DNA of 56,917 nucleotides from the NCBI GenBank assembly GCA_949282305.1, contig CASDPB010000085.1, positions 1 to 56,917 of the forward strand, given 5' to 3'. Made by a program: the position numbers and the translations under genes. Under the pieces are notes generated by a model, which saw nothing but the letters and a program-made list of their open reading frames with translations, had not been told where the DNA came from and did not search any database. The stretch is from an uncultured Lentisphaeria bacterium. GTDB lineage: Bacteria > Verrucomicrobiota > Lentisphaeria > Victivallales > UBA1829. Positions 1 to 56,917 of the stretch are shown piece after piece. Position 1 is the stretch's first letter. Each line of letters starts with the position of its first letter.

Positions 1-190
1 CACATAATAACGATTATGCGACACGATGAGAAAATATAGCTCTCTTTTCAAGTTATTCAAATTTAATACTCAACCCCGTGTGTTGTCCTTCAAGTCCTTC
101 TTGTTATTTGTGTCCTTTCAGCCCGCGCTATCTCGCAATCTTTTTCAGTGAGCTGTGGTGGAAATGGCTGTAACCTTTCTCCTTATTACT

Positions 191-270
191 TCGCCATCTC
201 GCAACCTCGCCATCTCGCAACCTCGCCATCTCGCAACCTCGTCATCTCGCCATCTCGCCATCTCGCAATC
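191..270. repeat. 8-nt tandem repeat, 10 units
   Basis: Ten consecutive octamers, mostly TCGCCATC and TCGCAACC in alternation, with slight drift at the end. The alternation gives a 16-nt higher-order period over the first six units. A related stretch (CTATCTCGCAATC) occurs at about 128-140. No gene is seen in 1-438. Confidence 0.9.
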
Positions 271-272
271 TT

Positions 273-307
273 TCTCATTTCTCATTTCTCATTTCTCATT
301 TCTCATT
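273..307. repeat. 7-nt tandem repeat, 5 units
   Basis: Five perfect copies of TCTCATT, directly after the octamer array and about 130 nt upstream of the first regulator gene. Such arrays can vary in length by slippage. Confidence 0.9.
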
Positions 308-407
308 CAACTCTGAACTATTTCCGCTGTTTTCCGGATTTTTTTGAAATTTTTCGGATGCGCTCCCTTGTTTTCCGGATTTCCTGACTTATAGTGCGGA
401 AAGATTA

Positions 408-423
408 AGTTTGACGTTAAACT
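408..423. promoter_or_regulatory. LacI-type operator upstream of the first LacI gene
   Basis: AGTTTGACGTTAAACT is a 16-bp near-perfect palindrome (14 of 16 positions) centred on a CG step, the usual geometry of LacI-family operators. It ends 15 nt before the start codon at 439, so autoregulation of the regulator and its two downstream genes is likely. The binding protein is inferred. Confidence 0.6.
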
Positions 424-438
424 GAAATTGGATGACCT

Positions 439-1479
439 ATGAGAAGCACGATCAACGACGTGGCAAAAATGGCGGGTGTTTCCAGCATGTCCGTTTCGCT
501 GGCTTTCAAGGGAAGCACGAAAATCAGCAGGGCAACAAGGGAACGTATCTTCGAAATTGCGGAACGGCTGAACTATGTTCCGAATCAGGCGGCGCGGCAG
601 CTCCGCACCGGAAAGACGGACATCGTCGGTTTCATCGTGACCGATCTTGCCAACCCCTTCCACTCCATGATGATGAAACAGGCGGAAAATGCGTTTCACG
701 AAATGGGTCTGACTCTTTTCACCGGCGGCAGCAACTGGCAGGCGGAGAGGGAGACCGCATTTGCGGAACGTCTGATCCGGATGCAGGCGAGGGGCGTCCT
801 GATCTGTCCGTGCGAGAAGAATTTCGCCGCATTTGAACTGCTGGACAAGGCGGGAATCCCGTATGTGGCCCTGGACAGTGTGCCGGATTCCTATGCCGGG
901 CCGTATGTCGTCAATGATCTGGAACAGTGCGGCAGGCTGGTGGCGGAACATTTCCATCAGATCGGCTCCAGGAAGCCCGCTTATGTGGACGCGGCGCCGG
1001 ACATGCTCTATTTCAGTGCGTTTCAGAGAACGCGCAAGGCGTTTTTCCGCGGTCTGGAGGATTTCCGGTTGACCGTGGGGAACCGTTACGTTTCCGCTGG
1101 AATGACTCTGGAAGCCGGCGCGGAGGCTTTCCGGCGCATGGCTGTGCGCGGATTTGAGCCGGATGCGGTGTTCTGCGTCAATGATCTCTGCGCCCTGGGA
1201 TTCATGGACGAGGCGGGGCGGCATGGACTGCGCGCCGGGCGTGACTTTGCGCTTGCAGGAATCGACGATATGGAAATTTCCGCACTTTCGGCGCTTTCGC
1301 TGACCTCGGTCCGGCAGCCCTACCGGGACATCGCGCAGAAATCCGTCCAGCTGCTCTGCTCCCTGATGGACGGAAAAACACCGGAGAAGAGCCGTCTGAT
1401 GCTGCCGCAGGAATTGTGCGTGCGGGAGACGACACGGGGGTGCGCCCGGAGAAATGAAACGGCGCATTCCTTATATTAA
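439..1479 (+). CDS. LacI-family transcriptional regulator
   Basis: A 346-residue DNA-binding repressor or activator of the LacI/GalR family. The N-terminus (about residues 2-50) carries the helix-turn-helix and hinge: TINDVAKMAGVS, then VSLAFKG, then LNYVPNQAARQLRTGKT. The rest is a type-I periplasmic-binding-protein-like sensor domain (TDIVGFIVTDLANPF, FCVNDLCALGF, IDDMEISAL). The length is normal for the family. It heads a co-directional group with the M24-like enzyme and the amidohydrolase, and a palindromic operator lies just upstream. Its effector is probably a small sugar or a product of those enzymes, but this cannot be read from the sequence. Confidence 0.93.
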   Translation: MRSTINDVAKMAGVSSMSVSLAFKGSTKISRATRERIFEIAERLNYVPNQAARQLRTGKTDIVGFIVTDLANPFHSMMMKQAENAFHEMGLTLFTGGSNWQAERETAFAERLIRMQARGVLICPCEKNFAAFELLDKAGIPYVALDSVPDSYAGPYVVNDLEQCGRLVAEHFHQIGSRKPAYVDAAPDMLYFSAFQRTRKAFFRGLEDFRLTVGNRYVSAGMTLEAGAEAFRRMAVRGFEPDAVFCVNDLCALGFMDEAGRHGLRAGRDFALAGIDDMEISALSALSLTSVRQPYRDIAQKSVQLLCSLMDGKTPEKSRLMLPQELCVRETTRGCARRNETAHSLY

Positions 1480-1504
1480 TATAACGAACGAAAGAGAGGG
1501 AAGA

Positions 1505-2668
1505 ATGGAAGGAAGAATTCTGACGAAGCAGGAGTTTGCGGGAAGAATCGCAAGAGCGCAGGCGGAAATCGGGAAGACGGATCTTGACGCCGTGTTGGTG
1601 TTTTCCACGGAGTCGGAACCGGCGGGCGTCCGTTATTTTTCGGATTACTGGCCGAGTTTTGAAACTGCGGGGGTGCTGATTCCGAGGGAAGGGAGCCCCG
1701 CGCTGATTATCGGTCCGGAGAGTCTGACCTATGCGTCCGCGCGGACGCGGATCGAGCGTGTAATCCAGACCATGGATTTCCGGGAGTCCTCGCAGCCGGA
1801 TTATCCCGGCTCCAGGCATCCCGGCTGGAAGACGATTCTCGGTGAGTTCGGCGTCGGAAAGCTGGGGATTGCCGGCTGGCACATGTTCCCGTACACGATC
1901 ATGATGAATATTGCGGACGCTCTGGGCGGCATGAAGAATATCGTCAACGCGGATGCGGTTCTGCGTCCGGTGTATATGAAAAAGAGCCCGCTGGAATTGG
2001 AATGTCTGCGCAGATCCGCAAAGATTTCCGAGCTCGGATTCAAGGCGGTTCTGGAAAATATCAGACCCGGCATGACCGAGGCGGAGCTCTGCGGCATCGC
2101 GACCGCCGCGATGCTTGCGAACGGTGCGGAAGCGACCGGTTATCCCGTGTGGTGCTGTTCGGGACCGAATTCGGATCAGGCGATCAGCCGTCCGACTCTG
2201 CGCAAGGTGCAGTGCGGCGAGATCATCCATTTCAGCATCGGGGCGAAAGTCGAGGGATACAGCACCAGCCTCGGGCGTCCTGTCGTTCTCGGACACTGCC
2301 CCGACGAGATCCGCCGTTTTCTCCAGGTCGGGCTGGACGCCCTGAACATGACGTTCGATGAGATGCGGGCGGGCAGGGCGGCGTCCGATGTGGCGGAGAA
2401 GGTTCACGGCTATATCCGCGGACAGGGATACGGCGACGCGATTCTCTATGGTCCTGCGCATGGGTGCGGGCAGATGGAATGCGAGTATCCGTTCCTCGAA
2501 ACCTCCTCCGCTTATACGCTTGAGGAGAACATGACCTTCATGGCGGACATGTTCCTGCACCGGGAAGGCATGGGCTTCCGCTGGGAGGACGGGCTCATCG
2601 TAAGAAAAGACGCTCCGGCGGAACAGCTTTCCAGTCTCGGGCGTGAACTCAACATTCTGAAAGTGTGA
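1505..2668 (+). CDS. M24/creatinase-fold enzyme with degenerate metal site
   Basis: A 387-residue protein with a creatinase-like N-terminal domain (DAVLVFSTESEPAGVRYFSDYW) and a pita-bread M24 C-terminal domain. The start at 1505 is chosen for the upstream AGAGAGGGAAG. Family metallopeptidases bind two metals through D, D, H, E and E. Here the first two Asp positions are Ser (IIHFSIGA and GYSTSLGR) and the first Glu segment reads TFMADMF. The His (AHGCG) and final Glu (RWEDG) are kept. It therefore resembles metal-free creatinase more than an aminopeptidase. It starts 25 nt after the LacI gene and its stop overlaps the next start. Substrate unknown. Confidence 0.82.
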   Translation: MEGRILTKQEFAGRIARAQAEIGKTDLDAVLVFSTESEPAGVRYFSDYWPSFETAGVLIPREGSPALIIGPESLTYASARTRIERVIQTMDFRESSQPDYPGSRHPGWKTILGEFGVGKLGIAGWHMFPYTIMMNIADALGGMKNIVNADAVLRPVYMKKSPLELECLRRSAKISELGFKAVLENIRPGMTEAELCGIATAAMLANGAEATGYPVWCCSGPNSDQAISRPTLRKVQCGEIIHFSIGAKVEGYSTSLGRPVVLGHCPDEIRRFLQVGLDALNMTFDEMRAGRAASDVAEKVHGYIRGQGYGDAILYGPAHGCGQMECEYPFLETSSAYTLEENMTFMADMFLHREGMGFRWEDGLIVRKDAPAEQLSSLGRELNILKV

Positions 2669-3462
2669 ACGAAATGATTATTGACATTCATGGACATCTC
2701 GGGAACATCAACATTGCGCCATTCTGGCAGGCGGACGCCGCGAAGCTGGAGGAATACTGCGAAAAGTCCGGCGTGGACACACTCTGCGTTTCCTCGTCGC
2801 GGTCGCTGATGTATGACATCCGCGAGGGGAACGCGGAACTGGACGCGGCGCTCCGGGCGACGGAGAAGCTGCTCGGCTACGTGGTGGTCAGCCCGACTTT
2901 CTCCGAATCGCTCGGGGATCTGGAACTGCTGAAAAGCAATCCGAAGTTCCGCGGCGTGAAGATTCATCCGGATTATCACGGATTCGTGCTTTCGGCTCCG
3001 TCGAACCGGCGCTGGGTCGAGACGGTCGCCGACATGGTGCCGATGATGATCTTTCATGTTTCGTGCATGCCAGGCACCGGTTTTTCACCCGCGGTGACGG
3101 TTGCCGAAATCGCGAAGAACCATCCGCAGACGAAGTTCGTGCTTGCCCACATGGCGGGCATCTACCAGAACGGCAATTACCCGTATTTTCCGAACATGGA
3201 TTCGCTGGAGGCGGTCATGCAGATGAACCTGCCGAATGTCTACATCGACACGGCGCATTATCTGATGTACGTCTATCCGGGAGTGATGGAGAAGATGTAT
3301 GCGATCGCCGGAGCCGATCACATCGTGTTCGGAACCGACGCCCCGCTTCAGGGTCCGATGCAGATGCGTTTTGCAGTCGAAACCATCCGGGCGCTGGATA
3401 TTCCCGACGGAGACAAGGAGAAGATCCTGTACCGGAACGCGCGGAAAGTGCTCGGTCTGTGA
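2665..3462 (+). CDS. Amidohydrolase family protein (TIM barrel)
   Basis: A 265-residue metal-dependent hydrolase of the amidohydrolase-2 type. Visible motifs are the N-terminal DIHGHLG, then KIHPDYHGF, FHVSC, FVLAHMAG and the late Asp in FGTDAPL, in the usual order for this superfamily. The GTG start sits inside GTGA overlapping the upstream stop, implying translational coupling; an in-frame ATG lies 9 nt further on. Pairing with the creatinase-fold protein under a LacI regulator suggests a two-step catabolic route for an amide, lactone or sugar derivative. The substrate is not evident. Confidence 0.85.
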   Translation: MNEMIIDIHGHLGNINIAPFWQADAAKLEEYCEKSGVDTLCVSSSRSLMYDIREGNAELDAALRATEKLLGYVVVSPTFSESLGDLELLKSNPKFRGVKIHPDYHGFVLSAPSNRRWVETVADMVPMMIFHVSCMPGTGFSPAVTVAEIAKNHPQTKFVLAHMAGIYQNGNYPYFPNMDSLEAVMQMNLPNVYIDTAHYLMYVYPGVMEKMYAIAGADHIVFGTDAPLQGPMQMRFAVETIRALDIPDGDKEKILYRNARKVLGL

Positions 3463-3606
3463 CACCGGCTGAGGGCGATCCTGTCGCCTTGAATTGCGGC
3501 GGATTGTCAATGCGGATGAGGCAGCGCGGAAACTTCTGACCGGGTGGCGTCCGGCGGAGTGAACGGAACCCGGCGGGGACTGCCTTCCGGGGCTTTCTTT
3601 CCGCGC

Positions 3607-4629
3607 TTATTTGATTTCGGTGTCCAGCGTGATGATCTGGTGATCCCAGGTGATTTTGTAAGGCTTTCCGGCTTTGCAGCCGCAGCTTTCGCCGATGTGG
3701 AGTTCCGGTTTGATGAGTTCGGGAACGGTATGGAATGTCATGTCCCCGGACTCTATCTTTTCAAACAGAAGGTCGATGCAGCGCTCCGCAATCCGGCTGG
3801 ACGGAAACACGATGGTCGTCAGGGGACTTGGGGTCACTTCGACGAACGCGGAACCGTCGAATCCGATCAGCGCGGCGTCTTCCGGCACCTTGTATCCGGC
3901 GGAGATCAGATGGCGCATCAGGCGCGCCGCAAGCAGGTCGTTGGTGACGGTCCACGCATGAACCTCCTCCTCTTCGATCAATGCCGCGAGCTCCTCGGAG
4001 AACTTCGGATTTTCCGTGACTTCAAGTTTATAGGCGGGAGCGGTTCCGATCGCCGCCATATAGCCTTCCCATTGCAGAGGCACCACCGACAGTTTCGGGC
4101 AGACGAAGCCGATTTTCCGGTGGCCGTGTTTGCGGAAATGCGTGACGGCGAGCTCGAAAGCATACTTGAGATCGACGCGCAGTTCATACTGTTTCGGGTA
4201 GGGCGACATGCTGACGATCGGCACTTTGGCGTTGAGCTTCTTCACATCGTTGAGCGCGTAGGCGATGATGATGCCGTCTACGCCGAAAGACTCGAAGTCC
4301 ATAATTGCCTCCAGCTCCTGTTTCGCATCAAGCGGCATGACCAGCGAGGAGTGATAGCCGCGCTCTCCGAGAAGGAACGTGATTTTACTTGTCAGGTCGC
4401 TGTAAATTCCGGACATGAAGGGACTTGTGATGATTCCGATCCGCCTGGTCTTCTTCTTGGCGAGCATCAGCGCGACAGGATTCGGACGATAGCGCAGGTC
4501 GTGTGCGATGGCGAGGATCTTTTCGCGTTTTTCAACGGAAACTTTGTTGTAATGACCGTTCAGAACCGCGGAAACGGCGGAGCGGGATACTCCGGCCAGT
4601 TTGGCAATATCTTTGGATGTGATGGACAT
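3607..4629 (-). CDS. LacI-family transcriptional regulator
   Basis: A 340-residue regulator with an N-terminal HTH (SKDIAKLAGVSRSAVSAVLN) and hinge (LRYRPNPVALMLAKKKT), followed by a PBP-like effector domain (RIGIITSPFMSGIYSDL, VTNDLLAARLM, LIGFDGSAFVEVTPSPLTTI). A clear AGGAG lies 8 nt before the ATG. It is the last gene of a minus-strand group after the CBM9-like protein and the sugar isomerase. It is the natural candidate to bind the repeated GTGACAC site in front of the isomerase. The C-terminal Cys pair (ESCGCKAG) is unusual but of unknown meaning. Confidence 0.93.
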   Translation of the reverse strand: MSITSKDIAKLAGVSRSAVSAVLNGHYNKVSVEKREKILAIAHDLRYRPNPVALMLAKKKTRRIGIITSPFMSGIYSDLTSKITFLLGERGYHSSLVMPLDAKQELEAIMDFESFGVDGIIIAYALNDVKKLNAKVPIVSMSPYPKQYELRVDLKYAFELAVTHFRKHGHRKIGFVCPKLSVVPLQWEGYMAAIGTAPAYKLEVTENPKFSEELAALIEEEEVHAWTVTNDLLAARLMRHLISAGYKVPEDAALIGFDGSAFVEVTPSPLTTIVFPSSRIAERCIDLLFEKIESGDMTFHTVPELIKPELHIGESCGCKAGKPYKITWDHQIITLDTEIK

Positions 4630-4664
4630 GTCTTCTGCTCCTGTGTCTCCGCGGTTCCGGTGAA

Positions 4665-5519
4665 TTATTTCACCAGCTTGCTTCTGAGTTCATGCAGATA
4701 GGTCATCGCGGATCTGATATCTGCATCCTGCTCCGGTCCCGGCGGAATTTCCCGTTCGATGATGAGCGGGCCGCGGAACCCTAGCCCGTAAAGTTTTTCC
4801 ATGACTTCACCGAATTTTGCGTCGCCTTTGCCGAGCGGCGTCTCCCTGCCCATTGCCGCCCCGTCGACCGGACGGCGCCCGTCCTTGCAGTGAACGCCGA
4901 GGACGTATCTGCCGAGAGTCTCCACAAACTCCAGCGGTTCTGTTTTGTCGTAAAGCAGAAGATTCGCCGGATCAAGGTTGATCCCGACGTTGTCCATTCC
5001 GAGCATGTCAATGCACTTTCTGATTTCCCGATCCGTTTCCGGGCCGGTTTCAAAAAGGAAATACTGACCGTTTTCCTTTGCCAGCTTGCAGAATTCGCGC
5101 AGATCGTCGATGAAGTGCTCGAACTCCGCCGGGTCCTCCGGCAGGAAACCGACATGGCAGACCAGATGGCGGATGCCGAAGTTCTTCATGCCCCAGTTCA
5201 TCTGGCGCGCTGCCGAGGCGAAGCGTTTTGCACGGACGCACAGTTTTGTCATGCCGACCGTATTGACCGCCCTGTCGGAACTCCAGTTCTGGTCGGGAAA
5301 TGAGAAAAACAGGGAAACGGGCTCAATCTCATACTTTTTCAGAGCTTCGGCGAGCAGTGCGGTATTTTCCGCGCCCTCTTTTCCCGAAAGATAATTGTCG
5401 TCGATTCCGCAAAGCTGACATGCGTTCATTCCGACCTCGTGCAGAAATGCAAGACGGTCCGGCTTGAATTGCGTCAGGCGGAACAGGGTTCCCAGCGGCA
5501 GAACTTTTTCGCTTTCCAT
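4665..5519 (-). CDS. Sugar phosphate isomerase/epimerase (AP-endonuclease-2 fold)
   Basis: A 284-residue TIM-barrel protein of the xylose-isomerase-like group. The expected divalent-metal ligands are visible as Glu157 (FLFETGPE), Asp183 (INLDPAN), His210 (GVHCKDG) and Glu255 (IIERE). The ATG at 5519 is preferred over the GTG at 5567: AAAGGA precedes 5519, and the GTG lies inside the operator, downstream of the promoter -10. It probably isomerises or epimerises a free or phosphorylated sugar. It lies 35 nt upstream of the LacI gene, presumably in the same transcript. Confidence 0.85.
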   Translation of the reverse strand: MESEKVLPLGTLFRLTQFKPDRLAFLHEVGMNACQLCGIDDNYLSGKEGAENTALLAEALKKYEIEPVSLFFSFPDQNWSSDRAVNTVGMTKLCVRAKRFASAARQMNWGMKNFGIRHLVCHVGFLPEDPAEFEHFIDDLREFCKLAKENGQYFLFETGPETDREIRKCIDMLGMDNVGINLDPANLLLYDKTEPLEFVETLGRYVLGVHCKDGRRPVDGAAMGRETPLGKGDAKFGEVMEKLYGLGFRGPLIIEREIPPGPEQDADIRSAMTYLHELRSKLVK

Positions 5520-5560
5520 TTTTCTCAAAATCCTTTTGTTCTGTTGAAGATCTGAATTTG

Positions 5561-5608
5561 GTGACACGTGACACTAATAGATTATAACATCCAAAAGAAT
5601 AATTTCAA
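5561..5608 (-). promoter_or_regulatory. Promoter plus operator for the isomerase-LacI pair
   Basis: On the minus strand there is a -35 TTGAAA (5603-5608), a 16-nt spacer and a perfect -10 TATAAT (5581-5586). Six nt downstream, over the expected start site, lies GTGTCACGTGTCAC (5561-5574), a tandem 7-nt repeat with CACGTG at its centre. This placement fits repression of the isomerase-LacI transcript, probably by the encoded LacI protein. Confidence 0.65.
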
Positions 5609-5655
5609 TCCCCTGTTTCCGCGAAAAGGAGCTTTTTTGCCGACTTCCATGGTTC

Positions 5656-6306
5656 TTATTCAAAAACCAGTTCACCGAAATAATCCGGCAGATGGAAGTC
5701 GCATTTTGGTAACGCCTGCCACGAGAGCCAGTGCGGGTGCGAGGTGGCGTCCGCGCATTTCGTGAAGTTCGCCGTCCATTTCTGACCGGAGAGTTCCGGA
5801 TTGATATTGGAGTATTTCACAAAGAAAGCAATCGGAATCCTGAACCCGAGGCGCCACGTGACCGGTTCCGTGATCTCTTCCGTGATTCTTTCCGGCAGCG
5901 TGTGAAAGAGCTCAATCGTCGCCAGGTCCTCCGCGGGAACGGGAATATAGTCTCCGGAGCGGCAGTTCCTGACGTGATAAAGCAGGATTTTTCCGCCGCA
6001 GTTCATCTCGAAGTTGAAATAACGTTCGGCGTTGGCGGGCTTGACGAAAAATTCGACGCAGCTGTCACGGCAGACCTGATCCTGATTTTTCTCCGCCATT
6101 GCCTTGACGTATTGATCTTTCACCTGAAAAAGCCCGTAGACATTCCGGCTGTCATACAGCATTTTGATCCGCGTATCCGGGTGGTGCGGACTGCTTCTGT
6201 CGAACACGTAGTCCAGCTTCAGTTCGACTGCATTGTTCCAGACCGGCGAATCCCATGCCGCGTCCAGTTTGACCGGGGCGTCTGCTTTTTTTACCTGATA
6301 GCTCAT
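5656..6306 (-). CDS. Carbohydrate-binding family 9-like protein
   Basis: A 216-residue soluble protein made of one CBM9/DOMON-like beta-sandwich: a start of the type KADAPVKLDAAWDSPVW, then RIKMLYDSRNVYGLFQVKD, CVEFFVKPAN, YFNFEMNCGG and a late WRLGFRIP strand. No signal peptide is seen, so it may act inside the cell or as a stand-alone sugar-binding unit. AAAGGA precedes the ATG. It lies 137 nt upstream of the isomerase, which has its own promoter. Proteins of this kind are common beside glycosidase genes in PVC bacteria. A catalytic role is not evident. Confidence 0.8.
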   Translation of the reverse strand: MSYQVKKADAPVKLDAAWDSPVWNNAVELKLDYVFDRSSPHHPDTRIKMLYDSRNVYGLFQVKDQYVKAMAEKNQDQVCRDSCVEFFVKPANAERYFNFEMNCGGKILLYHVRNCRSGDYIPVPAEDLATIELFHTLPERITEEITEPVTWRLGFRIPIAFFVKYSNINPELSGQKWTANFTKCADATSHPHWLSWQALPKCDFHLPDYFGELVFE

Positions 6307-6542
6307 TTGAAATTCCTTTGCTGTTTGATGAAATTCAGTTCCGGAGTTAAAAATCGCATAGTTTCAGGCAAAATCAAGTCTTTTTCCGGAAAAAAGCGGG
6401 AAAACCTCATTCTTTTCTCATTTCCGCGCCTTCGCCGGAAACAACGCAGACGCTGAAAAGTCCTCGATCCGGGACTCCGCGGCAGCCGTCCGGCTGAATT
6501 CCGGGGAATGTATTGCGGGAAAAGCAGAAAAAAACGGGCGTA

Positions 6543-6602
6543 TTGTTTAATAATTCACAAATGGAATCCTAAAATACAATATTTTTGTTAAAAAAATCAC
6601 AA
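6543..6602 (+). promoter_or_regulatory. Two Rex-like redox operators upstream of adhE
   Basis: Two 18-bp sites match the Rex pattern TTGT-N10-ACAA: TTGTTTAATAATTCACAA (6543-6560) and TTGTTAAAAAAATCACAA (6585-6602). Their starts are 42 bp apart, about four helical turns, so both face the same side of the helix. The second ends 8 nt before the -35 box. Rex is an NADH-sensing repressor known to control adhE-type genes in many anaerobes. No rex gene is present in this window. Confidence 0.65.
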
Positions 6603-6609
6603 TTGACTC

Positions 6610-6637
6610 TTGAAATGTTTCCGGAAAGCTGTATCTT
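6610..6637 (+). promoter_or_regulatory. Candidate adhE promoter
   Basis: TTGAAA (6610-6615), a 16-nt spacer and TATCTT (6632-6637), immediately downstream of the second Rex-like site. The predicted transcript has a leader of about 80 nt before the AAGGAG and ATG at 6724. Confidence 0.55.
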
Positions 6638-6723
6638 ATACGGCATCAGAAGAAAAAAATGAAACTTTCCTCTCCGGAAGGTCCGGAAATGAGGTTTCCA
6701 AACATTTTAAGGAGCGCCTACTT

Positions 6724-9363
6724 ATGAGAAAAGCTAAAACAGCAGCTAAAGTGGAAAATCCGACCCCGACGAAAGAAGAACTGGAAGCCCAGCAGCTTGC
6801 AGCTCTCGACAAGACCATCGAAACTGTGAAGGAGGCTCAGCGCAAATACGCCGAGTTCACTCAGGAACAGGTCGACGCCATCTTCCGCGCCGGAGCCCTC
6901 GCCGCCAACAACGCACGTATCGAACTTGCCAAAATGGCGGTGGAAGAAACCGGTATGGGAGTAGTCGAAGACAAGGTCATCAAGAACCACTTCGCCTCCG
7001 AATACATCTATCATAAGTACAAAGACATGAAGACCTGCGGAATCCTGGAGCATGACCTGGCGCTCGGCGTCGACACCGTTGCCGAGCCGCTCGGACTCAT
7101 CGCCGGTATTGTTCCGACCACCAACCCGACTTCCACCGCGATCTTCAAATCCCTGATTGCGCTCAAGACCCGCAACGGAATCATCTTCAGTCCGCATCCG
7201 CGCGCCAAGAAGTGCACAATCGCCGCCGCGAAACTTGTTCTGGACGCCGCCGTCAAAGCCGGCGCTCCGGAGGGCATCATCGGATGGATCGAAGAGCCGA
7301 CGGTCGCACTGAGCCAGCGCCTCATGAGCCATCCTGACGTCAATGTGATTCTTGCGACCGGCGGACCGGGCATGGTCAAGGCAGCTTACTCCAGCGGAAT
7401 CCCCGCTCTGGGCGTCGGCCCCGGAAATACACCAGTCATCATGGACGAAACCTGCAACATCGAGCTCGCCGTCAGCTCGGTTCTCCAGAGCAAAACCTTC
7501 GACAACGGCATGATCTGCGCTTCGGAGCAGTCCGTCACAGTCGTGGAAGAGGTTTACGAGGAAGTCAAGGCTGAATTCGTCAAGCGCGGCGCCTATATCC
7601 TCAAGCCCGACGAAAGAGAGAAAGTCGGCAAGACGATCTTCGTCAACGGCAGGCTCAATGCGGCGATCGTCGGACAGTCCGCGTTCAAGATTGCGGCGAT
7701 GGCGGGCGTCAAGGTGCCGGAGCGCAGCAAGGTTCTGATCGCCGAGACAAAAGGCGTCGGCCCGGATTATCCGTTCTCCCGCGAGAAACTCTCTCCGGTG
7801 CTCGCTCTTTACAAGGTCAAGGATTTCGACGCCGCGCTCGAAAATGCACAGGCGCTTCTGAACTTCGGCGGACTCGGACACACCAGTGTTCTTTATACGA
7901 AAAAGACGAATGTGGAACGCATTCAGCAGTTCGGGCATGTGATGAAGAGCTGCCGCACGCTGATCAACATGCCGTCCAGCCAGGGCGCCATCGGCGACAT
8001 CTTCAACTTCAAGCTGGAGCCGTCTCTGACACTCGGCTGCGGTTCCTGGGGCGAGAACTCCGTCAGCGGAAACGTCGGCCCGAAACACCTGCTCAACATC
8101 AAATCTATTGCACAGCGGAGAGAAAATATGCTTTGGTTCAGAGTGCCCCCGAAAATCTTCTTCAAATACGGCTGCATGAAGGAAGCCTTCACGGAACTGG
8201 AAGGCAGGAAACGCGCCTTTATCGTGACAGACGGATTCCTGTTCAACAGCGGCGTTCTCAAGGAACCCCTGGAATATCTTGAGGCGATGGGAATTCAGAC
8301 GGACATTTTTGCGGAAGTCCTGCCCGATCCGACTCTCGGAACCGCAAGAAAAGGCGTGGACCGCATGAATACATTCAAGCCGGACCTGATTATCGCTGTC
8401 GGCGGAGGTTCTCCGATGGACGCGGCGAAGATCATATGGCTCATGTATGAGCATCCCGAGATCAAGTTCGAGGATATGGCGATGCGCTTCATGGACATCC
8501 GCAAACGTATCTTCAAATTCCCGAAACTCGGCGCCAAGGCGGAGCTGGTCTGCATCCCGACCACATCCGGAACCGGTTCCGAAGTGACTCCGTTTGCCGT
8601 GATTACGGATGAAACCACGGGCAACAAATACCCGCTGGCGGATTATGAACTGACCCCGAACATGGCGATCATTGACACCCGTCTTGTCATGGGAATGCCG
8701 CCGCGCCTGACCGCCTACTCCGGAATCGACGCCCTGGTTCACGCTCTGGAAGCGCGCGTATCGGTTCTTGCCACGGAATTCACCGACGGTATTGCGCTCG
8801 AAGCCGCGCGCCTCGTGTTCAAATACCTGCCGATCGCCTATTCCAACGGTCCGCGCGATCTCCGCGCAAGAGAGCAGATGCACCATGCGTCCGCGATGGC
8901 GGGTATGGCATTCGCCAACGCATTCCTCGGCGTCTGCCACTCCATGGCGCATAAGCTCGGAGGCGAGTTCCATGTTCCGCACGGACTTGCGAACGCTCTT
9001 CTGATCAGCTATGTGATCCGTTACAATGCGACGGAGAAGCCGGTCAAGCAGGGAACCTTCCCGCAGTATGACCATCCGCATGCGAAAGAGAGATACGCCC
9101 AGGTTGCGGATTATCTCGGACTTGGCGGCAAGACCGCGGATGAGAAGGTCGAGAAGCTGATTGCCGCGATCGAAGACCTGAAGGCGAAAGTCGGCATTCC
9201 GAAATCCATCAAGGAAGCCGGCGTTCCCGAGAAGGAATTCCTTGCCGCGGTGGACGTCCTCAGCGAGAAGGCGTTTGACGACCAGTGCACCACTGCGAAT
9301 CCGCGCTATCCGCTGATCACCGAGATCAAACAGATGTATCTCGACGCATATTATGGGAAATAA
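6724..9363 (+). CDS. adhE: Bifunctional acetaldehyde-CoA/alcohol dehydrogenase AdhE
   Basis: An 879-residue cytoplasmic enzyme that reduces acetyl-CoA to acetaldehyde and then ethanol, regenerating two NAD+. The N-terminal half is a CoA-acylating aldehyde dehydrogenase (GIVPTTNPTSTAIFK, ATGGPGMVKAAYSSG, catalytic Cys in NGMICASEQ). A linker leads to an iron-type alcohol dehydrogenase (GGGSPMDAAK, PTTSGTGSEVTPF, and metal-binding His in CHSMAHKLGG and HVPHGLANALL). The length is close to the 891 residues of E. coli AdhE. The start at 6724 follows AAGGAG; upstream in-frame ATG codons lack a ribosome site. Two Rex-like sites and a promoter precede it and a strong terminator follows, so it is likely monocistronic and redox-controlled. 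Confidence 0.97.
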   Translation: MRKAKTAAKVENPTPTKEELEAQQLAALDKTIETVKEAQRKYAEFTQEQVDAIFRAGALAANNARIELAKMAVEETGMGVVEDKVIKNHFASEYIYHKYKDMKTCGILEHDLALGVDTVAEPLGLIAGIVPTTNPTSTAIFKSLIALKTRNGIIFSPHPRAKKCTIAAAKLVLDAAVKAGAPEGIIGWIEEPTVALSQRLMSHPDVNVILATGGPGMVKAAYSSGIPALGVGPGNTPVIMDETCNIELAVSSVLQSKTFDNGMICASEQSVTVVEEVYEEVKAEFVKRGAYILKPDEREKVGKTIFVNGRLNAAIVGQSAFKIAAMAGVKVPERSKVLIAETKGVGPDYPFSREKLSPVLALYKVKDFDAALENAQALLNFGGLGHTSVLYTKKTNVERIQQFGHVMKSCRTLINMPSSQGAIGDIFNFKLEPSLTLGCGSWGENSVSGNVGPKHLLNIKSIAQRRENMLWFRVPPKIFFKYGCMKEAFTELEGRKRAFIVTDGFLFNSGVLKEPLEYLEAMGIQTDIFAEVLPDPTLGTARKGVDRMNTFKPDLIIAVGGGSPMDAAKIIWLMYEHPEIKFEDMAMRFMDIRKRIFKFPKLGAKAELVCIPTTSGTGSEVTPFAVITDETTGNKYPLADYELTPNMAIIDTRLVMGMPPRLTAYSGIDALVHALEARVSVLATEFTDGIALEAARLVFKYLPIAYSNGPRDLRAREQMHHASAMAGMAFANAFLGVCHSMAHKLGGEFHVPHGLANALLISYVIRYNATEKPVKQGTFPQYDHPHAKERYAQVADYLGLGGKTADEKVEKLIAAIEDLKAKVGIPKSIKEAGVPEKEFLAAVDVLSEKAFDDQCTTANPRYPLITEIKQMYLDAYYGK

Positions 9364-9388
9364 ACTCTGAATTAAGTTTGAAACTTTG

Positions 9389-9436
9389 AAGTATTGCAGT
9401 ATCTTTACTTATAGATTGGATACTGCAATACTTTTT
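9389..9436 (+). terminator. Strong intrinsic terminator after adhE
   Basis: A perfect 15-bp stem (9389-9403 with 9419-9433), a 15-nt loop and a T-run at 9432-9436. It separates adhE from the hydrogenase cluster. Confidence 0.85.
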
Positions 9437-9465
9437 ACCTGTTTATGCTTAGGAGACGGGGGCTT

Positions 9466-9732
9466 ATGGAGAAACCTAAAATTGTAATTTGCATCGGAAG
9501 CTCGTGTTTTGCGCGCGGGAACACAAAGAATGTCGAGATCGCGGAGAAATATCTGGAGGAGAACGGTTACAAGGACGAGGTGGATGTCGATCTTTCCGGT
9601 TCTCTCTGCCAGGGACACTGCGCCGATGGACCGATTGTCGTGATCAATGACCGTATTTATACAAAAGTCGATACCGGTCTGATGCTGGATCTTCTGCGGC
9701 AGTTCCTGCCGCCGAGGGAACAAAAAAAGTAA
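9466..9732 (+). CDS. Thioredoxin-fold [2Fe-2S] ferredoxin
   Basis: An 88-residue protein with the NuoE-like [2Fe-2S] pattern: Cys9 and Cys14 (CIGSSC), then Cys48 and Cys52 (CQGHC). It probably carries single electrons to or from the hydrogenases encoded downstream. The ATG at 9466 follows AGGAG at 11 nt; the earlier ATG at 9445 has no ribosome site. It is the first of five co-directional genes. A second protein of the same type sits directly before the catalytic hydrogenase. Confidence 0.85.
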   Translation: MEKPKIVICIGSSCFARGNTKNVEIAEKYLEENGYKDEVDVDLSGSLCQGHCADGPIVVINDRIYTKVDTGLMLDLLRQFLPPREQKK

Positions 9733-9768
9733 TATCTATGTCATAATTTTGTTTTGTTACGATAATTT

Positions 9769-9804
9769 GCCGGAGAAAAATGCGCGGCATTTCGGGGCTC
9801 CGGC
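9769..9804 (+). promoter_or_regulatory. Leader hairpin before the sensory hydrogenase
   Basis: GCCGGAG (9769-9775) pairs with CTCCGGC (9798-9804), enclosing a second stem, AAATGC-GCG-GCATTT. It ends just before the GGAG ribosome site of the gene at 9826. No U-run follows, so it may affect translation or RNA stability. Role unproven. Confidence 0.4.
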
Positions 9805-9825
9805 GAAAAAGAGTGGAGAAAAGAT

Positions 9826-11550
9826 ATGAATCACAATTTCCCCGTCTTTACCATAGATAATGAGTGTCAGGACTGTTATAAATGCGTTCGGCACTGCCAC
9901 TGCAAAGCGATCCGGATCGTCAATTCGCGCGCCGCGGTCATTCCTGAACTTTGCGTCTGCTGCGGAACCTGTGTCAAAGTCTGTCCCGCTCACGCGAAGA
10001 AAATCCGTTCCGACTTGAGCCGTCTGCGTTTTCTTCTGGAAAACAAGGAGGTTCTTTATGCCTCGATCGCTCCCAGCTTCGTGGGATATTTCAGGGGCGT
10101 TTCGATCAACCGGCTTGCCGGAGCCCTGAAGCAGCTCGGTTTCGCAGGGACTTCGGAAACGGCTCTCGGGGCAGAGCTTGTAAGCGCCGAAACCGGAAAA
10201 ATCATTCAGGAGAGCGACCGCAAACTGTTTATATCAAGTGCATGTCCGGCGTCTGTGGACTACATCCGGAAGTATGCCCCGGACTATATTGATTCCATTG
10301 TCCCCGTTGTTTCGCCGGTGATGGCTCATGCCAGACTTCTGAAACAGACATACGGCGACAACATCAAGGTCGTTTTCTTCGGACCCTGTGCGGCGAAGAA
10401 AAACGAGGCGGACCGTTCCCCCGACGTTCTTTCGCTTGCTGTCACGTTTGAATCGCTCAGGAATCTTCTGGAGGAAAAAGGGATTGACCTGAATTCCGTG
10501 GAGGATGCGCCGCTTGCACTGAGGGCGGCGGAGGAAGGGCGCGCCTATTCCCTGGAAGGCGGCATGAACGATACTCTGCGCGGCAACGATCCGAATATCC
10601 GTTACGTGGCGGTGTCCGGACTTGCGAATATCGGCAGACTGCTTGGCAGCACTGCTCCGTTGAAGACGCACGGCGGCAAGAAACTTTTCATCGAATGCCT
10701 CGCCTGTCACGGCGGATGTGTCAACGGTCCGGTGATGCCGGAGGACGGTTCCAATCTGGAAACTTTGATGAACACCATGGATATTGCCGCTTCCACCTCA
10801 AGTCTCGGGCGCGATCCGAAGGTGGAGATGAAGGAAGTTCCGGAGAAGGATGTGCCGAATGTGAAGGAGCCTTCGGAGGCGGAAATCGTTGCGGCGCTGG
10901 AATCTGTCGGCAAACACTCTCCGGCGGATGAACTGAACTGCGGCGGGTGCGGCTACAACAGCTGCCGCGAATTTGCCGCGGCGATGATCGACGGCAAGGC
11001 GGAGGCGTCCATGTGTCTTTCGTATCTCCGCACCATTTCGCAGAAAACCAGCAACGCGCTGATCAAATATATTCCGGCTTCGGTTGTGATTGTGGACAAC
11101 AATCTTCAGATTATTGAGTGCAACCGTCACTTTGCCAGAATGTGCGGCGAGGACGCTCTGGCTGCTTATGACTCCTGCGGGAACCTGACCGGCGCCGATC
11201 TCCGCAGCCTGATTGAGTTTTCGGATCTTTTTGAAAGCGCCTTTGCCGGCGGTTCCGGCGATCTTGAGCGTTTCAATCAGATTTACGGAGACCGCATTTT
11301 CAACATCAGCGTATTCTCCATTACCGCCGGACGCACGGTCGGGGCGGTCATTCAGGATGTGACGCAGAGCGAGCTTCACCGCGAGAAAGTTGCGGAGAAG
11401 GCGCGCGAAGTGATCCGCAAGAACGTGACGACGGTTCAGAAGATTGCCCAGTATCTCGGGGAACACATGGCGGAAACGGAAATCATTCTCCGGGAAGTTG
11501 CCGGAAGCTATTCCGAAATCAAGGATAAAAAAGATGGCGATGGAAAATGA
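9826..11550 (+). CDS. Sensory [FeFe]-hydrogenase with PAS domain (HydS-like)
   Basis: A 574-residue protein. Order: a two-cluster ferredoxin domain (CQDCYKCVRHCHC and CVCCGTCVKVC); a hydrogenase H-cluster domain (L1 SSACPAS, L2 GPCAAKKNE, L3 ECLACHGGCVNGP); a four-Cys Fe-S motif (LNCGGCGYNSC, then C-x3-LR); a PAS domain (about residues 420-530); and a C-terminal helix. In L1 the proton-relay Cys of catalytic enzymes is Ala, as in group C sensory hydrogenases. It probably senses H2 or redox state and signals to the phosphatase whose gene overlaps it by 17 nt. Resembles the hfs-type cluster of thermophilic clostridia. Confidence 0.9.
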   Translation: MNHNFPVFTIDNECQDCYKCVRHCHCKAIRIVNSRAAVIPELCVCCGTCVKVCPAHAKKIRSDLSRLRFLLENKEVLYASIAPSFVGYFRGVSINRLAGALKQLGFAGTSETALGAELVSAETGKIIQESDRKLFISSACPASVDYIRKYAPDYIDSIVPVVSPVMAHARLLKQTYGDNIKVVFFGPCAAKKNEADRSPDVLSLAVTFESLRNLLEEKGIDLNSVEDAPLALRAAEEGRAYSLEGGMNDTLRGNDPNIRYVAVSGLANIGRLLGSTAPLKTHGGKKLFIECLACHGGCVNGPVMPEDGSNLETLMNTMDIAASTSSLGRDPKVEMKEVPEKDVPNVKEPSEAEIVAALESVGKHSPADELNCGGCGYNSCREFAAAMIDGKAEASMCLSYLRTISQKTSNALIKYIPASVVIVDNNLQIIECNRHFARMCGEDALAAYDSCGNLTGADLRSLIEFSDLFESAFAGGSGDLERFNQIYGDRIFNISVFSITAGRTVGAVIQDVTQSELHREKVAEKAREVIRKNVTTVQKIAQYLGEHMAETEIILREVAGSYSEIKDKKDGDGK

Positions 11551-12727
11551 AAAGCTGTTCGTGGAACTGGAGGCGAGCCAGTGGACCAAGACCGGGCAGG
11601 CGGCCTGCGGGGACGACTTCCGGTGTGTGCGCATCCCGAATGAGAAGCGCACAATCGCCGTGTTGTCCGATGGTCTCGGCAGCGGGATCAAGGCGAACCT
11701 GATGGCAAGCATGACCGCGACGATGGCGCTGGAATTTGTCCGCTCCAACATGGATATTCTTCAGTCCGCCGAGACGATCATGGATTCGCTTCCGGTGTGC
11801 GAGATCCGCAAGATCAGTTATGCGACGTTCACGGTGTTTGACATGCAGCTCGGCGGCAAAACCCGTGTCATTGAAATGGACAATCCGCCGTTTATTCATC
11901 TGCGGAATCTGATTGACCTGCCGAAGAACAATGTCAAGGAGCTGGTTTCCGAACGCTGGCCGGACCGCAAGATGAAGATCACCGAGGTGACGATGGCGCC
12001 GGGAGACCGCCTGATTGCATTTTCGGACGGCGTCACCCAGGCGGGGCTGGGGTGTCCCGGCTGGAAGTTCGGCTGGCGGCGGGAAGGAGCTTTGAATTTC
12101 ATTACACGGGTGGTCGGAAAGAATCCGGAGATTTCCGCCCGTGACCTTGCGACCATGATTGCGGCGGAGGCGATGTCGATTCATCCCGAGCGGAAATGCA
12201 AGGACGATATTACCTGCATGGTGCTTTATCTGCGGCATCCGCGTGTTTTGCGCGTGATTACCGGTCCGCCGTTTCGCAAGGAGACGGACCGCGAATACGC
12301 GAACATGGCGGTGTTCCCGGAGGGGAAAGTTGTGCTCTGCGGGGGAACGACTGCGAACATTGTCGCGCGGGAACTTCGGAGCCGTGTGGATATTGACCTC
12401 AAGATGGTGGGCAGAAGCGGAAATCTGCCGCCGCCCGGATTCATGCGCGGCGTGGGGCTTGTGACGGAAGGGATTCTGACTCTGACGCAGGTTGCCTCCG
12501 ACCTTGAGTCGGGCAATTGGCAGAATTCCGCCGCGGCGGCGAAGGAGATTGTCAACCTGATGATGGACAGCGATATTGTCGAGTTTATTGTCGGGACGAA
12601 AATCAACGAGGCGCATCAGGACCCGATGCTTCCGGTGGATCTGGAAATGCGGCGGAATGTGATCCGGCGCCTCAAGACGGTGTTGGAAAACAATTACAGA
12701 AAAAATGTATCGATACAGTATTTTTAA
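11534..12727 (+). CDS. SpoIIE-type protein serine phosphatase
   Basis: A 397-residue PP2C-like phosphatase. Metal and catalytic motifs are in place: AVLSDGLGSGIKA, IAFSDGVTQ and KDDITCMVL. The last roughly 150 residues form an uncharacterised domain (HPRVLRVITGPPF to the end). The ATG at 11534 overlaps the hydrogenase coding end, indicating coupling. By analogy with other PAS-hydrogenase/phosphatase pairs it should dephosphorylate a Ser or Thr target, perhaps an anti-sigma antagonist, in response to the sensory hydrogenase. No partner kinase or antagonist is encoded in the window. Confidence 0.9.
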   Translation: MAMENEKLFVELEASQWTKTGQAACGDDFRCVRIPNEKRTIAVLSDGLGSGIKANLMASMTATMALEFVRSNMDILQSAETIMDSLPVCEIRKISYATFTVFDMQLGGKTRVIEMDNPPFIHLRNLIDLPKNNVKELVSERWPDRKMKITEVTMAPGDRLIAFSDGVTQAGLGCPGWKFGWRREGALNFITRVVGKNPEISARDLATMIAAEAMSIHPERKCKDDITCMVLYLRHPRVLRVITGPPFRKETDREYANMAVFPEGKVVLCGGTTANIVARELRSRVDIDLKMVGRSGNLPPPGFMRGVGLVTEGILTLTQVASDLESGNWQNSAAAAKEIVNLMMDSDIVEFIVGTKINEAHQDPMLPVDLEMRRNVIRRLKTVLENNYRKNVSIQYF

Positions 12728-12750
12728 CCCAATAACAATGGAGATGAAAA

Positions 12751-13023
12751 ATGAACGAACAAGGGACCATCAAAGTGGAAGTTTGCTGTGGAACGACCTG
12801 TTATCTTCTTGGGGCGCAGAGCCTTCTGGCTCTGGAAAAATCCATGCCCGCTCCGTGGGTGGGAAAGGTTGAGATTGTCGCAATGCCCTGTCTGGAAGTC
12901 TGCACGAATGACAATTACAGTCATGCTCCCTTTGTAAGGATCAACGGCGAGATTCTCGGCGAGGCGACTGTCGATCTGATCTCCAAAAAAGTCAATGAAT
13001 TACTCGAAAGGCCCGTTCGATGA
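12751..13023 (+). CDS. Thioredoxin-fold [2Fe-2S] ferredoxin
   Basis: A 90-residue NuoE-like protein with Cys12 or Cys13, Cys17, Cys47 and Cys51 (CCGTTC and CLEVC) as probable [2Fe-2S] ligands. A GGAG ribosome site precedes it, and its stop overlaps the hydrogenase start as ATGA. It is probably a dedicated electron partner or small subunit of the hydrogenase encoded next. It is only distantly similar to the 9466 protein, so the two may serve different hydrogenases. Confidence 0.85.
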   Translation: MNEQGTIKVEVCCGTTCYLLGAQSLLALEKSMPAPWVGKVEIVAMPCLEVCTNDNYSHAPFVRINGEILGEATVDLISKKVNELLERPVR

Positions 13024-14447
13024 ACAATGGTGTCGTTAGAATGCGCCGGGAACTGATGATCCGGTTGATCAAAAGTTTCCTCGCAGGAACCATAGAAAAA
13101 GATATTGATAGAATTCCTTATGAAATCCGCCCGAAGGGGATGGATTCCGTGCGCTGCTGCATTTACAAGGACCGCGCCATTATCAAATACCGTCTCATGG
13201 CGCTTCTCGGCGCCTCCTACGAGGCGGAAACGGACGAAAGCAAAACACTGAAAGACTACCTGAACGATGCGCTTGCGGAGAAGAAGCGGCCGGACAAGCC
13301 CATCACCGCGTGCGGCGCGGGATGCTCCGGATGCCCCGACCGCAAGTATTTCGTCACGGACAACTGCCGGGGATGTTTTGCGCGTCCCTGCTATTACAAC
13401 TGTCCCGTGGGGGCGATTCGCGTGGAAAATCAGCACGCTGTGATTGACCAGACGAAGTGCATCAGCTGCGGCAAGTGCATGACGCTGTGTCCGTTCCATG
13501 CGATCACCAAGACGGCGGTTCCATGCGAGGATGCGTGTCCCGTGGGGGCGATTAAGAAAAATTCGGATGGAATTGCGGAGATTGATTTTGAGAAATGTAT
13601 TTTCTGCGGAAAATGCTTTTCCAACTGCCCGTTCTCGGCGATCATGGAACGCTCTGAGCTCATGAACATTTTGAATGAAATCAAAAAGGGGAAAGAGGTC
13701 GTGGCGATTATTGCGCCGTCCGCGCAGAATCAGTTCCCCGGAACGGTCGGACAGCTTTTCTCGGCTGTTGCGAAGATCGGTTTCAAGGATGTGATTGAGG
13801 TTGCGCTCGGGGCGGAGATGACCACGGAACATGAGGCGCAGGAGTTTCAGGAGAAAATGATTGCGGGCGAGAGGCTTGTGACCTCTTCCTGCTGCACCGC
13901 CTATGTCGAGGCGGCGAAGAAACACGCCCCCGAGCTTCTCCCGATGGTTTCGACTACGCCGAGCCCGATGCTTTATGCCGCGGACATTGCGCGCAAGCAG
14001 CATCCCGATGCCCAGATCGTCTTCATCGGTCCGTGCATTGCAAAGCGTTATGAGGTGACGCTCCATCCCGATAAAGTGGACTGGGTGATGACTTTTGAGG
14101 AGCTCGGAACCATCTTCGCCGCGATGAATATTGATGTCCTTGCGCAGACGGAGTGGCCGATTCCGCGTCCCGCCGCCGCGACGGCGAGAAACTTTGCCAG
14201 AAGCTGCGGCGTTACGGAGGCGATTCTCAAGGAACTGGAGTCGCACCCTGAGCTTGCCAAACGCGGTTTCAAGGCGGATGTCAAGTTCATCAACGGGCTG
14301 ACGCCGAAGACCGTCAAGATGCTCCAGCTTTACGGCAAGGGCAAACTGCCCGGCAATTTCCTGGAAGTCATGGCATGTTGCGGCGGATGTACCGGCGGCC
14401 CGTGCTCTCTGACTCAGGCATTCAATCCGGACAAGAAAGGCGTATAA
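13020..14447 (+). CDS. [FeFe]-hydrogenase, group B-like catalytic type
   Basis: A 475-residue iron-only hydrogenase that should interconvert protons and H2. The N-terminus has a Cys-rich segment (CGAGCSGCPDRK, CRGCFARPCYYNC), then two [4Fe-4S] ferredoxin motifs (CISCGKCMTLC, CIFCGKCFSNC). H-cluster motifs are L1 TSSCCTAY, with both Cys present, L2 GPCIAKRYE and L3 EVMACCGGCTGGPC. Retention of both L1 Cys suggests real catalysis, unlike the sensory homologue upstream. L2 starts with Gly rather than the Met of classical enzymes, in keeping with group B-like proteins. It is the last gene of the cluster. Maturases HydEFG are not in this window. Confidence 0.92.
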   Translation: MNNGVVRMRRELMIRLIKSFLAGTIEKDIDRIPYEIRPKGMDSVRCCIYKDRAIIKYRLMALLGASYEAETDESKTLKDYLNDALAEKKRPDKPITACGAGCSGCPDRKYFVTDNCRGCFARPCYYNCPVGAIRVENQHAVIDQTKCISCGKCMTLCPFHAITKTAVPCEDACPVGAIKKNSDGIAEIDFEKCIFCGKCFSNCPFSAIMERSELMNILNEIKKGKEVVAIIAPSAQNQFPGTVGQLFSAVAKIGFKDVIEVALGAEMTTEHEAQEFQEKMIAGERLVTSSCCTAYVEAAKKHAPELLPMVSTTPSPMLYAADIARKQHPDAQIVFIGPCIAKRYEVTLHPDKVDWVMTFEELGTIFAAMNIDVLAQTEWPIPRPAAATARNFARSCGVTEAILKELESHPELAKRGFKADVKFINGLTPKTVKMLQLYGKGKLPGNFLEVMACCGGCTGGPCSLTQAFNPDKKGV

Positions 14448-14464
14448 CCCGGAAACGCGAAGCC

Positions 14465-14510
14465 GAAGGGAGGATGATACGGGATTCCGGTTGTCCTCCT
14501 TTCCGTTTTT
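14465..14510 (+). terminator. Candidate terminator after the hydrogenase cluster
   Basis: GAAGGGAGGA (14465-14474) pairs with TCCTCCTTTC (14494-14503), 9 Watson-Crick pairs plus one G-U, followed by TTTTT at 14506-14510. Confidence 0.55.
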
Positions 14511-14586
14511 GGGTGCCGTTTTCAGTTTTAAGCTGTCCGTATGGAGCCCGGCATGGCAAATTTTCCGAAATCAGAGGAAAAAGCCC

Positions 14587-14612
14587 TTGACTTTTCCTCT
14601 GCAGGATGGATA
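14587..14612 (+). promoter_or_regulatory. Weak candidate promoter for ribokinase
   Basis: TTGACT at 14587-14592, followed after about 16 nt by GATATTTT. The -35 is good and the -10 poor. It is the only candidate in the 218-nt gap before the ribokinase. Confidence 0.35.
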
Positions 14613-14665
14613 TTTTCATCAGGAGGCTGAATCGCGATACGAAAAACAATCAACCAGGGGGGACA

Positions 14666-15574
14666 ATGAAAAAAGTTGTTGTGATCGGCAGTTCCAATAC
14701 GGACATGGTTGTGAAGTCCGCACGGATTCCCGTGCCGGGAGAGACAATCCTCGGCGGTCGTTTTATGATGAATCCCGGCGGAAAGGGAGCCAATCAGGCT
14801 GTTGCCGCCGCCCGTATGGGAGGAGAGGTGACGTTTATTGCCAAAGTCGGAAACGATCTGTTCGGCAGGGAGGCAAAAGCGCTCTGGCAGGAAGAAAAAA
14901 TTCATGTCGATCATGTGCTGGTCGATCCGGAGAACCCTTCCGGCGTGGCTTTGATCATGGTGGATGCGAAGGGGGAAAACTGTATTTCCGTGGCGTCGGG
15001 CGCCAATGCGTCTCTGAAGCCGCAGGACTTGGAGCCTGCCCGAGATGTGATCGAATCGGCGGACGTGCTGCTGATGCAGCTGGAAACGCCTCTGGACACA
15101 ATTCTCCATGCCGCGAAGCTGGCTTCCTCCAAAGGGATTCCGGTGGTGCTGAATCCCGCTCCGGCGACGGAGCTGCCGGAAGAAATCTATCCGTGCCTTT
15201 TCCTGATTACTCCGAATGAGACCGAGGCGGAAATTCTGACCGGCATCAAGGTGAAGGACGAGGAATCCGCCCGCCTGGCGGCGGAAAAACTCTGCGCCAG
15301 GGGAGTCCGTTCCGTCATTGTCACCATGGGGGCGCGCGGTTCTTATCTTTATACGGAGGGACACGGGGAACAGATTCCGGTGTGCCCGGTCAAGCCGCTT
15401 GATACAACGGCTGCCGGCGATGTCTTCAACGGGGCATTGGCGGTCGGATTATCCGAAGGCATGGGGGTGCGCGAGGCAATTGCTCTGGCGTCCGGGGCAG
15501 CCTCGATTTCCGTTACGCGGATGGGGGCGCAGAGTTCCGCGCCTTACCGTCATGAGTGCAAAATCACGCCGTAA
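14666..15574 (+). CDS. rbsK: Ribokinase (PfkB family)
   Basis: A 302-residue cytoplasmic sugar kinase. It has the PfkB signatures GGKGANQAVAAARMGG near residue 40 and the ATP/anion-hole motif DTTAAGDVFNGAL near residue 250. The N-terminal VVVIGSSNTDMV is typical of ribokinases. The start at 14666 follows a GGGGGG ribosome site. It phosphorylates ribose, or a related pentose such as deoxyribose, to the 5-phosphate. The next gene encodes a sugar permease, now frameshifted, so the pair probably formed an uptake-and-phosphorylation unit. Confidence 0.88.
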   Translation: MKKVVVIGSSNTDMVVKSARIPVPGETILGGRFMMNPGGKGANQAVAAARMGGEVTFIAKVGNDLFGREAKALWQEEKIHVDHVLVDPENPSGVALIMVDAKGENCISVASGANASLKPQDLEPARDVIESADVLLMQLETPLDTILHAAKLASSKGIPVVLNPAPATELPEEIYPCLFLITPNETEAEILTGIKVKDEESARLAAEKLCARGVRSVIVTMGARGSYLYTEGHGEQIPVCPVKPLDTTAAGDVFNGALAVGLSEGMGVREAIALASGAASISVTRMGAQSSAPYRHECKITP

Positions 15575-15588
15575 ATGCGAAGAGTGCT

Positions 15589-15616
15589 TCCGCCGGAGTC
15601 CACCGGCGGATTTCTT
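15589..15616 (+). terminator. Hairpin between ribokinase and permease
   Basis: TCCGCCGG (15589-15596) pairs perfectly with CCGGCGGA (15603-15610), followed by TTTCTT. It could be a partial terminator that lowers permease expression relative to the kinase. Confidence 0.55.
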
Positions 15617-15663
15617 ATCATTGATTCTGTAAACGTTTCATAAAAAAACAAGGGGGATGGATT

Positions 15664-16663
15664 ATGTTTTTCGTAGATGATTACGGACTGGCTGTATTCT
15701 TTTGCGTTGTGACGATGTTCTGCTGGGGATCGTGGGGAAACACGCAGAAACTTGCCGGAAGGAACTGGCGCTATGAGCTTTTCTACTGGGATTATGTGAT
15801 CGGAGTGCTGCTTCTCAGCCTTGTCGCCGGACTGACGCTCGGAAGTTTCGGAAGTGCGGGAAGGAGCTTTCTGCCGGATCTGCATCAGGCAGGCTGGGGG
15901 AATATCGGCAGCGCACTGGCGGGCGGCGTCGTCTTCAATGCCGCGAACCTGCTTCTTTCCGCTTCAATCTCAATCGCCGGCATGTCGGTGGCGTTTCCGG
16001 TCGGAATCGGGCTGGCGCTGATTCTCGGCGTGATTGTCAATTATATCGGCGCCCCCAAAGGGGACCCGTGGATTCTTTTCGGCGGGGTATTCCTGATTGC
16101 GGCCGCCATTCTTGATGAATGCCTATGCCTATAAGATCAAGGAGCCGGGCGGCAAGAAGGTTCCGATGAAAGGAATTGCGCTTGCCGTGGTCTGCGGTGT
16201 GCTGATGGCTTTTTTCTATCGTTTCATTGCCGCGTCCATGGATATGAACTTTACTGCGCCCGCGGCAGGAAAAATGACGCCCTATTCCGCGTTTTTCGTT
16301 TTCTCCGCCGGTATTTTTCTGAGTAATTTTGTATTCAATACGATTGCAATGAAACGCCCGGTTTCCGGGGAACCGCTGCCGCTGTCCGCATATTTCAAGG
16401 GGAAGCCGTCGATTCATCTTGTCGGACTTCTCGGCGGCGTGATCTGGGGCGTCGGCAACATCCTCAGTCTGGTTGCCGCCGGGAAGGCTGGCCCGGCGAT
16501 CTCCTACGGGCTGGGGCAGGGCGCCACTCTGGTGGCGGCGCTTTGGGGAATCCTGATCTGGAAAGAGTTCCGCGGAGCGCCGAAACTTTCCCACTGCCTG
16601 AATTTTGCAATGTTCGTGCTTTTCCTTGCCGGAATCGGGCTTCTGATCAAAGCCGGTGCATAG
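15664..16663 (+). pseudogene. DMT/GRP-type sugar permease, frameshifted
   Basis: Two adjoining reading frames together make one roughly 330-residue, 10-helix permease of the drug/metabolite (glucose/ribose-uptake, RhaT-like) type. The first frame begins after AAGGGGG at 15664 and gives the first five helices (CWGSWGNTQKLAG, PVGIGLALILGVIVNY), stopping at 16134. The second continues from about 16115 (MNAYAYKIKE) through GVIWGVGNILSLVAAG and IWKEF to 16663. Removing one base near 16114 (the G in CTTGATG) joins them exactly. This is a recent disruption or a base-calling error, since the rest is well conserved. It follows ribokinase, so ribose is the likely substrate. Confidence 0.8.
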
Positions 16664-16666
16664 ACG

Positions 16667-18145
16667 TTACTTCTGTCCGTTGTCCTGCTGTTCCTCTTCC
16701 AGGCAGCGGCAGGCGCGGCAGCCGCCTTCACAGCCGTCATAGCAGTAGGTGCAGACCTTTTCCTTCGGCAGTCCGATCGCGGCGATCAGATTTTCCAGTT
16801 TCTGGTATTTGAGAGAGGTCAGCCCGAGTTCCTTCCGGATGATGTCGACCATGGCATTGTATTTGTCGGTGCCGGCTGTGGTGTATTCCTTGAGCAGAGC
16901 TTCGTCTTCGACGATCTTTCCTTCCAGCGTTTCGACGGCGCGCCTCGCGGCGAGGTCAAGCACGGAACGGGAGCGCGAGAAGTTCAGATATTTGCAGGGA
17001 TACATGATCGGCGGAGAGGCGGAGCGCAGATGGATCGCTTTGGCGCCGCGTTCGTAGAGACGGCGTGTAATGTCCTTGAACTGTGTGCCGCGGACAACGG
17101 AATCATCGCAGAACAGGAGACGTTTGTCCCGGATCTGGTCTTCCACGGGAATCAGTTTCATTTTTGCCACGAGTTTGCGCGCCGCCTGACTCTGCGGCAT
17201 GAAACTGCGGGGCCATGTGGGCGTGTATTTCACAAGAGCGCGGAGATAAGGTTTTCCGGCTGCGTTGGAATAACCGATGGCATGTGCCACGCCGGAGTCC
17301 GGAATGCCGCAGATGGAGTCGATTTCCGAAACGTCGTCTTCGGCAGCCATGCTCTGACCGTTGCGGTAACGTGCCGTTTCCGTGTTGATTCCCTCGAAAT
17401 TGGAGGAAGGGTATCCGAAATACACCCAGAAGAAGGAGCAGATCTGGTTGATGTCGCCGGGCCTTTTATGCTGTATGATGCGATCGGGAGAAATCTCCAC
17501 GATTTCACCGGGGCCGAGATCGCGCAGGTGGCTGAAGTCAAGGTTCGGGAATGCGGAGGTTTCCATTGTTGCGGCGACTGCGCCGTCCGTGTCTCGCTTG
17601 CCGAGGGAAATCGGGGTTTTCCCATACTTGTCGCGTGCCGCAATGACATGTCCGTTCAGCATAATCAGGAGGGAACAGGAACCGTCGATGGAGTCCATGG
17701 CGTATTCGATTCCTTCGATGATGCTGGTCTTCTGGTTGATGAGGGATGCGATCATTTCCGTCGGATTGAGTTCCCCGTCGCTCATTTCGGAGAAGTGGGA
17801 GTATCCGCTCCGGAAAGAGCGGTTTGCCAGCGCCTCGATGTTATTGATTTTCCCGACCGTCACGATGGCGTATCTGCCGAGCCGTGAGGAGACGATCAGC
17901 GGCTGGTCTTCGAAATCGCTGATGACGCCGATTCCGCATTTTCCCTCAAACTCTCCCAGCACGCCGTCGAACTTCGTCCGGAACTGGGTATTGGTGATGT
18001 CATGGATTCTCCTGACGATGTTTCCGTTGCAGGAGGTCACTGCCATGCCGCCCCGTTTGGTGCCGAGATGAGAATGATAGTCTGTCCCGTAAAATAATTC
18101 GGAAACGCAGTTAGAGGTTGATACGACGCCGAAAAAACCGCCCAT
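16667..18145 (-). CDS. PurF-like amidophosphoribosyltransferase lacking glutaminase Cys
   Basis: A 492-residue homologue of glutamine-PRPP amidotransferase. The class-II glutaminase domain starts MGGFFGVVSTSNC; the nucleophile Cys that follows Met in true PurF is Gly, although HLGTKRGGMAV and later glutaminase segments are kept. The phosphoribosyltransferase domain has the PRPP loop LLFCDDSVVRGT. A Cys-rich tail (CTYCYDGCEGGCRACRC) could bind a metal or Fe-S cluster. The start at 18145 has AGGTG and a TATAAT (18165-18170) upstream. Proteins with this MGGFFG start are known to me from Bacteroidetes. It may use ammonia or be regulatory. Its 3' end is 4 nt from the permease 3' end. Confidence 0.85.
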   Translation of the reverse strand: MGGFFGVVSTSNCVSELFYGTDYHSHLGTKRGGMAVTSCNGNIVRRIHDITNTQFRTKFDGVLGEFEGKCGIGVISDFEDQPLIVSSRLGRYAIVTVGKINNIEALANRSFRSGYSHFSEMSDGELNPTEMIASLINQKTSIIEGIEYAMDSIDGSCSLLIMLNGHVIAARDKYGKTPISLGKRDTDGAVAATMETSAFPNLDFSHLRDLGPGEIVEISPDRIIQHKRPGDINQICSFFWVYFGYPSSNFEGINTETARYRNGQSMAAEDDVSEIDSICGIPDSGVAHAIGYSNAAGKPYLRALVKYTPTWPRSFMPQSQAARKLVAKMKLIPVEDQIRDKRLLFCDDSVVRGTQFKDITRRLYERGAKAIHLRSASPPIMYPCKYLNFSRSRSVLDLAARRAVETLEGKIVEDEALLKEYTTAGTDKYNAMVDIIRKELGLTSLKYQKLENLIAAIGLPKEKVCTYCYDGCEGGCRACRCLEEEQQDNGQK

Positions 18146-18327
18146 AGATACACCTGCAGTTATGATTATAAGATTCAATAAATAATTAGCGGTAATATAA
18201 CACAGGGCGGGCACATCTTCAAGAACCCGGATGGAAAAGAGATAAATTTCTTGATGGAGAACTTCCGTTCTTGCATTCCGCGTCCGGCGGGCTAAATTAC
18301 AGGAAAGCATGAAGCGGAGGTTTTCCC

Positions 18328-19023
18328 ATGCCGGCGGAAGAGCGGATAAAAAAGATACTGGCGGTGACGGAACTGATCTTGAAACTGGTTCTTATGATCC
18401 TGTGCCTGAATCTGATTCTGACGATGGCGTATGCCGCGTTGTCTGAAAACGGCACGGGCGGAACGCACACCGTGCTTCTTTCCGGTTTTCTTGTTTCAGC
18501 TGATGTTTTTGCCGTTCTGCTCTTCCTGAAGGTCCGGCTTGTTCCGGAGCCTCGGAAGGGCGTCCTGAAATTCATCTCGACGCGGAATGTGACATTGCTT
18601 TTTCTGCTGTCGGGCGCCGCCGTCGGTCTGCTTTATTTCCGGAGTCTGCTTTCACTGGAACGGCGTTATCCTGCCTTCCGGGATATGCCGGGGATTTTGC
18701 GTTCCGGCATTGCCGCCGGGAGGATTGTGCCGGAAAGCGCTTCCGACATTGTGATCCATGAACGTATGATGACTCCGGTGAGAATTGAGTGGCGCTGCCG
18801 TCTGCCGGAACGTGATTTCCGGAATTTTGCCGATCACGGCAACTGGCGTCCGGAAGCGGAACCGGACATCGTCCCGGATCAGGTTTTTCCGCGTTACTGC
18901 GGGGAAAAGCGGATGCCGCCACGCTCGCTGTTCTTCTCGAAGCGTAATGGGAACGGAGGAGAAATATCCGTGATGTATGACCCCGAAACACAAACCATGT
19001 ACGGGCAGATCAGCTCCAGGTGA
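18328..19023 (+). CDS. Membrane protein of unknown function
   Basis: A 231-residue protein, not assigned to a family. It has three hydrophobic helices in the first 110 residues (about 12-40, 49-68 and 88-106), then a polar domain of about 120 residues with many aromatic and charged residues (RWRCRLPERDF, PDIVPDQVFPRYC). A GGAGG site precedes the ATG. It starts a three-gene run with another membrane protein and an SGNH hydrolase, which suggests an envelope role. Confidence 0.7.
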   Translation: MPAEERIKKILAVTELILKLVLMILCLNLILTMAYAALSENGTGGTHTVLLSGFLVSADVFAVLLFLKVRLVPEPRKGVLKFISTRNVTLLFLLSGAAVGLLYFRSLLSLERRYPAFRDMPGILRSGIAAGRIVPESASDIVIHERMMTPVRIEWRCRLPERDFRNFADHGNWRPEAEPDIVPDQVFPRYCGEKRMPPRSLFFSKRNGNGGEISVMYDPETQTMYGQISSR

Positions 19024-19027
19024 CTTT

Positions 19028-19624
19028 ATGGAAAAACAAAAGGAAATCAAAGACATCTCCACACCGCTTTCACCTCCTTTTGGACTCATTCATCTGCGTT
19101 GTCTTGTATCGAAGACCGGGGCGAAGTTTTATTGGAAACCGCGGTTTTTATTTGCCGTCTTTTTATATTTCTGCCTTGCTGCGGCATGTGTGCTTTCCTG
19201 GCTCATGCTTGATTCGCTGATAAGGCATAAGCCGGACATCATGGCTGTCTGTATTCCCTTCCTGTGCTTCTTTCTGCCTGTTGTGCTCATGAACGGCAGA
19301 GAACTTTTCCGCAGGGATTGCATTGACCGGAACCGGAAAATCGTCGTAACCGGCGGGAATGTGATTCCGTATCAGGAGCTTGCGGCTGTTCAGGTGCTTC
19401 GGGTTGAAGTGTCCCGCCGGACAAGAGCCGGTGCCGGGATCATGGTCTATTATGAACTGAACCTGCTGCGGAAGAACGGAGACAGGTTTTTTATTTGCAA
19501 TTGTCACGGTAAAGAGAAAAAAAAATTGGAGAATGAAGCGGAAATCCTGCGGAATCTGCTCGCGCTTCCCTGCCGACATTCCGCCTGTTATCAATCCGCG
19601 GGGAGAGTGATATGGAACATGTGA
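19028..19624 (+). CDS. Membrane protein with PH-like C-terminal domain
   Basis: A 198-residue protein with two adjacent transmembrane helices (about residues 40-62 and 70-88), then a beta-rich segment (IVVTGGNVIPYQELAAVQVLR) like the bacterial PH-like region that often follows such a helix pair. The assignment is tentative. AGGTGA precedes the ATG; the gene begins 4 nt after the previous stop and overlaps the SGNH hydrolase by 13 nt, so all three are likely co-translated. Confidence 0.65.
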   Translation: MEKQKEIKDISTPLSPPFGLIHLRCLVSKTGAKFYWKPRFLFAVFLYFCLAAACVLSWLMLDSLIRHKPDIMAVCIPFLCFFLPVVLMNGRELFRRDCIDRNRKIVVTGGNVIPYQELAAVQVLRVEVSRRTRAGAGIMVYYELNLLRKNGDRFFICNCHGKEKKKLENEAEILRNLLALPCRHSACYQSAGRVIWNM

Positions 19625-20742
19625 TTCAATGCCGGCGCGGTCTTTCCCGCGCGCTTCTGAAGTTCGAGACGGAAGGGGAGGGGTGCGTCGCTTTCATCGG
19701 CGGCTCCATCACCGAGATGAACGGTTATACCGCTTTGACGGAAAAGATGATCCGCGGAATGTTTCCCCGGTGCAGATTTCATTTCATCAATGCGGGCGTC
19801 AGTTCGACCTGTTCCAATACCGGCGCGTTCCGCATCGGGCAGGACGTGTTTGCAGAAGGCACGCCGGATCTGCTTTTCATCGAATTTGCCGTGAATGACA
19901 ATCAGGACGGGCATCTGACGTCCGCTGAGACAATCCGCGCAATGGAAGGCATGGTGCGGCAGGCTTTGGAGCGGAATCCGCTGATGGACATCGTATTTCT
20001 CTATTCCGCGAATGAGTCGCATAATGCCAGTTACGGGCGGGGAAAGATTCCGAAGGAGATTCGCGCGATGGAGGAAGTCGCGGAGTATTATCATCTTCCG
20101 AGCATCAACTTTGCCGCAGACGTCGGAACGCGCCTCGCCGCCGGAGAGTTTGACTGGGTGAAGGACTTCGGCGGGGTGCATCCGGCGTTGTTCGGCAACA
20201 GGATTTACTGTGCCCACATCCGCGCGCTTCTGGAAACGGCTTTGAAGCGGAAGGCGGTTTCTCATGAAATTCCGCGGAAACTGATGGATGAATGCAGTCT
20301 GATTCACGGCCGCCTGATTGATCCCCGGACTGCGGAGCGGGATGAAAACTGGGTGTTCGGCGTGCCGCGATGGGAGGAACTGCCCGGAGAAAAACGCGCC
20401 CGTTTCACTTCGCTTCCGATGTTGTCCGCGACGACGCCCGGAGCGGAGCTTTTTCTTGCGTTTACTGGCTGTGCCGCCGGTTTTTTCCTGACTGCCGGTC
20501 CCGACGCCGGGACGGTCGAATACAGCATAGACGGAGGCAGATTCAAATCTGCGGATTTATATCATCCTTACAGTGCCGGACTGCATTATCCTTATACGAA
20601 AATGCTTGCTGACACCTTGTCTTCCGGCAGCCATTCCCTGATTCTGCGGGTTTCGGGAAAGCGGCATGAAAAGAGCTGCGGCAATGCGGTAAGGATCATT
20701 GCTTTTGCAGAAAATCCGGGTGTGCCATTGAAAAAGAAATGA
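19612..20742 (+). CDS. SGNH/GDSL-type hydrolase
   Basis: A 376-residue protein. The N-terminal 220 residues are an SGNH esterase: catalytic Ser in FIGGSITEM, Gly in FINAGVSST, Asn in IEFAVNDNQ and a late Asp/His pair in DFGGVHPALFG. The C-terminal 130 residues form a beta-rich accessory domain (FLTAGPDAGTVEYSIDGG). No signal peptide is seen, so it may be cytoplasmic unless the start is wrong. Such enzymes deacetylate sugars or cleave acyl esters. It overlaps the upstream membrane-protein gene. Confidence 0.82.
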   Translation: MEHVIQCRRGLSRALLKFETEGEGCVAFIGGSITEMNGYTALTEKMIRGMFPRCRFHFINAGVSSTCSNTGAFRIGQDVFAEGTPDLLFIEFAVNDNQDGHLTSAETIRAMEGMVRQALERNPLMDIVFLYSANESHNASYGRGKIPKEIRAMEEVAEYYHLPSINFAADVGTRLAAGEFDWVKDFGGVHPALFGNRIYCAHIRALLETALKRKAVSHEIPRKLMDECSLIHGRLIDPRTAERDENWVFGVPRWEELPGEKRARFTSLPMLSATTPGAELFLAFTGCAAGFFLTAGPDAGTVEYSIDGGRFKSADLYHPYSAGLHYPYTKMLADTLSSGSHSLILRVSGKRHEKSCGNAVRIIAFAENPGVPLKKK

Positions 20743-20784
20743 ACAGGTGATACTGTAAGGGGAATCTTAAAAACGGGAGCTCCC

Positions 20785-21390
20785 ATGACCAGATATTTGT
20801 TTCTCGCTTGTTGCTGCGGCATGCTGTCCTGCCTGATGACCGGCTGCTTTTCTCCGGAAATGACTTTTGATGCGAAGTCTCTTGCGCTGAAGGCGGCGCC
20901 GGAAAATTTTTATGTGGTGGATGAAGATGCGCGGATTTACCGTTCCGCCCAGCCGGACGAGGAATCTTTTCCCGAGTTGAAACGGATCGGCGTGAAAAGC
21001 GTCTTGAACCTGCGCCGGGGATTCAGGGATTCCGTGAAATACAAAGAAGCGCTTGACGGTATCCGGGAATATGAGTGCGGCGTCAATGCCGGAATGATGA
21101 CGCAGGCGGATCTGGTCAGGGCGTTGAAAATCATCAAAGAGGCACCGCGCCCGCTTCTGATTCATTGTCTGCACGGTTCGGACAGAACCGGAACCGTGGT
21201 CGCCGCATACCGCATTGTGTTTCAGGGATGGACTGCGGAACAGGCTGTGACGGAGATGGAGCATCCCCGGTATGGAATGCACAAGTTCTTTTACCCGAAT
21301 CTTTCCGCATTGATAAGACATGCCGACTGGGCAAAGATCAGGCAGGAAGTGCTTGGCGCCGGCGACGTCGGGGATGCGGCGGGGAAATGA
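20785..21390 (+). CDS. Lipoprotein dual-specificity phosphatase
   Basis: A 201-residue secreted lipoprotein. A short signal sequence ends in the lipobox LMTGC (about residue 18). The core is a cysteine phosphatase fold with a P-loop that fits C-x5-R (HCLHGSDRTG), preceded by IYRSAQPDEESFPEL and VKSVLNLRRGF, as in dual-specificity phosphatase-like and fused NAD-kinase/phosphatase families. Substrates could be phospho-Tyr, phosphoinositides or cell-surface phosphates. A general-acid Asp is not certain. It begins 42 nt after the SGNH hydrolase stop and may share its transcript. Confidence 0.82.
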   Translation: MTRYLFLACCCGMLSCLMTGCFSPEMTFDAKSLALKAAPENFYVVDEDARIYRSAQPDEESFPELKRIGVKSVLNLRRGFRDSVKYKEALDGIREYECGVNAGMMTQADLVRALKIIKEAPRPLLIHCLHGSDRTGTVVAAYRIVFQGWTAEQAVTEMEHPRYGMHKFFYPNLSALIRHADWAKIRQEVLGAGDVGDAAGK

Positions 21391-21461
21391 TTTTAAGCTG
21401 AAAAGATGAACCTCCGGATTTTCCGGACAATTCCGGGGGCGGGCTCCATATCTGCGGTTTG

Positions 21462-22214
21462 CTACAGCTGCATTCCCCCCGCAACGGGGATATCAGCGCC
21501 GGTGATGTAGCTCCCCGCGTCGGAACAGAGCAGAAGCGCGAGCCCGGCGCAGTCCTCCGCGGTGCCGAACCGGGCGGCGGGAATCTGCTTCATAATCGTT
21601 TCTGCCATTGCCGGATCGTCCAGCGCCGCCTTGTTGCGGTCTGTCGCGATGACGCCGGGTGCGATGTTGTTTGCCGTGATTCCGAACTTCGCATAGGAAC
21701 GGGCGCAGTTCATAATCATGTTGACCTGTGCCGATTTCGTGCTGGCGTAGATGCAGAGGCGCGGCGACTGTTTCCACTGGTTGACGCTGCCGATGCTGAT
21801 GATGCGTCCGAAGCCGCGCTTTGCCATGCCGGGGAGAAAGGCTTTCACCAGGACAAAGGAGGAACGCACGTTCGTATTGAATTCCCGCGCGAATTCCTCC
21901 GGGTCGAACTCCGTGAGAGTCTGATATGCCTGAACCGATGCGTTCAGGATCAGGATGTCCGTCTCTTTGACGGTCTGAACGATCGTTTCGACTCCCTCCG
22001 GCGTGGAAAGATCGGCGGCGACGGAATCGCAGTCAATGCCTTTGCTTTTTGCTTCCGCGAGCGTGTCATCCAGTCTGGCGGACGGCTTGCTGGCGTGAAA
22101 ACGGACTTGTGCGCCCGCTTCGCCGAGGAGCATTGCAATGGCGCGTCCGATTCCGCGGCTGGAACCCGTCACCAGCGCAGTTCTGCCTTTCAGGTTAAAA
22201 AGCTGATTGATCAT
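21462..22214 (-). CDS. SDR-family NAD(P)-dependent oxidoreductase
   Basis: A 250-residue short-chain dehydrogenase/reductase. Motifs: cofactor loop TGSSRGIGRA, ADLS, NAS in place of NNAG, catalytic Ser in ISIGSVNQ and catalytic YASTK. It is the last gene of the eight-gene minus-strand operon and its start overlaps the preceding stop as ATGA. Operon context (glycosidases, enolase-superfamily dehydratase, RraA-like aldolase) points to a sugar or uronate-derived alcohol/ketone substrate, for example a keto-deoxy acid step. Cofactor preference is not clear. Confidence 0.92.
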   Translation of the reverse strand: MINQLFNLKGRTALVTGSSRGIGRAIAMLLGEAGAQVRFHASKPSARLDDTLAEAKSKGIDCDSVAADLSTPEGVETIVQTVKETDILILNASVQAYQTLTEFDPEEFAREFNTNVRSSFVLVKAFLPGMAKRGFGRIISIGSVNQWKQSPRLCIYASTKSAQVNMIMNCARSYAKFGITANNIAPGVIATDRNKAALDDPAMAETIMKQIPAARFGTAEDCAGLALLLCSDAGSYITGADIPVAGGMQL

Positions 22215-24274
22215 TTCTGTTCCCTTTCATAAGTGATGGAAAAATATTTCGGTGTGTTGAATGCCAGATTTTGAATACGGAGCACCAGCGTATTGCCATA
22301 TTGCGCAAAGTCCCGGAACACTGTCCACTCCGCCGCTTTGTATTCCAGCACATGAATGCTTTTCACTTTGCGTGAGACATGGAGTGTCGAGGTGATGTTT
22401 TCCAGTTCATCGAGCGAGAGATTGTAGATTCCCGCAACGGTGTCGTTTTCACGGTCGAGGCGGAACGGCAGGAGGTTGCGGTCTCCTGTGACATACATCG
22501 GGAGCGTGTCGCGGGCGATCCAGCTTAGAAGATCATGCATCCATTTTTTGCGCGCCGGAGTTTTGAATCCCGCGCAGAGCCCGGCGATTTCCAGCGGAAA
22601 CACCACGATACGCCCGCCCAGTTTATTGGTGGATGCGCAGGTTCCCGGAAACAGCCGTTTGAAATCCGGATCAACGAATTCGGTGATCTCCTCGCTTCCT
22701 TTGTGCGGTTTCATGACCGTGAACAGCGGGCGCTGCCCGTGAATTGCGAGCGAGAATGCGTGCAGCGGTGTACCTCCGAATTTTTCATTGCAGAAGCGTT
22801 CGCCGGAAACCGGATACGTCGTATTCAAAGGAAATGACTCCACGTAATCCGCCCCGGTCAGTTCCGCATACCCCATTTCGCAAAGCGCTTGGAATGCGAC
22901 GGAATCAATGAATGCGCCCTGTTTCAGAATGCGGAGGATTTCATCGTCCGGGGCGGAACGGATGCTTTGTCCCGCGAGAACCGTGACGGCGTCTTCGTTG
23001 ATTGTCGCCGCAATCCCGAGCATTTTGAGTATTTCGAGCGTGGCTCCGACATCGCCGAAGAAATTACGTGTCCTTGCGTCAAGCCGTTTCGATTTACCTG
23101 AATCGGGATGGAAATAGACCCTGACGCCGCGATCTTTTCCGCGCGGCTGAATGGCGGATTTCAGCGTATTCAGATACCCTTTGCCGCAGGAAAGAGCCTG
23201 CAGAATATCTTCCGTCGCCGACATCGGGGTTCCGCAGTGATCGAAGAGATTGAGCGTGACGGCATCGTTGCCGCATCCGATTGCAACGGAATTCTGGAGA
23301 CACAGGAACGTATTGGTTTTGGAGTAGCCGGTATAGGGAAAATTTTCGATCTCACCTTCTTCGATACATGCATTTCCGAAAACGGAACGGGTCATCAGGA
23401 TCTGGGTCGAAGTTCCGCACAGCCCCGGCAGTCCGGCTTCGGAATAATTGCCGAGGGGAGGGCGGCTGAGCACGGGATATTTTCCGTCCGCGGACATAAC
23501 GCGGTACATTGCCTGCCAGTCGCGCCCCTCCGCAACGTGTGCGTCCGGCCCGCTGGACATGAGTCCGAATATCGTTTCCGGTGAGATTTTATGAACGGTC
23601 TCCTCACACATCCTCATGACTTCAAGCGTCATCTCGTTGAGAAATTCCAGCCATTGCACACGGAGCAGATCGGGGGCGCCGGAAGCAAAGATTTTTTCCA
23701 CGAGCTCTTCCCTCGTGTAGTGACTGCCGAGCCTTTCATTGAAACGGCGGATATGTTCCCGGCAGAAGCAGCCGATGCCTGCCGGACCGTGGTTAAAGGT
23801 GCGCAGATCGTCCTCCATCCAGATGGAGACGGGGCGGGTTTCCGCATAGATGGTCCATTGCTTCCGTATGTAGTCTCGCCAGCCTCTGCCGATGTTGCAG
23901 GCACAGTCCGTGGCGTGGGTTCCATCGGGATTGGTGCACATGGGCCAGTCCGGATGCTGTTTGCAGATATTGCGCCCGCGGTCGCCGTGCCCCTGCGTAA
24001 CGTTCGGGTTCAGGGAGTAGTTGACTCCGGCCTCGTTCAGTTCTTTTTTGATCTGCAGAAGGATTTTCCGATAATTTTCCAGCCACTCAAAGGACGGGTA
24101 ATAATGCGTGAACGTGCCGGTATCGATCTTGATGCAGACTTCATCAATCCCGTATTTCGGGCAGATCCGCACAAGCTCGTCCAGATTTTCGCGCCAGCGC
24201 CACGGCGGAACGGTGCGGCGGAGGATGTAGAGATAGCCGTTGTTTTTTTCGACGGTTTCCGCATATTGATTCAT
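22211..24274 (-). CDS. Glycoside hydrolase-like protein, unassigned family
   Basis: A 687-residue soluble protein. The first 350 or so residues look like a (beta/alpha)8 glycosidase barrel: GIDEVCIKIDTGTFTHYYP, SIWMEDDLRTFNHGPAGIGCFC with candidate acidic residues, and VQWLEFLNEMTLEVM. A middle region (about 370-560) resembles a beta-galactosidase trimerisation-type or glutaminase-like fold, and the C-terminus is a small beta-sandwich. I cannot place it in a GH family; GH42-like organisation is the nearest guess. Its ends overlap both neighbours as ATGA, so it is firmly part of the operon. No signal peptide. Confidence 0.7.
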   Translation of the reverse strand: MNQYAETVEKNNGYLYILRRTVPPWRWRENLDELVRICPKYGIDEVCIKIDTGTFTHYYPSFEWLENYRKILLQIKKELNEAGVNYSLNPNVTQGHGDRGRNICKQHPDWPMCTNPDGTHATDCACNIGRGWRDYIRKQWTIYAETRPVSIWMEDDLRTFNHGPAGIGCFCREHIRRFNERLGSHYTREELVEKIFASGAPDLLRVQWLEFLNEMTLEVMRMCEETVHKISPETIFGLMSSGPDAHVAEGRDWQAMYRVMSADGKYPVLSRPPLGNYSEAGLPGLCGTSTQILMTRSVFGNACIEEGEIENFPYTGYSKTNTFLCLQNSVAIGCGNDAVTLNLFDHCGTPMSATEDILQALSCGKGYLNTLKSAIQPRGKDRGVRVYFHPDSGKSKRLDARTRNFFGDVGATLEILKMLGIAATINEDAVTVLAGQSIRSAPDDEILRILKQGAFIDSVAFQALCEMGYAELTGADYVESFPLNTTYPVSGERFCNEKFGGTPLHAFSLAIHGQRPLFTVMKPHKGSEEITEFVDPDFKRLFPGTCASTNKLGGRIVVFPLEIAGLCAGFKTPARKKWMHDLLSWIARDTLPMYVTGDRNLLPFRLDRENDTVAGIYNLSLDELENITSTLHVSRKVKSIHVLEYKAAEWTVFRDFAQYGNTLVLRIQNLAFNTPKYFSITYEREQK

Positions 24275-25065
24275 AAAAAGAACTCCTTTCCCGCTTCCGG
24301 CAGAATCGTCCTGATTCCTCTGCTTTCGCAGTATTCCTTCGTGACCGGCTCCTTCGGGTCATTGCCCGCGAACATCCCGATATGGCATGGAATCAGATAT
24401 GTCGCTTTGCACTCTTTCGCCAGCCCGATTGCCTCGTCGATGTCCATATTCCCGAGGATTCCAAGCGCCGCCCGTTCCTCATCGCGCCCGTTTGCCGGGA
24501 GAAGCATGGTCAGCTCATGCCCGTCCGGCAGGAAACGCATGATCTCCGCCGCCTGTCCCGCATACGGAATCGTGTCGCCCGCAATGAATACGGACTTTCT
24601 CTCCTCCGTGAAATTCAGCAGGTAACTCATGGCAAGATACTCGCCGTTCTCATCTTTTGCAAGCGTCTCATGGGCGGCGGGAATGGCAATGAGTCCGGCA
24701 CCGCTGCCGAGATCATACTTTTTTCCGGTCGCAAGGAATTCAAATCGTTCCTCTTTTCCCGGAAAGAACGTCCTGATCTTGTCAATACAGCTCGGCGGGC
24801 AGAGAAACCTTGTCTTTGGAGAATTTGCCATGACCGGGGCGATTGTTTCCGGGTCGAAGTGATCGGCGTGCGGATGGGTGATGAGATAATAATCCGGCGC
24901 CAGTTCCGCCGGATTGCGGACGATCGGCGTATGGCGCGTGTGATCCAGTTTGCTGTTGAGCTTGAGACACGAATCGGAGAGATACGGGTCCGCGATGATT
25001 TCCGTTTTACCGCCGGAAATCAGAAAACCGCTCTGTCCGAGCCAGCATAGTTTGAGTTCAGGCAT
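24271..25065 (-). CDS. Metallo-beta-lactamase-fold hydrolase (UlaG-like)
   Basis: A 264-residue MBL-fold protein. It has the zinc motif HPHADH, an upstream Asp (IIADPYLSD), HETL, a bridging Asp (FIAGDTIPYAG) and a late His (IPCHIGM). Its compact length and WLGQSGFLI start match the UlaG-like lactonase/hydrolase group. In a sugar-acid operon a lactonase role is reasonable, opening an aldonolactone or lactonised uronate, but this is inference. Stop overlaps the next start as ATGA. Confidence 0.87.
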   Translation of the reverse strand: MPELKLCWLGQSGFLISGGKTEIIADPYLSDSCLKLNSKLDHTRHTPIVRNPAELAPDYYLITHPHADHFDPETIAPVMANSPKTRFLCPPSCIDKIRTFFPGKEERFEFLATGKKYDLGSGAGLIAIPAAHETLAKDENGEYLAMSYLLNFTEERKSVFIAGDTIPYAGQAAEIMRFLPDGHELTMLLPANGRDEERAALGILGNMDIDEAIGLAKECKATYLIPCHIGMFAGNDPKEPVTKEYCESRGIRTILPEAGKEFFL

Positions 25066-25083
25066 TTTCTTTTCCCGCTTGTT

Positions 25084-25839
25084 TCAGAAGTAGCCGCCTT
25101 TGTCGATGATCTCGGAGATGGTGTCGCCCTGCCGGACCCATGAGAAGATATCGACTTCGTTACGTTCGATGCCTTCTGCGCGGAGGAGAACGTCATAGGC
25201 GATTTCGCGGGGGATGCAGAGCACTCCGTCGATGTCGCCGAAGATGATGTCTCCGGGACGGACCGTGACCTTGCCGATGCGGACGGGCACCTGGTAGTGC
25301 GTGATCATGCAGCGTCCGAGGGAGCCGTTGCTTGTGCGGTATTTGTAGAATACGGGAAACTTCTGTTCGAGAATCTGCTTCGTGTCGCGGATGCCGCCGG
25401 AAATGACCGCGCCGCGGATTCCTTTGGTAATCGCCGTGGCTGTCATGACGCCGCCCCAGAGAGAGGCTTCGGTGTCTTCGGATGTGTCCCATACGACAAC
25501 GCCTTCGGGTTTGAAGTCGTCGAGCATCTGCGCGCGGAATGTCATTTCCCCTTCGATCATGACATTGGGGGCGCTCTTGACGGTGAAGGCTTCTCCGCAG
25601 ACGGTCATTTCATCGCGGAGCGGCATGATTTCGGAGGGCAGGTTCTGATTCAGGAGGCAGAGTTCGCGCATGACGTCGTTGATGCACCCCGTATAAAGTT
25701 TTTCATACCGTTCGCAGAGTTCTTTCACCGGAATCGGAAATTCGCAGTCGGGGACGCGCTGGCGTGTCGCGATGAGTTTGTCCAGCTTCATCAGGCCGGC
25801 TTCTTTGGCTTTTTCTCTCATGTCTTTCAGTGATGGCAT
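25084..25839 (-). CDS. RraA-family aldolase/decarboxylase-like protein
   Basis: A 251-residue protein of the RraA fold, which includes HMG/CHA aldolases and oxaloacetate decarboxylases as well as the RNase E inhibitor RraA. The signature is present: SGGIRDTKQI supplies the Arg-Asp pair and GDIDGVLCIP the downstream acidic segment. It is longer than RraA itself (about 160 residues), with an N-terminal extension of about 60 residues. The operon context favours a catabolic role, cleaving or decarboxylating a 2-keto acid from a sugar acid. Confidence 0.85.
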   Translation of the reverse strand: MPSLKDMREKAKEAGLMKLDKLIATRQRVPDCEFPIPVKELCERYEKLYTGCINDVMRELCLLNQNLPSEIMPLRDEMTVCGEAFTVKSAPNVMIEGEMTFRAQMLDDFKPEGVVVWDTSEDTEASLWGGVMTATAITKGIRGAVISGGIRDTKQILEQKFPVFYKYRTSNGSLGRCMITHYQVPVRIGKVTVRPGDIIFGDIDGVLCIPREIAYDVLLRAEGIERNEVDIFSWVRQGDTISEIIDKGGYF

Positions 25840-25863
25840 GGTGTGTTTCCTTTCATTTGCAGA

Positions 25864-27195
25864 TCAGATGACAATGTCGAATCTGTTGTTGGCGTGTTTG
25901 TCCAGATGGATTTCCCGCTTTTCCGTTGTTCCGTTCGCCGTGATTTCCAGCTCATAGGTTCCGTAAAAGCCTTTGAATGCAAGTTCGTCCGTCTCCGTGT
26001 CAAGGGAGAGATTCGTGCGCCAGACCTTTTGAAACAGGTTCTGAACCATGCGGCAGGAGGCTTTCGGCGTGAAATCATAGCGCAGCAGTCCGCCGTGAAA
26101 ATAGTTTTCCCCCGCCGTCATGTCGCCCTGTTTTGCCCCGTGCGCAAAACCGTCCACCAGATTCCAGTAGAGGATTGCTTCCATTGCCGGATGGCTGAAC
26201 CACATGCTGTAAAGATTTCTGATGATTTCCGCCTGAATCTCCTCGTCCTCCTCCGTATAGGCATAGGCGGGAATCGTGAGTTCGGTGATCTGAATGTTTC
26301 TGCCGAGTTTCGCATAGGTGTCGAGAACATCGAAAATCCGTTCCGGGTCGTAGTACTGCGCGGTTTTCTCCGCTTCTTCCTCCGCCCGGTGGAACATGTG
26401 GAACTGCATCCCGATGCTGTCGATGCGCGCGCCGTTCCGGATCGCCCGCTCGATCTGCATGTAATAAGGGCTGCGGCTGCCATGATAGTATTCATTATTC
26501 CAGATGCAGCAGGGCGCTTCGTTGATGATCAGGCGGTTTGTGTGGAAGTAGCGTTCCGCGGTTTCAAAACTCCATTCGACGAAGTCGTCCTGATCGTAAA
26601 ACGTGCAGTAGCCGGGGAGGCGCATTCCCCAGAACGTCTCATTCGTGACCTCCCAGTCGCGGATGCGTTCCGAGTAACGTTCCGCAAGCTCTCTGAACCG
26701 TTTGTCGAGAAGACGCTTTTCCTTCCAGATGTCGCCCTTTGCCCATTGCGGTGTAAAATGCGCGTAGTTCAGACAGTGCGCCTTCGGTTCGATTCCATTC
26801 GCTTCACAGTATTCGAGGCAGAGATCCGGAGCGGGGCGGCGGTAGATTTTCGGACTGTCTTTGGCAAAACGCGGTTTTCCCTGTTCCGGTTCCAGATCGC
26901 TCCAGTAAAACGGAAGCGTCGCCATGTTGAACGCTTCCGCAAAATATTTTCTGTATGCCTGATTCTGTTCTTCCGAACGGAATTCGTCAAGCATGAACAG
27001 GTTGGCTCCGTAACGAAAGTCATGCGTTTTCTGCCTGATCTCGATATGTGCTCCGTTTACCTTCCTGCCTTCCGCGTCTTTGAGATGCAGAAACGCAAAA
27101 CCTTTGCGGTTCTGTTCGATTCCGTGCCTGACACGGTCATCCATATACGCTTTTTTCCGTTCAAACGGCTTGAGTACATCACTTCTCCGGGTCAT
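25864..27195 (-). CDS. GH10-family xylanase-like protein (paralogue A)
   Basis: A 443-residue protein. After a beta-rich N-terminal region of about 60 residues it has a GH10 barrel: acid/base Glu186 in WEVTNETF, nucleophile Glu305 in IQITELTIP, and the IGMQFHMF strand. The usual substrate-binding HxxxWH segment reads AHCLNYAHF, so the Trp-His is lost and glycone recognition may differ from classic xylanases. No signal peptide, so it probably acts on imported oligosaccharides. The start at 27195 follows AAGGAG; the ATG at 27240 would overlap the upstream gene. It is a clear paralogue of the gene at 28552-29883. Confidence 0.88.
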   Translation of the reverse strand: MTRRSDVLKPFERKKAYMDDRVRHGIEQNRKGFAFLHLKDAEGRKVNGAHIEIRQKTHDFRYGANLFMLDEFRSEEQNQAYRKYFAEAFNMATLPFYWSDLEPEQGKPRFAKDSPKIYRRPAPDLCLEYCEANGIEPKAHCLNYAHFTPQWAKGDIWKEKRLLDKRFRELAERYSERIRDWEVTNETFWGMRLPGYCTFYDQDDFVEWSFETAERYFHTNRLIINEAPCCIWNNEYYHGSRSPYYMQIERAIRNGARIDSIGMQFHMFHRAEEEAEKTAQYYDPERIFDVLDTYAKLGRNIQITELTIPAYAYTEEDEEIQAEIIRNLYSMWFSHPAMEAILYWNLVDGFAHGAKQGDMTAGENYFHGGLLRYDFTPKASCRMVQNLFQKVWRTNLSLDTETDELAFKGFYGTYELEITANGTTEKREIHLDKHANNRFDIVI

Positions 27196-27212
27196 TCTGA
27201 ATGCTCCTTTTT

Positions 27213-28541
27213 TTATGACCATTGCCGGTCGTTTGCCCATTCCTTATCCCATTGCTCCGTGGATTCCCATGCGACGGGGAAATCCTGATGGAGTTTTTCC
27301 GCGATCAGCTCCTCGTTGAGTTCGTCGATGCCGAGCCCCGGCTTGTCCGGAACGTCGATGAAGCCATCCCGGATCAGCGGAACCGGAACGCCTTTCACCA
27401 GGTGTTCCCACCAAGGGACATCAACGCTGTGCACCTCAAGCGCCATGAAGTTGCGTGTTGCCGCGGCGACGTGAACCGCCGCCATGCACGCGACCGGGCT
27501 TTCCGCCATGTGGATCGACATCTGGACTCCGTATTCCTCCGCCATGTCGCCGATCTTTTTCGTTTCGAGAATGCCGCCCGCCGTCAATACGTCGGGATGA
27601 ACCACTGCGAGCGCGCCGGATTCAAGCAGCGGCTTGAAGGATTCCTTGAGATACATGTCCTCCCCGGTGCCGACAGGAGTTGTGGTGGAGTTCGCCAGGC
27701 GCACATACTGGCTGGTCATCTGCCACGGAACGGGGTCCTCCATCCATGCAAGATTGAACTTTTCCAGGCGTTTTGCCAGTTTGATGCAGTCTTCCAGCGG
27801 AATATGCCCGAGGTGGTCGATCGCAATCGGGATTTCATAACCTGTGACCTCCCGGCAGTCCGCCATGTATTTTTCGAGATAGTCGAGCCCTTTTTCCGTA
27901 ATGTGGATTCCGGTGAAGGGATGTGCCGTGTTGAAGAGATCGTAGGCTTCGCCGCGCATGGCGCGGGGGTCGATGGAGCCGTGGGGCGTGGAAAAGACCG
28001 TCTGTTTGTATTCGCGCATTTTCTCAAGAAAGCCGAGCGGGGCGGAAAGGGCTCCGGGGACATCCATCAGAAGCTCGATGCCGAGATCCATTTTCAGAAA
28101 AGTATAACCCTGCGCCATGCGGTTTTTGAGAGCTTTGCCCATATCGCGCCCGCCGCCTTCGGAATCGGTGTCGCAGTAGATGCGGATCCTGTCACGGTAT
28201 TTTCCTCCCAGGAGCTGCCACACGGGAACGCCCCATGCCTTGCCCGCGATGTCCCACAGCGCAACTTCGATTCCGCAGACGCCGCCCGCCTGCCGCGAGT
28301 CTCCGCCGAACTGTTTGATGCGCCGGAAAATTTTCTCGACGTTGCAGGGATTTTCGCCAAGAATGCGGCTTTTGAGCATCGCCGCATAAGTGCGGCTGGA
28401 GGCATCGCGCACCTCGCCGTAGCCGGTGATTCCCTGATTGGTGTAAATCTTGAGGAGTGTGCAGCGCTTCGGCGCGCCGTCGATGTCGGCAAAGCGCATG
28501 TCCGTGATCCTGAGTGTGGACGGGTCGATTTTCGGATTCAT
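27213..28541 (-). CDS. Mandelate racemase/muconate lactonizing (enolase superfamily) enzyme
   Basis: A 442-residue enolase-superfamily enzyme. N-terminal capping domain, then a barrel with metal ligands in IAIDHLGHI, AWMEDPVPW and VGTGEDMYL, a KMD segment near the KxK position and the catalytic-type His in VQMSIHMAE. This resembles sugar-acid dehydratases (mannonate, galactonate or rhamnonate types) that convert an aldonate to a 2-keto-3-deoxy acid. It lies between the two GH10 paralogues with gaps of 10 and 17 nt. A uronic- or aldonic-acid substrate released from xylan side chains is plausible but unproven. Confidence 0.9.
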   Translation of the reverse strand: MNPKIDPSTLRITDMRFADIDGAPKRCTLLKIYTNQGITGYGEVRDASSRTYAAMLKSRILGENPCNVEKIFRRIKQFGGDSRQAGGVCGIEVALWDIAGKAWGVPVWQLLGGKYRDRIRIYCDTDSEGGGRDMGKALKNRMAQGYTFLKMDLGIELLMDVPGALSAPLGFLEKMREYKQTVFSTPHGSIDPRAMRGEAYDLFNTAHPFTGIHITEKGLDYLEKYMADCREVTGYEIPIAIDHLGHIPLEDCIKLAKRLEKFNLAWMEDPVPWQMTSQYVRLANSTTTPVGTGEDMYLKESFKPLLESGALAVVHPDVLTAGGILETKKIGDMAEEYGVQMSIHMAESPVACMAAVHVAAATRNFMALEVHSVDVPWWEHLVKGVPVPLIRDGFIDVPDKPGLGIDELNEELIAEKLHQDFPVAWESTEQWDKEWANDRQWS

Positions 28542-28551
28542 CTTTCTTCCC

Positions 28552-29883
28552 TTATTTTATCATGAAATTGAATTCGTTGCCGGAGAATCTGCTCAGTTCG
28601 AACTCATGGTATTCTCTGCCGTGTTCCGTTTCGATTTCCGCATCGTATTTCCCGTAGAAACCGTGAAAACGGTTGTCGGCTCCGGCTTTGTATTCCAATA
28701 CCGTTTCCGTGTGCCATTCCTGCTTGATGAGCCGTTCCAGCGCCCTGAATGCCGGTTTCGGCGTGAAATCGTAGTTGACCAGACCCGCGCGCAGGGAGTT
28801 TTCCCCCTCCTCGCTGCCCAGCGGAGCATATGCCGCGGTTCCGTCCACCATGTTCCACCAGACGATTGCCTCGGTCGCCGGATGGCTGAACCAGAGACGG
28901 TAGAGTTTTTCCGCCACAAGTTCCTGGAACCTGTCTCCGTCGCCGAGATCGCGTCGGCTGATGATGCTGACTTCGGAGAAGTTGACGGGAATTCCCAGCT
29001 TCTGATACTGATCCAGGCATTGGAGAATGCAGCGGGGATTCAGCGGGCGGTTGACGCCGATGCAGTTGTCTCCGGTCATATTGCCGAACATGTGGTATTG
29101 GAGTCCGAGCCCGCCGACCTTGCAGCCCCGTTCCAGCAGATGCTTCACCAGCAGATAGACCGGGGTGTAGTCGCCTTGAAAGTTCCACCACGTGCTGTCG
29201 TCATTGTAGAGCTTCCGGTTGTCCGGGAAAAAACGGTCGGCAAGATGAAAGACCTGCTCCACGTAATCCGGAGGGAGCGGCGGCGCGTTTTTCCTGCACA
29301 GCGGATGAAGCGTCTGAGCCTCGTTGACCGTGTCCCAAATCGGGATTTTATCCCTGTAGCGCTCCGAAATTTCTTCAAAACGCTTTTCGAGGAGACGCAT
29401 GGCGTCCTTTGTGTTGTCCGGAACCCACTTCGGCCAGAAGTTGTGCCAGCAGAGCGGATGTCCTTTCGGTGTGATTCCGTATTTTCCGCAGAAATCCAAT
29501 ACGCGGTCCGGCGCCGGACGCCGGTAAATGAACGGGCTCTCTTTCGTGAAGCGCGGCTTTCCCTGTTCCGGTTCCAGATCGCTCCAGTAAAACGGAACCA
29601 CCGCAAGATTGAAGAGACTGCCGAAGACCTCTTCGTAACGTTCGTTCTGCTCCTTTTCAGGAAAAGAGTCGATCATGAACGCATTGCAGCCGAATTTGTA
29701 TTCATGTGTCTTCTGTTTCAGCCGGATGGTCGCTCCCGCGAGTTCTCCGCCTTCCGCATTCTTCAGCGTAAAATGCCCGAATCCTTTGCGGTGCGTCTCC
29801 GTGCCGCTCCTGATTTTGAACTCGATTTCGGAATCTTCCGCAAGAATGTATCTTGAGAGTCTTTCCGCTTCTTCCGTGAACAT
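28552..29883 (-). CDS. GH10-family endo-1,4-beta-xylanase-like protein (paralogue B)
   Basis: A 443-residue protein, the same length as paralogue A, sharing a 16-residue identical block (PFYWSDLEPEQGKPRF) and the same N-terminal domain. Catalytic residues are Glu188 (WDTVNEAQ) and Glu304 (FSEVSII). Unlike paralogue A it keeps the GHPLCWH substrate-binding motif, so it is the more conventional enzyme. No signal peptide. The start at 29883 has AAGGAGGAG upstream, 20 nt after the IclR stop. It probably cleaves xylo-oligosaccharides in the cytoplasm. Confidence 0.9.
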   Translation of the reverse strand: MFTEEAERLSRYILAEDSEIEFKIRSGTETHRKGFGHFTLKNAEGGELAGATIRLKQKTHEYKFGCNAFMIDSFPEKEQNERYEEVFGSLFNLAVVPFYWSDLEPEQGKPRFTKESPFIYRRPAPDRVLDFCGKYGITPKGHPLCWHNFWPKWVPDNTKDAMRLLEKRFEEISERYRDKIPIWDTVNEAQTLHPLCRKNAPPLPPDYVEQVFHLADRFFPDNRKLYNDDSTWWNFQGDYTPVYLLVKHLLERGCKVGGLGLQYHMFGNMTGDNCIGVNRPLNPRCILQCLDQYQKLGIPVNFSEVSIISRRDLGDGDRFQELVAEKLYRLWFSHPATEAIVWWNMVDGTAAYAPLGSEEGENSLRAGLVNYDFTPKPAFRALERLIKQEWHTETVLEYKAGADNRFHGFYGKYDAEIETEHGREYHEFELSRFSGNEFNFMIK

Positions 29884-29902
29884 GATTCCGCTCCTCCTTG
29901 TG

Positions 29903-30643
29903 TTAAAATGAACTTTCTGTGCATTTCTGCACTGCGTCTTCGAGAACGGAGACCAGTCTGCCGCGCTTTTTTCCGGCAAAATCGGATTCCGTCCCGATCA
30001 GTGTCATTGCGGCGATGACCGAGCCTTCCGCATCCCTGACCGGCATGGACATTGCCGCGATGTTCCAGCGGTTTTTGCGCAGATTGACTGTGCAGCCTTT
30101 TCGGCGGACTTCTGCCACTGCCTTCAATACCAGTTCCGGCTCCCGCTTTTCCGCGAGGTCCGTGAGACACTCCTGAACCAGTTCCATGATTTCGTCATCG
30201 CTTTCGTCGCAGAGCAGCGCGGCGCCGACGGAACCTTCGATCACGGGAAAACTTGAACCGACCTGTCCGGTCAGTGCGAACGGACCTTCCGGCTCCGCGC
30301 GCATGATCGTGACCTGTTCCGAACCACGGCGGATGGAGAGCTTGCACGCCATTTCATTTTCCGCGGAAATCCTGTCAATGATTTCCTGGGCGTGTTCCAG
30401 AAGATCCATTCTGCTCCGGAAAGGATAGAGCAGGGGGAGAAGCCCGTTGCCGGGCGAATAGGTGGCGTCGGCGTTTTTCCTGACCCATTTATATTTCAGA
30501 AGCGTCTGAAGAATGCGGTAGGTCGTGCTCATGGAAATGCTCAGTTCCTTCCTGAGTTCCGCCTGCGTGGCGCCTTCCGGGTGTTTTGAAAGAAGCTCCA
30601 GAAGCGCAATGGTCTTTTCCACTGCCGGGATTTTGTTGTTCAT
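29903..30643 (-). CDS. IclR-family transcriptional regulator
   Basis: A 246-residue regulator with an N-terminal winged HTH (AVEKTIALLELLSKHPEGATQAELRKELSISMSTTYRILQTL) and a C-terminal IclR effector domain (VGSSFPVIEGSVGAALL, AAMSMPVRDAEGSVIAAMTLIG). It is the first gene of the eight-gene operon and probably regulates it together with its own expression. The ligand is likely a sugar acid or glycoside from the pathway. Confidence 0.93.
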   Translation of the reverse strand: MNNKIPAVEKTIALLELLSKHPEGATQAELRKELSISMSTTYRILQTLLKYKWVRKNADATYSPGNGLLPLLYPFRSRMDLLEHAQEIIDRISAENEMACKLSIRRGSEQVTIMRAEPEGPFALTGQVGSSFPVIEGSVGAALLCDESDDEIMELVQECLTDLAEKREPELVLKAVAEVRRKGCTVNLRKNRWNIAAMSMPVRDAEGSVIAAMTLIGTESDFAGKKRGRLVSVLEDAVQKCTESSF

Positions 30644-30707
30644 ATTTGAATATCCTGTTTTATGATTTGAATAAATTTAATTATAATCATTTTTTCCGCA
30701 TTGTCAA
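30644..30707 (-). promoter_or_regulatory. Near-consensus promoter and direct repeats of the IclR-GH10 operon
   Basis: On the minus strand TTGACA (30702-30707), a 16-nt spacer and TATAAT (30680-30685) form a perfect-hexamer promoter. Downstream, two copies of ATTCAAAT (plus strand ATTTGAAT at 30665-30672 and 30644-30651) lie 21 bp apart, two helical turns. They could be the IclR operator, which would give tight control over an otherwise strong promoter. Confidence 0.7.
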
Positions 30708-30789
30708 TGCCTCAAGTGAAAATATCCGGACTTTTTGATTTCCGCGGGAACGGCGGCTCTTTTTTCCGCATCCATTTTTTCCTGGGGAT

Positions 30790-30817
30790 TTGACTTTTCC
30801 GGATTGGCTGTTACATT
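30790..30817 (+). promoter_or_regulatory. Promoter for the GNAT-GrpB gene
   Basis: TTGACT (30790-30795), a 16-nt spacer and TACATT (30812-30817), divergent from the IclR promoter. It lies inside the longest possible reading frame of the downstream gene, which argues for the later start at 30915. Confidence 0.5.
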
Positions 30818-30914
30818 AGCCGGACGCTGTGGGAGGCTTTTGCGGAAAACTGTTTTTTCCGCCGGGGGACGTGAAGTGTGCCGTGGGAACTGCAGCGGGA
30901 AAGGTGTTTTTGCA

Positions 30915-32018
30915 GTGGAAAAGAATGTTGTGCTGGAAACGGAACGGCTGATCCTGCGCCGGATGGAGCCTTCCGACTTCGGGGAAATCGCGGAGATGAT
31001 GCAGGATCCCCGCGTCATGTATGCGTGGGAATATGTCTTTTCCGATGATGAAGTCAGCGAATGGATCGGGCGGATGCGCAGTCGTTATGAGCAGTACGGA
31101 TATGCCTACTGGGTGGCGCAGGATAAAGAATCCGGCGCCGTTGCGGGGCAGATCGGGCTTCTGCCGGGAGAGGTTCACGGAACGCCGCAAATCGAAGTCG
31201 GCTATATTCTGAAACATGATTGCCGGGGGCGGGGATACGCCCTGGAAGGTGCGCGCGGATGTGTGGATTACGCTTTCAGGCATTTTGACGCGCCGTTCGT
31301 GATTGCCGAAATCCGGCCGGAAAACAAGGCATCTCTGGCGGTTGCGGAGAAACTGGGCTTTACGCTGCGCGACGAGATCGTCAAGAACGTGCGCGGCAGG
31401 GAGATGCGCCATCTGGTGCTTGCCGGGGATACCCCGCTTGTGAAGGTGGTTCCCCATCGGGACGCATGGAATGAGCAGTTTGCCCGTCTGAAACAGACGG
31501 TGGAGGAAGCCTTGAGCGGAATGAAATTCAGAATTGAGCATGTCGGCAGCACTTCCGTGCCGGGGCTTGCCGCGAAGCCGATCATCGACGCGGACATCGT
31601 TCCGGAGGATTGGAAGATGTTCCCGGAAGCGGCGAAGCGCCTGGAGCAGGCGGGCTGGCGTCACCGCGGCGATCTGGGAATTCCGGGGCGGGAGGCGTTC
31701 GCCGCATCCATGCGGCTGGATTTTCCGCACCATCTTTACGTCTGCCTCGACGGGATTACGGCGCTGGACAACCATCTGAAACTGCGGGATTACCTTCGCA
31801 GTCATCCTGACGCCGTGGAACGTTACGGCGCGCTGAAGATGAAGCTGGCTTCGCTTTATCCTGAAAGTGTGCTGCATTACTGTGCAGCGAAAAGCGATCT
31901 GATCGCGGATATGCTGGAAGCGGCGGGAATTGCCCCCGGAGAACTTCGGAAAATCAGAGAGGTCAACAGTCTGGAGCACCAGGAGGTGTTCGGCGCGCCG
32001 TCGGACCGTCTGTCTTAA
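30915..32018 (+). CDS. GNAT acetyltransferase fused to GrpB-family domain
   Basis: A 367-residue two-domain protein. Residues 1-165 are a RimJ/RimL-like N-acetyltransferase (LETERLILRRMEPSDF, EVGYILKHDCRGRGYALEG, EIRPENKASLAVAEKLGF). Residues 170-360 are a GrpB/UPF0157 nucleotidyltransferase-like domain (RIEHVGSTSVPGLAAKPIIDADI, YPESVLHYCAAKSDLI). The GTG at 30915 is chosen because the promoter lies within the upstream extension; AAAGG precedes it. GrpB-type proteins are uncharacterised but the HVGSTSVPG motif is typical. Substrates of both halves are unknown. Confidence 0.85.
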   Translation: MEKNVVLETERLILRRMEPSDFGEIAEMMQDPRVMYAWEYVFSDDEVSEWIGRMRSRYEQYGYAYWVAQDKESGAVAGQIGLLPGEVHGTPQIEVGYILKHDCRGRGYALEGARGCVDYAFRHFDAPFVIAEIRPENKASLAVAEKLGFTLRDEIVKNVRGREMRHLVLAGDTPLVKVVPHRDAWNEQFARLKQTVEEALSGMKFRIEHVGSTSVPGLAAKPIIDADIVPEDWKMFPEAAKRLEQAGWRHRGDLGIPGREAFAASMRLDFPHHLYVCLDGITALDNHLKLRDYLRSHPDAVERYGALKMKLASLYPESVLHYCAAKSDLIADMLEAAGIAPGELRKIREVNSLEHQEVFGAPSDRLS

Positions 32019-32335
32019 TCTTCCGCCGCCGTTTTGCTCTTTTTCTTCAGAACTGCCTGGGATGTCAGTGATTTTGCCCCGGCTGCCGCCGTGCCTTTCC
32101 GGTTTCTGCCGGTGTTTTTTTCCGTTTGCGGCGATTGTTCTTTGAGTTCAGGGAAACAAACCTTGCGGTCCGTGTCGGAGCAGATGATTTTCCTGCATGC
32201 CCTGCGCTTGTTGAAGAAACACTTCGGGCATCCGCCGCCGTCCGCCTTCGTGAGACAGCGCAGTTTATGATTTTTTGTCGCAAGTACTTCGCCGGGCTTC
32301 ATTGCATTGATTTTGTCAATTGTTTCCTGTTTCAT
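32015..32335 (-). CDS. Small Cys-rich basic protein
   Basis: A 106-residue protein I cannot assign. Residues 1-65 hold six Cys (27, 36, 39, 47, 52, 60; including CPKC and ACRKIIC), which suggests a zinc ribbon-like fold. The last 40 residues are low-complexity, rich in Lys, Ala, Thr and Ser, possibly nucleic-acid binding. AAGGAGAG lies at good spacing before the ATG, so it is likely translated. It overlaps the convergent GNAT-GrpB gene by 4 nt and is divergent from the methyltransferase gene. Confidence 0.7.
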   Translation of the reverse strand: MKQETIDKINAMKPGEVLATKNHKLRCLTKADGGGCPKCFFNKRRACRKIICSDTDRKVCFPELKEQSPQTEKNTGRNRKGTAAAGAKSLTSQAVLKKKSKTAAED

Positions 32336-32485
32336 AACCTGCTTCTCTCCTTGAACGTTGTAATTTCCTCAATGTATTTCCCGAAAAAGTAAAAAACAAC
32401 TTTCAGACGGTGCAGTGTGTGAAATCTAACAGAAATCTAACAATTGACGGGATTCCGGTTGAAAGGGAATGCGAAGCCTGTCCGC

Positions 32486-32513
32486 TTGAAAATTGCCCTG
32501 ATTCGTTTACATT
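32486..32513 (+). promoter_or_regulatory. Promoter for the orphan methyltransferase
   Basis: TTGAAA (32486-32491), a 16-nt spacer and TACATT (32508-32513). Transcription should start near 32520, giving a leader of about 55 nt before the ATG at 32576. Confidence 0.5.
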
Positions 32514-32575
32514 ACCGTGGATTGTTTTTTTGCAGGAGCATGAAATTGAACGGGAATCGGAAAGAGGATTTGCGG

Positions 32576-34498
32576 ATGTTGACTGTGAAGCGCACCGCCG
32601 GAATTCTGGGGGTGTCCGAGGCTACAGTCCGAAACTGGATCCGGTGCGGGAGAATCGCGCCGACGGCCCGGAACCCCGTGGTGCTGTCCCGCGTGGATGT
32701 CCTGGCATTAAAGAAAGATATTCGCAACCATGTCGTTGACAGACTGCAGAAATGCGCGAACAAGAGCAACTCCCGTTCCTTTCATACGCCGCGTCACAGC
32801 GATTTCCCGGCGGGGATCGTGAAACTGCGCAGAGCGGCTTCCGGGAAAAAATGCGGCGTTGCCTCCATTCTGTTTGCCGCGGTGCTGGATCAGCTCTGCA
32901 AGCGGGGGGAAGTGCTGACGGAGGATTCCGGAGTTTTTCTGCCGGAGAACACCGTCTGGAACCGGGACTGCGTCAGGGATGAAATGTTGAAATGGCATGC
33001 GGAACTGGTTCCGTCGGAAGTGAATGAAGTCTATCCGCTGGTGACGGAGGTGTTCCGCGGTCTGATCTCCGATTCTCTGTGCGGCAATCTTTACCAGGCG
33101 CTTTCCCGCGACGGCGCCAGATATTCCAAAGGGTCTTACTATACGCCGGAAGCCCTGATCGCCGATTCCCTCAGAACCGCGGAAGGGGGGAAGGTGAGAC
33201 ATTTTCTGGATCCCTGCTGCGGAACGGGAAACTATCTGTGCGCGGCGGCGGAGATTCTGAATCTGCCGCCGGAGGCATTGTATGGCGTGGATACGGACGG
33301 GACCGCGTTGCATGTTGCGAGAATCAGCCTGATGCTGAAATTTCCCCGGCTTGAATTTACGCCGCATCTTTACTGCGCTGATGCGCTATGCGAGTTCGCC
33401 ACCGGGGCGAGGAACTGCCGGACAAACCGTTTTCTTGGATTTTTTGATTTCATTGCGACGAATCCTCCGTGGGGGACAGTGAAAAAAAGTGCCTGCACGC
33501 AGGATATATTCAGGGAAATCCATTCCGGAGAGGCATTTTCCCTTTTTATCGTCAAAGCGCTTTCCCTGCTGAAGGAAGGCGGACTGCTTTCCGTGATTCT
33601 GCCGGAATCCGTTCTGAACATCAGGGCTCATGCGGATATCCGCCGGATTCTGACGGCGCATCATACGCTCCGCCGGATCAAACTCCTCGGACGGAAATTT
33701 TCCGGCGTGTTCACGAATTCCGTGCGCCTGGATGTGGTGAAAGCTGTCCCGGCGGCGGATGCCGCCTTTGCTTTGGAGTCGGATGCGGAAGTCCGCCGGG
33801 TGCGGTGTGCGGACGTCCTTTCCCGCAGGGACTGCGCCTATCCTGTGAATATGACCGCACTGGATTCGGAGTTGCTGAAACGGATTTTCGCCCTGCCTCA
33901 TATTACCCTGAAAGGACATGCGAAATGGGCGCTGGGCATCGTGACCGGCGACAACCGCAGATTTGTTTCCGGAACTCCGCAGCCGGGGTATGAGGAGGTG
34001 TTCAAGGGAGGCGACGTCAACCCGTTTTTCTTTTCGGAACCCCGCTGGTTCATTAAAGTGCCGTTTGATTCCTTCCAGCAGGTTGCGCCCCTGCATCTCT
34101 ACACCGCGCCGGAGAAACTGGTCTACCGTTTTATTTCCAACCGTCTGATTTTCGCGTATGACGACAGACGCCGCTGGATTCTGAACAGTGCGAATATCCT
34201 GATCCCGGAACTGCCTTCCTGGTCCATGAAACTGGTTCTGGCTTTTCTGAATTCAACGGTGTTTCAATATATCTTCATGAAAAAATATGCGACGCACAAG
34301 GTGCTGCGCAGGGATCTGGAGGAGCTGCCGTTTCCCCTGCTGCCTGCCGGGAAGGCCGCGGAACTGGCGCAGATGGCGGAATCCGTCGTGAAGAAGGAAC
34401 TGAATTTCTGCGAACTGGATCAGATCATCTGCGAGCAGTTCCGCTTGACACCGGAGGAAATCGCGGGCATCCGCATTGAAACCGGGAGGAAATGCTGA
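32576..34498 (+). CDS. HTH-domain N6-adenine DNA methyltransferase (orphan)
   Basis: A 640-residue protein. Residues 1-50 form an excisionase/MerR-like HTH (TVKRTAGILGVSEATVRNWIRCGRI). A linker follows, then a gamma-class adenine methyltransferase: SYYTPEALIADSL, SAM motif I DPCCGTGNY (212-220) and catalytic NPPW (296-299). The C-terminal half looks like a TaqI/Eco57I-type target recognition domain (ILIPELPSWSMKLVLAFLNST). In type IIG enzymes a nuclease would sit at the N-terminus; here it is replaced by the HTH and no restriction gene is adjacent. The start at 32576 follows AAAGAGGA; ATG 32540 has too short a spacing. A regulatory methylase is possible. Confidence 0.85.
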   Translation: MLTVKRTAGILGVSEATVRNWIRCGRIAPTARNPVVLSRVDVLALKKDIRNHVVDRLQKCANKSNSRSFHTPRHSDFPAGIVKLRRAASGKKCGVASILFAAVLDQLCKRGEVLTEDSGVFLPENTVWNRDCVRDEMLKWHAELVPSEVNEVYPLVTEVFRGLISDSLCGNLYQALSRDGARYSKGSYYTPEALIADSLRTAEGGKVRHFLDPCCGTGNYLCAAAEILNLPPEALYGVDTDGTALHVARISLMLKFPRLEFTPHLYCADALCEFATGARNCRTNRFLGFFDFIATNPPWGTVKKSACTQDIFREIHSGEAFSLFIVKALSLLKEGGLLSVILPESVLNIRAHADIRRILTAHHTLRRIKLLGRKFSGVFTNSVRLDVVKAVPAADAAFALESDAEVRRVRCADVLSRRDCAYPVNMTALDSELLKRIFALPHITLKGHAKWALGIVTGDNRRFVSGTPQPGYEEVFKGGDVNPFFFSEPRWFIKVPFDSFQQVAPLHLYTAPEKLVYRFISNRLIFAYDDRRRWILNSANILIPELPSWSMKLVLAFLNSTVFQYIFMKKYATHKVLRRDLEELPFPLLPAGKAAELAQMAESVVKKELNFCELDQIICEQFRLTPEEIAGIRIETGRKC

Positions 34499-34499
34499 A

Positions 34500-35240
34500 T
34501 CAGCGGCGGCGCACCCGCCGGATCAGATATTGAATGCGCTCATTGAGCTTTGCGTCCAGCAGATCCGTTCCGGTTTTCTCCCTGTAACATGCGGTGACTT
34601 GTTTGGTGAATCCGTCCAATGCCGATTCGGAAAGCGGTTCTCCCCTGCTGTTGAATTCTCTGGCATAGGATGAAATCAGGCGCGCAATCTCCTGCCTCCG
34701 CAGACTTTTGGAGATTCCTTTCGGAAAGATTCTTGCGGAATCGAGGTCAATGAATCCGTATTTCCCGTTCAGAAAATAGATGTTGCGGAGATTGACGTCT
34801 CCATGATAAATGCCCGCGTTGTGCATTTCCGCCAGAACGGGAACCGCGCCGGAGGTCAGTTCGGGCTGTTTGTCCAGGAATACCGCATTTTCGGGAAGAG
34901 CCTCGGTAATCAGGTAGTAGCGGGATGCGAGAAACACCGTCGGCGTGGCAATTTCCGCCTGCCGGAGCCGGATGGCGGCCGCGAGGCATTCGTAAGACCG
35001 CGGCAGCTGCAGGGAGCGTTTGAGCGTGCGCCAGAGTCCGCGGCAGTTGTAGCGTTTGAGGAAGAGTCCGTGCGCGGTACCGGTTGTTGTCGTATTGGAA
35101 TCCTTGATGATGGCGCATTTGGAGAGTTCAAACGCCGGATCGGCGGTAAATCCCCGCAGGACAAAGCGTCCTTTGCCGAACAGATAATCTCCTCCGGTTC
35201 TCCGGCAGTCCATCAAAGTCGTAACCAGTTCACGCAGCAT
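34500..35240 (-). CDS. WaaP/Kdo kinase-like LPS kinase (1)
   Basis: A 246-residue eukaryotic-like kinase of the lipopolysaccharide kinase group. An N-lobe Lys is in GLFLKRYN; the catalytic loop HGDVNLRN and the metal-binding Asp in FIDLDSARI are intact. It should phosphorylate a Kdo or heptose in the inner LPS core at the inner membrane. The start at 35240 follows AGGA at 7 nt. It begins a block of three such kinases plus WaaG. Its 3' end lies 1 nt from the methyltransferase gene (convergent). Confidence 0.82.
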   Translation of the reverse strand: MLRELVTTLMDCRRTGGDYLFGKGRFVLRGFTADPAFELSKCAIIKDSNTTTTGTAHGLFLKRYNCRGLWRTLKRSLQLPRSYECLAAAIRLRQAEIATPTVFLASRYYLITEALPENAVFLDKQPELTSGAVPVLAEMHNAGIYHGDVNLRNIYFLNGKYGFIDLDSARIFPKGISKSLRRQEIARLISSYAREFNSRGEPLSESALDGFTKQVTACYREKTGTDLLDAKLNERIQYLIRRVRRR

Positions 35241-35417
35241 GTTTTTTCCTGTATTCCCTTTATCAAGTTGTTCCGGAAACATAAAAATAGCATAATTTTA
35301 CCTCTTTTTCCACTATCCCATTAGAATTTTCCGGAAAGTATGTCATTAATATACGCGCGGGTCCGACTCGTTTTGTGTGTCTGTCAAGTTTTTCATTGTG
35401 TGTGGAAGGAGAATATT

Positions 35418-36194
35418 TTGGACTCCCGGCAATCTTGTTACATTACGGCTTCCGTGAATTCGGAGCCTTCGCATTTTCATTCATGGACCCGGGTGCGTGA
35501 TGATTTCCGGAAGACGTTCCAGTGGTTTCTGGAACATCCCGAATTTGAAGCGCTGAAACTTTGGAAGACTCGCAACAAATCCGTATACAAGGCGGAGTGC
35601 CCGCGGGAACTTTATCCCGGTTCCGTAGTGATTAAATCCTATTACGAACAGCGTTTTCTGCGTTATTTTCTGCGTCCGTCCCTTGCCTGCCGTGAAGCGG
35701 AGGGGTATCTTGCGGTTCAGCGGCTCGGCATTCCCACGGCGGAGGTGCTGGCATACGGGGAGCAGAGAACCGTATGGTGGCTGAGTTCCAGCTTTCTGAT
35801 TACCCGTTTCGTGGAGGAAACCCGGAACGGAACTTATTTCTGCACAGTGGATCATGGTCCCGGTTACGGAACTCCCGATATGATGATTTTCTGCCTGAAA
35901 CTTGTGGAAATGCTGGCGACGCTTCACCGGAACGGATACTGCCACGGCGGAACGCATCCGCGCAACTTTCTCTGGCATGGCGCCGGCATGGATATGAAAA
36001 TCGTCTGGATTGACCTTGCGACGGTGAAATCTTATCCTGAACCTGCCGTTTTGGCGGAGAAAGCCGCGGCAGACCTGAAAGCGTTTTTCCAGCCGATCGG
36101 GCTTTCCGCGGAGCAGAAACTGGAAGTGATCCGGAAATATGAAGCGTGCAACCCGGCTTACAGCGGCGCTTCCTTTGAGAATTCTTTTCTGTAA
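35418..36194 (+). CDS. WaaP/Kdo kinase-like protein lacking catalytic Asp (2)
   Basis: A 258-residue kinase-fold protein related to its neighbours. The N-lobe Lys (GSVVIKSYY), the helix-C Glu (CREAEGYL) and the metal Asp (IVWIDLATVK) are present. The catalytic loop reads HGGTHPRN, with Gly where HxD kinases have the catalytic Asp, so it is probably a pseudokinase or has altered chemistry. The TTG at 35418 is chosen for the GGAAGGAG before it; the ATG at 35340 lacks a ribosome site. It is divergent from kinase 1 and overlaps kinase 3 tail-to-tail by 37 nt. Confidence 0.75.
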   Translation: MDSRQSCYITASVNSEPSHFHSWTRVRDDFRKTFQWFLEHPEFEALKLWKTRNKSVYKAECPRELYPGSVVIKSYYEQRFLRYFLRPSLACREAEGYLAVQRLGIPTAEVLAYGEQRTVWWLSSSFLITRFVEETRNGTYFCTVDHGPGYGTPDMMIFCLKLVEMLATLHRNGYCHGGTHPRNFLWHGAGMDMKIVWIDLATVKSYPEPAVLAEKAAADLKAFFQPIGLSAEQKLEVIRKYEACNPAYSGASFENSFL

Positions 36195-36964
36195 AGTTTC
36201 CGCGCCGCTTTTTTTACGTCTTCATAGAATTGCCTGTTTTCTGCAAGCTCCTGCCGCAGCGGACGGTCTGCATAGGCGCGAATGAACCGCAGAATGTCGC
36301 GGGGCGTGATTCCCGTGTCCATGGAGGAAAAGAAGAGCCCCGCCACGTCTTTGACCAGATACCGGTAGGGCACCTTTGCGCGAATTTGAGCCCGGTGGAG
36401 GTCTATCACATGAAGTGCGGGATCCGGCGACGCCATCGTATCCTTTTTCAACAGAAAGTGACAGATGTAACAGTCTCTGTGATTCAGTCCGCTTCTGTGC
36501 ATCCGTCCTGTCATGGAGCCCAGTTTGCGGATCAGCGCCGCCTTGACGGGAAACGCAGGGGGATTTTTCCCCCAGTTCAGGCAGAGTTCCTCAAGACTGA
36601 CGACATTGGACAGTTCCTCTGTAATCAGGAACGACTGCAGACGAGCCGGATTCGAGCCGCGCATCCCGTATGCGCACGGGGTCATGGTGTCTACTTTCTG
36701 CTTCTTCAGGTGGAGCAGTGCCCGATATTCGTTGTCCGCTCCCAGAACCGGACGCTTGAACTGGACAAGATCTTTGAATATTTCGCGCCAGCCGCACCCG
36801 TGATGAAGTTTTGCGAAATATCCTTTTCCGTTGAGTTCAAAACGGAAGGTGTGCCGGCTTTTCACCTGGCGGAAACTTTCGCCATCCAGCCGAAATGCCT
36901 CCGCAAAGGGATCCTTTCCCGTCCAAAGTTCCTTGAAAGGGGAGTCAAGCGCTATTTCCCGCAT
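36158..36964 (-). CDS. waaP: LPS core heptose(I) kinase WaaP
   Basis: A 268-residue protein, close to E. coli WaaP in length. The diagnostic catalytic loop NHRDCYICHFLL and the metal-binding motif HVIDLHRAQIR are present, with N-lobe Lys in GYFAKLHHG and the QFKRPVLGADNEY segment. It phosphorylates HepI of the inner core in known systems, using ATP on the cytoplasmic face. Its start overlaps the waaG gene by 13 nt, so the two are translationally coupled, as WaaG and WaaP neighbours often are. Confidence 0.9.
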   Translation of the reverse strand: MREIALDSPFKELWTGKDPFAEAFRLDGESFRQVKSRHTFRFELNGKGYFAKLHHGCGWREIFKDLVQFKRPVLGADNEYRALLHLKKQKVDTMTPCAYGMRGSNPARLQSFLITEELSNVVSLEELCLNWGKNPPAFPVKAALIRKLGSMTGRMHRSGLNHRDCYICHFLLKKDTMASPDPALHVIDLHRAQIRAKVPYRYLVKDVAGLFFSSMDTGITPRDILRFIRAYADRPLRQELAENRQFYEDVKKAARKLYRKEFSKEAPL

Positions 36965-38091
36965 GGAAAGTTCTCCTCGATAAAATCGACTGCTTTCTGC
37001 GGACGGTGGTACAGGTTGAGTCCTGCCGCATAGGCGAAGGTGGCGTTTTTCATTTCATCCAGCAGGGCGGGGGAGAGCGCCAGTTCCTCCAGCATGTGAT
37101 TCAGGTCGTTTTGCGCGAATGGCTCCGGCAGAACCACGCCGCCGCTTTCCGCCGTAAAGCCGGAATAGCCGCACTGATCGGTGCAGATTGCCGGAAGTCC
37201 CGCCGCGATCGCTTCGATCAGCACACTGCCTGCCGAACGGGCACGCGCGGGACAGAGCAGAAGATCGCCGGAAAACATCAGATGCCCGATATCGTCCCTC
37301 CAGCCTGTGAACGTGGTGCGCTCCATGATTTCCAGTTCCTCCGCCATGGTCTCGAAGTGCCCGTTGGACGTATCGCTTCCCACGATCAGGAGACGGCACT
37401 GCCGGTAGAGCACGTCGGGGAGGGCGGCAAATGCCTGTAGTGTTCTGTCCACTCCCTGATCCGTGAAGTCGGAGGCGATCTGAAGCAGAAGCAACTGGTC
37501 TTTGCCGAGTTCAAATTCCCGTCTGACTTCGGCACGTATCTCTTCCACTTTTTTCCGGTCTTCCGGTCGTCTGCGGTCTTCGGAGATGCCCGGCGGCAGC
37601 AGATGAAAACGTTCTTCCGGAGTATTGTAAAGGCGGATGAATTCCTGCTTCTGCGATTCTGTCAGATAGAGAATTTTTGTCTTTGAGACGGGGGAGAACA
37701 CCTCGCGTTCCAGTTTCTGTTCGATGGTGTCATGCGGAGAAAAGAGGCGGCGCCAGAATGTCCGTCTCGGCGGAACCGCGGGAAAGGAGTCGTTTCCCGC
37801 AAAGTAAACGTCGAGCCCCCGCATCGGATTGAACCCGATTATCGCATCAAAGTCACCCTCGGCAAGCCTCTGGAATGTTTTCCGTTCAAAAGCGGCGAGT
37901 TTCGCATACCTGCCGAGACCGCAATGCCTGACGATTTCTATGTTTGCGTAGGGGATCCGCTCCCCCTGCCAGTCTCCGGCGAAAACAGTGACCTTGTGTC
38001 CGCGCGTGACACATTCGCAGACGATCTTCTCCAGATCCTGCTGAAGCCCGCCGTGCGGGAAATACCTGTATATGACAAATGCAAGGTTCAT
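36952..38091 (-). CDS. waaG: LPS core glucosyltransferase WaaG (GT4)
   Basis: A 379-residue glycosyltransferase family 4 protein, matching WaaG length. The N-terminal Rossmann half begins LAFVIYRYFPHGGLQQDLEKIV; the C-terminal half has LLQIASDFTDQGVDRTLQAF and the donor-binding region CPARARSAGSVLIEAIAAGLPAICT. It adds the first outer-core hexose to HepII. The ATG at 38091 follows GGAG at 8 nt. A promoter with TTGCTA and TATATT lies just upstream. Runs directly into waaP. Confidence 0.88.
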   Translation of the reverse strand: MNLAFVIYRYFPHGGLQQDLEKIVCECVTRGHKVTVFAGDWQGERIPYANIEIVRHCGLGRYAKLAAFERKTFQRLAEGDFDAIIGFNPMRGLDVYFAGNDSFPAVPPRRTFWRRLFSPHDTIEQKLEREVFSPVSKTKILYLTESQKQEFIRLYNTPEERFHLLPPGISEDRRRPEDRKKVEEIRAEVRREFELGKDQLLLLQIASDFTDQGVDRTLQAFAALPDVLYRQCRLLIVGSDTSNGHFETMAEELEIMERTTFTGWRDDIGHLMFSGDLLLCPARARSAGSVLIEAIAAGLPAICTDQCGYSGFTAESGGVVLPEPFAQNDLNHMLEELALSPALLDEMKNATFAYAAGLNLYHRPQKAVDFIEENFPCGK

Positions 38092-38114
38092 CCAATGCTC
38101 CGAATCATTTTTGA

Positions 38115-38142
38115 AATATACCGCATTTGCACGAATTAGCAA
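38115..38142 (-). promoter_or_regulatory. Promoter of waaG-waaP
   Basis: Minus-strand TTGCTA (38137-38142), a 16-nt spacer and TATATT (38115-38120). The start codon lies 23 nt downstream of the -10. Divergent from the AsmA-like gene. Confidence 0.5.
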
Positions 38143-38338
38143 GAAGAAACCGGGATTTTTTCCGTTGAAGTTTTTACCGTATTTCATGAGAAACAGGCAA
38201 ACGCGGCAGCGGGAGGGAAAACGGCGGCTTTTTCACGGATTTTATTTTTGCGACTTTTTCATTTTCATGCTTGAAAAACGGCAATTCAGAATTCAAATTA
38301 TAAGAATCGGATCTTACTTTACAAGGAGGGATGGTCTT

Positions 38339-41101
38339 ATGGCAATGTCGAAGAAGAAAAAAATACTGGTGATAACAGGATGTGTGCTGGGCGGACTGCT
38401 TCTCCTGCTGGTGACAGCCTATCATGTGGTATTGAGTTCAGGCATGATCTGTTCGCACTGGCTCCCGATGGCGGGGAAAATGATGAATTCCACGATTTCC
38501 GCATCCGAGGTCAAGGTGAGTCTCTTCGGCAACAGCCTTCAGGTGAAAGACTTTGTATATGCGAATCCGGACGGGGTGGAGGTCACGCTGGATTCCCTGC
38601 AGATGAAGATCGCGTTTTTCAAGGCAATTTCCAGGGATGTCCGCATCGACGGTCTGGCGCTGCAGGGATTGCGGGCGACCATCCGTCCGGTGGCGCGGAA
38701 AACGGAACTCTCTTCCGTTCCGGAATCTCTCGCTCCCGCCGCGGCTTCCGCGACCGGGGAGGCGCGGACGGCTGCAAATGAGAAAATTGCCGTTCCCCTG
38801 CTTGAGGATTTCCGGATACCGGAATCGATTCTCGGATGGAAGTCCCTGCCTTTCAGACTTGCGCTGAAGGATGTTTCGCTCCGGGATGTCAGCGTGTTTT
38901 ATGCCGATGAGGACAGAGGGATGAATTTCAGGTATTTGATTCATTCTCTTTCCTTGAACAGAGTAATTCCCGGGATGACGACGGAACTGAAGCTGGATTC
39001 TCTGCTGACAGGAACTTTGGAGAAGCAGGGGATTGAAATCCGTTCTTTGCCGCTGCGGTTTTCTCTCAATGCGCGGCTGGACAGTCTTCTTTTCCCGGAA
39101 ACGCTTGACTTTGCGGCGGATCTCAATGACGCGGAAAGACGGTCGGCGGTGTTTACATGGGCGGCTTGTCCGGAACAGCAGATTGCCCCCGGTATTGTCC
39201 ACCTCGCGGTCCGCGGTAAAAAGGTTTCGGAAAAATGGGAGCTGGAGGAACTGCTCGGCGTGCTCGGGAAATCCTCCCTGAAAGCGTCCGGCACCCTGGA
39301 GCCGCGCCTCAATCATGCCGCTTTCGCATGGACGCTGAAAGGATATCCGTCTCAGCTGCCTCAGCCTCTGCCTGCCATCATGAAAAAATCCGGTGTGGAG
39401 CTTTCCTATGTGGAGGAGAACGGGAAGATCACGTTTCTGGACGGAAAGCTCAATTATTCCGATATTGTTTCTGCAACCGGATTCAAGCTGGATGAAAAGG
39501 GTGCGGCAGTCGGAGATTTCCGCGGAACTCTGAATTATATCGCCTTTGCAAACCTGCCGGAAGGCGCTGTTGGTTTATCGAATGCGGTAATGGATGTCTC
39601 GGAAGGGGAAGACAAGCTGATTACGCTGAAAAGCACGGCGCCGCTGGTATTTTACAAAGGGAAGGAAGGATTTTTCCCGGATCCGCAGATGGCGCCGGAT
39701 CTGAAGTTTTCCCTGCGGGAAATGGCGCTGTCGAAGTTGAATATGTTTTTGAACGGGAAAAAATTCAGCAGGGGAGCGGCGGAAGTTCATGCCGCGCTGG
39801 AGACGGATCAGAATCGCAACATTCTGCTGACAGCGAGTGCGCAGGTGAAGGAGAAGCTGAAAGGCGGAAGCGCGGGGGATCTTGCCGTGAATGCCTGTCT
39901 CAACCTCAGAAACAATACGGAACCGGATACGATCCGGGTTTCCTCTGCGAATCTTGATGTTCCCGTCCTGCAGTCCATCTTCAAACTGGAAGAGGCTGAG
40001 GCAGGCGGAACGGCTCCGGCAGCTCAGGTTCCCGCGCGCAAGGCGGAACCTGCGGCGGCGAGTGCCGCTCCGGCGGATGCGCCGCGGAAATCCTCCGTGC
40101 AGTCGCCGGCCTCTTTTGCCGACAGACTTCCGCCGTTCATCAGGGAACAGAATATCAATCTGACATTGGACTTGAAAAAGATACATTATGCGGACGGCGT
40201 TGATTTTGCGTTGTCCGGCGATGTTTCGTTCCGGAATCCGGTGATAGCCGCGCAAAATCTGCTTCTGCTTGTGAACGGAACGAAATTTCCGTTGAATGCG
40301 GAAGTGAATCTTGCTACGGAACAGGCAGGTTTTGGCGGTTCTGTCGCGGCGTTGAATGCCGCGCCGCTTGTCAATTCGTTCCTGAAACAGAAAAAGAGTG
40401 CCGCCTTGACGCTGGATTCCCTGAAATTCGATGTCCGGACAAAGGGTTTTACCCCCGAATCAATCAAGAAAAGCCTGAACGGATCGTTCGTTCTGAACGC
40501 CTCCGGCATTGCTGTTCCCCTGGAACTTGATCGGTCCAGCGAGTTGATGAAAGTGATTATGATTCCGCTGAAAAGCATTCCCGCCCTGCTGGAGATGATC
40601 GACGGAGGCGAGCTTAAGAATCTTGCCGTTGAAAAGAGCCGTGGGATCAACGACGTTTTAAGCGGCGCGGAGGATCTCCGTTTCTCTTCCGCCAGTCTCG
40701 ACACCTCGTTCCGGGATGGAGTCGTCACCTTGAAGGATTTGACTTTGACCGGGGATTTGATTCTTTCGGAAACTCTGCTCGGAACCGTGAATCTTGTGAA
40801 CAATGAAATTGATCTCAGGACGAGAACCGGACTGGAACTTATCACGATACCGATGAACATCAAGGGGACGATCAGTTCACCGAAGCCGGATTATGCAAGC
40901 GCCGTTACGGATTTCCTGAAAGTCAATGCGACAGCCACGCTCCAGAAGTCCGTGGACAGGCTTCTGGACAAGGCACTGGATACCGGGCGGAAATCCGGCG
41001 GGGACGGCACCCTTCAGAAAGAAGAGAAAATTCTGGACAAGGCAATTGACAAAGGCGTCCGGAAGGGACTTGAAAGACTGAACAAGTGGCTGAATGAATA
41101 A
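38339..41101 (+). CDS. AsmA/DUF748-like envelope protein
   Basis: A 920-residue protein anchored by one N-terminal helix (KKILVITGCVLGGLLLLLVTAYHVV), with a large periplasmic beta-rich body. AsmA-type features are the early amphipathic segment (STISASEVKVSLFGNSLQVKDF), repeated beta-strand blocks and a conserved C-terminal zone (ISSPKPDYASAVTDFLKVNATATLQ). An Ala/Pro-rich linker (about residues 555-595) divides the body. AsmA-like proteins are thought to help move or balance lipids across the envelope. The start at 38339 follows AGGAGG. The neighbouring LPS-core genes fit an outer-membrane role. Confidence 0.82.
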   Translation: MAMSKKKKILVITGCVLGGLLLLLVTAYHVVLSSGMICSHWLPMAGKMMNSTISASEVKVSLFGNSLQVKDFVYANPDGVEVTLDSLQMKIAFFKAISRDVRIDGLALQGLRATIRPVARKTELSSVPESLAPAAASATGEARTAANEKIAVPLLEDFRIPESILGWKSLPFRLALKDVSLRDVSVFYADEDRGMNFRYLIHSLSLNRVIPGMTTELKLDSLLTGTLEKQGIEIRSLPLRFSLNARLDSLLFPETLDFAADLNDAERRSAVFTWAACPEQQIAPGIVHLAVRGKKVSEKWELEELLGVLGKSSLKASGTLEPRLNHAAFAWTLKGYPSQLPQPLPAIMKKSGVELSYVEENGKITFLDGKLNYSDIVSATGFKLDEKGAAVGDFRGTLNYIAFANLPEGAVGLSNAVMDVSEGEDKLITLKSTAPLVFYKGKEGFFPDPQMAPDLKFSLREMALSKLNMFLNGKKFSRGAAEVHAALETDQNRNILLTASAQVKEKLKGGSAGDLAVNACLNLRNNTEPDTIRVSSANLDVPVLQSIFKLEEAEAGGTAPAAQVPARKAEPAAASAAPADAPRKSSVQSPASFADRLPPFIREQNINLTLDLKKIHYADGVDFALSGDVSFRNPVIAAQNLLLLVNGTKFPLNAEVNLATEQAGFGGSVAALNAAPLVNSFLKQKKSAALTLDSLKFDVRTKGFTPESIKKSLNGSFVLNASGIAVPLELDRSSELMKVIMIPLKSIPALLEMIDGGELKNLAVEKSRGINDVLSGAEDLRFSSASLDTSFRDGVVTLKDLTLTGDLILSETLLGTVNLVNNEIDLRTRTGLELITIPMNIKGTISSPKPDYASAVTDFLKVNATATLQKSVDRLLDKALDTGRKSGGDGTLQKEEKILDKAIDKGVRKGLERLNKWLNE

Positions 41102-41123
41102 GCCGCTTTATTAACCATAAGGA

Positions 41124-42284
41124 ATGAAAATGGAACCATTGGAAAAGATTTTTGAATCGCATTTCGGAAGAAAGCCCGCTGTGCTCTCCCGTGCTCCGGG
41201 ACGGCTGGAAATTCTCGGCAATCATACGGACTACAATGAAGGTTATGTGCTGAGCGCCGCCGTAACGCAGGCTACTTCTTTTGCGATGGCGCCGAAAGAG
41301 GGAACTGTCTGCACGCTGATTGATTGCGCGCTTTCCGGGGAATTCAAGATCGACCTTGACAATCTGGACACGCCGCGCAAAGGCGATTGGACCAACTATC
41401 TGAAAGGTGCGCTGGTGGAGCTCCGCCGCCGCGGCGTCCGGTTCGGCGCTTTCGATGCCGTTCTCCGCAGCACGGTTCCCCTGTCCGCCGGAATGAGCAG
41501 TTCCGCCGCCCTTGAGATGGCGTTCTGCTTTGCGCTCAAGACAATTTACGGCATTGATCTTCCGAAGGCGGACTGGGCGAGGGTCGGACAGTCCGTGGAA
41601 AACAAATATATGGGACTGCAGTCCGGACTGCTGGATCAGTTCAGCTCGATTTTCGGAAAGAAAGACGCCCTGATTCTTTGCGATTTCCGTTCGGTCGAAG
41701 TGCTGAAAAATGTGCCGATGCCTCCGGGATATTCGATCGTCGTGGCGAATACGATGGTGAAGCACAATCTTGTGGAATCCGATTACAATAAACGCCGCGA
41801 GAGCTGTGAACGTGCCAGGGATGCAATCCGCAGTGTCTATCCGCAGGTGAAGATGCTCCGGGATGTCAATATGGAGATGCTGGAAAACTGCAGGGATAAA
41901 ATGGATGCGGTCGATTACCGCCGCGCCCTGCATGTGGTCGGCGAGGACGAACGTGTGATGCAGGGGGTCGCATTCCTGGAAAAAGGCGACATCAGATCTT
42001 TCGGCGAGCTTCTCTTCAGGAGCCACGAGAGTTCCCGGTTCAATTTTGAAAACAGTTGTCCCGAGCTGGACGCGCTGGTCGAGATTGCCCGTTCCATTCC
42101 GGACTGTCTCGGCGCCCGGTTGAGCGGCGGCGGCTTCGGCGGTATCACGATCCATCTTGTCAGACACGATGCGGCGGAAAATTACTGCAACCGCCTTAAA
42201 GCCGCATACAAAGCCATGACCGGGAAAGAGACTCAGACGATTCTCTGCGACATCGGCGACGGAGCCGGCGCACAGAAACTCTGA
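41124..42284 (+). CDS. galK: Galactokinase (GHMP family), variant signature
   Basis: A 386-residue GHMP kinase of normal galactokinase length. The N-terminal signature reads GRLEILGNHTDYNEG; the usual GE-HTDY is GN-HTDY, so the Glu that contacts galactose is Asn. Other features are kept: ATP loop PLSAGMSSSAALE, catalytic Asp in SGLLDQFSS and the C-terminal GARLSGGGFGG. It should convert galactose, or a close analogue, to the 1-phosphate. AAGGA precedes the ATG, 23 nt after the AsmA-like stop, and a strong terminator follows. Confidence 0.88.
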   Translation: MKMEPLEKIFESHFGRKPAVLSRAPGRLEILGNHTDYNEGYVLSAAVTQATSFAMAPKEGTVCTLIDCALSGEFKIDLDNLDTPRKGDWTNYLKGALVELRRRGVRFGAFDAVLRSTVPLSAGMSSSAALEMAFCFALKTIYGIDLPKADWARVGQSVENKYMGLQSGLLDQFSSIFGKKDALILCDFRSVEVLKNVPMPPGYSIVVANTMVKHNLVESDYNKRRESCERARDAIRSVYPQVKMLRDVNMEMLENCRDKMDAVDYRRALHVVGEDERVMQGVAFLEKGDIRSFGELLFRSHESSRFNFENSCPELDALVEIARSIPDCLGARLSGGGFGGITIHLVRHDAAENYCNRLKAAYKAMTGKETQTILCDIGDGAGAQKL

Positions 42285-42297
42285 TTTCCGGAAAACC

Positions 42298-42346
42298 GCC
42301 GTCCTTCGGAAGGAAACTTCAGAAGGACGGCAGCGGAAAGTTTTTT
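42298..42346 (+). terminator. Intrinsic terminator after galK
   Basis: GCCGTCCTTC (42298-42307) pairs perfectly with GAAGGACGGC (42322-42331), and a run of six T follows at 42341-42346. Confidence 0.8.
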
Positions 42347-42385
42347 CCGGGAACGCCCATCTGCGGCAGGGATGGGCGTTCCCGG
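42347..42385. terminator. 15-bp hairpin between galK and leuA
   Basis: A perfect 15-bp stem (42347-42361 with 42371-42385) and a 9-nt loop, directly after the galK terminator and 25 nt beyond the leuA stop on the other strand. It has no U-run in the leuA direction, so it may act with other factors or protect the mRNA end. Confidence 0.5.
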
Positions 42386-42409
42386 TGTTCGGCACTGGAA
42401 GGAAAGGCG

Positions 42410-44092
42410 TCAGCCTATCCTGTTCACGGCATTGACGAGAGCGCGGATTGCCGCAACGTTGATGCTGCGGTCGATTCCCGCACCGTAGACAGTCTCGTTC
42501 CCGTTGCCGGAGCGGATTCCTATGAATGCAATGGCATGTGCGTCGCTGCCGCGCCCGAGTGCGTGTTCCGTATAGGAATCAATCTGTATGGCGGGAAGCT
42601 CCGGGCATTGGGAGAACGCCGCGGCTGCTGCTTCGATCGGGCCTCCGCCGGTTCCGGCAATGCGGTGTTGTCTGCCGTTGATCCGGAGTTCCAGCCTGAC
42701 GTCCGTCCCCGGGTTGTCTTTTCCCGCCGGGCGGCGGATCCTTACGTCGAGGAGTTCCACATTTCCTTTTGCATTGGCGAATTCGCCCAGAAAGATGGAA
42801 TGGATTTTTTCCGCACTCAGTTCCCCGCCTTCCGCTTCCGCCTCCTTCTGCACCGCCTGCGCAACCGCTTTCTGCATTTCCTTCGGCAGCTGAATGCCGT
42901 AGACGTGCTCCAGAACGTAGGCGACGCCTCCTTTGCCGGACTGACTGTTGATGCGGATCAGTCCCTCGTAGCCGCGTCCGATGTCCGCAGGGTCGATGTG
43001 CAGGTAGGGGATCTTCCACCCCTGTCCAAAGTATTCGGATATTTCTTCCCGCTGTGCCATTCCTTTGCGGATTGCGTCCTGATGCGTTCCGGAAAATGCA
43101 GTGAAGACCAGTTCTCCCGCATAGGGGTGGCGCGGATGGAGCCTGATTTCCGAAACATCCTCCACAAACCTGACGATTTCAGGCAGATGCGAGAAATCCA
43201 GTCCCGTTTCGACGCCGCGTGACATCAGATTCAGTGCCGAGATGACGAGATCCATGTTTCCTGTTCGTTCACCATGTCCGCAGATTGTTCCCTCCACCCG
43301 TTCCGCGCCGGCCAGCATTGCCATTTCCGCGGCCGCGATCGCACAGCCCTGATCGTTGTGCGTGTGAATGCTCAGGGTTGTTTCAGCCATACCCGAATAT
43401 TTGCGGGTAAACAGCTCGATCATGTCCGCATATTGATTCGGCGGACGGCGTTCCACTGTCGCCGGCAGATTCAATATGAAGTTTTCCTTGCCCGGTTTGC
43501 CCCAGGCTTCGCGGACTTCCTCCGCCAGTTCGACGATATAGTCAAGACGGCTGTCGCTGAACTCCTCGGGAGAGAATTCATAGGCGCAGCGTTCATACAG
43601 GCCCGCTTTTTTCAAGGTCTCGACAACCATGCGGGTTCCGTCCACTGCCATCTTCCTGAGTTCGTCCGGACTCTTGTGAAAGACGAATTTCTGATGCAGG
43701 GGGCTTGTGGCGACGTAGCAATGCACGACCGCCTGCCTGACGCCGCGGATGGATTCCACGGTGCGTTCAATGAGGTCTCTGCGGGCTGCGGTGAAAACGA
43801 CGATGCGGACATCGTCCGGAATTAATTTTTCCTCAATCAGACGGCGGACCAGTTCAAATTCCTCGCTTGAGGCTGCGGGGTAGCTGACCTCGATCTCTTT
43901 GTAACCGATCCCGGTGAGCATCTTGAAATAGCGGATTTTCTCCTCGACGTTCATCGGCTTTGCGAACGCCTGGTTTCCGTCCCGCAGATCGACTGGCACC
44001 CAGACCGGGGCTTTTTCAATGACGCGCGCGGGCCATTGCCTGTTTTCCATTTCGATTTTCTGCGGCTGTTTGTACTTCGGTTTTTCTTTCAT
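42410..44092 (-). CDS. leuA: 2-isopropylmalate synthase
   Basis: A 560-residue enzyme that condenses acetyl-CoA with 2-ketoisovalerate, the first committed step of leucine synthesis. It is of the longer LeuA type: barrel start VPVDLRDGNQAF (metal and catalytic residues), HTHNDQGCAIAAAEMA, EGTICGHGERTGN, a linker, then the C-terminal allosteric domain (GTGGGPIEAAAAAF, DAHAIAFIGI). GGAG lies 7 nt before the ATG. It stands alone here, with leuBCD elsewhere, behind a leader carrying a Leu-rich peptide that suggests control by leucine supply. Confidence 0.95.
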   Translation of the reverse strand: MKEKPKYKQPQKIEMENRQWPARVIEKAPVWVPVDLRDGNQAFAKPMNVEEKIRYFKMLTGIGYKEIEVSYPAASSEEFELVRRLIEEKLIPDDVRIVVFTAARRDLIERTVESIRGVRQAVVHCYVATSPLHQKFVFHKSPDELRKMAVDGTRMVVETLKKAGLYERCAYEFSPEEFSDSRLDYIVELAEEVREAWGKPGKENFILNLPATVERRPPNQYADMIELFTRKYSGMAETTLSIHTHNDQGCAIAAAEMAMLAGAERVEGTICGHGERTGNMDLVISALNLMSRGVETGLDFSHLPEIVRFVEDVSEIRLHPRHPYAGELVFTAFSGTHQDAIRKGMAQREEISEYFGQGWKIPYLHIDPADIGRGYEGLIRINSQSGKGGVAYVLEHVYGIQLPKEMQKAVAQAVQKEAEAEGGELSAEKIHSIFLGEFANAKGNVELLDVRIRRPAGKDNPGTDVRLELRINGRQHRIAGTGGGPIEAAAAAFSQCPELPAIQIDSYTEHALGRGSDAHAIAFIGIRSGNGNETVYGAGIDRSINVAAIRALVNAVNRIG

Positions 44093-44262
44093 TCGTCATC
44101 TCCATTGGTTGATGTTGAGTTCAGTAGACAGATATGGAGACTCTTCAGAAACAGAGCGGAACCGGCAGTCGAATCGGCGCGATGATGCTGAGGAGTCTCA
44201 GTGCCGAACCGGCTTGACCGGACGATTCAATGTGTGCGGAAAAGAATACGCTCGACCGTTGC
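44093..44262 (-). promoter_or_regulatory. Structured leuA leader RNA
   Basis: Between the leader peptide and leuA, CCGGCTTGA, which includes the peptide stop, can pair with TCAAGCCGG. Flanking GCCG/CGGC extends this to 13 of 15 pairs. Further downstream GAGACTC and GAGTCTC form another possible helix. A stalled ribosome on the peptide would block the first helix. No clear U-run is seen, so translational control or a weak attenuator are both possible. Confidence 0.5.
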
Positions 44263-44370
44263 TCAAGCCGGAACGGCATTGGTAAGTCGAAGCAGGCAGG
44301 AAAGCAGAAACAGACATACGGGCAGAGGATGTCCGCTGAAATTCCGGTTTTTGTCTTTTGATCGGTTCAT
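44263..44370 (-). CDS. Leu-rich leader peptide upstream of leuA
   Basis: A 35-residue open reading frame, ATG at 44370, with AGGA 9 nt before it. Between residues 16 and 29 the sequence LPVCLFLLSCLLRL contains seven Leu. Its stop codon lies inside a long-range helix of the leader RNA. Position, composition and structure fit an amino-acid attenuation peptide for leuA. A chance hydrophobic ORF cannot be excluded. Confidence 0.55.
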   Translation of the reverse strand: MNRSKDKNRNFSGHPLPVCLFLLSCLLRLTNAVPA

Positions 44371-44398
44371 GACTGCTTTCCTGTTTGTTGGTTATAAT

Positions 44399-44427
44399 AA
44401 AATATCCCGCTTTCGGAAAGAAAGCAA
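44399..44427 (-). promoter_or_regulatory. Promoter of the leuA leader
   Basis: Minus-strand TTGCTT (44422-44427), a 17-nt spacer and TATTTT (44399-44404), with an AT-rich TATTATAAC just after. The start of transcription would fall shortly before the leader-peptide ribosome site. Confidence 0.5.
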
Positions 44428-44532
44428 GTGCCGGAAGCAGAAAACCGGGATTTTTACTTTTTTCATGCGGGATTTCATGCCGGGGAAAAGGATTGCGGAC
44501 GCTTCTGCGCAGGCTTTTTCATGGCTGAAATG

Positions 44533-44567
44533 AAAAAAAATCCTAGATTACCAACTTGTAATCTGGG
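44533..44567 (-). terminator. Minus-strand terminator upstream of the leuA promoter
   Basis: AGATTAC (44545-44551) pairs with GTAATCT (44558-44564), with further flanking GC pairs. In the minus direction this is followed by AGGA and eight T (44533-44540 on the plus strand are A). It would insulate the leuA promoter from antisense transcription through the glycosyltransferase gene. Confidence 0.5.
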
Positions 44568-44594
44568 TGCAATATTCCGGCAATGAACAGAGGG

Positions 44595-44600
44595 TATAAT
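44595..44600 (+). promoter_or_regulatory. -10 box for the small protein/glycosyltransferase pair
   Basis: A perfect TATAAT 43 nt upstream of the ATG at 44644. No good -35 is visible at 16-18 nt, so an activator may be needed. Confidence 0.45.
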
Positions 44601-44643
44601 ATAATAAAAACGAAAACAGATTAAAGATAAGGAGTGATTCAAA

Positions 44644-44820
44644 ATGAATGAGAAGGCAGAAAAAGATGTGACGCAGGAAAACAACAGCTGGCTGAAATTC
44701 CTGACTTTGGCGGCAATGTTCGTCGGTTCAAATTCCACCGTCATGGGAATGGGGGCGGATGACTGGATCGGCATGGTGAACGGACAGTCCAACCTGGGAG
44801 TTGGCGGGGGGAGGTTCTGA
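44644..44820 (+). CDS. 58-residue protein resembling the glycosyltransferase N-terminus
   Basis: A small protein with AAGGAG about 7 nt before the ATG. Residues 15-50 (SWLKFLTLAAMFVGSNSTVMG...) align with the first membrane segment of the next gene (AWLKYLTLATLIIGSLAAVIG...): W-L-K-aromatic-L-T-L-A, then I/V-G-S, then V-x-G-M. It has one moderately hydrophobic helix and a Gly-rich tail (NLGVGGGRF). Two nt separate its stop from the next start, so the two are coupled. It probably binds or regulates the transferase, or arose by partial duplication. No known family recognised. Confidence 0.7.
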   Translation: MNEKAEKDVTQENNSWLKFLTLAAMFVGSNSTVMGMGADDWIGMVNGQSNLGVGGGRF

Positions 44821-44822
44821 GG

Positions 44823-46253
44823 ATGGCAAAGAGGGAGGAACAAAGTGAGTCCGGTGCGTGGCTGAAGTATTTGACGCTTGCCACGCTGATTATCGGTTCT
44901 CTGGCGGCAGTTATCGGAATGAGTGGGGCCGAGCTGATTGCCGTTCTGAACAGCCAGTGGGTTCCGAAAGGATTTCTGGGATTTCTGGTTTTCTTCGGAG
45001 TGCTCTACAATCTGCTGACCGTGATTCTCGGCACGATCTGTTATCGTGAAAAGCCGATTCTGCCGGATGACCGGCTGCCGTCATGCACTGTCATTGTCCC
45101 GGCTTATAATGAAGGCGAAGCTGTGATGATTGCGCTGAACAGCATTCTGGCAAGCAACTATCCCGCGGAGAAACTGGAAATCATCGCGATTGACGACGGC
45201 AGCAGGGACGATACGTGGAAATGGATCGCCCAGGCCGCCGCCGCTTCCAACGGACGCATCCGCGGCGTCAAGCTGGAGCAGAACCGCGGAAAGCGGCATG
45301 CAATCCAGTACGGCACGAAAATGTCGAAAATGGATGTCATCATTACGGTTGACAGCGATTCCGTTGTGGAGGCTGATTCGATCAGGCGCCTGACCAGCCC
45401 CTTCGCCGATCCGAGAGTCGGTGCAGTTGCCGGTTCCGTTCAGGTATCCAATCTTTCCGACGGCGTCCTGCCGCGCATGATGGATGCCCATTATGCGTTC
45501 AGCTGCCGCATTCTCCGCGCCGCAAACAGCGTGATGCGCACCGTGGTCTGCACTCCGGGCGCGTTGAGCGCCTACCGGCGTTCGGCATTGATGGAGTTTC
45601 TGGACCGCTGGGCAAACCAGACTTTCTGCGGGCGTCCCGCCGGAATCGGGGAAGACCGCGCATTGACGACGTTCATGCTGCGCCACAAATGGCATGTCCT
45701 GTATCAGCGCAGTGCCGTAGTTCATACGGAAATGCCGTCGACCTATCAGGGGACTTACCGGATGATGCTTCGCTGGGAGCGGGGGAACATCCGCGAAATG
45801 CTTTCCACCTATGAGTTCGCATTCCGCCGTTTCGACTGGTTCCATCTTGCCATTCAGCTGAATCTGGTGTTCCAGACTTATCTTTTCATCCAGTCGGTAT
45901 TTTTCATGCCGCTTGTGATTCTCGGCATGCTTGCCGCACCTGTTTTCTGGTGGCAGTGCATGTTCCTTTCCACGATTCTCTGGACGGCTCTTCCCGCCTT
46001 GTGCTATTATCTCATGAGCGGAGGAACCGGATGGATCTGGACTTTCACCTACACGTTTTTCCGGACGTTCTTTCTGTTCTGGATCTCGCCGTACAGTCTG
46101 TTCACTGTGCAGAATTCTGGCTGGCTGACCCGCGGCAAGGCGGAAGAGGAGAAGAAGGCAAAACTGGAAGCCGCCAGATCTCTTGCCGGAAATGTATTTG
46201 CCGAAGACGTTGCGGGGCGGCAGGCTCCTGCGGCGCGTTTCTACTTCAAATAA
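44823..46253 (+). CDS. Membrane glycosyltransferase, family 2 (processive type)
   Basis: A 476-residue integral-membrane GT2 of the chitin/hyaluronan/poly-GlcNAc synthase kind. Two N-terminal helices (about 20-40 and 52-72), then the catalytic domain: VIVPAYNEGEAV, IDDGSRDDTW, DSDS, GEDRALTTF as the base region and MLRWERGNI at the QxxRW position (Q replaced). Four C-terminal helices form the channel-like part. It likely makes and exports a beta-linked exopolysaccharide. Only the small upstream protein is co-transcribed; no export or modification genes adjoin. A terminator follows. Confidence 0.88.
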   Translation: MAKREEQSESGAWLKYLTLATLIIGSLAAVIGMSGAELIAVLNSQWVPKGFLGFLVFFGVLYNLLTVILGTICYREKPILPDDRLPSCTVIVPAYNEGEAVMIALNSILASNYPAEKLEIIAIDDGSRDDTWKWIAQAAAASNGRIRGVKLEQNRGKRHAIQYGTKMSKMDVIITVDSDSVVEADSIRRLTSPFADPRVGAVAGSVQVSNLSDGVLPRMMDAHYAFSCRILRAANSVMRTVVCTPGALSAYRRSALMEFLDRWANQTFCGRPAGIGEDRALTTFMLRHKWHVLYQRSAVVHTEMPSTYQGTYRMMLRWERGNIREMLSTYEFAFRRFDWFHLAIQLNLVFQTYLFIQSVFFMPLVILGMLAAPVFWWQCMFLSTILWTALPALCYYLMSGGTGWIWTFTYTFFRTFFLFWISPYSLFTVQNSGWLTRGKAEEEKKAKLEAARSLAGNVFAEDVAGRQAPAARFYFK

Positions 46254-46286
46254 GTGTTTTCAACAGGGGGGGAAGGCCACACCACC

Positions 46287-46323
46287 GCTCCGGCGAACTC
46301 CCCGCCGGAGCTCTTTTCTTTTC
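46287..46323 (+). terminator. Terminator after the glycosyltransferase
   Basis: GCTCCGGCG (46287-46295) pairs perfectly with CGCCGGAGC (46303-46311), 7-nt loop, followed by TCTTTTCTTTTC. It touches the 3' end of the convergent queH gene and may serve both. Confidence 0.75.
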
Positions 46324-46852
46324 AGCCCCGGAGGGAATACTCGCAGCCGCAGAAGTTCTGGCGGTAGAAACCATATTGCTTCGAGAGTTCAATGGAGCGT
46401 TTGAAGCCGTCTTTCTTCTTGAAATCCCACGGTTCAAACCCCTGGAACCTGCTTCCTGCTTCAAAAATCAGTCTGGAATTTTTGTGAGGACTGACGGTCA
46501 GAGTGGTTGCGAAATTCAAGTTCAGCTCTTTGGCTTTGGCGGCAGTGCGTCCGAGGGAATGCGTGAAACAGGCACGGCAGCGCAGTCCGCCTTCCGGCTC
46601 GCCGGCATGGTTTTCAACAGCGGAAACCGTGCGGAGCCAGGCTTCGTGGCAGTATTCGTCGACGAGCAGTTCCAGATGATGGATTTCCGCCAGTTGCTGT
46701 ACATACAGCAGCCGTTTCCCGAACTCCCCGCGGGTGGCGATATTCGAGTTCGAGAAGAACAGCACGATTTCGCGTTCTTCCGCCAGCAGCCGTTCGACGC
46801 AGGCGGAGGCGCAGGGGGCACAGCAGACATGCAGCAGCAGTTTCTTCTTCAT
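46322..46852 (-). CDS. queH: Epoxyqueuosine reductase QueH
   Basis: A 176-residue protein of the QueH (DUF208) family, which carries out the last step of queuosine synthesis in tRNA wobble positions. Conserved Cys pairs are present: HVCCAPCA near the N-terminus, LRCRACF in the middle and FCGCEYS at the end, plus TLTVSPHKN. These bind Fe-S and a second metal in the family. The start at 46852 gives the usual length, with AAGGGA upstream. It lies 22 nt after the cupin gene, probably in the same transcript. Confidence 0.92.
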   Translation of the reverse strand: MKKKLLLHVCCAPCASACVERLLAEEREIVLFFSNSNIATRGEFGKRLLYVQQLAEIHHLELLVDEYCHEAWLRTVSAVENHAGEPEGGLRCRACFTHSLGRTAAKAKELNLNFATTLTVSPHKNSRLIFEAGSRFQGFEPWDFKKKDGFKRSIELSKQYGFYRQNFCGCEYSLRG

Positions 46853-46874
46853 GGAACAGGATTTCCCTTGTGAC

Positions 46875-47291
46875 TTATTCCGGAAGAACGCCGTCAAACG
46901 GGGCGGAATCCTCCGGCGTGATCGGCGCATAGGGTCCCTTTTTGACTTCAAATGCGACGGTGCCCGATTCCCTGCATACAAAGTGGTGCCAGGTGCCTTC
47001 CGGAATTTCAATCAGCGGGATTTCTCCGCCGGGAGTCATGTGATACTTTCCGATGATTTCTCCTGAATCGTCGTATATATAGACATCGACCGCGCCTTTC
47101 AGTATAAAGAAAAGTTCCCACTTGTCTTTGTGGCGGTGCGGATGAACCACGGTATCCGGTTCCGCCGCGATGCAGAGACGGTGAATGCCTTCGTCAAGAG
47201 ATTCATGCAGATTGAAATGCGAACGTCTGCGGGGAGATTCCATGGCAAGTTTTGTCAGTTCCGCCATTTTTTTCGAGTCAATGATTTTCAT
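46875..47291 (-). CDS. Cupin-fold protein, WbuC family
   Basis: A 138-residue single-domain cupin. The metal-binding pattern includes VHPHRHKDKWELFFILKG (two His and Glu) and a second strand set IEIPEGTWHHFV. RRRSHFNLHESLDEGIHRLCIA matches the WbuC family found near polysaccharide genes, whose function is unknown. The start at 47291 follows AAGGAAGG; the ATG 54 nt upstream lacks this. The next gene is queH. Confidence 0.85.
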   Translation of the reverse strand: MKIIDSKKMAELTKLAMESPRRRSHFNLHESLDEGIHRLCIAAEPDTVVHPHRHKDKWELFFILKGAVDVYIYDDSGEIIGKYHMTPGGEIPLIEIPEGTWHHFVCRESGTVAFEVKKGPYAPITPEDSAPFDGVLPE

Positions 47292-47365
47292 GATCCTTCC
47301 TTTCTGTGGGGTATGCAAGATACATCCGGCGGCGGTGTTTTTCAAGATGATTTTCTTTTTCCTGC

Positions 47366-47394
47366 TTGAATATCCCGCGGAAACGACTTATGCT
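47366..47394 (+). promoter_or_regulatory. Promoter for the lipoprotein gene
   Basis: TTGAAT (47366-47371), a 17-nt spacer and TATGCT (47389-47394), with a leader of about 45 nt to the ATG at 47443. Confidence 0.5.
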
Positions 47395-47442
47395 ATCATC
47401 GTCTCGTGTTTTCAATGAATGCAGTCAAAAAAGGAGGGAATT

Positions 47443-48525
47443 ATGCTTTGCAGAACGCTGATGCCAGGTGTCGCCGCCGTTTTTCTGGGAGTCGTGTCGT
47501 CCGCCTGTGTTTCCACGGATGTTTATCAGAAGGAACGCGCGGAAATGAACGAACGGATCACGGCGCTGAGTGCCGAGGTTGCAAAAAATGCGACTCTTCT
47601 TGCCGAAACCCGGGAACAGTTCAGGGATTTTCAGGAGTGTGCGGCAAGGGAGAAGAAGAAACAGGAGCTGGAATTCGTTTCCCTGCGCGAGCTTTTCGAC
47701 AGTACGGAATACGGCACCATTCCCCCCCATATTGTCGGACGTTATCTTGACCTGATCACGCCGCCGGCAGATGCGACGCCGGAACAGAAGCGCAAGTTCA
47801 TTGAGAAGATCAAGGGAATGTCGATCAATCTCAATTCGGTGAGACTGCGCAACCGGATCACAAATTCTCTGGTGGCGCTGGGACATGAATATTTTGAGGA
47901 TTTGCTTGTCAATGCCGCCGGATCGCACTTTCTTCAGGATGCCGCGAAGCTTCTGGCAAAGCCGTCTGACAAGCAGCTTTTGAAACGTCTGATGTTAAAC
48001 TCCGACAGACAACGCTATCCGGCACTCGATATTTATGTCAGTCTGATCGATGAAAATGACAAGGCGGATGTGTTGAAGCTGCTGCCTGATGTTCCTGAGC
48101 TTTCCCGTTGCATAACACGTCTGGGGATCGAAAAGGAAGCGGTTCCGATTCTGAAAAAACAATTGCTTCAAAACCGGAATTCCAACATTGAGGCATTGGA
48201 AGTCGTGCTGAATCAGCTTGCTCCGGAGGAACGTCAGGATTTTATGGCAAAATTCTGGAGTTTATGCGGCAACATCAGAAGTAATACATGGAAATGTAAT
48301 CTGGCAATCATGCTGGCGCGAAAAGGCTTTGTCCCCGCATTCTGTTTTTTAGTTGAAAAAAGTCAAGATTTTCGTAAGAATCCCGATCATTGGAAGTTTA
48401 TCTGGGGACGGTTACAAAATTTAACCTCATTTACTGATATGGATTCGCTTGAAAAATGGTATCGGGAAAACAAGAACCAGATCGTTTTCAATTCTGAAAA
48501 AGGGCTGTTTGAAGCAAGGAAATAA
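47443..48525 (+). CDS. Lipoprotein with coiled coil and alpha-helical repeats
   Basis: A 360-residue probable lipoprotein with lipobox VVSSAC after a short hydrophobic signal. A coiled-coil segment follows (about 25-75, rich in E, K, R and A). The C-terminal 270 residues are alpha-helical with HEAT-like spacing (LVALGHEYFEDLLVNAAG, DKADVLKLLPDVPEL). No enzyme motif is seen. The start at 47443 follows AAGGAGGG. It has its own promoter and a terminator after it. Function unknown, perhaps an envelope scaffold. Confidence 0.75.
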   Translation: MLCRTLMPGVAAVFLGVVSSACVSTDVYQKERAEMNERITALSAEVAKNATLLAETREQFRDFQECAAREKKKQELEFVSLRELFDSTEYGTIPPHIVGRYLDLITPPADATPEQKRKFIEKIKGMSINLNSVRLRNRITNSLVALGHEYFEDLLVNAAGSHFLQDAAKLLAKPSDKQLLKRLMLNSDRQRYPALDIYVSLIDENDKADVLKLLPDVPELSRCITRLGIEKEAVPILKKQLLQNRNSNIEALEVVLNQLAPEERQDFMAKFWSLCGNIRSNTWKCNLAIMLARKGFVPAFCFLVEKSQDFRKNPDHWKFIWGRLQNLTSFTDMDSLEKWYRENKNQIVFNSEKGLFEARK

Positions 48526-48539
48526 GTTCTGTTTTTCGC

Positions 48540-48566
48540 GGGACGGTGTTTCCGCCGTCCCTTTTC
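48540..48566 (+). terminator. Terminator after the lipoprotein gene
   Basis: GGGACGG (48540-48546) pairs with CCGTCCC (48555-48561), followed by TTTT. It lies between convergent genes. Confidence 0.6.
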
Positions 48567-48584
48567 CGATGACAGAAAAAACGG

Positions 48585-49532
48585 TCAGTAGACCGAATCG
48601 GGGAAATAGTGTTCCTTTGCGTTCTCGCGGGTAACGATCTGCGAAGGGATGATGACCTCTTTGCTGACCGCCTTTTTTCCGTTTCTCAGACCTGCCAGCG
48701 CCTCTTCCACGCCGCGCTCAAGCATCCGCGGGGAATAGGTGACGGTCGCTTTGACGACAGAATTTCCGTCAAGAATCATCTTGACTGTCTTTTTACTGCC
48801 GCCCCCGCCGATCATTGCCTTGACATCCTTGCGCCCGGATTCCTCATAAGCCTTCAGCGCGCCGACGAGAACATCGTCATCCCCCGCCCAGACCGCATCG
48901 ATTTTCGGGTATTTCTGGAGAAAATTCTCCATCAGTGCAAGCCCTTTTTCCGTATTCCACCAAGAAGCCTGCGATTCCAGAATCCTGATTCCGGGAAATT
49001 CCGCGGCGAGAACTTCGCGGAATGAATCGACACGATCCTTGTTGATCGGGCAGGGGACTCCCTCCATCATCAGGATTTCGCCCTTTCCTCCGAGCAGCTG
49101 CCCCATGGCTTTTGCCGCCGCGGCGCCGAAACTGCGGTTGTCGCCGTTCACGAAAACATCCTGCACCGGCTTGTCCAGCGGATTGGAGACCACGACAAGA
49201 AAAATCCCCTGTTCTTTGGCTCTGGCGCAGATGTCGGTGATCGGTCCCGGTTCCTGCGCCAGCACGACCAGCGCGTCCACATCGCGTGCAATCAGATTTT
49301 CTATCCGGTTGACCTGATCCGCGGTGTTTGCGCTGGACGTCAGAATGACCTGCAGATCCGGATTTTTTGCCTCCAGGTTCTTTTTCGCCTGTTCCGCGCT
49401 CCATACCACGCCGCCTGTCCACCCGTGCGTTGCCGCCGGGATGGAAATTCCGATTCTGAGTTTTTTGCCGGAACCCTCTCCGCATCCCGTCAGAAGGAGG
49501 AGAGCCGTCAGAAGAAAAAATACTTTTTTCAT
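48585..49532 (-). CDS. Sugar-binding lipoprotein, RbsB-like, solitary
   Basis: A 315-residue periplasmic-binding lipoprotein. The lipobox is LLLLTGC with Cys17, followed by a type-I PBP domain (RIGISIPAATHGWTGGV, DALVVLAQEPGPITDICARAKEQGI, AVWAGDDDVLVGALKAY). This is the ribose/galactose class of ABC binding proteins. No ATPase or permease gene is nearby, so it may serve a remote transporter or act as a sensor. It is divergent from the GntR/LacI hybrid and the rhamnosidase; rhamnose or rhamnosyl sugars are a possible ligand. Confidence 0.88.
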   Translation of the reverse strand: MKKVFFLLTALLLLTGCGEGSGKKLRIGISIPAATHGWTGGVVWSAEQAKKNLEAKNPDLQVILTSSANTADQVNRIENLIARDVDALVVLAQEPGPITDICARAKEQGIFLVVVSNPLDKPVQDVFVNGDNRSFGAAAAKAMGQLLGGKGEILMMEGVPCPINKDRVDSFREVLAAEFPGIRILESQASWWNTEKGLALMENFLQKYPKIDAVWAGDDDVLVGALKAYEESGRKDVKAMIGGGGSKKTVKMILDGNSVVKATVTYSPRMLERGVEEALAGLRNGKKAVSKEVIIPSQIVTRENAKEHYFPDSVY

Positions 49533-49809
49533 GTGAAGCCTTGTGCAGTTGTTTTTTATTTCCAGTTGTGAATCCTTTGGGGGATTTCAATTTCCGAAAG
49601 ACATAACAATAACCGTTTTTCGTTGTAATGCAACCCGGAAACGGGAAAACAGAGCCGGTTTTCCGATGCGGGGGAGCTGCCGCCGGTCTGCCCGCTTCAA
49701 ACATTGCAGAGGGACAATGCCTGTTTGGGATGGGGAGTGTTCATTTTTTCTCAGTTTTTTTCTGTTTGCCGCTTGCATGGAAATAAACCATAAGGTATAT
49801 TTATGTTTC

Positions 49810-50910
49810 ATGATGGAAAAACGCGGTTATAAAAAATATACGGATGTCTATGAGGAGCTTGAGGCGTTCTGCGCTCAAAGCCTGAAAGACGGTTCGTTCC
49901 TGCTACCGGGAGAGCGGGAACTTGCGTCACGATTTCACGCGAGCCGCCTGACGCTGCGCAAGGCGATGGAAGAGGCGCAGATGAACGGTCTGATCCGCAG
50001 GGAGGGGAGGCGGACTGAAATTCTTCCCTGCCGGGTATTGAGGCATTGCGGGCGGATTGTATTCTTCACTCCGGGAATGCACGCTTCGTTTTTTCTGCCG
50101 GCTTTTGAGCGCCTGTGGCTGACTCTGCGTCCGCAGGTGGAGAACTGCGGCGGTTCCATGGAGCTGTATCTGGATCACGGGGAGCGGAGTTATTCTGAAT
50201 TTTGCCGGGCGGCGGAATCCGCCGACGTTATCCTGCTGACCGTTCTTGTCGGGGCGGGCAGCGAAAGGAAGCTCGCCTGTCTGCGCGCCCTTCAGGAACG
50301 GAAAAGTGTCGTGGCGCTTTCCGATCCGCATCTGGAGGATTTTCACAATGTCGTGGCTCTTGACAACTATGCCGTCGGGGAGATTGCCGCCGAAGCGCTG
50401 CTTGCCGCCGGCTGCCGCCGCGCCGCTGTGGTGGATGTGCCTCCGGGTGCCGTAATGTTTGAAAAGCGGCATGAGGGATTCCGGCGGAGGTTTCTTGCGG
50501 GCGGCGGTGAGACGGTCCGGCTGTTTCCCCGCTGTCCCGTGGAGGATGCCGCAGGAGAGCTGCTCCGGATTTGCCGCGGCGGCTTTGACGGCGCTTTTGT
50601 CGTCACGGATGAAAATATGAAGGCGAGAATGTCGGCAGTGCTGGCGGAGGGGGTAATTCCGGATCATTTCAAGCTGATTACTTTCAACGGCTCCGGCGAG
50701 GGGCTCCGCTGTGTTCCTCCGGTGACTTGCGTCAATCAGGGAACAGCGGAAACCGCTGCCGAACTGCTGCGTTTTCTGAAGTGCCTGGCGCGCTTCGGGA
50801 ACGGGGAGAAGATCCGCAGGCTCGTCCGTCCCCATTTGTATCTGAATAAGACGATCGGAGAGATCGACTGCTCAATTTTTAACGACAAGGAAAAGGAACA
50901 ACGAAGATGA
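49810..50910 (+). CDS. GntR-type regulator with LacI-like sensor domain
   Basis: A 366-residue regulator. The N-terminal winged HTH is GntR type (DVYEELEAFCAQSLKDGSFLLPGERELASRFHASRLTLRKAMEEA, then GLIRREGRRT). The C-terminal 290 residues form a PBP-1/LacI-like ligand domain (VALDNYAVGEIAAEALLAAGCRRAAVVDV, FVVTDENM, LITFNGSGEGLR), as in AraR. The start is uncertain: ATG 49810 or 49813 fits the domain, and no strong ribosome site is seen. Its stop overlaps the GH78 start as ATGA, so it probably controls that gene and perhaps the divergent binding protein. The 277-nt divergent gap shows only an imperfect inverted repeat near 49785. Confidence 0.85.
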   Translation: MMEKRGYKKYTDVYEELEAFCAQSLKDGSFLLPGERELASRFHASRLTLRKAMEEAQMNGLIRREGRRTEILPCRVLRHCGRIVFFTPGMHASFFLPAFERLWLTLRPQVENCGGSMELYLDHGERSYSEFCRAAESADVILLTVLVGAGSERKLACLRALQERKSVVALSDPHLEDFHNVVALDNYAVGEIAAEALLAAGCRRAAVVDVPPGAVMFEKRHEGFRRRFLAGGGETVRLFPRCPVEDAAGELLRICRGGFDGAFVVTDENMKARMSAVLAEGVIPDHFKLITFNGSGEGLRCVPPVTCVNQGTAETAAELLRFLKCLARFGNGEKIRRLVRPHLYLNKTIGEIDCSIFNDKEKEQRR

Positions 50911-53291
50911 ATGTATTGGAACAGGCGTCGTATATCTGGACCGTTCCCTTTGAGAAGAAAGCGGATGTCTACCGGATTTTCCGCAGGACATTCTCATGGG
51001 AACCGGGGACGCTTCCCGTAATTCTTGAAATCGCGGCGGATTCCACTTTTGCGGCGTATGTCAACGGCAGACGCTGCCCGATAGCGCAGGTCGCGGATTT
51101 TCCGGAGGACAGAACCTGTTCGGCTTTTGACATTACATCGTTTCTGGCTCCCGGGAAAAATGTGATTGCCGTGGAGGTTCACTATATCGGCGAGGAGTTT
51201 CTTACGTATCTGCCCGGGACTCCGTTCCTGAAAGCGGCTGTCCATGAGGGAGAAAGACTGCTGGCGAAGACGGATGCCTCCTGGAAGTGTGCCGACAGTC
51301 CGGAATTCGCATCCAGGCTCTGCTGCAAGGTGACGGACCAGCTTGGTTTTGTTTTCGCTTATGACGCCCGCAGGGAACTGCCGTGGAAAGAGGCGGATTT
51401 TGATGATTCCGGCTGGAATCATGCTGCTGTATATGACGGCCGCGAACCGTGGAAGACGATGACTCCCCGGAGAGTTCCGCAGCTTCGTGAGCTCCCGCTT
51501 CCCTGCTGCACGATTGTTCAGGCGGGATATCTGCGGCGCGGACAGGAGGAGAGCACATTTGCCGGAACCTGTTTCCGGGATTATCTGGAACCGCGTCGTC
51601 ATGAGGAGATTTTCAAGGCGCTGGACACGACGCAGTTTTCCGACGGTGCGGCGCGCAGAAAGCAGTTTTTGAATCCCGGGAAGGATTTCTGTTTCCGCTT
51701 CAGGGAAATTCCCGCCGGTCTTGATGCAGACGGTTATTACGTGATACTGGATCTTCAAAAGGAGAGCGTCGGCTTTCCGGTCTTGAAGATCAGCGCTTCC
51801 GCGGGCACTGTGATTGATGTCTGCCACGGAGAACATCTGGACGACGGACGTGTCCGCTCATGGGTCGGCGGACGCAATTTCACGGATCGTTTCATCTGTC
51901 GCGGGGGACTCAACGAGTTCATCTATGTGCACAGGCGGATCGGAGGACGCTATATTGAGCTTCATATCACGAATGCGGGAGACGGCGAAGTCGGTTTGCG
52001 GTATGCCGGCATTGTGCCGCTGGAGCTTCCGCTCCCGCAGAGCGCGGATTTTGTGACGGAGGATCATTTTCTGAGACGCCTCAACCATCTTTCGGTCGAG
52101 ACCCTGAAGCTCTGCATGCATGAACACTATGAGGATTGCCCGTGGCGGGAGCAGGGGCTGTATGCTTATGATTCCCGGAATCAGATTCTTTACGGGTATT
52201 ATGTGTGGGGCAATTACGATTTTGCCGCGGCAAGTATTGACCTGCTGGGCAAGTCTTACGACGGCGAACGCTATCTTGCACTCACGGCGCCCGGCGCGCA
52301 CGGTCTGACGATTCCCGTATTTACCCTGGTCTGGATTTCGGAGATTTGCGAACACTGGCTTTACAGCGGATCATCAAGGCTGTTCGATAAATGGAAAGGA
52401 CAGATCAACCGGATTCTGGACCGCGCTCTTTCGGAAAAGGATCCCTCCGTCCTGGGACTGTATCATCCGGGCAATGACAGGGGAATCTGGAATTTCTGCG
52501 AGTGGAATGGTTCCCTTAGCCGTCTGGAGGAGTTCCCGCAGGCACCGTATAATATTTATCTTTATGAGGCACTGCTTGCCGCGGCGGAACTTCATGAGCT
52601 TTCCGGGGAGAAAACAAGAGCGCAGTATCTGCGTGAGACGGCGGAAACGCTCGGCAGGACGCTGGAGGAAACGTTCTGGGATTCCGTCCGTTCCTGTTAC
52701 GGAGCGCTTCTTCCGGGAAAAGATGAACTTGCCTATGAACATGTTCAGGCGGTCATGCTTGCGAATTCTCTGGTTCCCGAGGAAAAAAGGCATGGACTCC
52801 TGGAGCTTTTCAGTTCAAAGCGGCTGCGGGGAATAGACCTGAGCGCGTTATACTATTTGGTGACCGCCATGATGAAAAACGGTCCGCAGGCGCGCCGGTT
52901 CCTGATGGACACTCTGCGGGAGATCTTTGCGCCGATAGTCTTTTCCGATGCGACTTCGCTGTGGGAGACGAGACAGGCAGGCGATGATTTCGGCGGTGCC
53001 GGCAGTCTTTGCCATGCCTGGAGCAGCGTCATGCCGTATTTCTGCGGACGCTGTCTGCTCGGGGTTGCGCCTCTGGAGCCGGGATTCAGGCGTTTTGTCG
53101 TAAAGCCCTGGTGCGGCGACTTGACTCATGCTTCCGGGGAGGTGCCGACGCCGTCCGGCATGATCCGTGTATCATGGGAACGCACGGGAGACTCGCTGAA
53201 TGTCAGGGTGGAACATCCTTCGGGAACGACGCCGGTGCTTGAACAGTATGAAGAGTGTCCCGTCTCCCGGTTTGAATCTGTCGCCAGATGA
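50907..53291 (+). CDS. GH78 family alpha-L-rhamnosidase-like protein
   Basis: A 794-residue cytoplasmic enzyme of the bacterial rhamnosidase type. N-terminal beta-sandwich domains (AADSTFAAYVNGRRC, GKNVIAVEVHYIGEEF) lead to an (alpha/alpha)6 barrel. The barrel start, HYEDCPWREQGLYAYD, carries the usual acidic catalytic residues, and a later SLWETRQAGDDFGGAGSLCHAWSS gives the second acid region. A C-terminal beta domain follows (PLEPGFRRFVVKPW). It releases terminal rhamnose from oligosaccharides or glycosides. No signal peptide. Translationally coupled to the regulator upstream. Confidence 0.88.
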   Translation: MNVLEQASYIWTVPFEKKADVYRIFRRTFSWEPGTLPVILEIAADSTFAAYVNGRRCPIAQVADFPEDRTCSAFDITSFLAPGKNVIAVEVHYIGEEFLTYLPGTPFLKAAVHEGERLLAKTDASWKCADSPEFASRLCCKVTDQLGFVFAYDARRELPWKEADFDDSGWNHAAVYDGREPWKTMTPRRVPQLRELPLPCCTIVQAGYLRRGQEESTFAGTCFRDYLEPRRHEEIFKALDTTQFSDGAARRKQFLNPGKDFCFRFREIPAGLDADGYYVILDLQKESVGFPVLKISASAGTVIDVCHGEHLDDGRVRSWVGGRNFTDRFICRGGLNEFIYVHRRIGGRYIELHITNAGDGEVGLRYAGIVPLELPLPQSADFVTEDHFLRRLNHLSVETLKLCMHEHYEDCPWREQGLYAYDSRNQILYGYYVWGNYDFAAASIDLLGKSYDGERYLALTAPGAHGLTIPVFTLVWISEICEHWLYSGSSRLFDKWKGQINRILDRALSEKDPSVLGLYHPGNDRGIWNFCEWNGSLSRLEEFPQAPYNIYLYEALLAAAELHELSGEKTRAQYLRETAETLGRTLEETFWDSVRSCYGALLPGKDELAYEHVQAVMLANSLVPEEKRHGLLELFSSKRLRGIDLSALYYLVTAMMKNGPQARRFLMDTLREIFAPIVFSDATSLWETRQAGDDFGGAGSLCHAWSSVMPYFCGRCLLGVAPLEPGFRRFVVKPWCGDLTHASGEVPTPSGMIRVSWERTGDSLNVRVEHPSGTTPVLEQYEECPVSRFESVAR

Positions 53292-53308
53292 CGCCGGAGG
53301 CTGAAGCC

Positions 53309-53414
53309 CTTTCCTTTGAACTGTCTGCGGCTATGGCAGTTCAAACCACGGTCCCGGCGTAAACTTCTGCTCACTCACTTTCCTTTGAACTGTCTGCGGC
53401 TATGGCAGTTCAAA
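53309..53414. CRISPR. Two-repeat CRISPR-like unit
   Basis: Two identical 37-nt repeats (53309-53345 and 53378-53414) flank a 32-nt unique spacer (53346-53377). Each repeat contains a perfect 9-bp inverted pair, TTTGAACTG and CAGTTCAAA. The sizes fit a CRISPR array, but only one spacer exists, no cas gene is in the window and an IS remnant begins about 90 nt downstream. It could be a degraded array end, or a duplicated hairpin that ends the rhamnosidase transcript. Confidence 0.45.
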
Positions 53415-53487
53415 GGTGTTGTCTCACTGGGCTCCCTGCTTTGCCCCGGAGACGTTTTTGTGATGAATGCGCAATATTTTTTGAGTC

Positions 53488-53502
53488 AACCGCTTTGCGG
53501 TT
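53488..53502. terminator. Short hairpin before the IS remnant
   Basis: AACCGC-TTT-GCGGTT is a perfect 6-bp hairpin that abuts the left end of the IS3 remnant. It has no T-run. It may be a weak terminator or part of the insertion target. Confidence 0.35.
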
Positions 53503-53577
53503 AGCCCCGAAAACTGGACCAGTTGGCTTGGTGTAAAATGCCAACTAGAATGAACTTGGAAAGGGGAGGGGGCTTTT

Positions 53578-53830
53578 ATGAAAAGGCCGTATGACTCCAA
53601 ATTCAAAAGCCGCGTGGCATTGGAAGCGCTATGCGGGGAACTGAACGTTGCAGAGATTAAAATATCAGGTTCATCCGAATCAGAACCAGCAGTGAAAAAA
53701 GAAACTCATGGAAGGAGCTTCCGAGATTTTTCAGTCCAAGGCAGAGCGGAAAGAAAGTAAATAATCTGATGGAAAAAGAGCGGACGTCTCGAAATCGGGA
53801 ATGAGTTTTTACGAAATGTGTTCCTGATTA
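53578..53830 (+). pseudogene. IS3 OrfA fragment
   Basis: Begins MKRPYDSKFKSRVALEAL-GELNVAEI, the HTH start of IS3 OrfA, after AAAGGGGAGGGGG. Near 53665 the frame shifts; the expected continuation KYQVHPNQ and KKELMEGASEIFQSKAERKE is found in other frames, with an in-frame TGA where a Trp codon is expected. Not functional. Confidence 0.8.
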
Positions 53831-53840
53831 TGGATGTGCC

Positions 53841-54125
53841 ATGTTCGTGGCGGAACTCAGGGTTCATGACATTCAGATCAGCATGGACGGGCGGGGACGA
53901 TGTTTGGATAATGCAAAAATGGAGCGTTTCTGGTGGGCATTGAAATATGAGGATATCAAAATCAAAGAGTATGTCAGCTTGCCGCAATCCTGCTGCGGAG
54001 TGCGGCATTATGTAAAGTTTTACAACTCCAGGCGGATTCATTCGGCACTCCAATATCGGACGCCGGATGAAGTCTATTTCGGGACTTGCAATCGACAAAC
54101 AAGGGCATTTACACCAATCTTTTAA
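53841..54125 (+). pseudogene. IS3 OrfB C-terminal fragment
   Basis: Encodes the final roughly 90 residues of an IS3 DDE transposase: HDIQISMDGRGRCLDNAKMERFW (with the catalytic Glu), YEDIKIKEYVSLPQ and FYNSRRIHSALQYRTPDEVYF. The first two catalytic Asp are absent because the 5' part of the gene is deleted. Confidence 0.85.
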
Positions 54126-54370
54126 TAAAAGTTGTCCACCCTAGGGGAGAGGCACAGTCTATCTGATTGAAAAACAGAGAAAAATACAGAATATACAGTA
54201 TTTCGGGAATGGCAAATAAAAGAAATTGAATTATATTCTAATTTTAGTCATTCTCTGCAATAAATGTATGTTGTATCAGGGGAACTATGGAATATCTTGA
54301 ATGGCAGGAATATTTTTTCTGCATTTTTGATATTAAATGAGAACAACAAAAAAAGGAAAAGGATAATATC

Positions 54371-55389
54371 ATGTCACTCTGGATGATCCGGGCGGGCCAG
54401 CGCGGCGAGTATGAACAGAAGTTCATCAATGACAAGTGTTTTTATATCACCTGGAATGATTTGAAATGCGATCTTTCCTGTTTCAGTTCCCGGGATGATT
54501 TGAAAAACAAACTGAAAGAACTCTATCCGGATGATAAAAACAACACGCTCCGCACGTGGGCGTCACAACTCTGGAGCGCCTCTCATGAAATCAAAAAAGG
54601 AGACTGGATTGTCCTTCCCCTGAAAAACCAGCCCGTCATTTATATCGGGGAAGTGCCACAGCATATCAGTTTACTCCAACGGCACTCAATCCTTATTATC
54701 ACAAAATCTCAGTAAAATGGATTGGAGAAAATATTCCCCGACGAAACTTTGCGCAAGACCTGCTTTATTCCTTCGGCGCATTCCTGACCATCTGTCGGAT
54801 CTCCCGCAATAATGCGGAAGACCGTCTGAACAATATGAAAATGCACAATTGGGCCGCCAATAGTGACGGATTCGTTACAGCGGATATTCCCGCGGAAGAT
54901 CATGATGACCCCTTCCGTGATATTGAAGAGCTCGCTCATGATCAGATTATTCGGTTGATCAGTTCTAAATTTAAAGGCCATGCTCTTGCACGTCTCGTAA
55001 ATGGTGTTTTGATGGCACAGGGATATCATACCTTCATGAGTCCTCCCGGACCGGACGGCGGAGTTGATATCCTTGCCGGAACAGGAACGTTGGGATTCGG
55101 TGAGCCGCGCTTGTGTGTTCAAGTAAAATCGCAGGATACGCCTGTTGAATTGAAGGAAATCAAAGCTCTGAAAGGTGCTATGCAGGATTCACAGGCAACT
55201 CAAGGGCTATTCGTCTCATGGGGTGGATATAAAAGCTCCATAAAAGAACAAAGTTCTTTTTTTAGTGTCAGACTGTGGGGTCCCAACGAGCTGCTGACCG
55301 CGATTTTCCAAACTTATGAAAAGCTGGATCCTGAATTAAGAGCAGATTTGCCGTTGAAACAAATCTGGACAGTCACAGATGAAGAGTGA
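54371..55389 (+). pseudogene. Mrr-type restriction endonuclease, frameshifted
   Basis: Two frames together give a protein of about 340 residues. The first (from ATG 54371) holds the N-terminal domain: MSLWMIRAGQRGEYEQKF, RTWASQLWSASHEIKKGDWIVLPLK and IYIGEV. The frame changes between about 54656 and 54661. The second frame continues AYQFTPTALNPYYHK, VKWIGENIPRRNFAQDLLYSFGAFLTICRI and then the Mrr catalytic domain with GPDGGVDIL and LCVQVKSQ as the PD-(D/E)xK residues, ending at 55389. The family cleaves modified DNA. As read it would not make the full protein, though a start within the second frame could give the nuclease domain alone. AT-richer than upstream genes, suggesting transfer. Confidence 0.8.
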
Positions 55390-55625
55390 CTTTGAAAATC
55401 ACTGCTGATTTACTTATTTCTAAAAAAATACTTCTTCGACGCTATTTGACAGCACTGAGCTTATACGGGGAAAAATCCAGCAATGAAATAGAAAAAAACG
55501 GAATTGCCCCTATTGTTAATTTACCACAAAAAACGATAGAAGATAACGTCCGGCAGTCGATCGAGAATACGTTGAATGCGTTGTTGAATGCGGAAGCCAA
55601 TGCGATCTGTCAGACTCCAAGGTAA
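55386..55625 (+). CDS. Small unknown protein coupled to the Mrr gene
   Basis: A 79-residue protein starting with GTG inside GTGA, overlapping the nuclease stop. It is predicted mostly helical, with no motif I recognise (ADLLISKKILLRRYLTAL, QSIENTLNALLNAEANAIC). The tight coupling suggests a partner of the restriction enzyme, but it could be an accessory gene of no relation. Weak evidence. Confidence 0.45.
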   Translation: MTLKITADLLISKKILLRRYLTALSLYGEKSSNEIEKNGIAPIVNLPQKTIEDNVRQSIENTLNALLNAEANAICQTPR

Positions 55626-55640
55626 GAAAAGGAGATTTTT

Positions 55641-56114
55641 ATGCATGCTGACCGACTTGACCTCTTATTAAATACTGAAGGATATTTACCGCCTATAACT
55701 ACTCTATCTCGGACTGTGGCAGATAGTATTTTTGCAAAAATTAGGCTAAAATACAACATAAAGAACAACTATGCGTCAATTTTTCAGTTCTTTCTTTATA
55801 CAGACATTGATTCTGATCCAGCCTTACCGCTGATCCCCAAAAGAGAAGTTTTAGATTTGATTCCAGAGAAAGAATGTTCAATGTTTGAGCAGTTTGTTAA
55901 ACAGAATAAATTAGCTGAGCAATTCGTGTTGCTTACTTATAATAATTTCTATTCTCCTGAAGAGATTGATAAAGTCGAATTGAGGGAGGTAATCTGCAAT
56001 TTTGATGTTTATTGGTATCCAGCTGCTGAAGATGTACTTATTTATCCGGAAAGTCTTTTCTGGATGATTGGGATCAGACATGATTATACGCTTTTTTATT
56101 ATTCCCAATCATAA
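55641..56114 (+). CDS. Unknown accessory protein
   Basis: A 157-residue soluble protein, not recognised. It has many Phe, Tyr and Ile and few Gly, in an AT-rich stretch, with AAGGAG 7 nt before the ATG, so it is probably expressed. Features include RTVADSIFAKIRLKY, FDVYWYPAAEDVLIYPESLFWMIGIRHDYTLFYY. The last part resembles the shape of small immunity-like proteins, but I cannot assign a family. It has no coding neighbour except the 79-residue gene. Confidence 0.6.
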   Translation: MHADRLDLLLNTEGYLPPITTLSRTVADSIFAKIRLKYNIKNNYASIFQFFLYTDIDSDPALPLIPKREVLDLIPEKECSMFEQFVKQNKLAEQFVLLTYNNFYSPEEIDKVELREVICNFDVYWYPAAEDVLIYPESLFWMIGIRHDYTLFYYSQS

Positions 56115-56267
56115 TTTTAATCAATCAGGATAAAGACGTGAAATAAAATGAATAAGGAATTAATAGCGCCAGAAAAATTGGATTAGATTCTGTTCACACT
56201 ATTAAGCATATGCAAGACCATAAAGTCAATGGTGTTTTTAACGTTAGGGCTAACAAGGCGGAAAGAA

Positions 56268-56917
56268 ATGAGCACAAAAGGTCAGATCAACTGGAATCAG
56301 AACTTATTCCTAGAGGAACCTCTTATCCCGAAAGTGTAACGGGATAAGACAAAAGAGTATCAGCGCCGAAAAGGCGGTGGGCGTAAACCAATGGAATCCA
56401 GACAGATTTTTGAAGCAATAGTCTATGTTCTCCGGACAGGAATTCAATGGAAAGCACTACCGAAAGAATATGGCAGTTCGAGCAGTATTCATCGTTATTT
56501 TCAACGATGGGAAAAGGAAGGCTTCTTTCTGAAATTATGGAAAAAAGGGCTTGCAGAATACGATGATATGGAAGGGATCGCCTGGAAATGGCAGAGTATT
56601 GACGGCTCCATGACAAAAGCGCCAACTGCTCAGGAATCAGTTGGTCCAAATCCCACTGATCGGGGAAAAAAATGGAACCAGGCGTCATATTCTCGTAGAC
56701 GAACGTGGAGTCCCGTTGTCGATCGTCGTAACCGGAGCAAATCGACATGATGTCACTCAAGTCGAGACTGTTTTGAAAAGTAGAATTCGCAAACCTCGCG
56801 GGCGGACTCAGCAGAATCTTTGTGCTGATGCCGGATATTCCGGCGAAAAATCAGAAAATATAATGCGCGCAGACCATTATACGCCTCATATCCGCCCATG
56901 CGGAGAAGAAAAAATAG
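56268..56917 (+). pseudogene. IS5-type transposase, broken and cut by window end
   Basis: From ATG 56268 the frame reads WNQNLFLEEPLIPKV, then an in-frame TAA at 56337-56339, then DKTKEYQRRKGGGRKPMESRQIFEAIVYVLRTGIQWKALP, IDGSMTKAP (first catalytic Asp) and GPNPTDRGK. At the A7 run near 56676-56682 the frame changes and continues GTRRHILVDERGVPLSIVVTGANRHD (second Asp region) and LCADAGYSGEK to the edge. With six A the frame would be continuous. The expected DDE Glu lies beyond the window. 56115-56267, before it, holds no gene I can support. Confidence 0.8.

Follow-up and report, generated by a model that had tools for sequence, protein, structure and literature searches.

A predicted leucine-responsive attenuator upstream of leuA in Victivallales and a second type of leuA leader in deeper Lentisphaeria

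Introduction

Do bacteria of the order Victivallales control leuA through a ribosome that senses leucine? Attenuation of this kind is best documented in Proteobacteria and Actinobacteria. A survey from 2013 proposed that amino-acid attenuators may have originated in the gamma-proteobacteria and that very few transfers took place (PMC3766115). The question is raised by a contig from an uncultured Lentisphaeria bacterium (CASDPB010000085.1; the whole stretch of 56,917 nt is called the window here), in which a sequence-only reading had proposed leucine-responsive attenuation of leuA outside the Proteobacteria. Comparison with named relatives places the source genome in the Victivallales. Comparative sequence evidence now supports that proposal well. 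The leader ORF, its Leu codons and two competing structures were found in 13 of 13 orthologs, and deeper lineages of the class have leuA leaders of their own, several of them with a terminator. We predict, with a probability of roughly 80%, that the leuA leader functions as a ribosome-mediated, leucine-responsive attenuator, and this Victivallales group very probably controls leuA via a leucine-sensing ribosome. How the switch acts on leuA is less clear-cut, and several outputs are weighed below.

The leuA gene and its leader ORF

The gene downstream of the leader (42410–44092, minus strand, as are all features below unless stated) encodes a protein of 560 aa with HMGL-like, IPMS_D2 and LeuA_dimer domains. 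Its product scored 682.7 bits against NF002991 (cut-off 455), which identifies this gene as leuA, encoding 2-isopropylmalate synthase. The ribosome site of leuA is GGAG at 44100–44103. A second LeuA copy in the source genome is 55% identical to the first, and no Leu-rich leader peptide was detected upstream of it. No recognisable leucine genes adjoin either copy in the regions read.

A 35-codon ORF (44263–44370), preceded by the ribosome site AGGA (44379–44382), encodes MNRSKDKNRNFSGHPLPVCLFLLSCLLRLTNAVPA followed by a stop codon. The seven Leu in 14 residues noted in the sequence-only reading are present and fall in LPVCLFLLSCLLRL, and when the leader was dinucleotide-shuffled, 0.13% of the shuffles had an ATG-started ORF with at least seven Leu per 14 residues. 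Near the end of the ORF is CGACTTA (44283–44289), which consists of the rare Arg codon CGA, the Leu codon CTT and one further base, and which is invariant in 13/13 orthologs. CGA accounts for two of the 141 Arg codons in five window genes. The peptide core LLRL is found at the end of the ORF in all 13 orthologs, as LLRLT in 12 and as LLRLI in Victivallis vadensis. Thus, judged by sequence, the leader ORF has what attenuators have, a short ORF with many codons for the end-product amino acid, in 13/13 orthologs and rarely in shuffles. We also considered a signal peptide or a small protein, and rejected this reading since conservation is limited to the C-terminal core and there is no Pfam match.

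A promoter-like site, TTGCTT-N17-TATTTT, was found by consensus scan at 44399–44427, and we infer from it that transcription of the leader starts near 44392. By the consensus scan, the best site in each of the 13 orthologs is an equivalent one, whose end is 25–47 nt before the leader ATG. A 10-of-12 promoter-like site in the opposite orientation (44369–44398, plus strand), directed at a divergent glycosyltransferase gene, overlaps the beginning of the leader ORF; the chance expectation of the scan is 0.8 such sites. This gene (44823–46253, plus strand; MAKREEQSESGAWLKYLTLATLIIGSLAAVIGMS...) is NodC/chitin-synthase-like and directly follows a 58-aa ORF (44644–44820, plus strand; MNEKAEKDVTQENNSWLKFLTLAAMFVGSNSTVMGMG...) that resembles the N-terminus of its product, as if the start of the glycosyltransferase gene had been partly duplicated in tandem.

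Distribution among the Victivallales

A covariance model of the window-type leader was built from eight leaders and searched in 137 genomes of the order Victivallales. It matched 13 genomes at E<1e-6 (G000, G019, G020, G024, G026, G038, G052, G057, G125, G126 and G132–G134), and all 13 matches are directly upstream of an orthologous leuA (protein 62–100% identical). Five of the 13 matched leaders had not been used in building the model. G052 is the genome of a cultured organism, Victivallis vadensis DSM 14823. At E 5e-4 to 0.1 there were weaker matches, some of which fall on the opposite strand of this element, which is nearly palindromic.

The leader-bearing leuA copy is patchy within genera; of the four genomes in the window's genus, one has it. 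Every genome with this copy also has a second LeuA copy, for which no Leu-rich leader was seen. One possibility is that the attenuator-bearing leuA is a paralog that moves between genomes, or is often lost, together with its leader.

Other leuA genes in the order (L156, L163, L169, L176, L173–L175 and L181) have Leu-rich leader ORFs whose core differs, LRL(R/C)G, together with a GC-rich hairpin in the corresponding position. None of these leaders matched the window-type model.

RNA structures of the leader

Folding of the minus-strand leader gave z = -2.69, a stability that no shuffle out of 100 matched. The stop codon pairs as the sequence-only reading described, within a long-range helix in which GCCGTTCCGGCTTGA (44263–44277) and TCAAGCCGGTTCGGC (44203–44217) are paired at 13 of 15 positions. 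In the ortholog alignment, the 5' arm of this helix, 2:3, covers 44263–44281 and holds the leader stop codon, while its 3' arm (segment 3) covers 44199–44217. In the 13 leaders, aligned by fitting to that same helix, 78.9% of the cells are paired, compared to 26–44% when the partner strand was slid. Changes on both sides were found in nine pairs and 19 cells, counts that are not independent since the 13 genomes were drawn from few genera; none of 500 shuffles reached 19 cells and two reached the paired fraction. The comparison of leuA upstream regions proposed with the earlier reading thus found both the Leu-rich ORF and the helix kept in 13/13 orthologs, with two-sided changes in the helix.

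That reading had missed a competing hairpin, 1:2, and the U-rich tail behind it. The hairpin (44250–44293) takes in the end of the ORF from the final Leu codons onwards, with CGACTTA in its 5' arm and the stop codon in its 3' arm. Predictions for all 13 orthologs put it in the same position. With alignment gaps placed by hand, 87% of its cells are paired, compared to 19–44% in slid controls. In V. vadensis the 3' arm has diverged to the point of losing the usual stop codon, and the hairpin is nevertheless kept. Hairpin 1:2 and helix 2:3 use the same bases and are thus mutually exclusive, and each is conserved in the 13 orthologs. As in attenuators, the two exclusive structures overlap the regulatory codons.

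A weakly supported candidate hairpin 3:4 (44160–44214) lies further downstream. Its duplex z is -1.7 in the window; five relatives range from -1.6 to -3.2, and others are near zero.

In six loci (L005, L007, L008, L111, L112 and L113) there is a possible third helix about 40–100 nt before leuA, for example GATTTTGT...ACAAAATC, GCTTTGCA...TGCAAAGT and GCTTCGA...TCGAAGC; it was seen by eye and in part of the set only. It flanks a conserved CGTCTTT that has a complement, AAGACG, directly behind the stop codon of the leader ORF, a possible pseudoknot. Complementarity of this pseudoknot-like kind, between a loop and downstream sequence, occurs in several leaders and is near chance in each one.

Proposed switch and its output

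In the attenuation that we propose, transcription would start at the promoter-like site, just upstream of the 35-codon leader ORF. When Leu-tRNA is short, the ribosome would halt at the conserved Leu-Leu-Arg(CGA)-Leu codons and cover the 5' arm of hairpin 1:2, so that segment 2 would be free to pair with segment 3; formation of helix 2:3 would then favour leuA expression. When leucine is sufficient, the ribosome would reach the stop codon inside segment 2 and prevent helix 2:3, and segment 3 or the re-formed hairpin would block leuA expression. By estimated geometry, with the A-site on the Leu-Leu codons, the leading edge of the ribosome would be at the boundary of segment 2. A ribosome at the Leu-Leu codons would block 1:2 and leave 2:3 free, and one at the stop codon would block both.

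The sequence-only reading had found no obvious U-run terminator and suggested that the mechanism may be translational. The first statement stands for hairpin 3:4, which is not followed by a U-run in any of the 13 window-type orthologs. It needs to be amended for hairpin 1:2, behind which there is a U-rich tract, TATTCTTTT (44240–44248), possibly a weak terminator or pause site. Hairpin 1:2 with this tract was the best terminator-like site of the leader in one scan; it failed a stricter terminator scan and was not listed by a generic one.

In the window's family, hairpin 1:2, which overlaps the end of the leader ORF, might itself be the terminator, blocked by a ribosome halted on the Leu codons and re-forming after the ribosome is released at the stop codon. 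A hairpin 1:2 with a U-rich tail is the best terminator-like site not only in the window but also in three g10 genomes, and leader ORFs overlap terminator hairpins in actinobacterial ilvB leaders (PMC1262725). However, the tail is missing in most Victivallis leaders, and the one in the window did not pass the stricter scan. Moreover, such a terminator would leave the covarying helix 2:3 without a function; the 3' arm of this helix is transcribed later than the tract. We regard this reading as unlikely.

Could the output be translational instead, with the leader ribosome sensing leucine and the structures opening or closing the leuA ribosome site without any termination of transcription? The missing U-run after 3:4 in all 13 orthologs is in keeping with this, and the actinobacterial LEU element offers a precedent without a terminator (PMC1262725). 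Each leader was folded with a ribosome mask at the Leu codons and with one at the stop codon. The opening energies at first looked consistent with sequestration of the Shine-Dalgarno (SD) sequence, but shuffled downstream parts gave the same shift, and this switch was rejected. As the mean of 13 leaders, the leuA start site opened more easily by 0.88 kcal/mol in the Leu-stall than with the ribosome at the stop codon, compared to 0.74 +/- 0.40 kcal/mol with shuffled downstream parts, and the suggested translational mechanism was not borne out. In some leaders, G057 and G026, the predicted opening of the start site in the Leu-stall is easier than in almost every shuffle, which speaks for this output there. 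Pairing of the Leu codons with the SD is at chance (mean z -0.28), and several deeper relatives have U-run terminators, both of which argue against it. On balance, translational attenuation is a minority possibility, though a better one than termination at 1:2. We lean slightly towards control at the level of transcription, by read-through of a terminator that is non-canonical or assisted by a factor, because the deeper relatives carry real terminators.

leuA leaders in deeper Lentisphaeria

A wider survey covered 124 distinct leuA upstream regions, which were scanned for Leu-rich ORFs and terminator-like hairpins. The threshold for a Leu-rich ORF was passed by 29 regions (6% in shuffles), and 22 had a terminator-like hairpin (3.5% in shuffles by the same scan). 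Both features were found in 11 regions. Two of the 11 are of the window type, and the hairpin called there lies upstream of the Leu codons. In the other nine the hairpin is behind the ORF; one of these, L074, is labelled Phycisphaerae.

The motif CGACTTA was found in 22 of 111 upstream regions that are not of the window type, compared to 1.6 expected from shuffles, and a few of these occurrences are inside an upstream gene. Of the 19 cases located in the leader range, 15 have a short ORF that runs across the motif in the CGA frame, compared to one and four in the other two frames. Six CGACTTA leaders (L059, L062, L064, L184, L186 and L187) have a terminator-like hairpin behind the ORF.

These observations bear on a further alternative, that a structured RNA binding a protein or ligand regulates leuA and that the ORF is incidental. 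CGACTTA and a second motif, GCGCCG, are kept even at third codon positions in the window-type orthologs, which would fit such an RNA, and a protein partner has been proposed for the actinobacterial LEU element (PMC1262725). However, the preserved frame across CGACTTA in deeper relatives, the Leu codons exactly at the base of the switch, and the lack of any match in Rfam, T-box included, speak against it, and we consider it improbable.

Common to the deeper lineages is CGACTTAGnnnCCTGCA...GGTTGC, with the core CCTGCA...GGTTGC; several of them continue with ...GGTTGCAGGC and a U-run. As read from the sequence, this series of elements is the anatomy of a classical attenuator. Other high-GC families have a hairpin without a U-run. 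A model of this second leader type, R2, matched 13 of 198 genomes of the class, all upstream of leuA, and two of these are absent from the model. A 17-base pattern, CGACTTAGNNNCCTGCA, had four matches in 388 genomes of the phylum, three of them upstream of leuA; the fourth (L213, from another class) is without a LeuA match in 3 kb. Near one leuA locus, L185, there is an FMN riboswitch (347–471, minus strand; Rfam RF00050, 108.5 bits).

R2 had no match in the window's order at E 0.01. Against the window-type loci it gave nine weak matches (E 0.12–0.99), five of which begin at the CGACTTA site. Since there is no match at E 0.01 and only weak ones at that site, we go no further than to infer common descent of the two leader types. 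It is conceivable, though somewhat doubtful, that Lentisphaeria have their own lineage of leuA leucine attenuators built around an in-frame CGACTTA, and that the window's order rebuilt it without the U-run after 3:4, the switch acting instead by factor-dependent termination, by translation or by way of a pseudoknot.

Conserved leucine leaders of leuA in Lentisphaeria, including the cultured V. vadensis, argue for an older or an independent use of this device. They also provide a series in which leaders with a canonical terminator can be compared with leaders that lack it, and on which the output step could be tested.

Comparison with known systems

The window leader matched no Rfam family, RF00512 and T-box included, either at the gathering threshold or when matches with E up to 5 were admitted, and a search of 16 related loci gave no family for the leader and only the FMN riboswitch. 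In the open-access literature we found no attenuators in Lentisphaerae, Planctomycetes or Verrucomicrobia, and no published family that matches the leuA leaders of deeper Lentisphaeria.

The trp, his and leu attenuators of Proteobacteria (RF00512 for leu) resemble the window leader in having a short ORF with codons for the end product and mutually exclusive 1:2 and 2:3 structures upstream of a biosynthetic gene. By analogy, the 1:2 and 2:3 arrangement is the logic of trp-type attenuators, in which a ribosome stalled on the Arg codon behind the Trp codons likewise keeps 1:2 from forming (PMC1183508). Unlike them, the window leader has its stop codon inside the segment shared by 1:2 and 2:3, and its hairpin 3:4 is not followed by a canonical U-run terminator.

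The actinobacterial LEU element (PMC1262725) also has a Leu-rich ORF upstream of leuA and a conserved RNA structure, and like the window leader it has no obvious terminator. However, its defining base stem, between the Leu codons and the leuA SD, is not supported in the 13 window-type leaders, where such pairing does not exceed chance. For the conserved pseudoknot of the LEU element, the possible counterpart is the loop-to-downstream complementarity, seen in several leaders and near chance in each.

The R2 leaders of deeper Lentisphaeria share with the window type the gene, the position and CGACTTA in the same frame, and they differ from it in the core CCTGCA...GGTTGC and in the U-run terminator that several of them carry.
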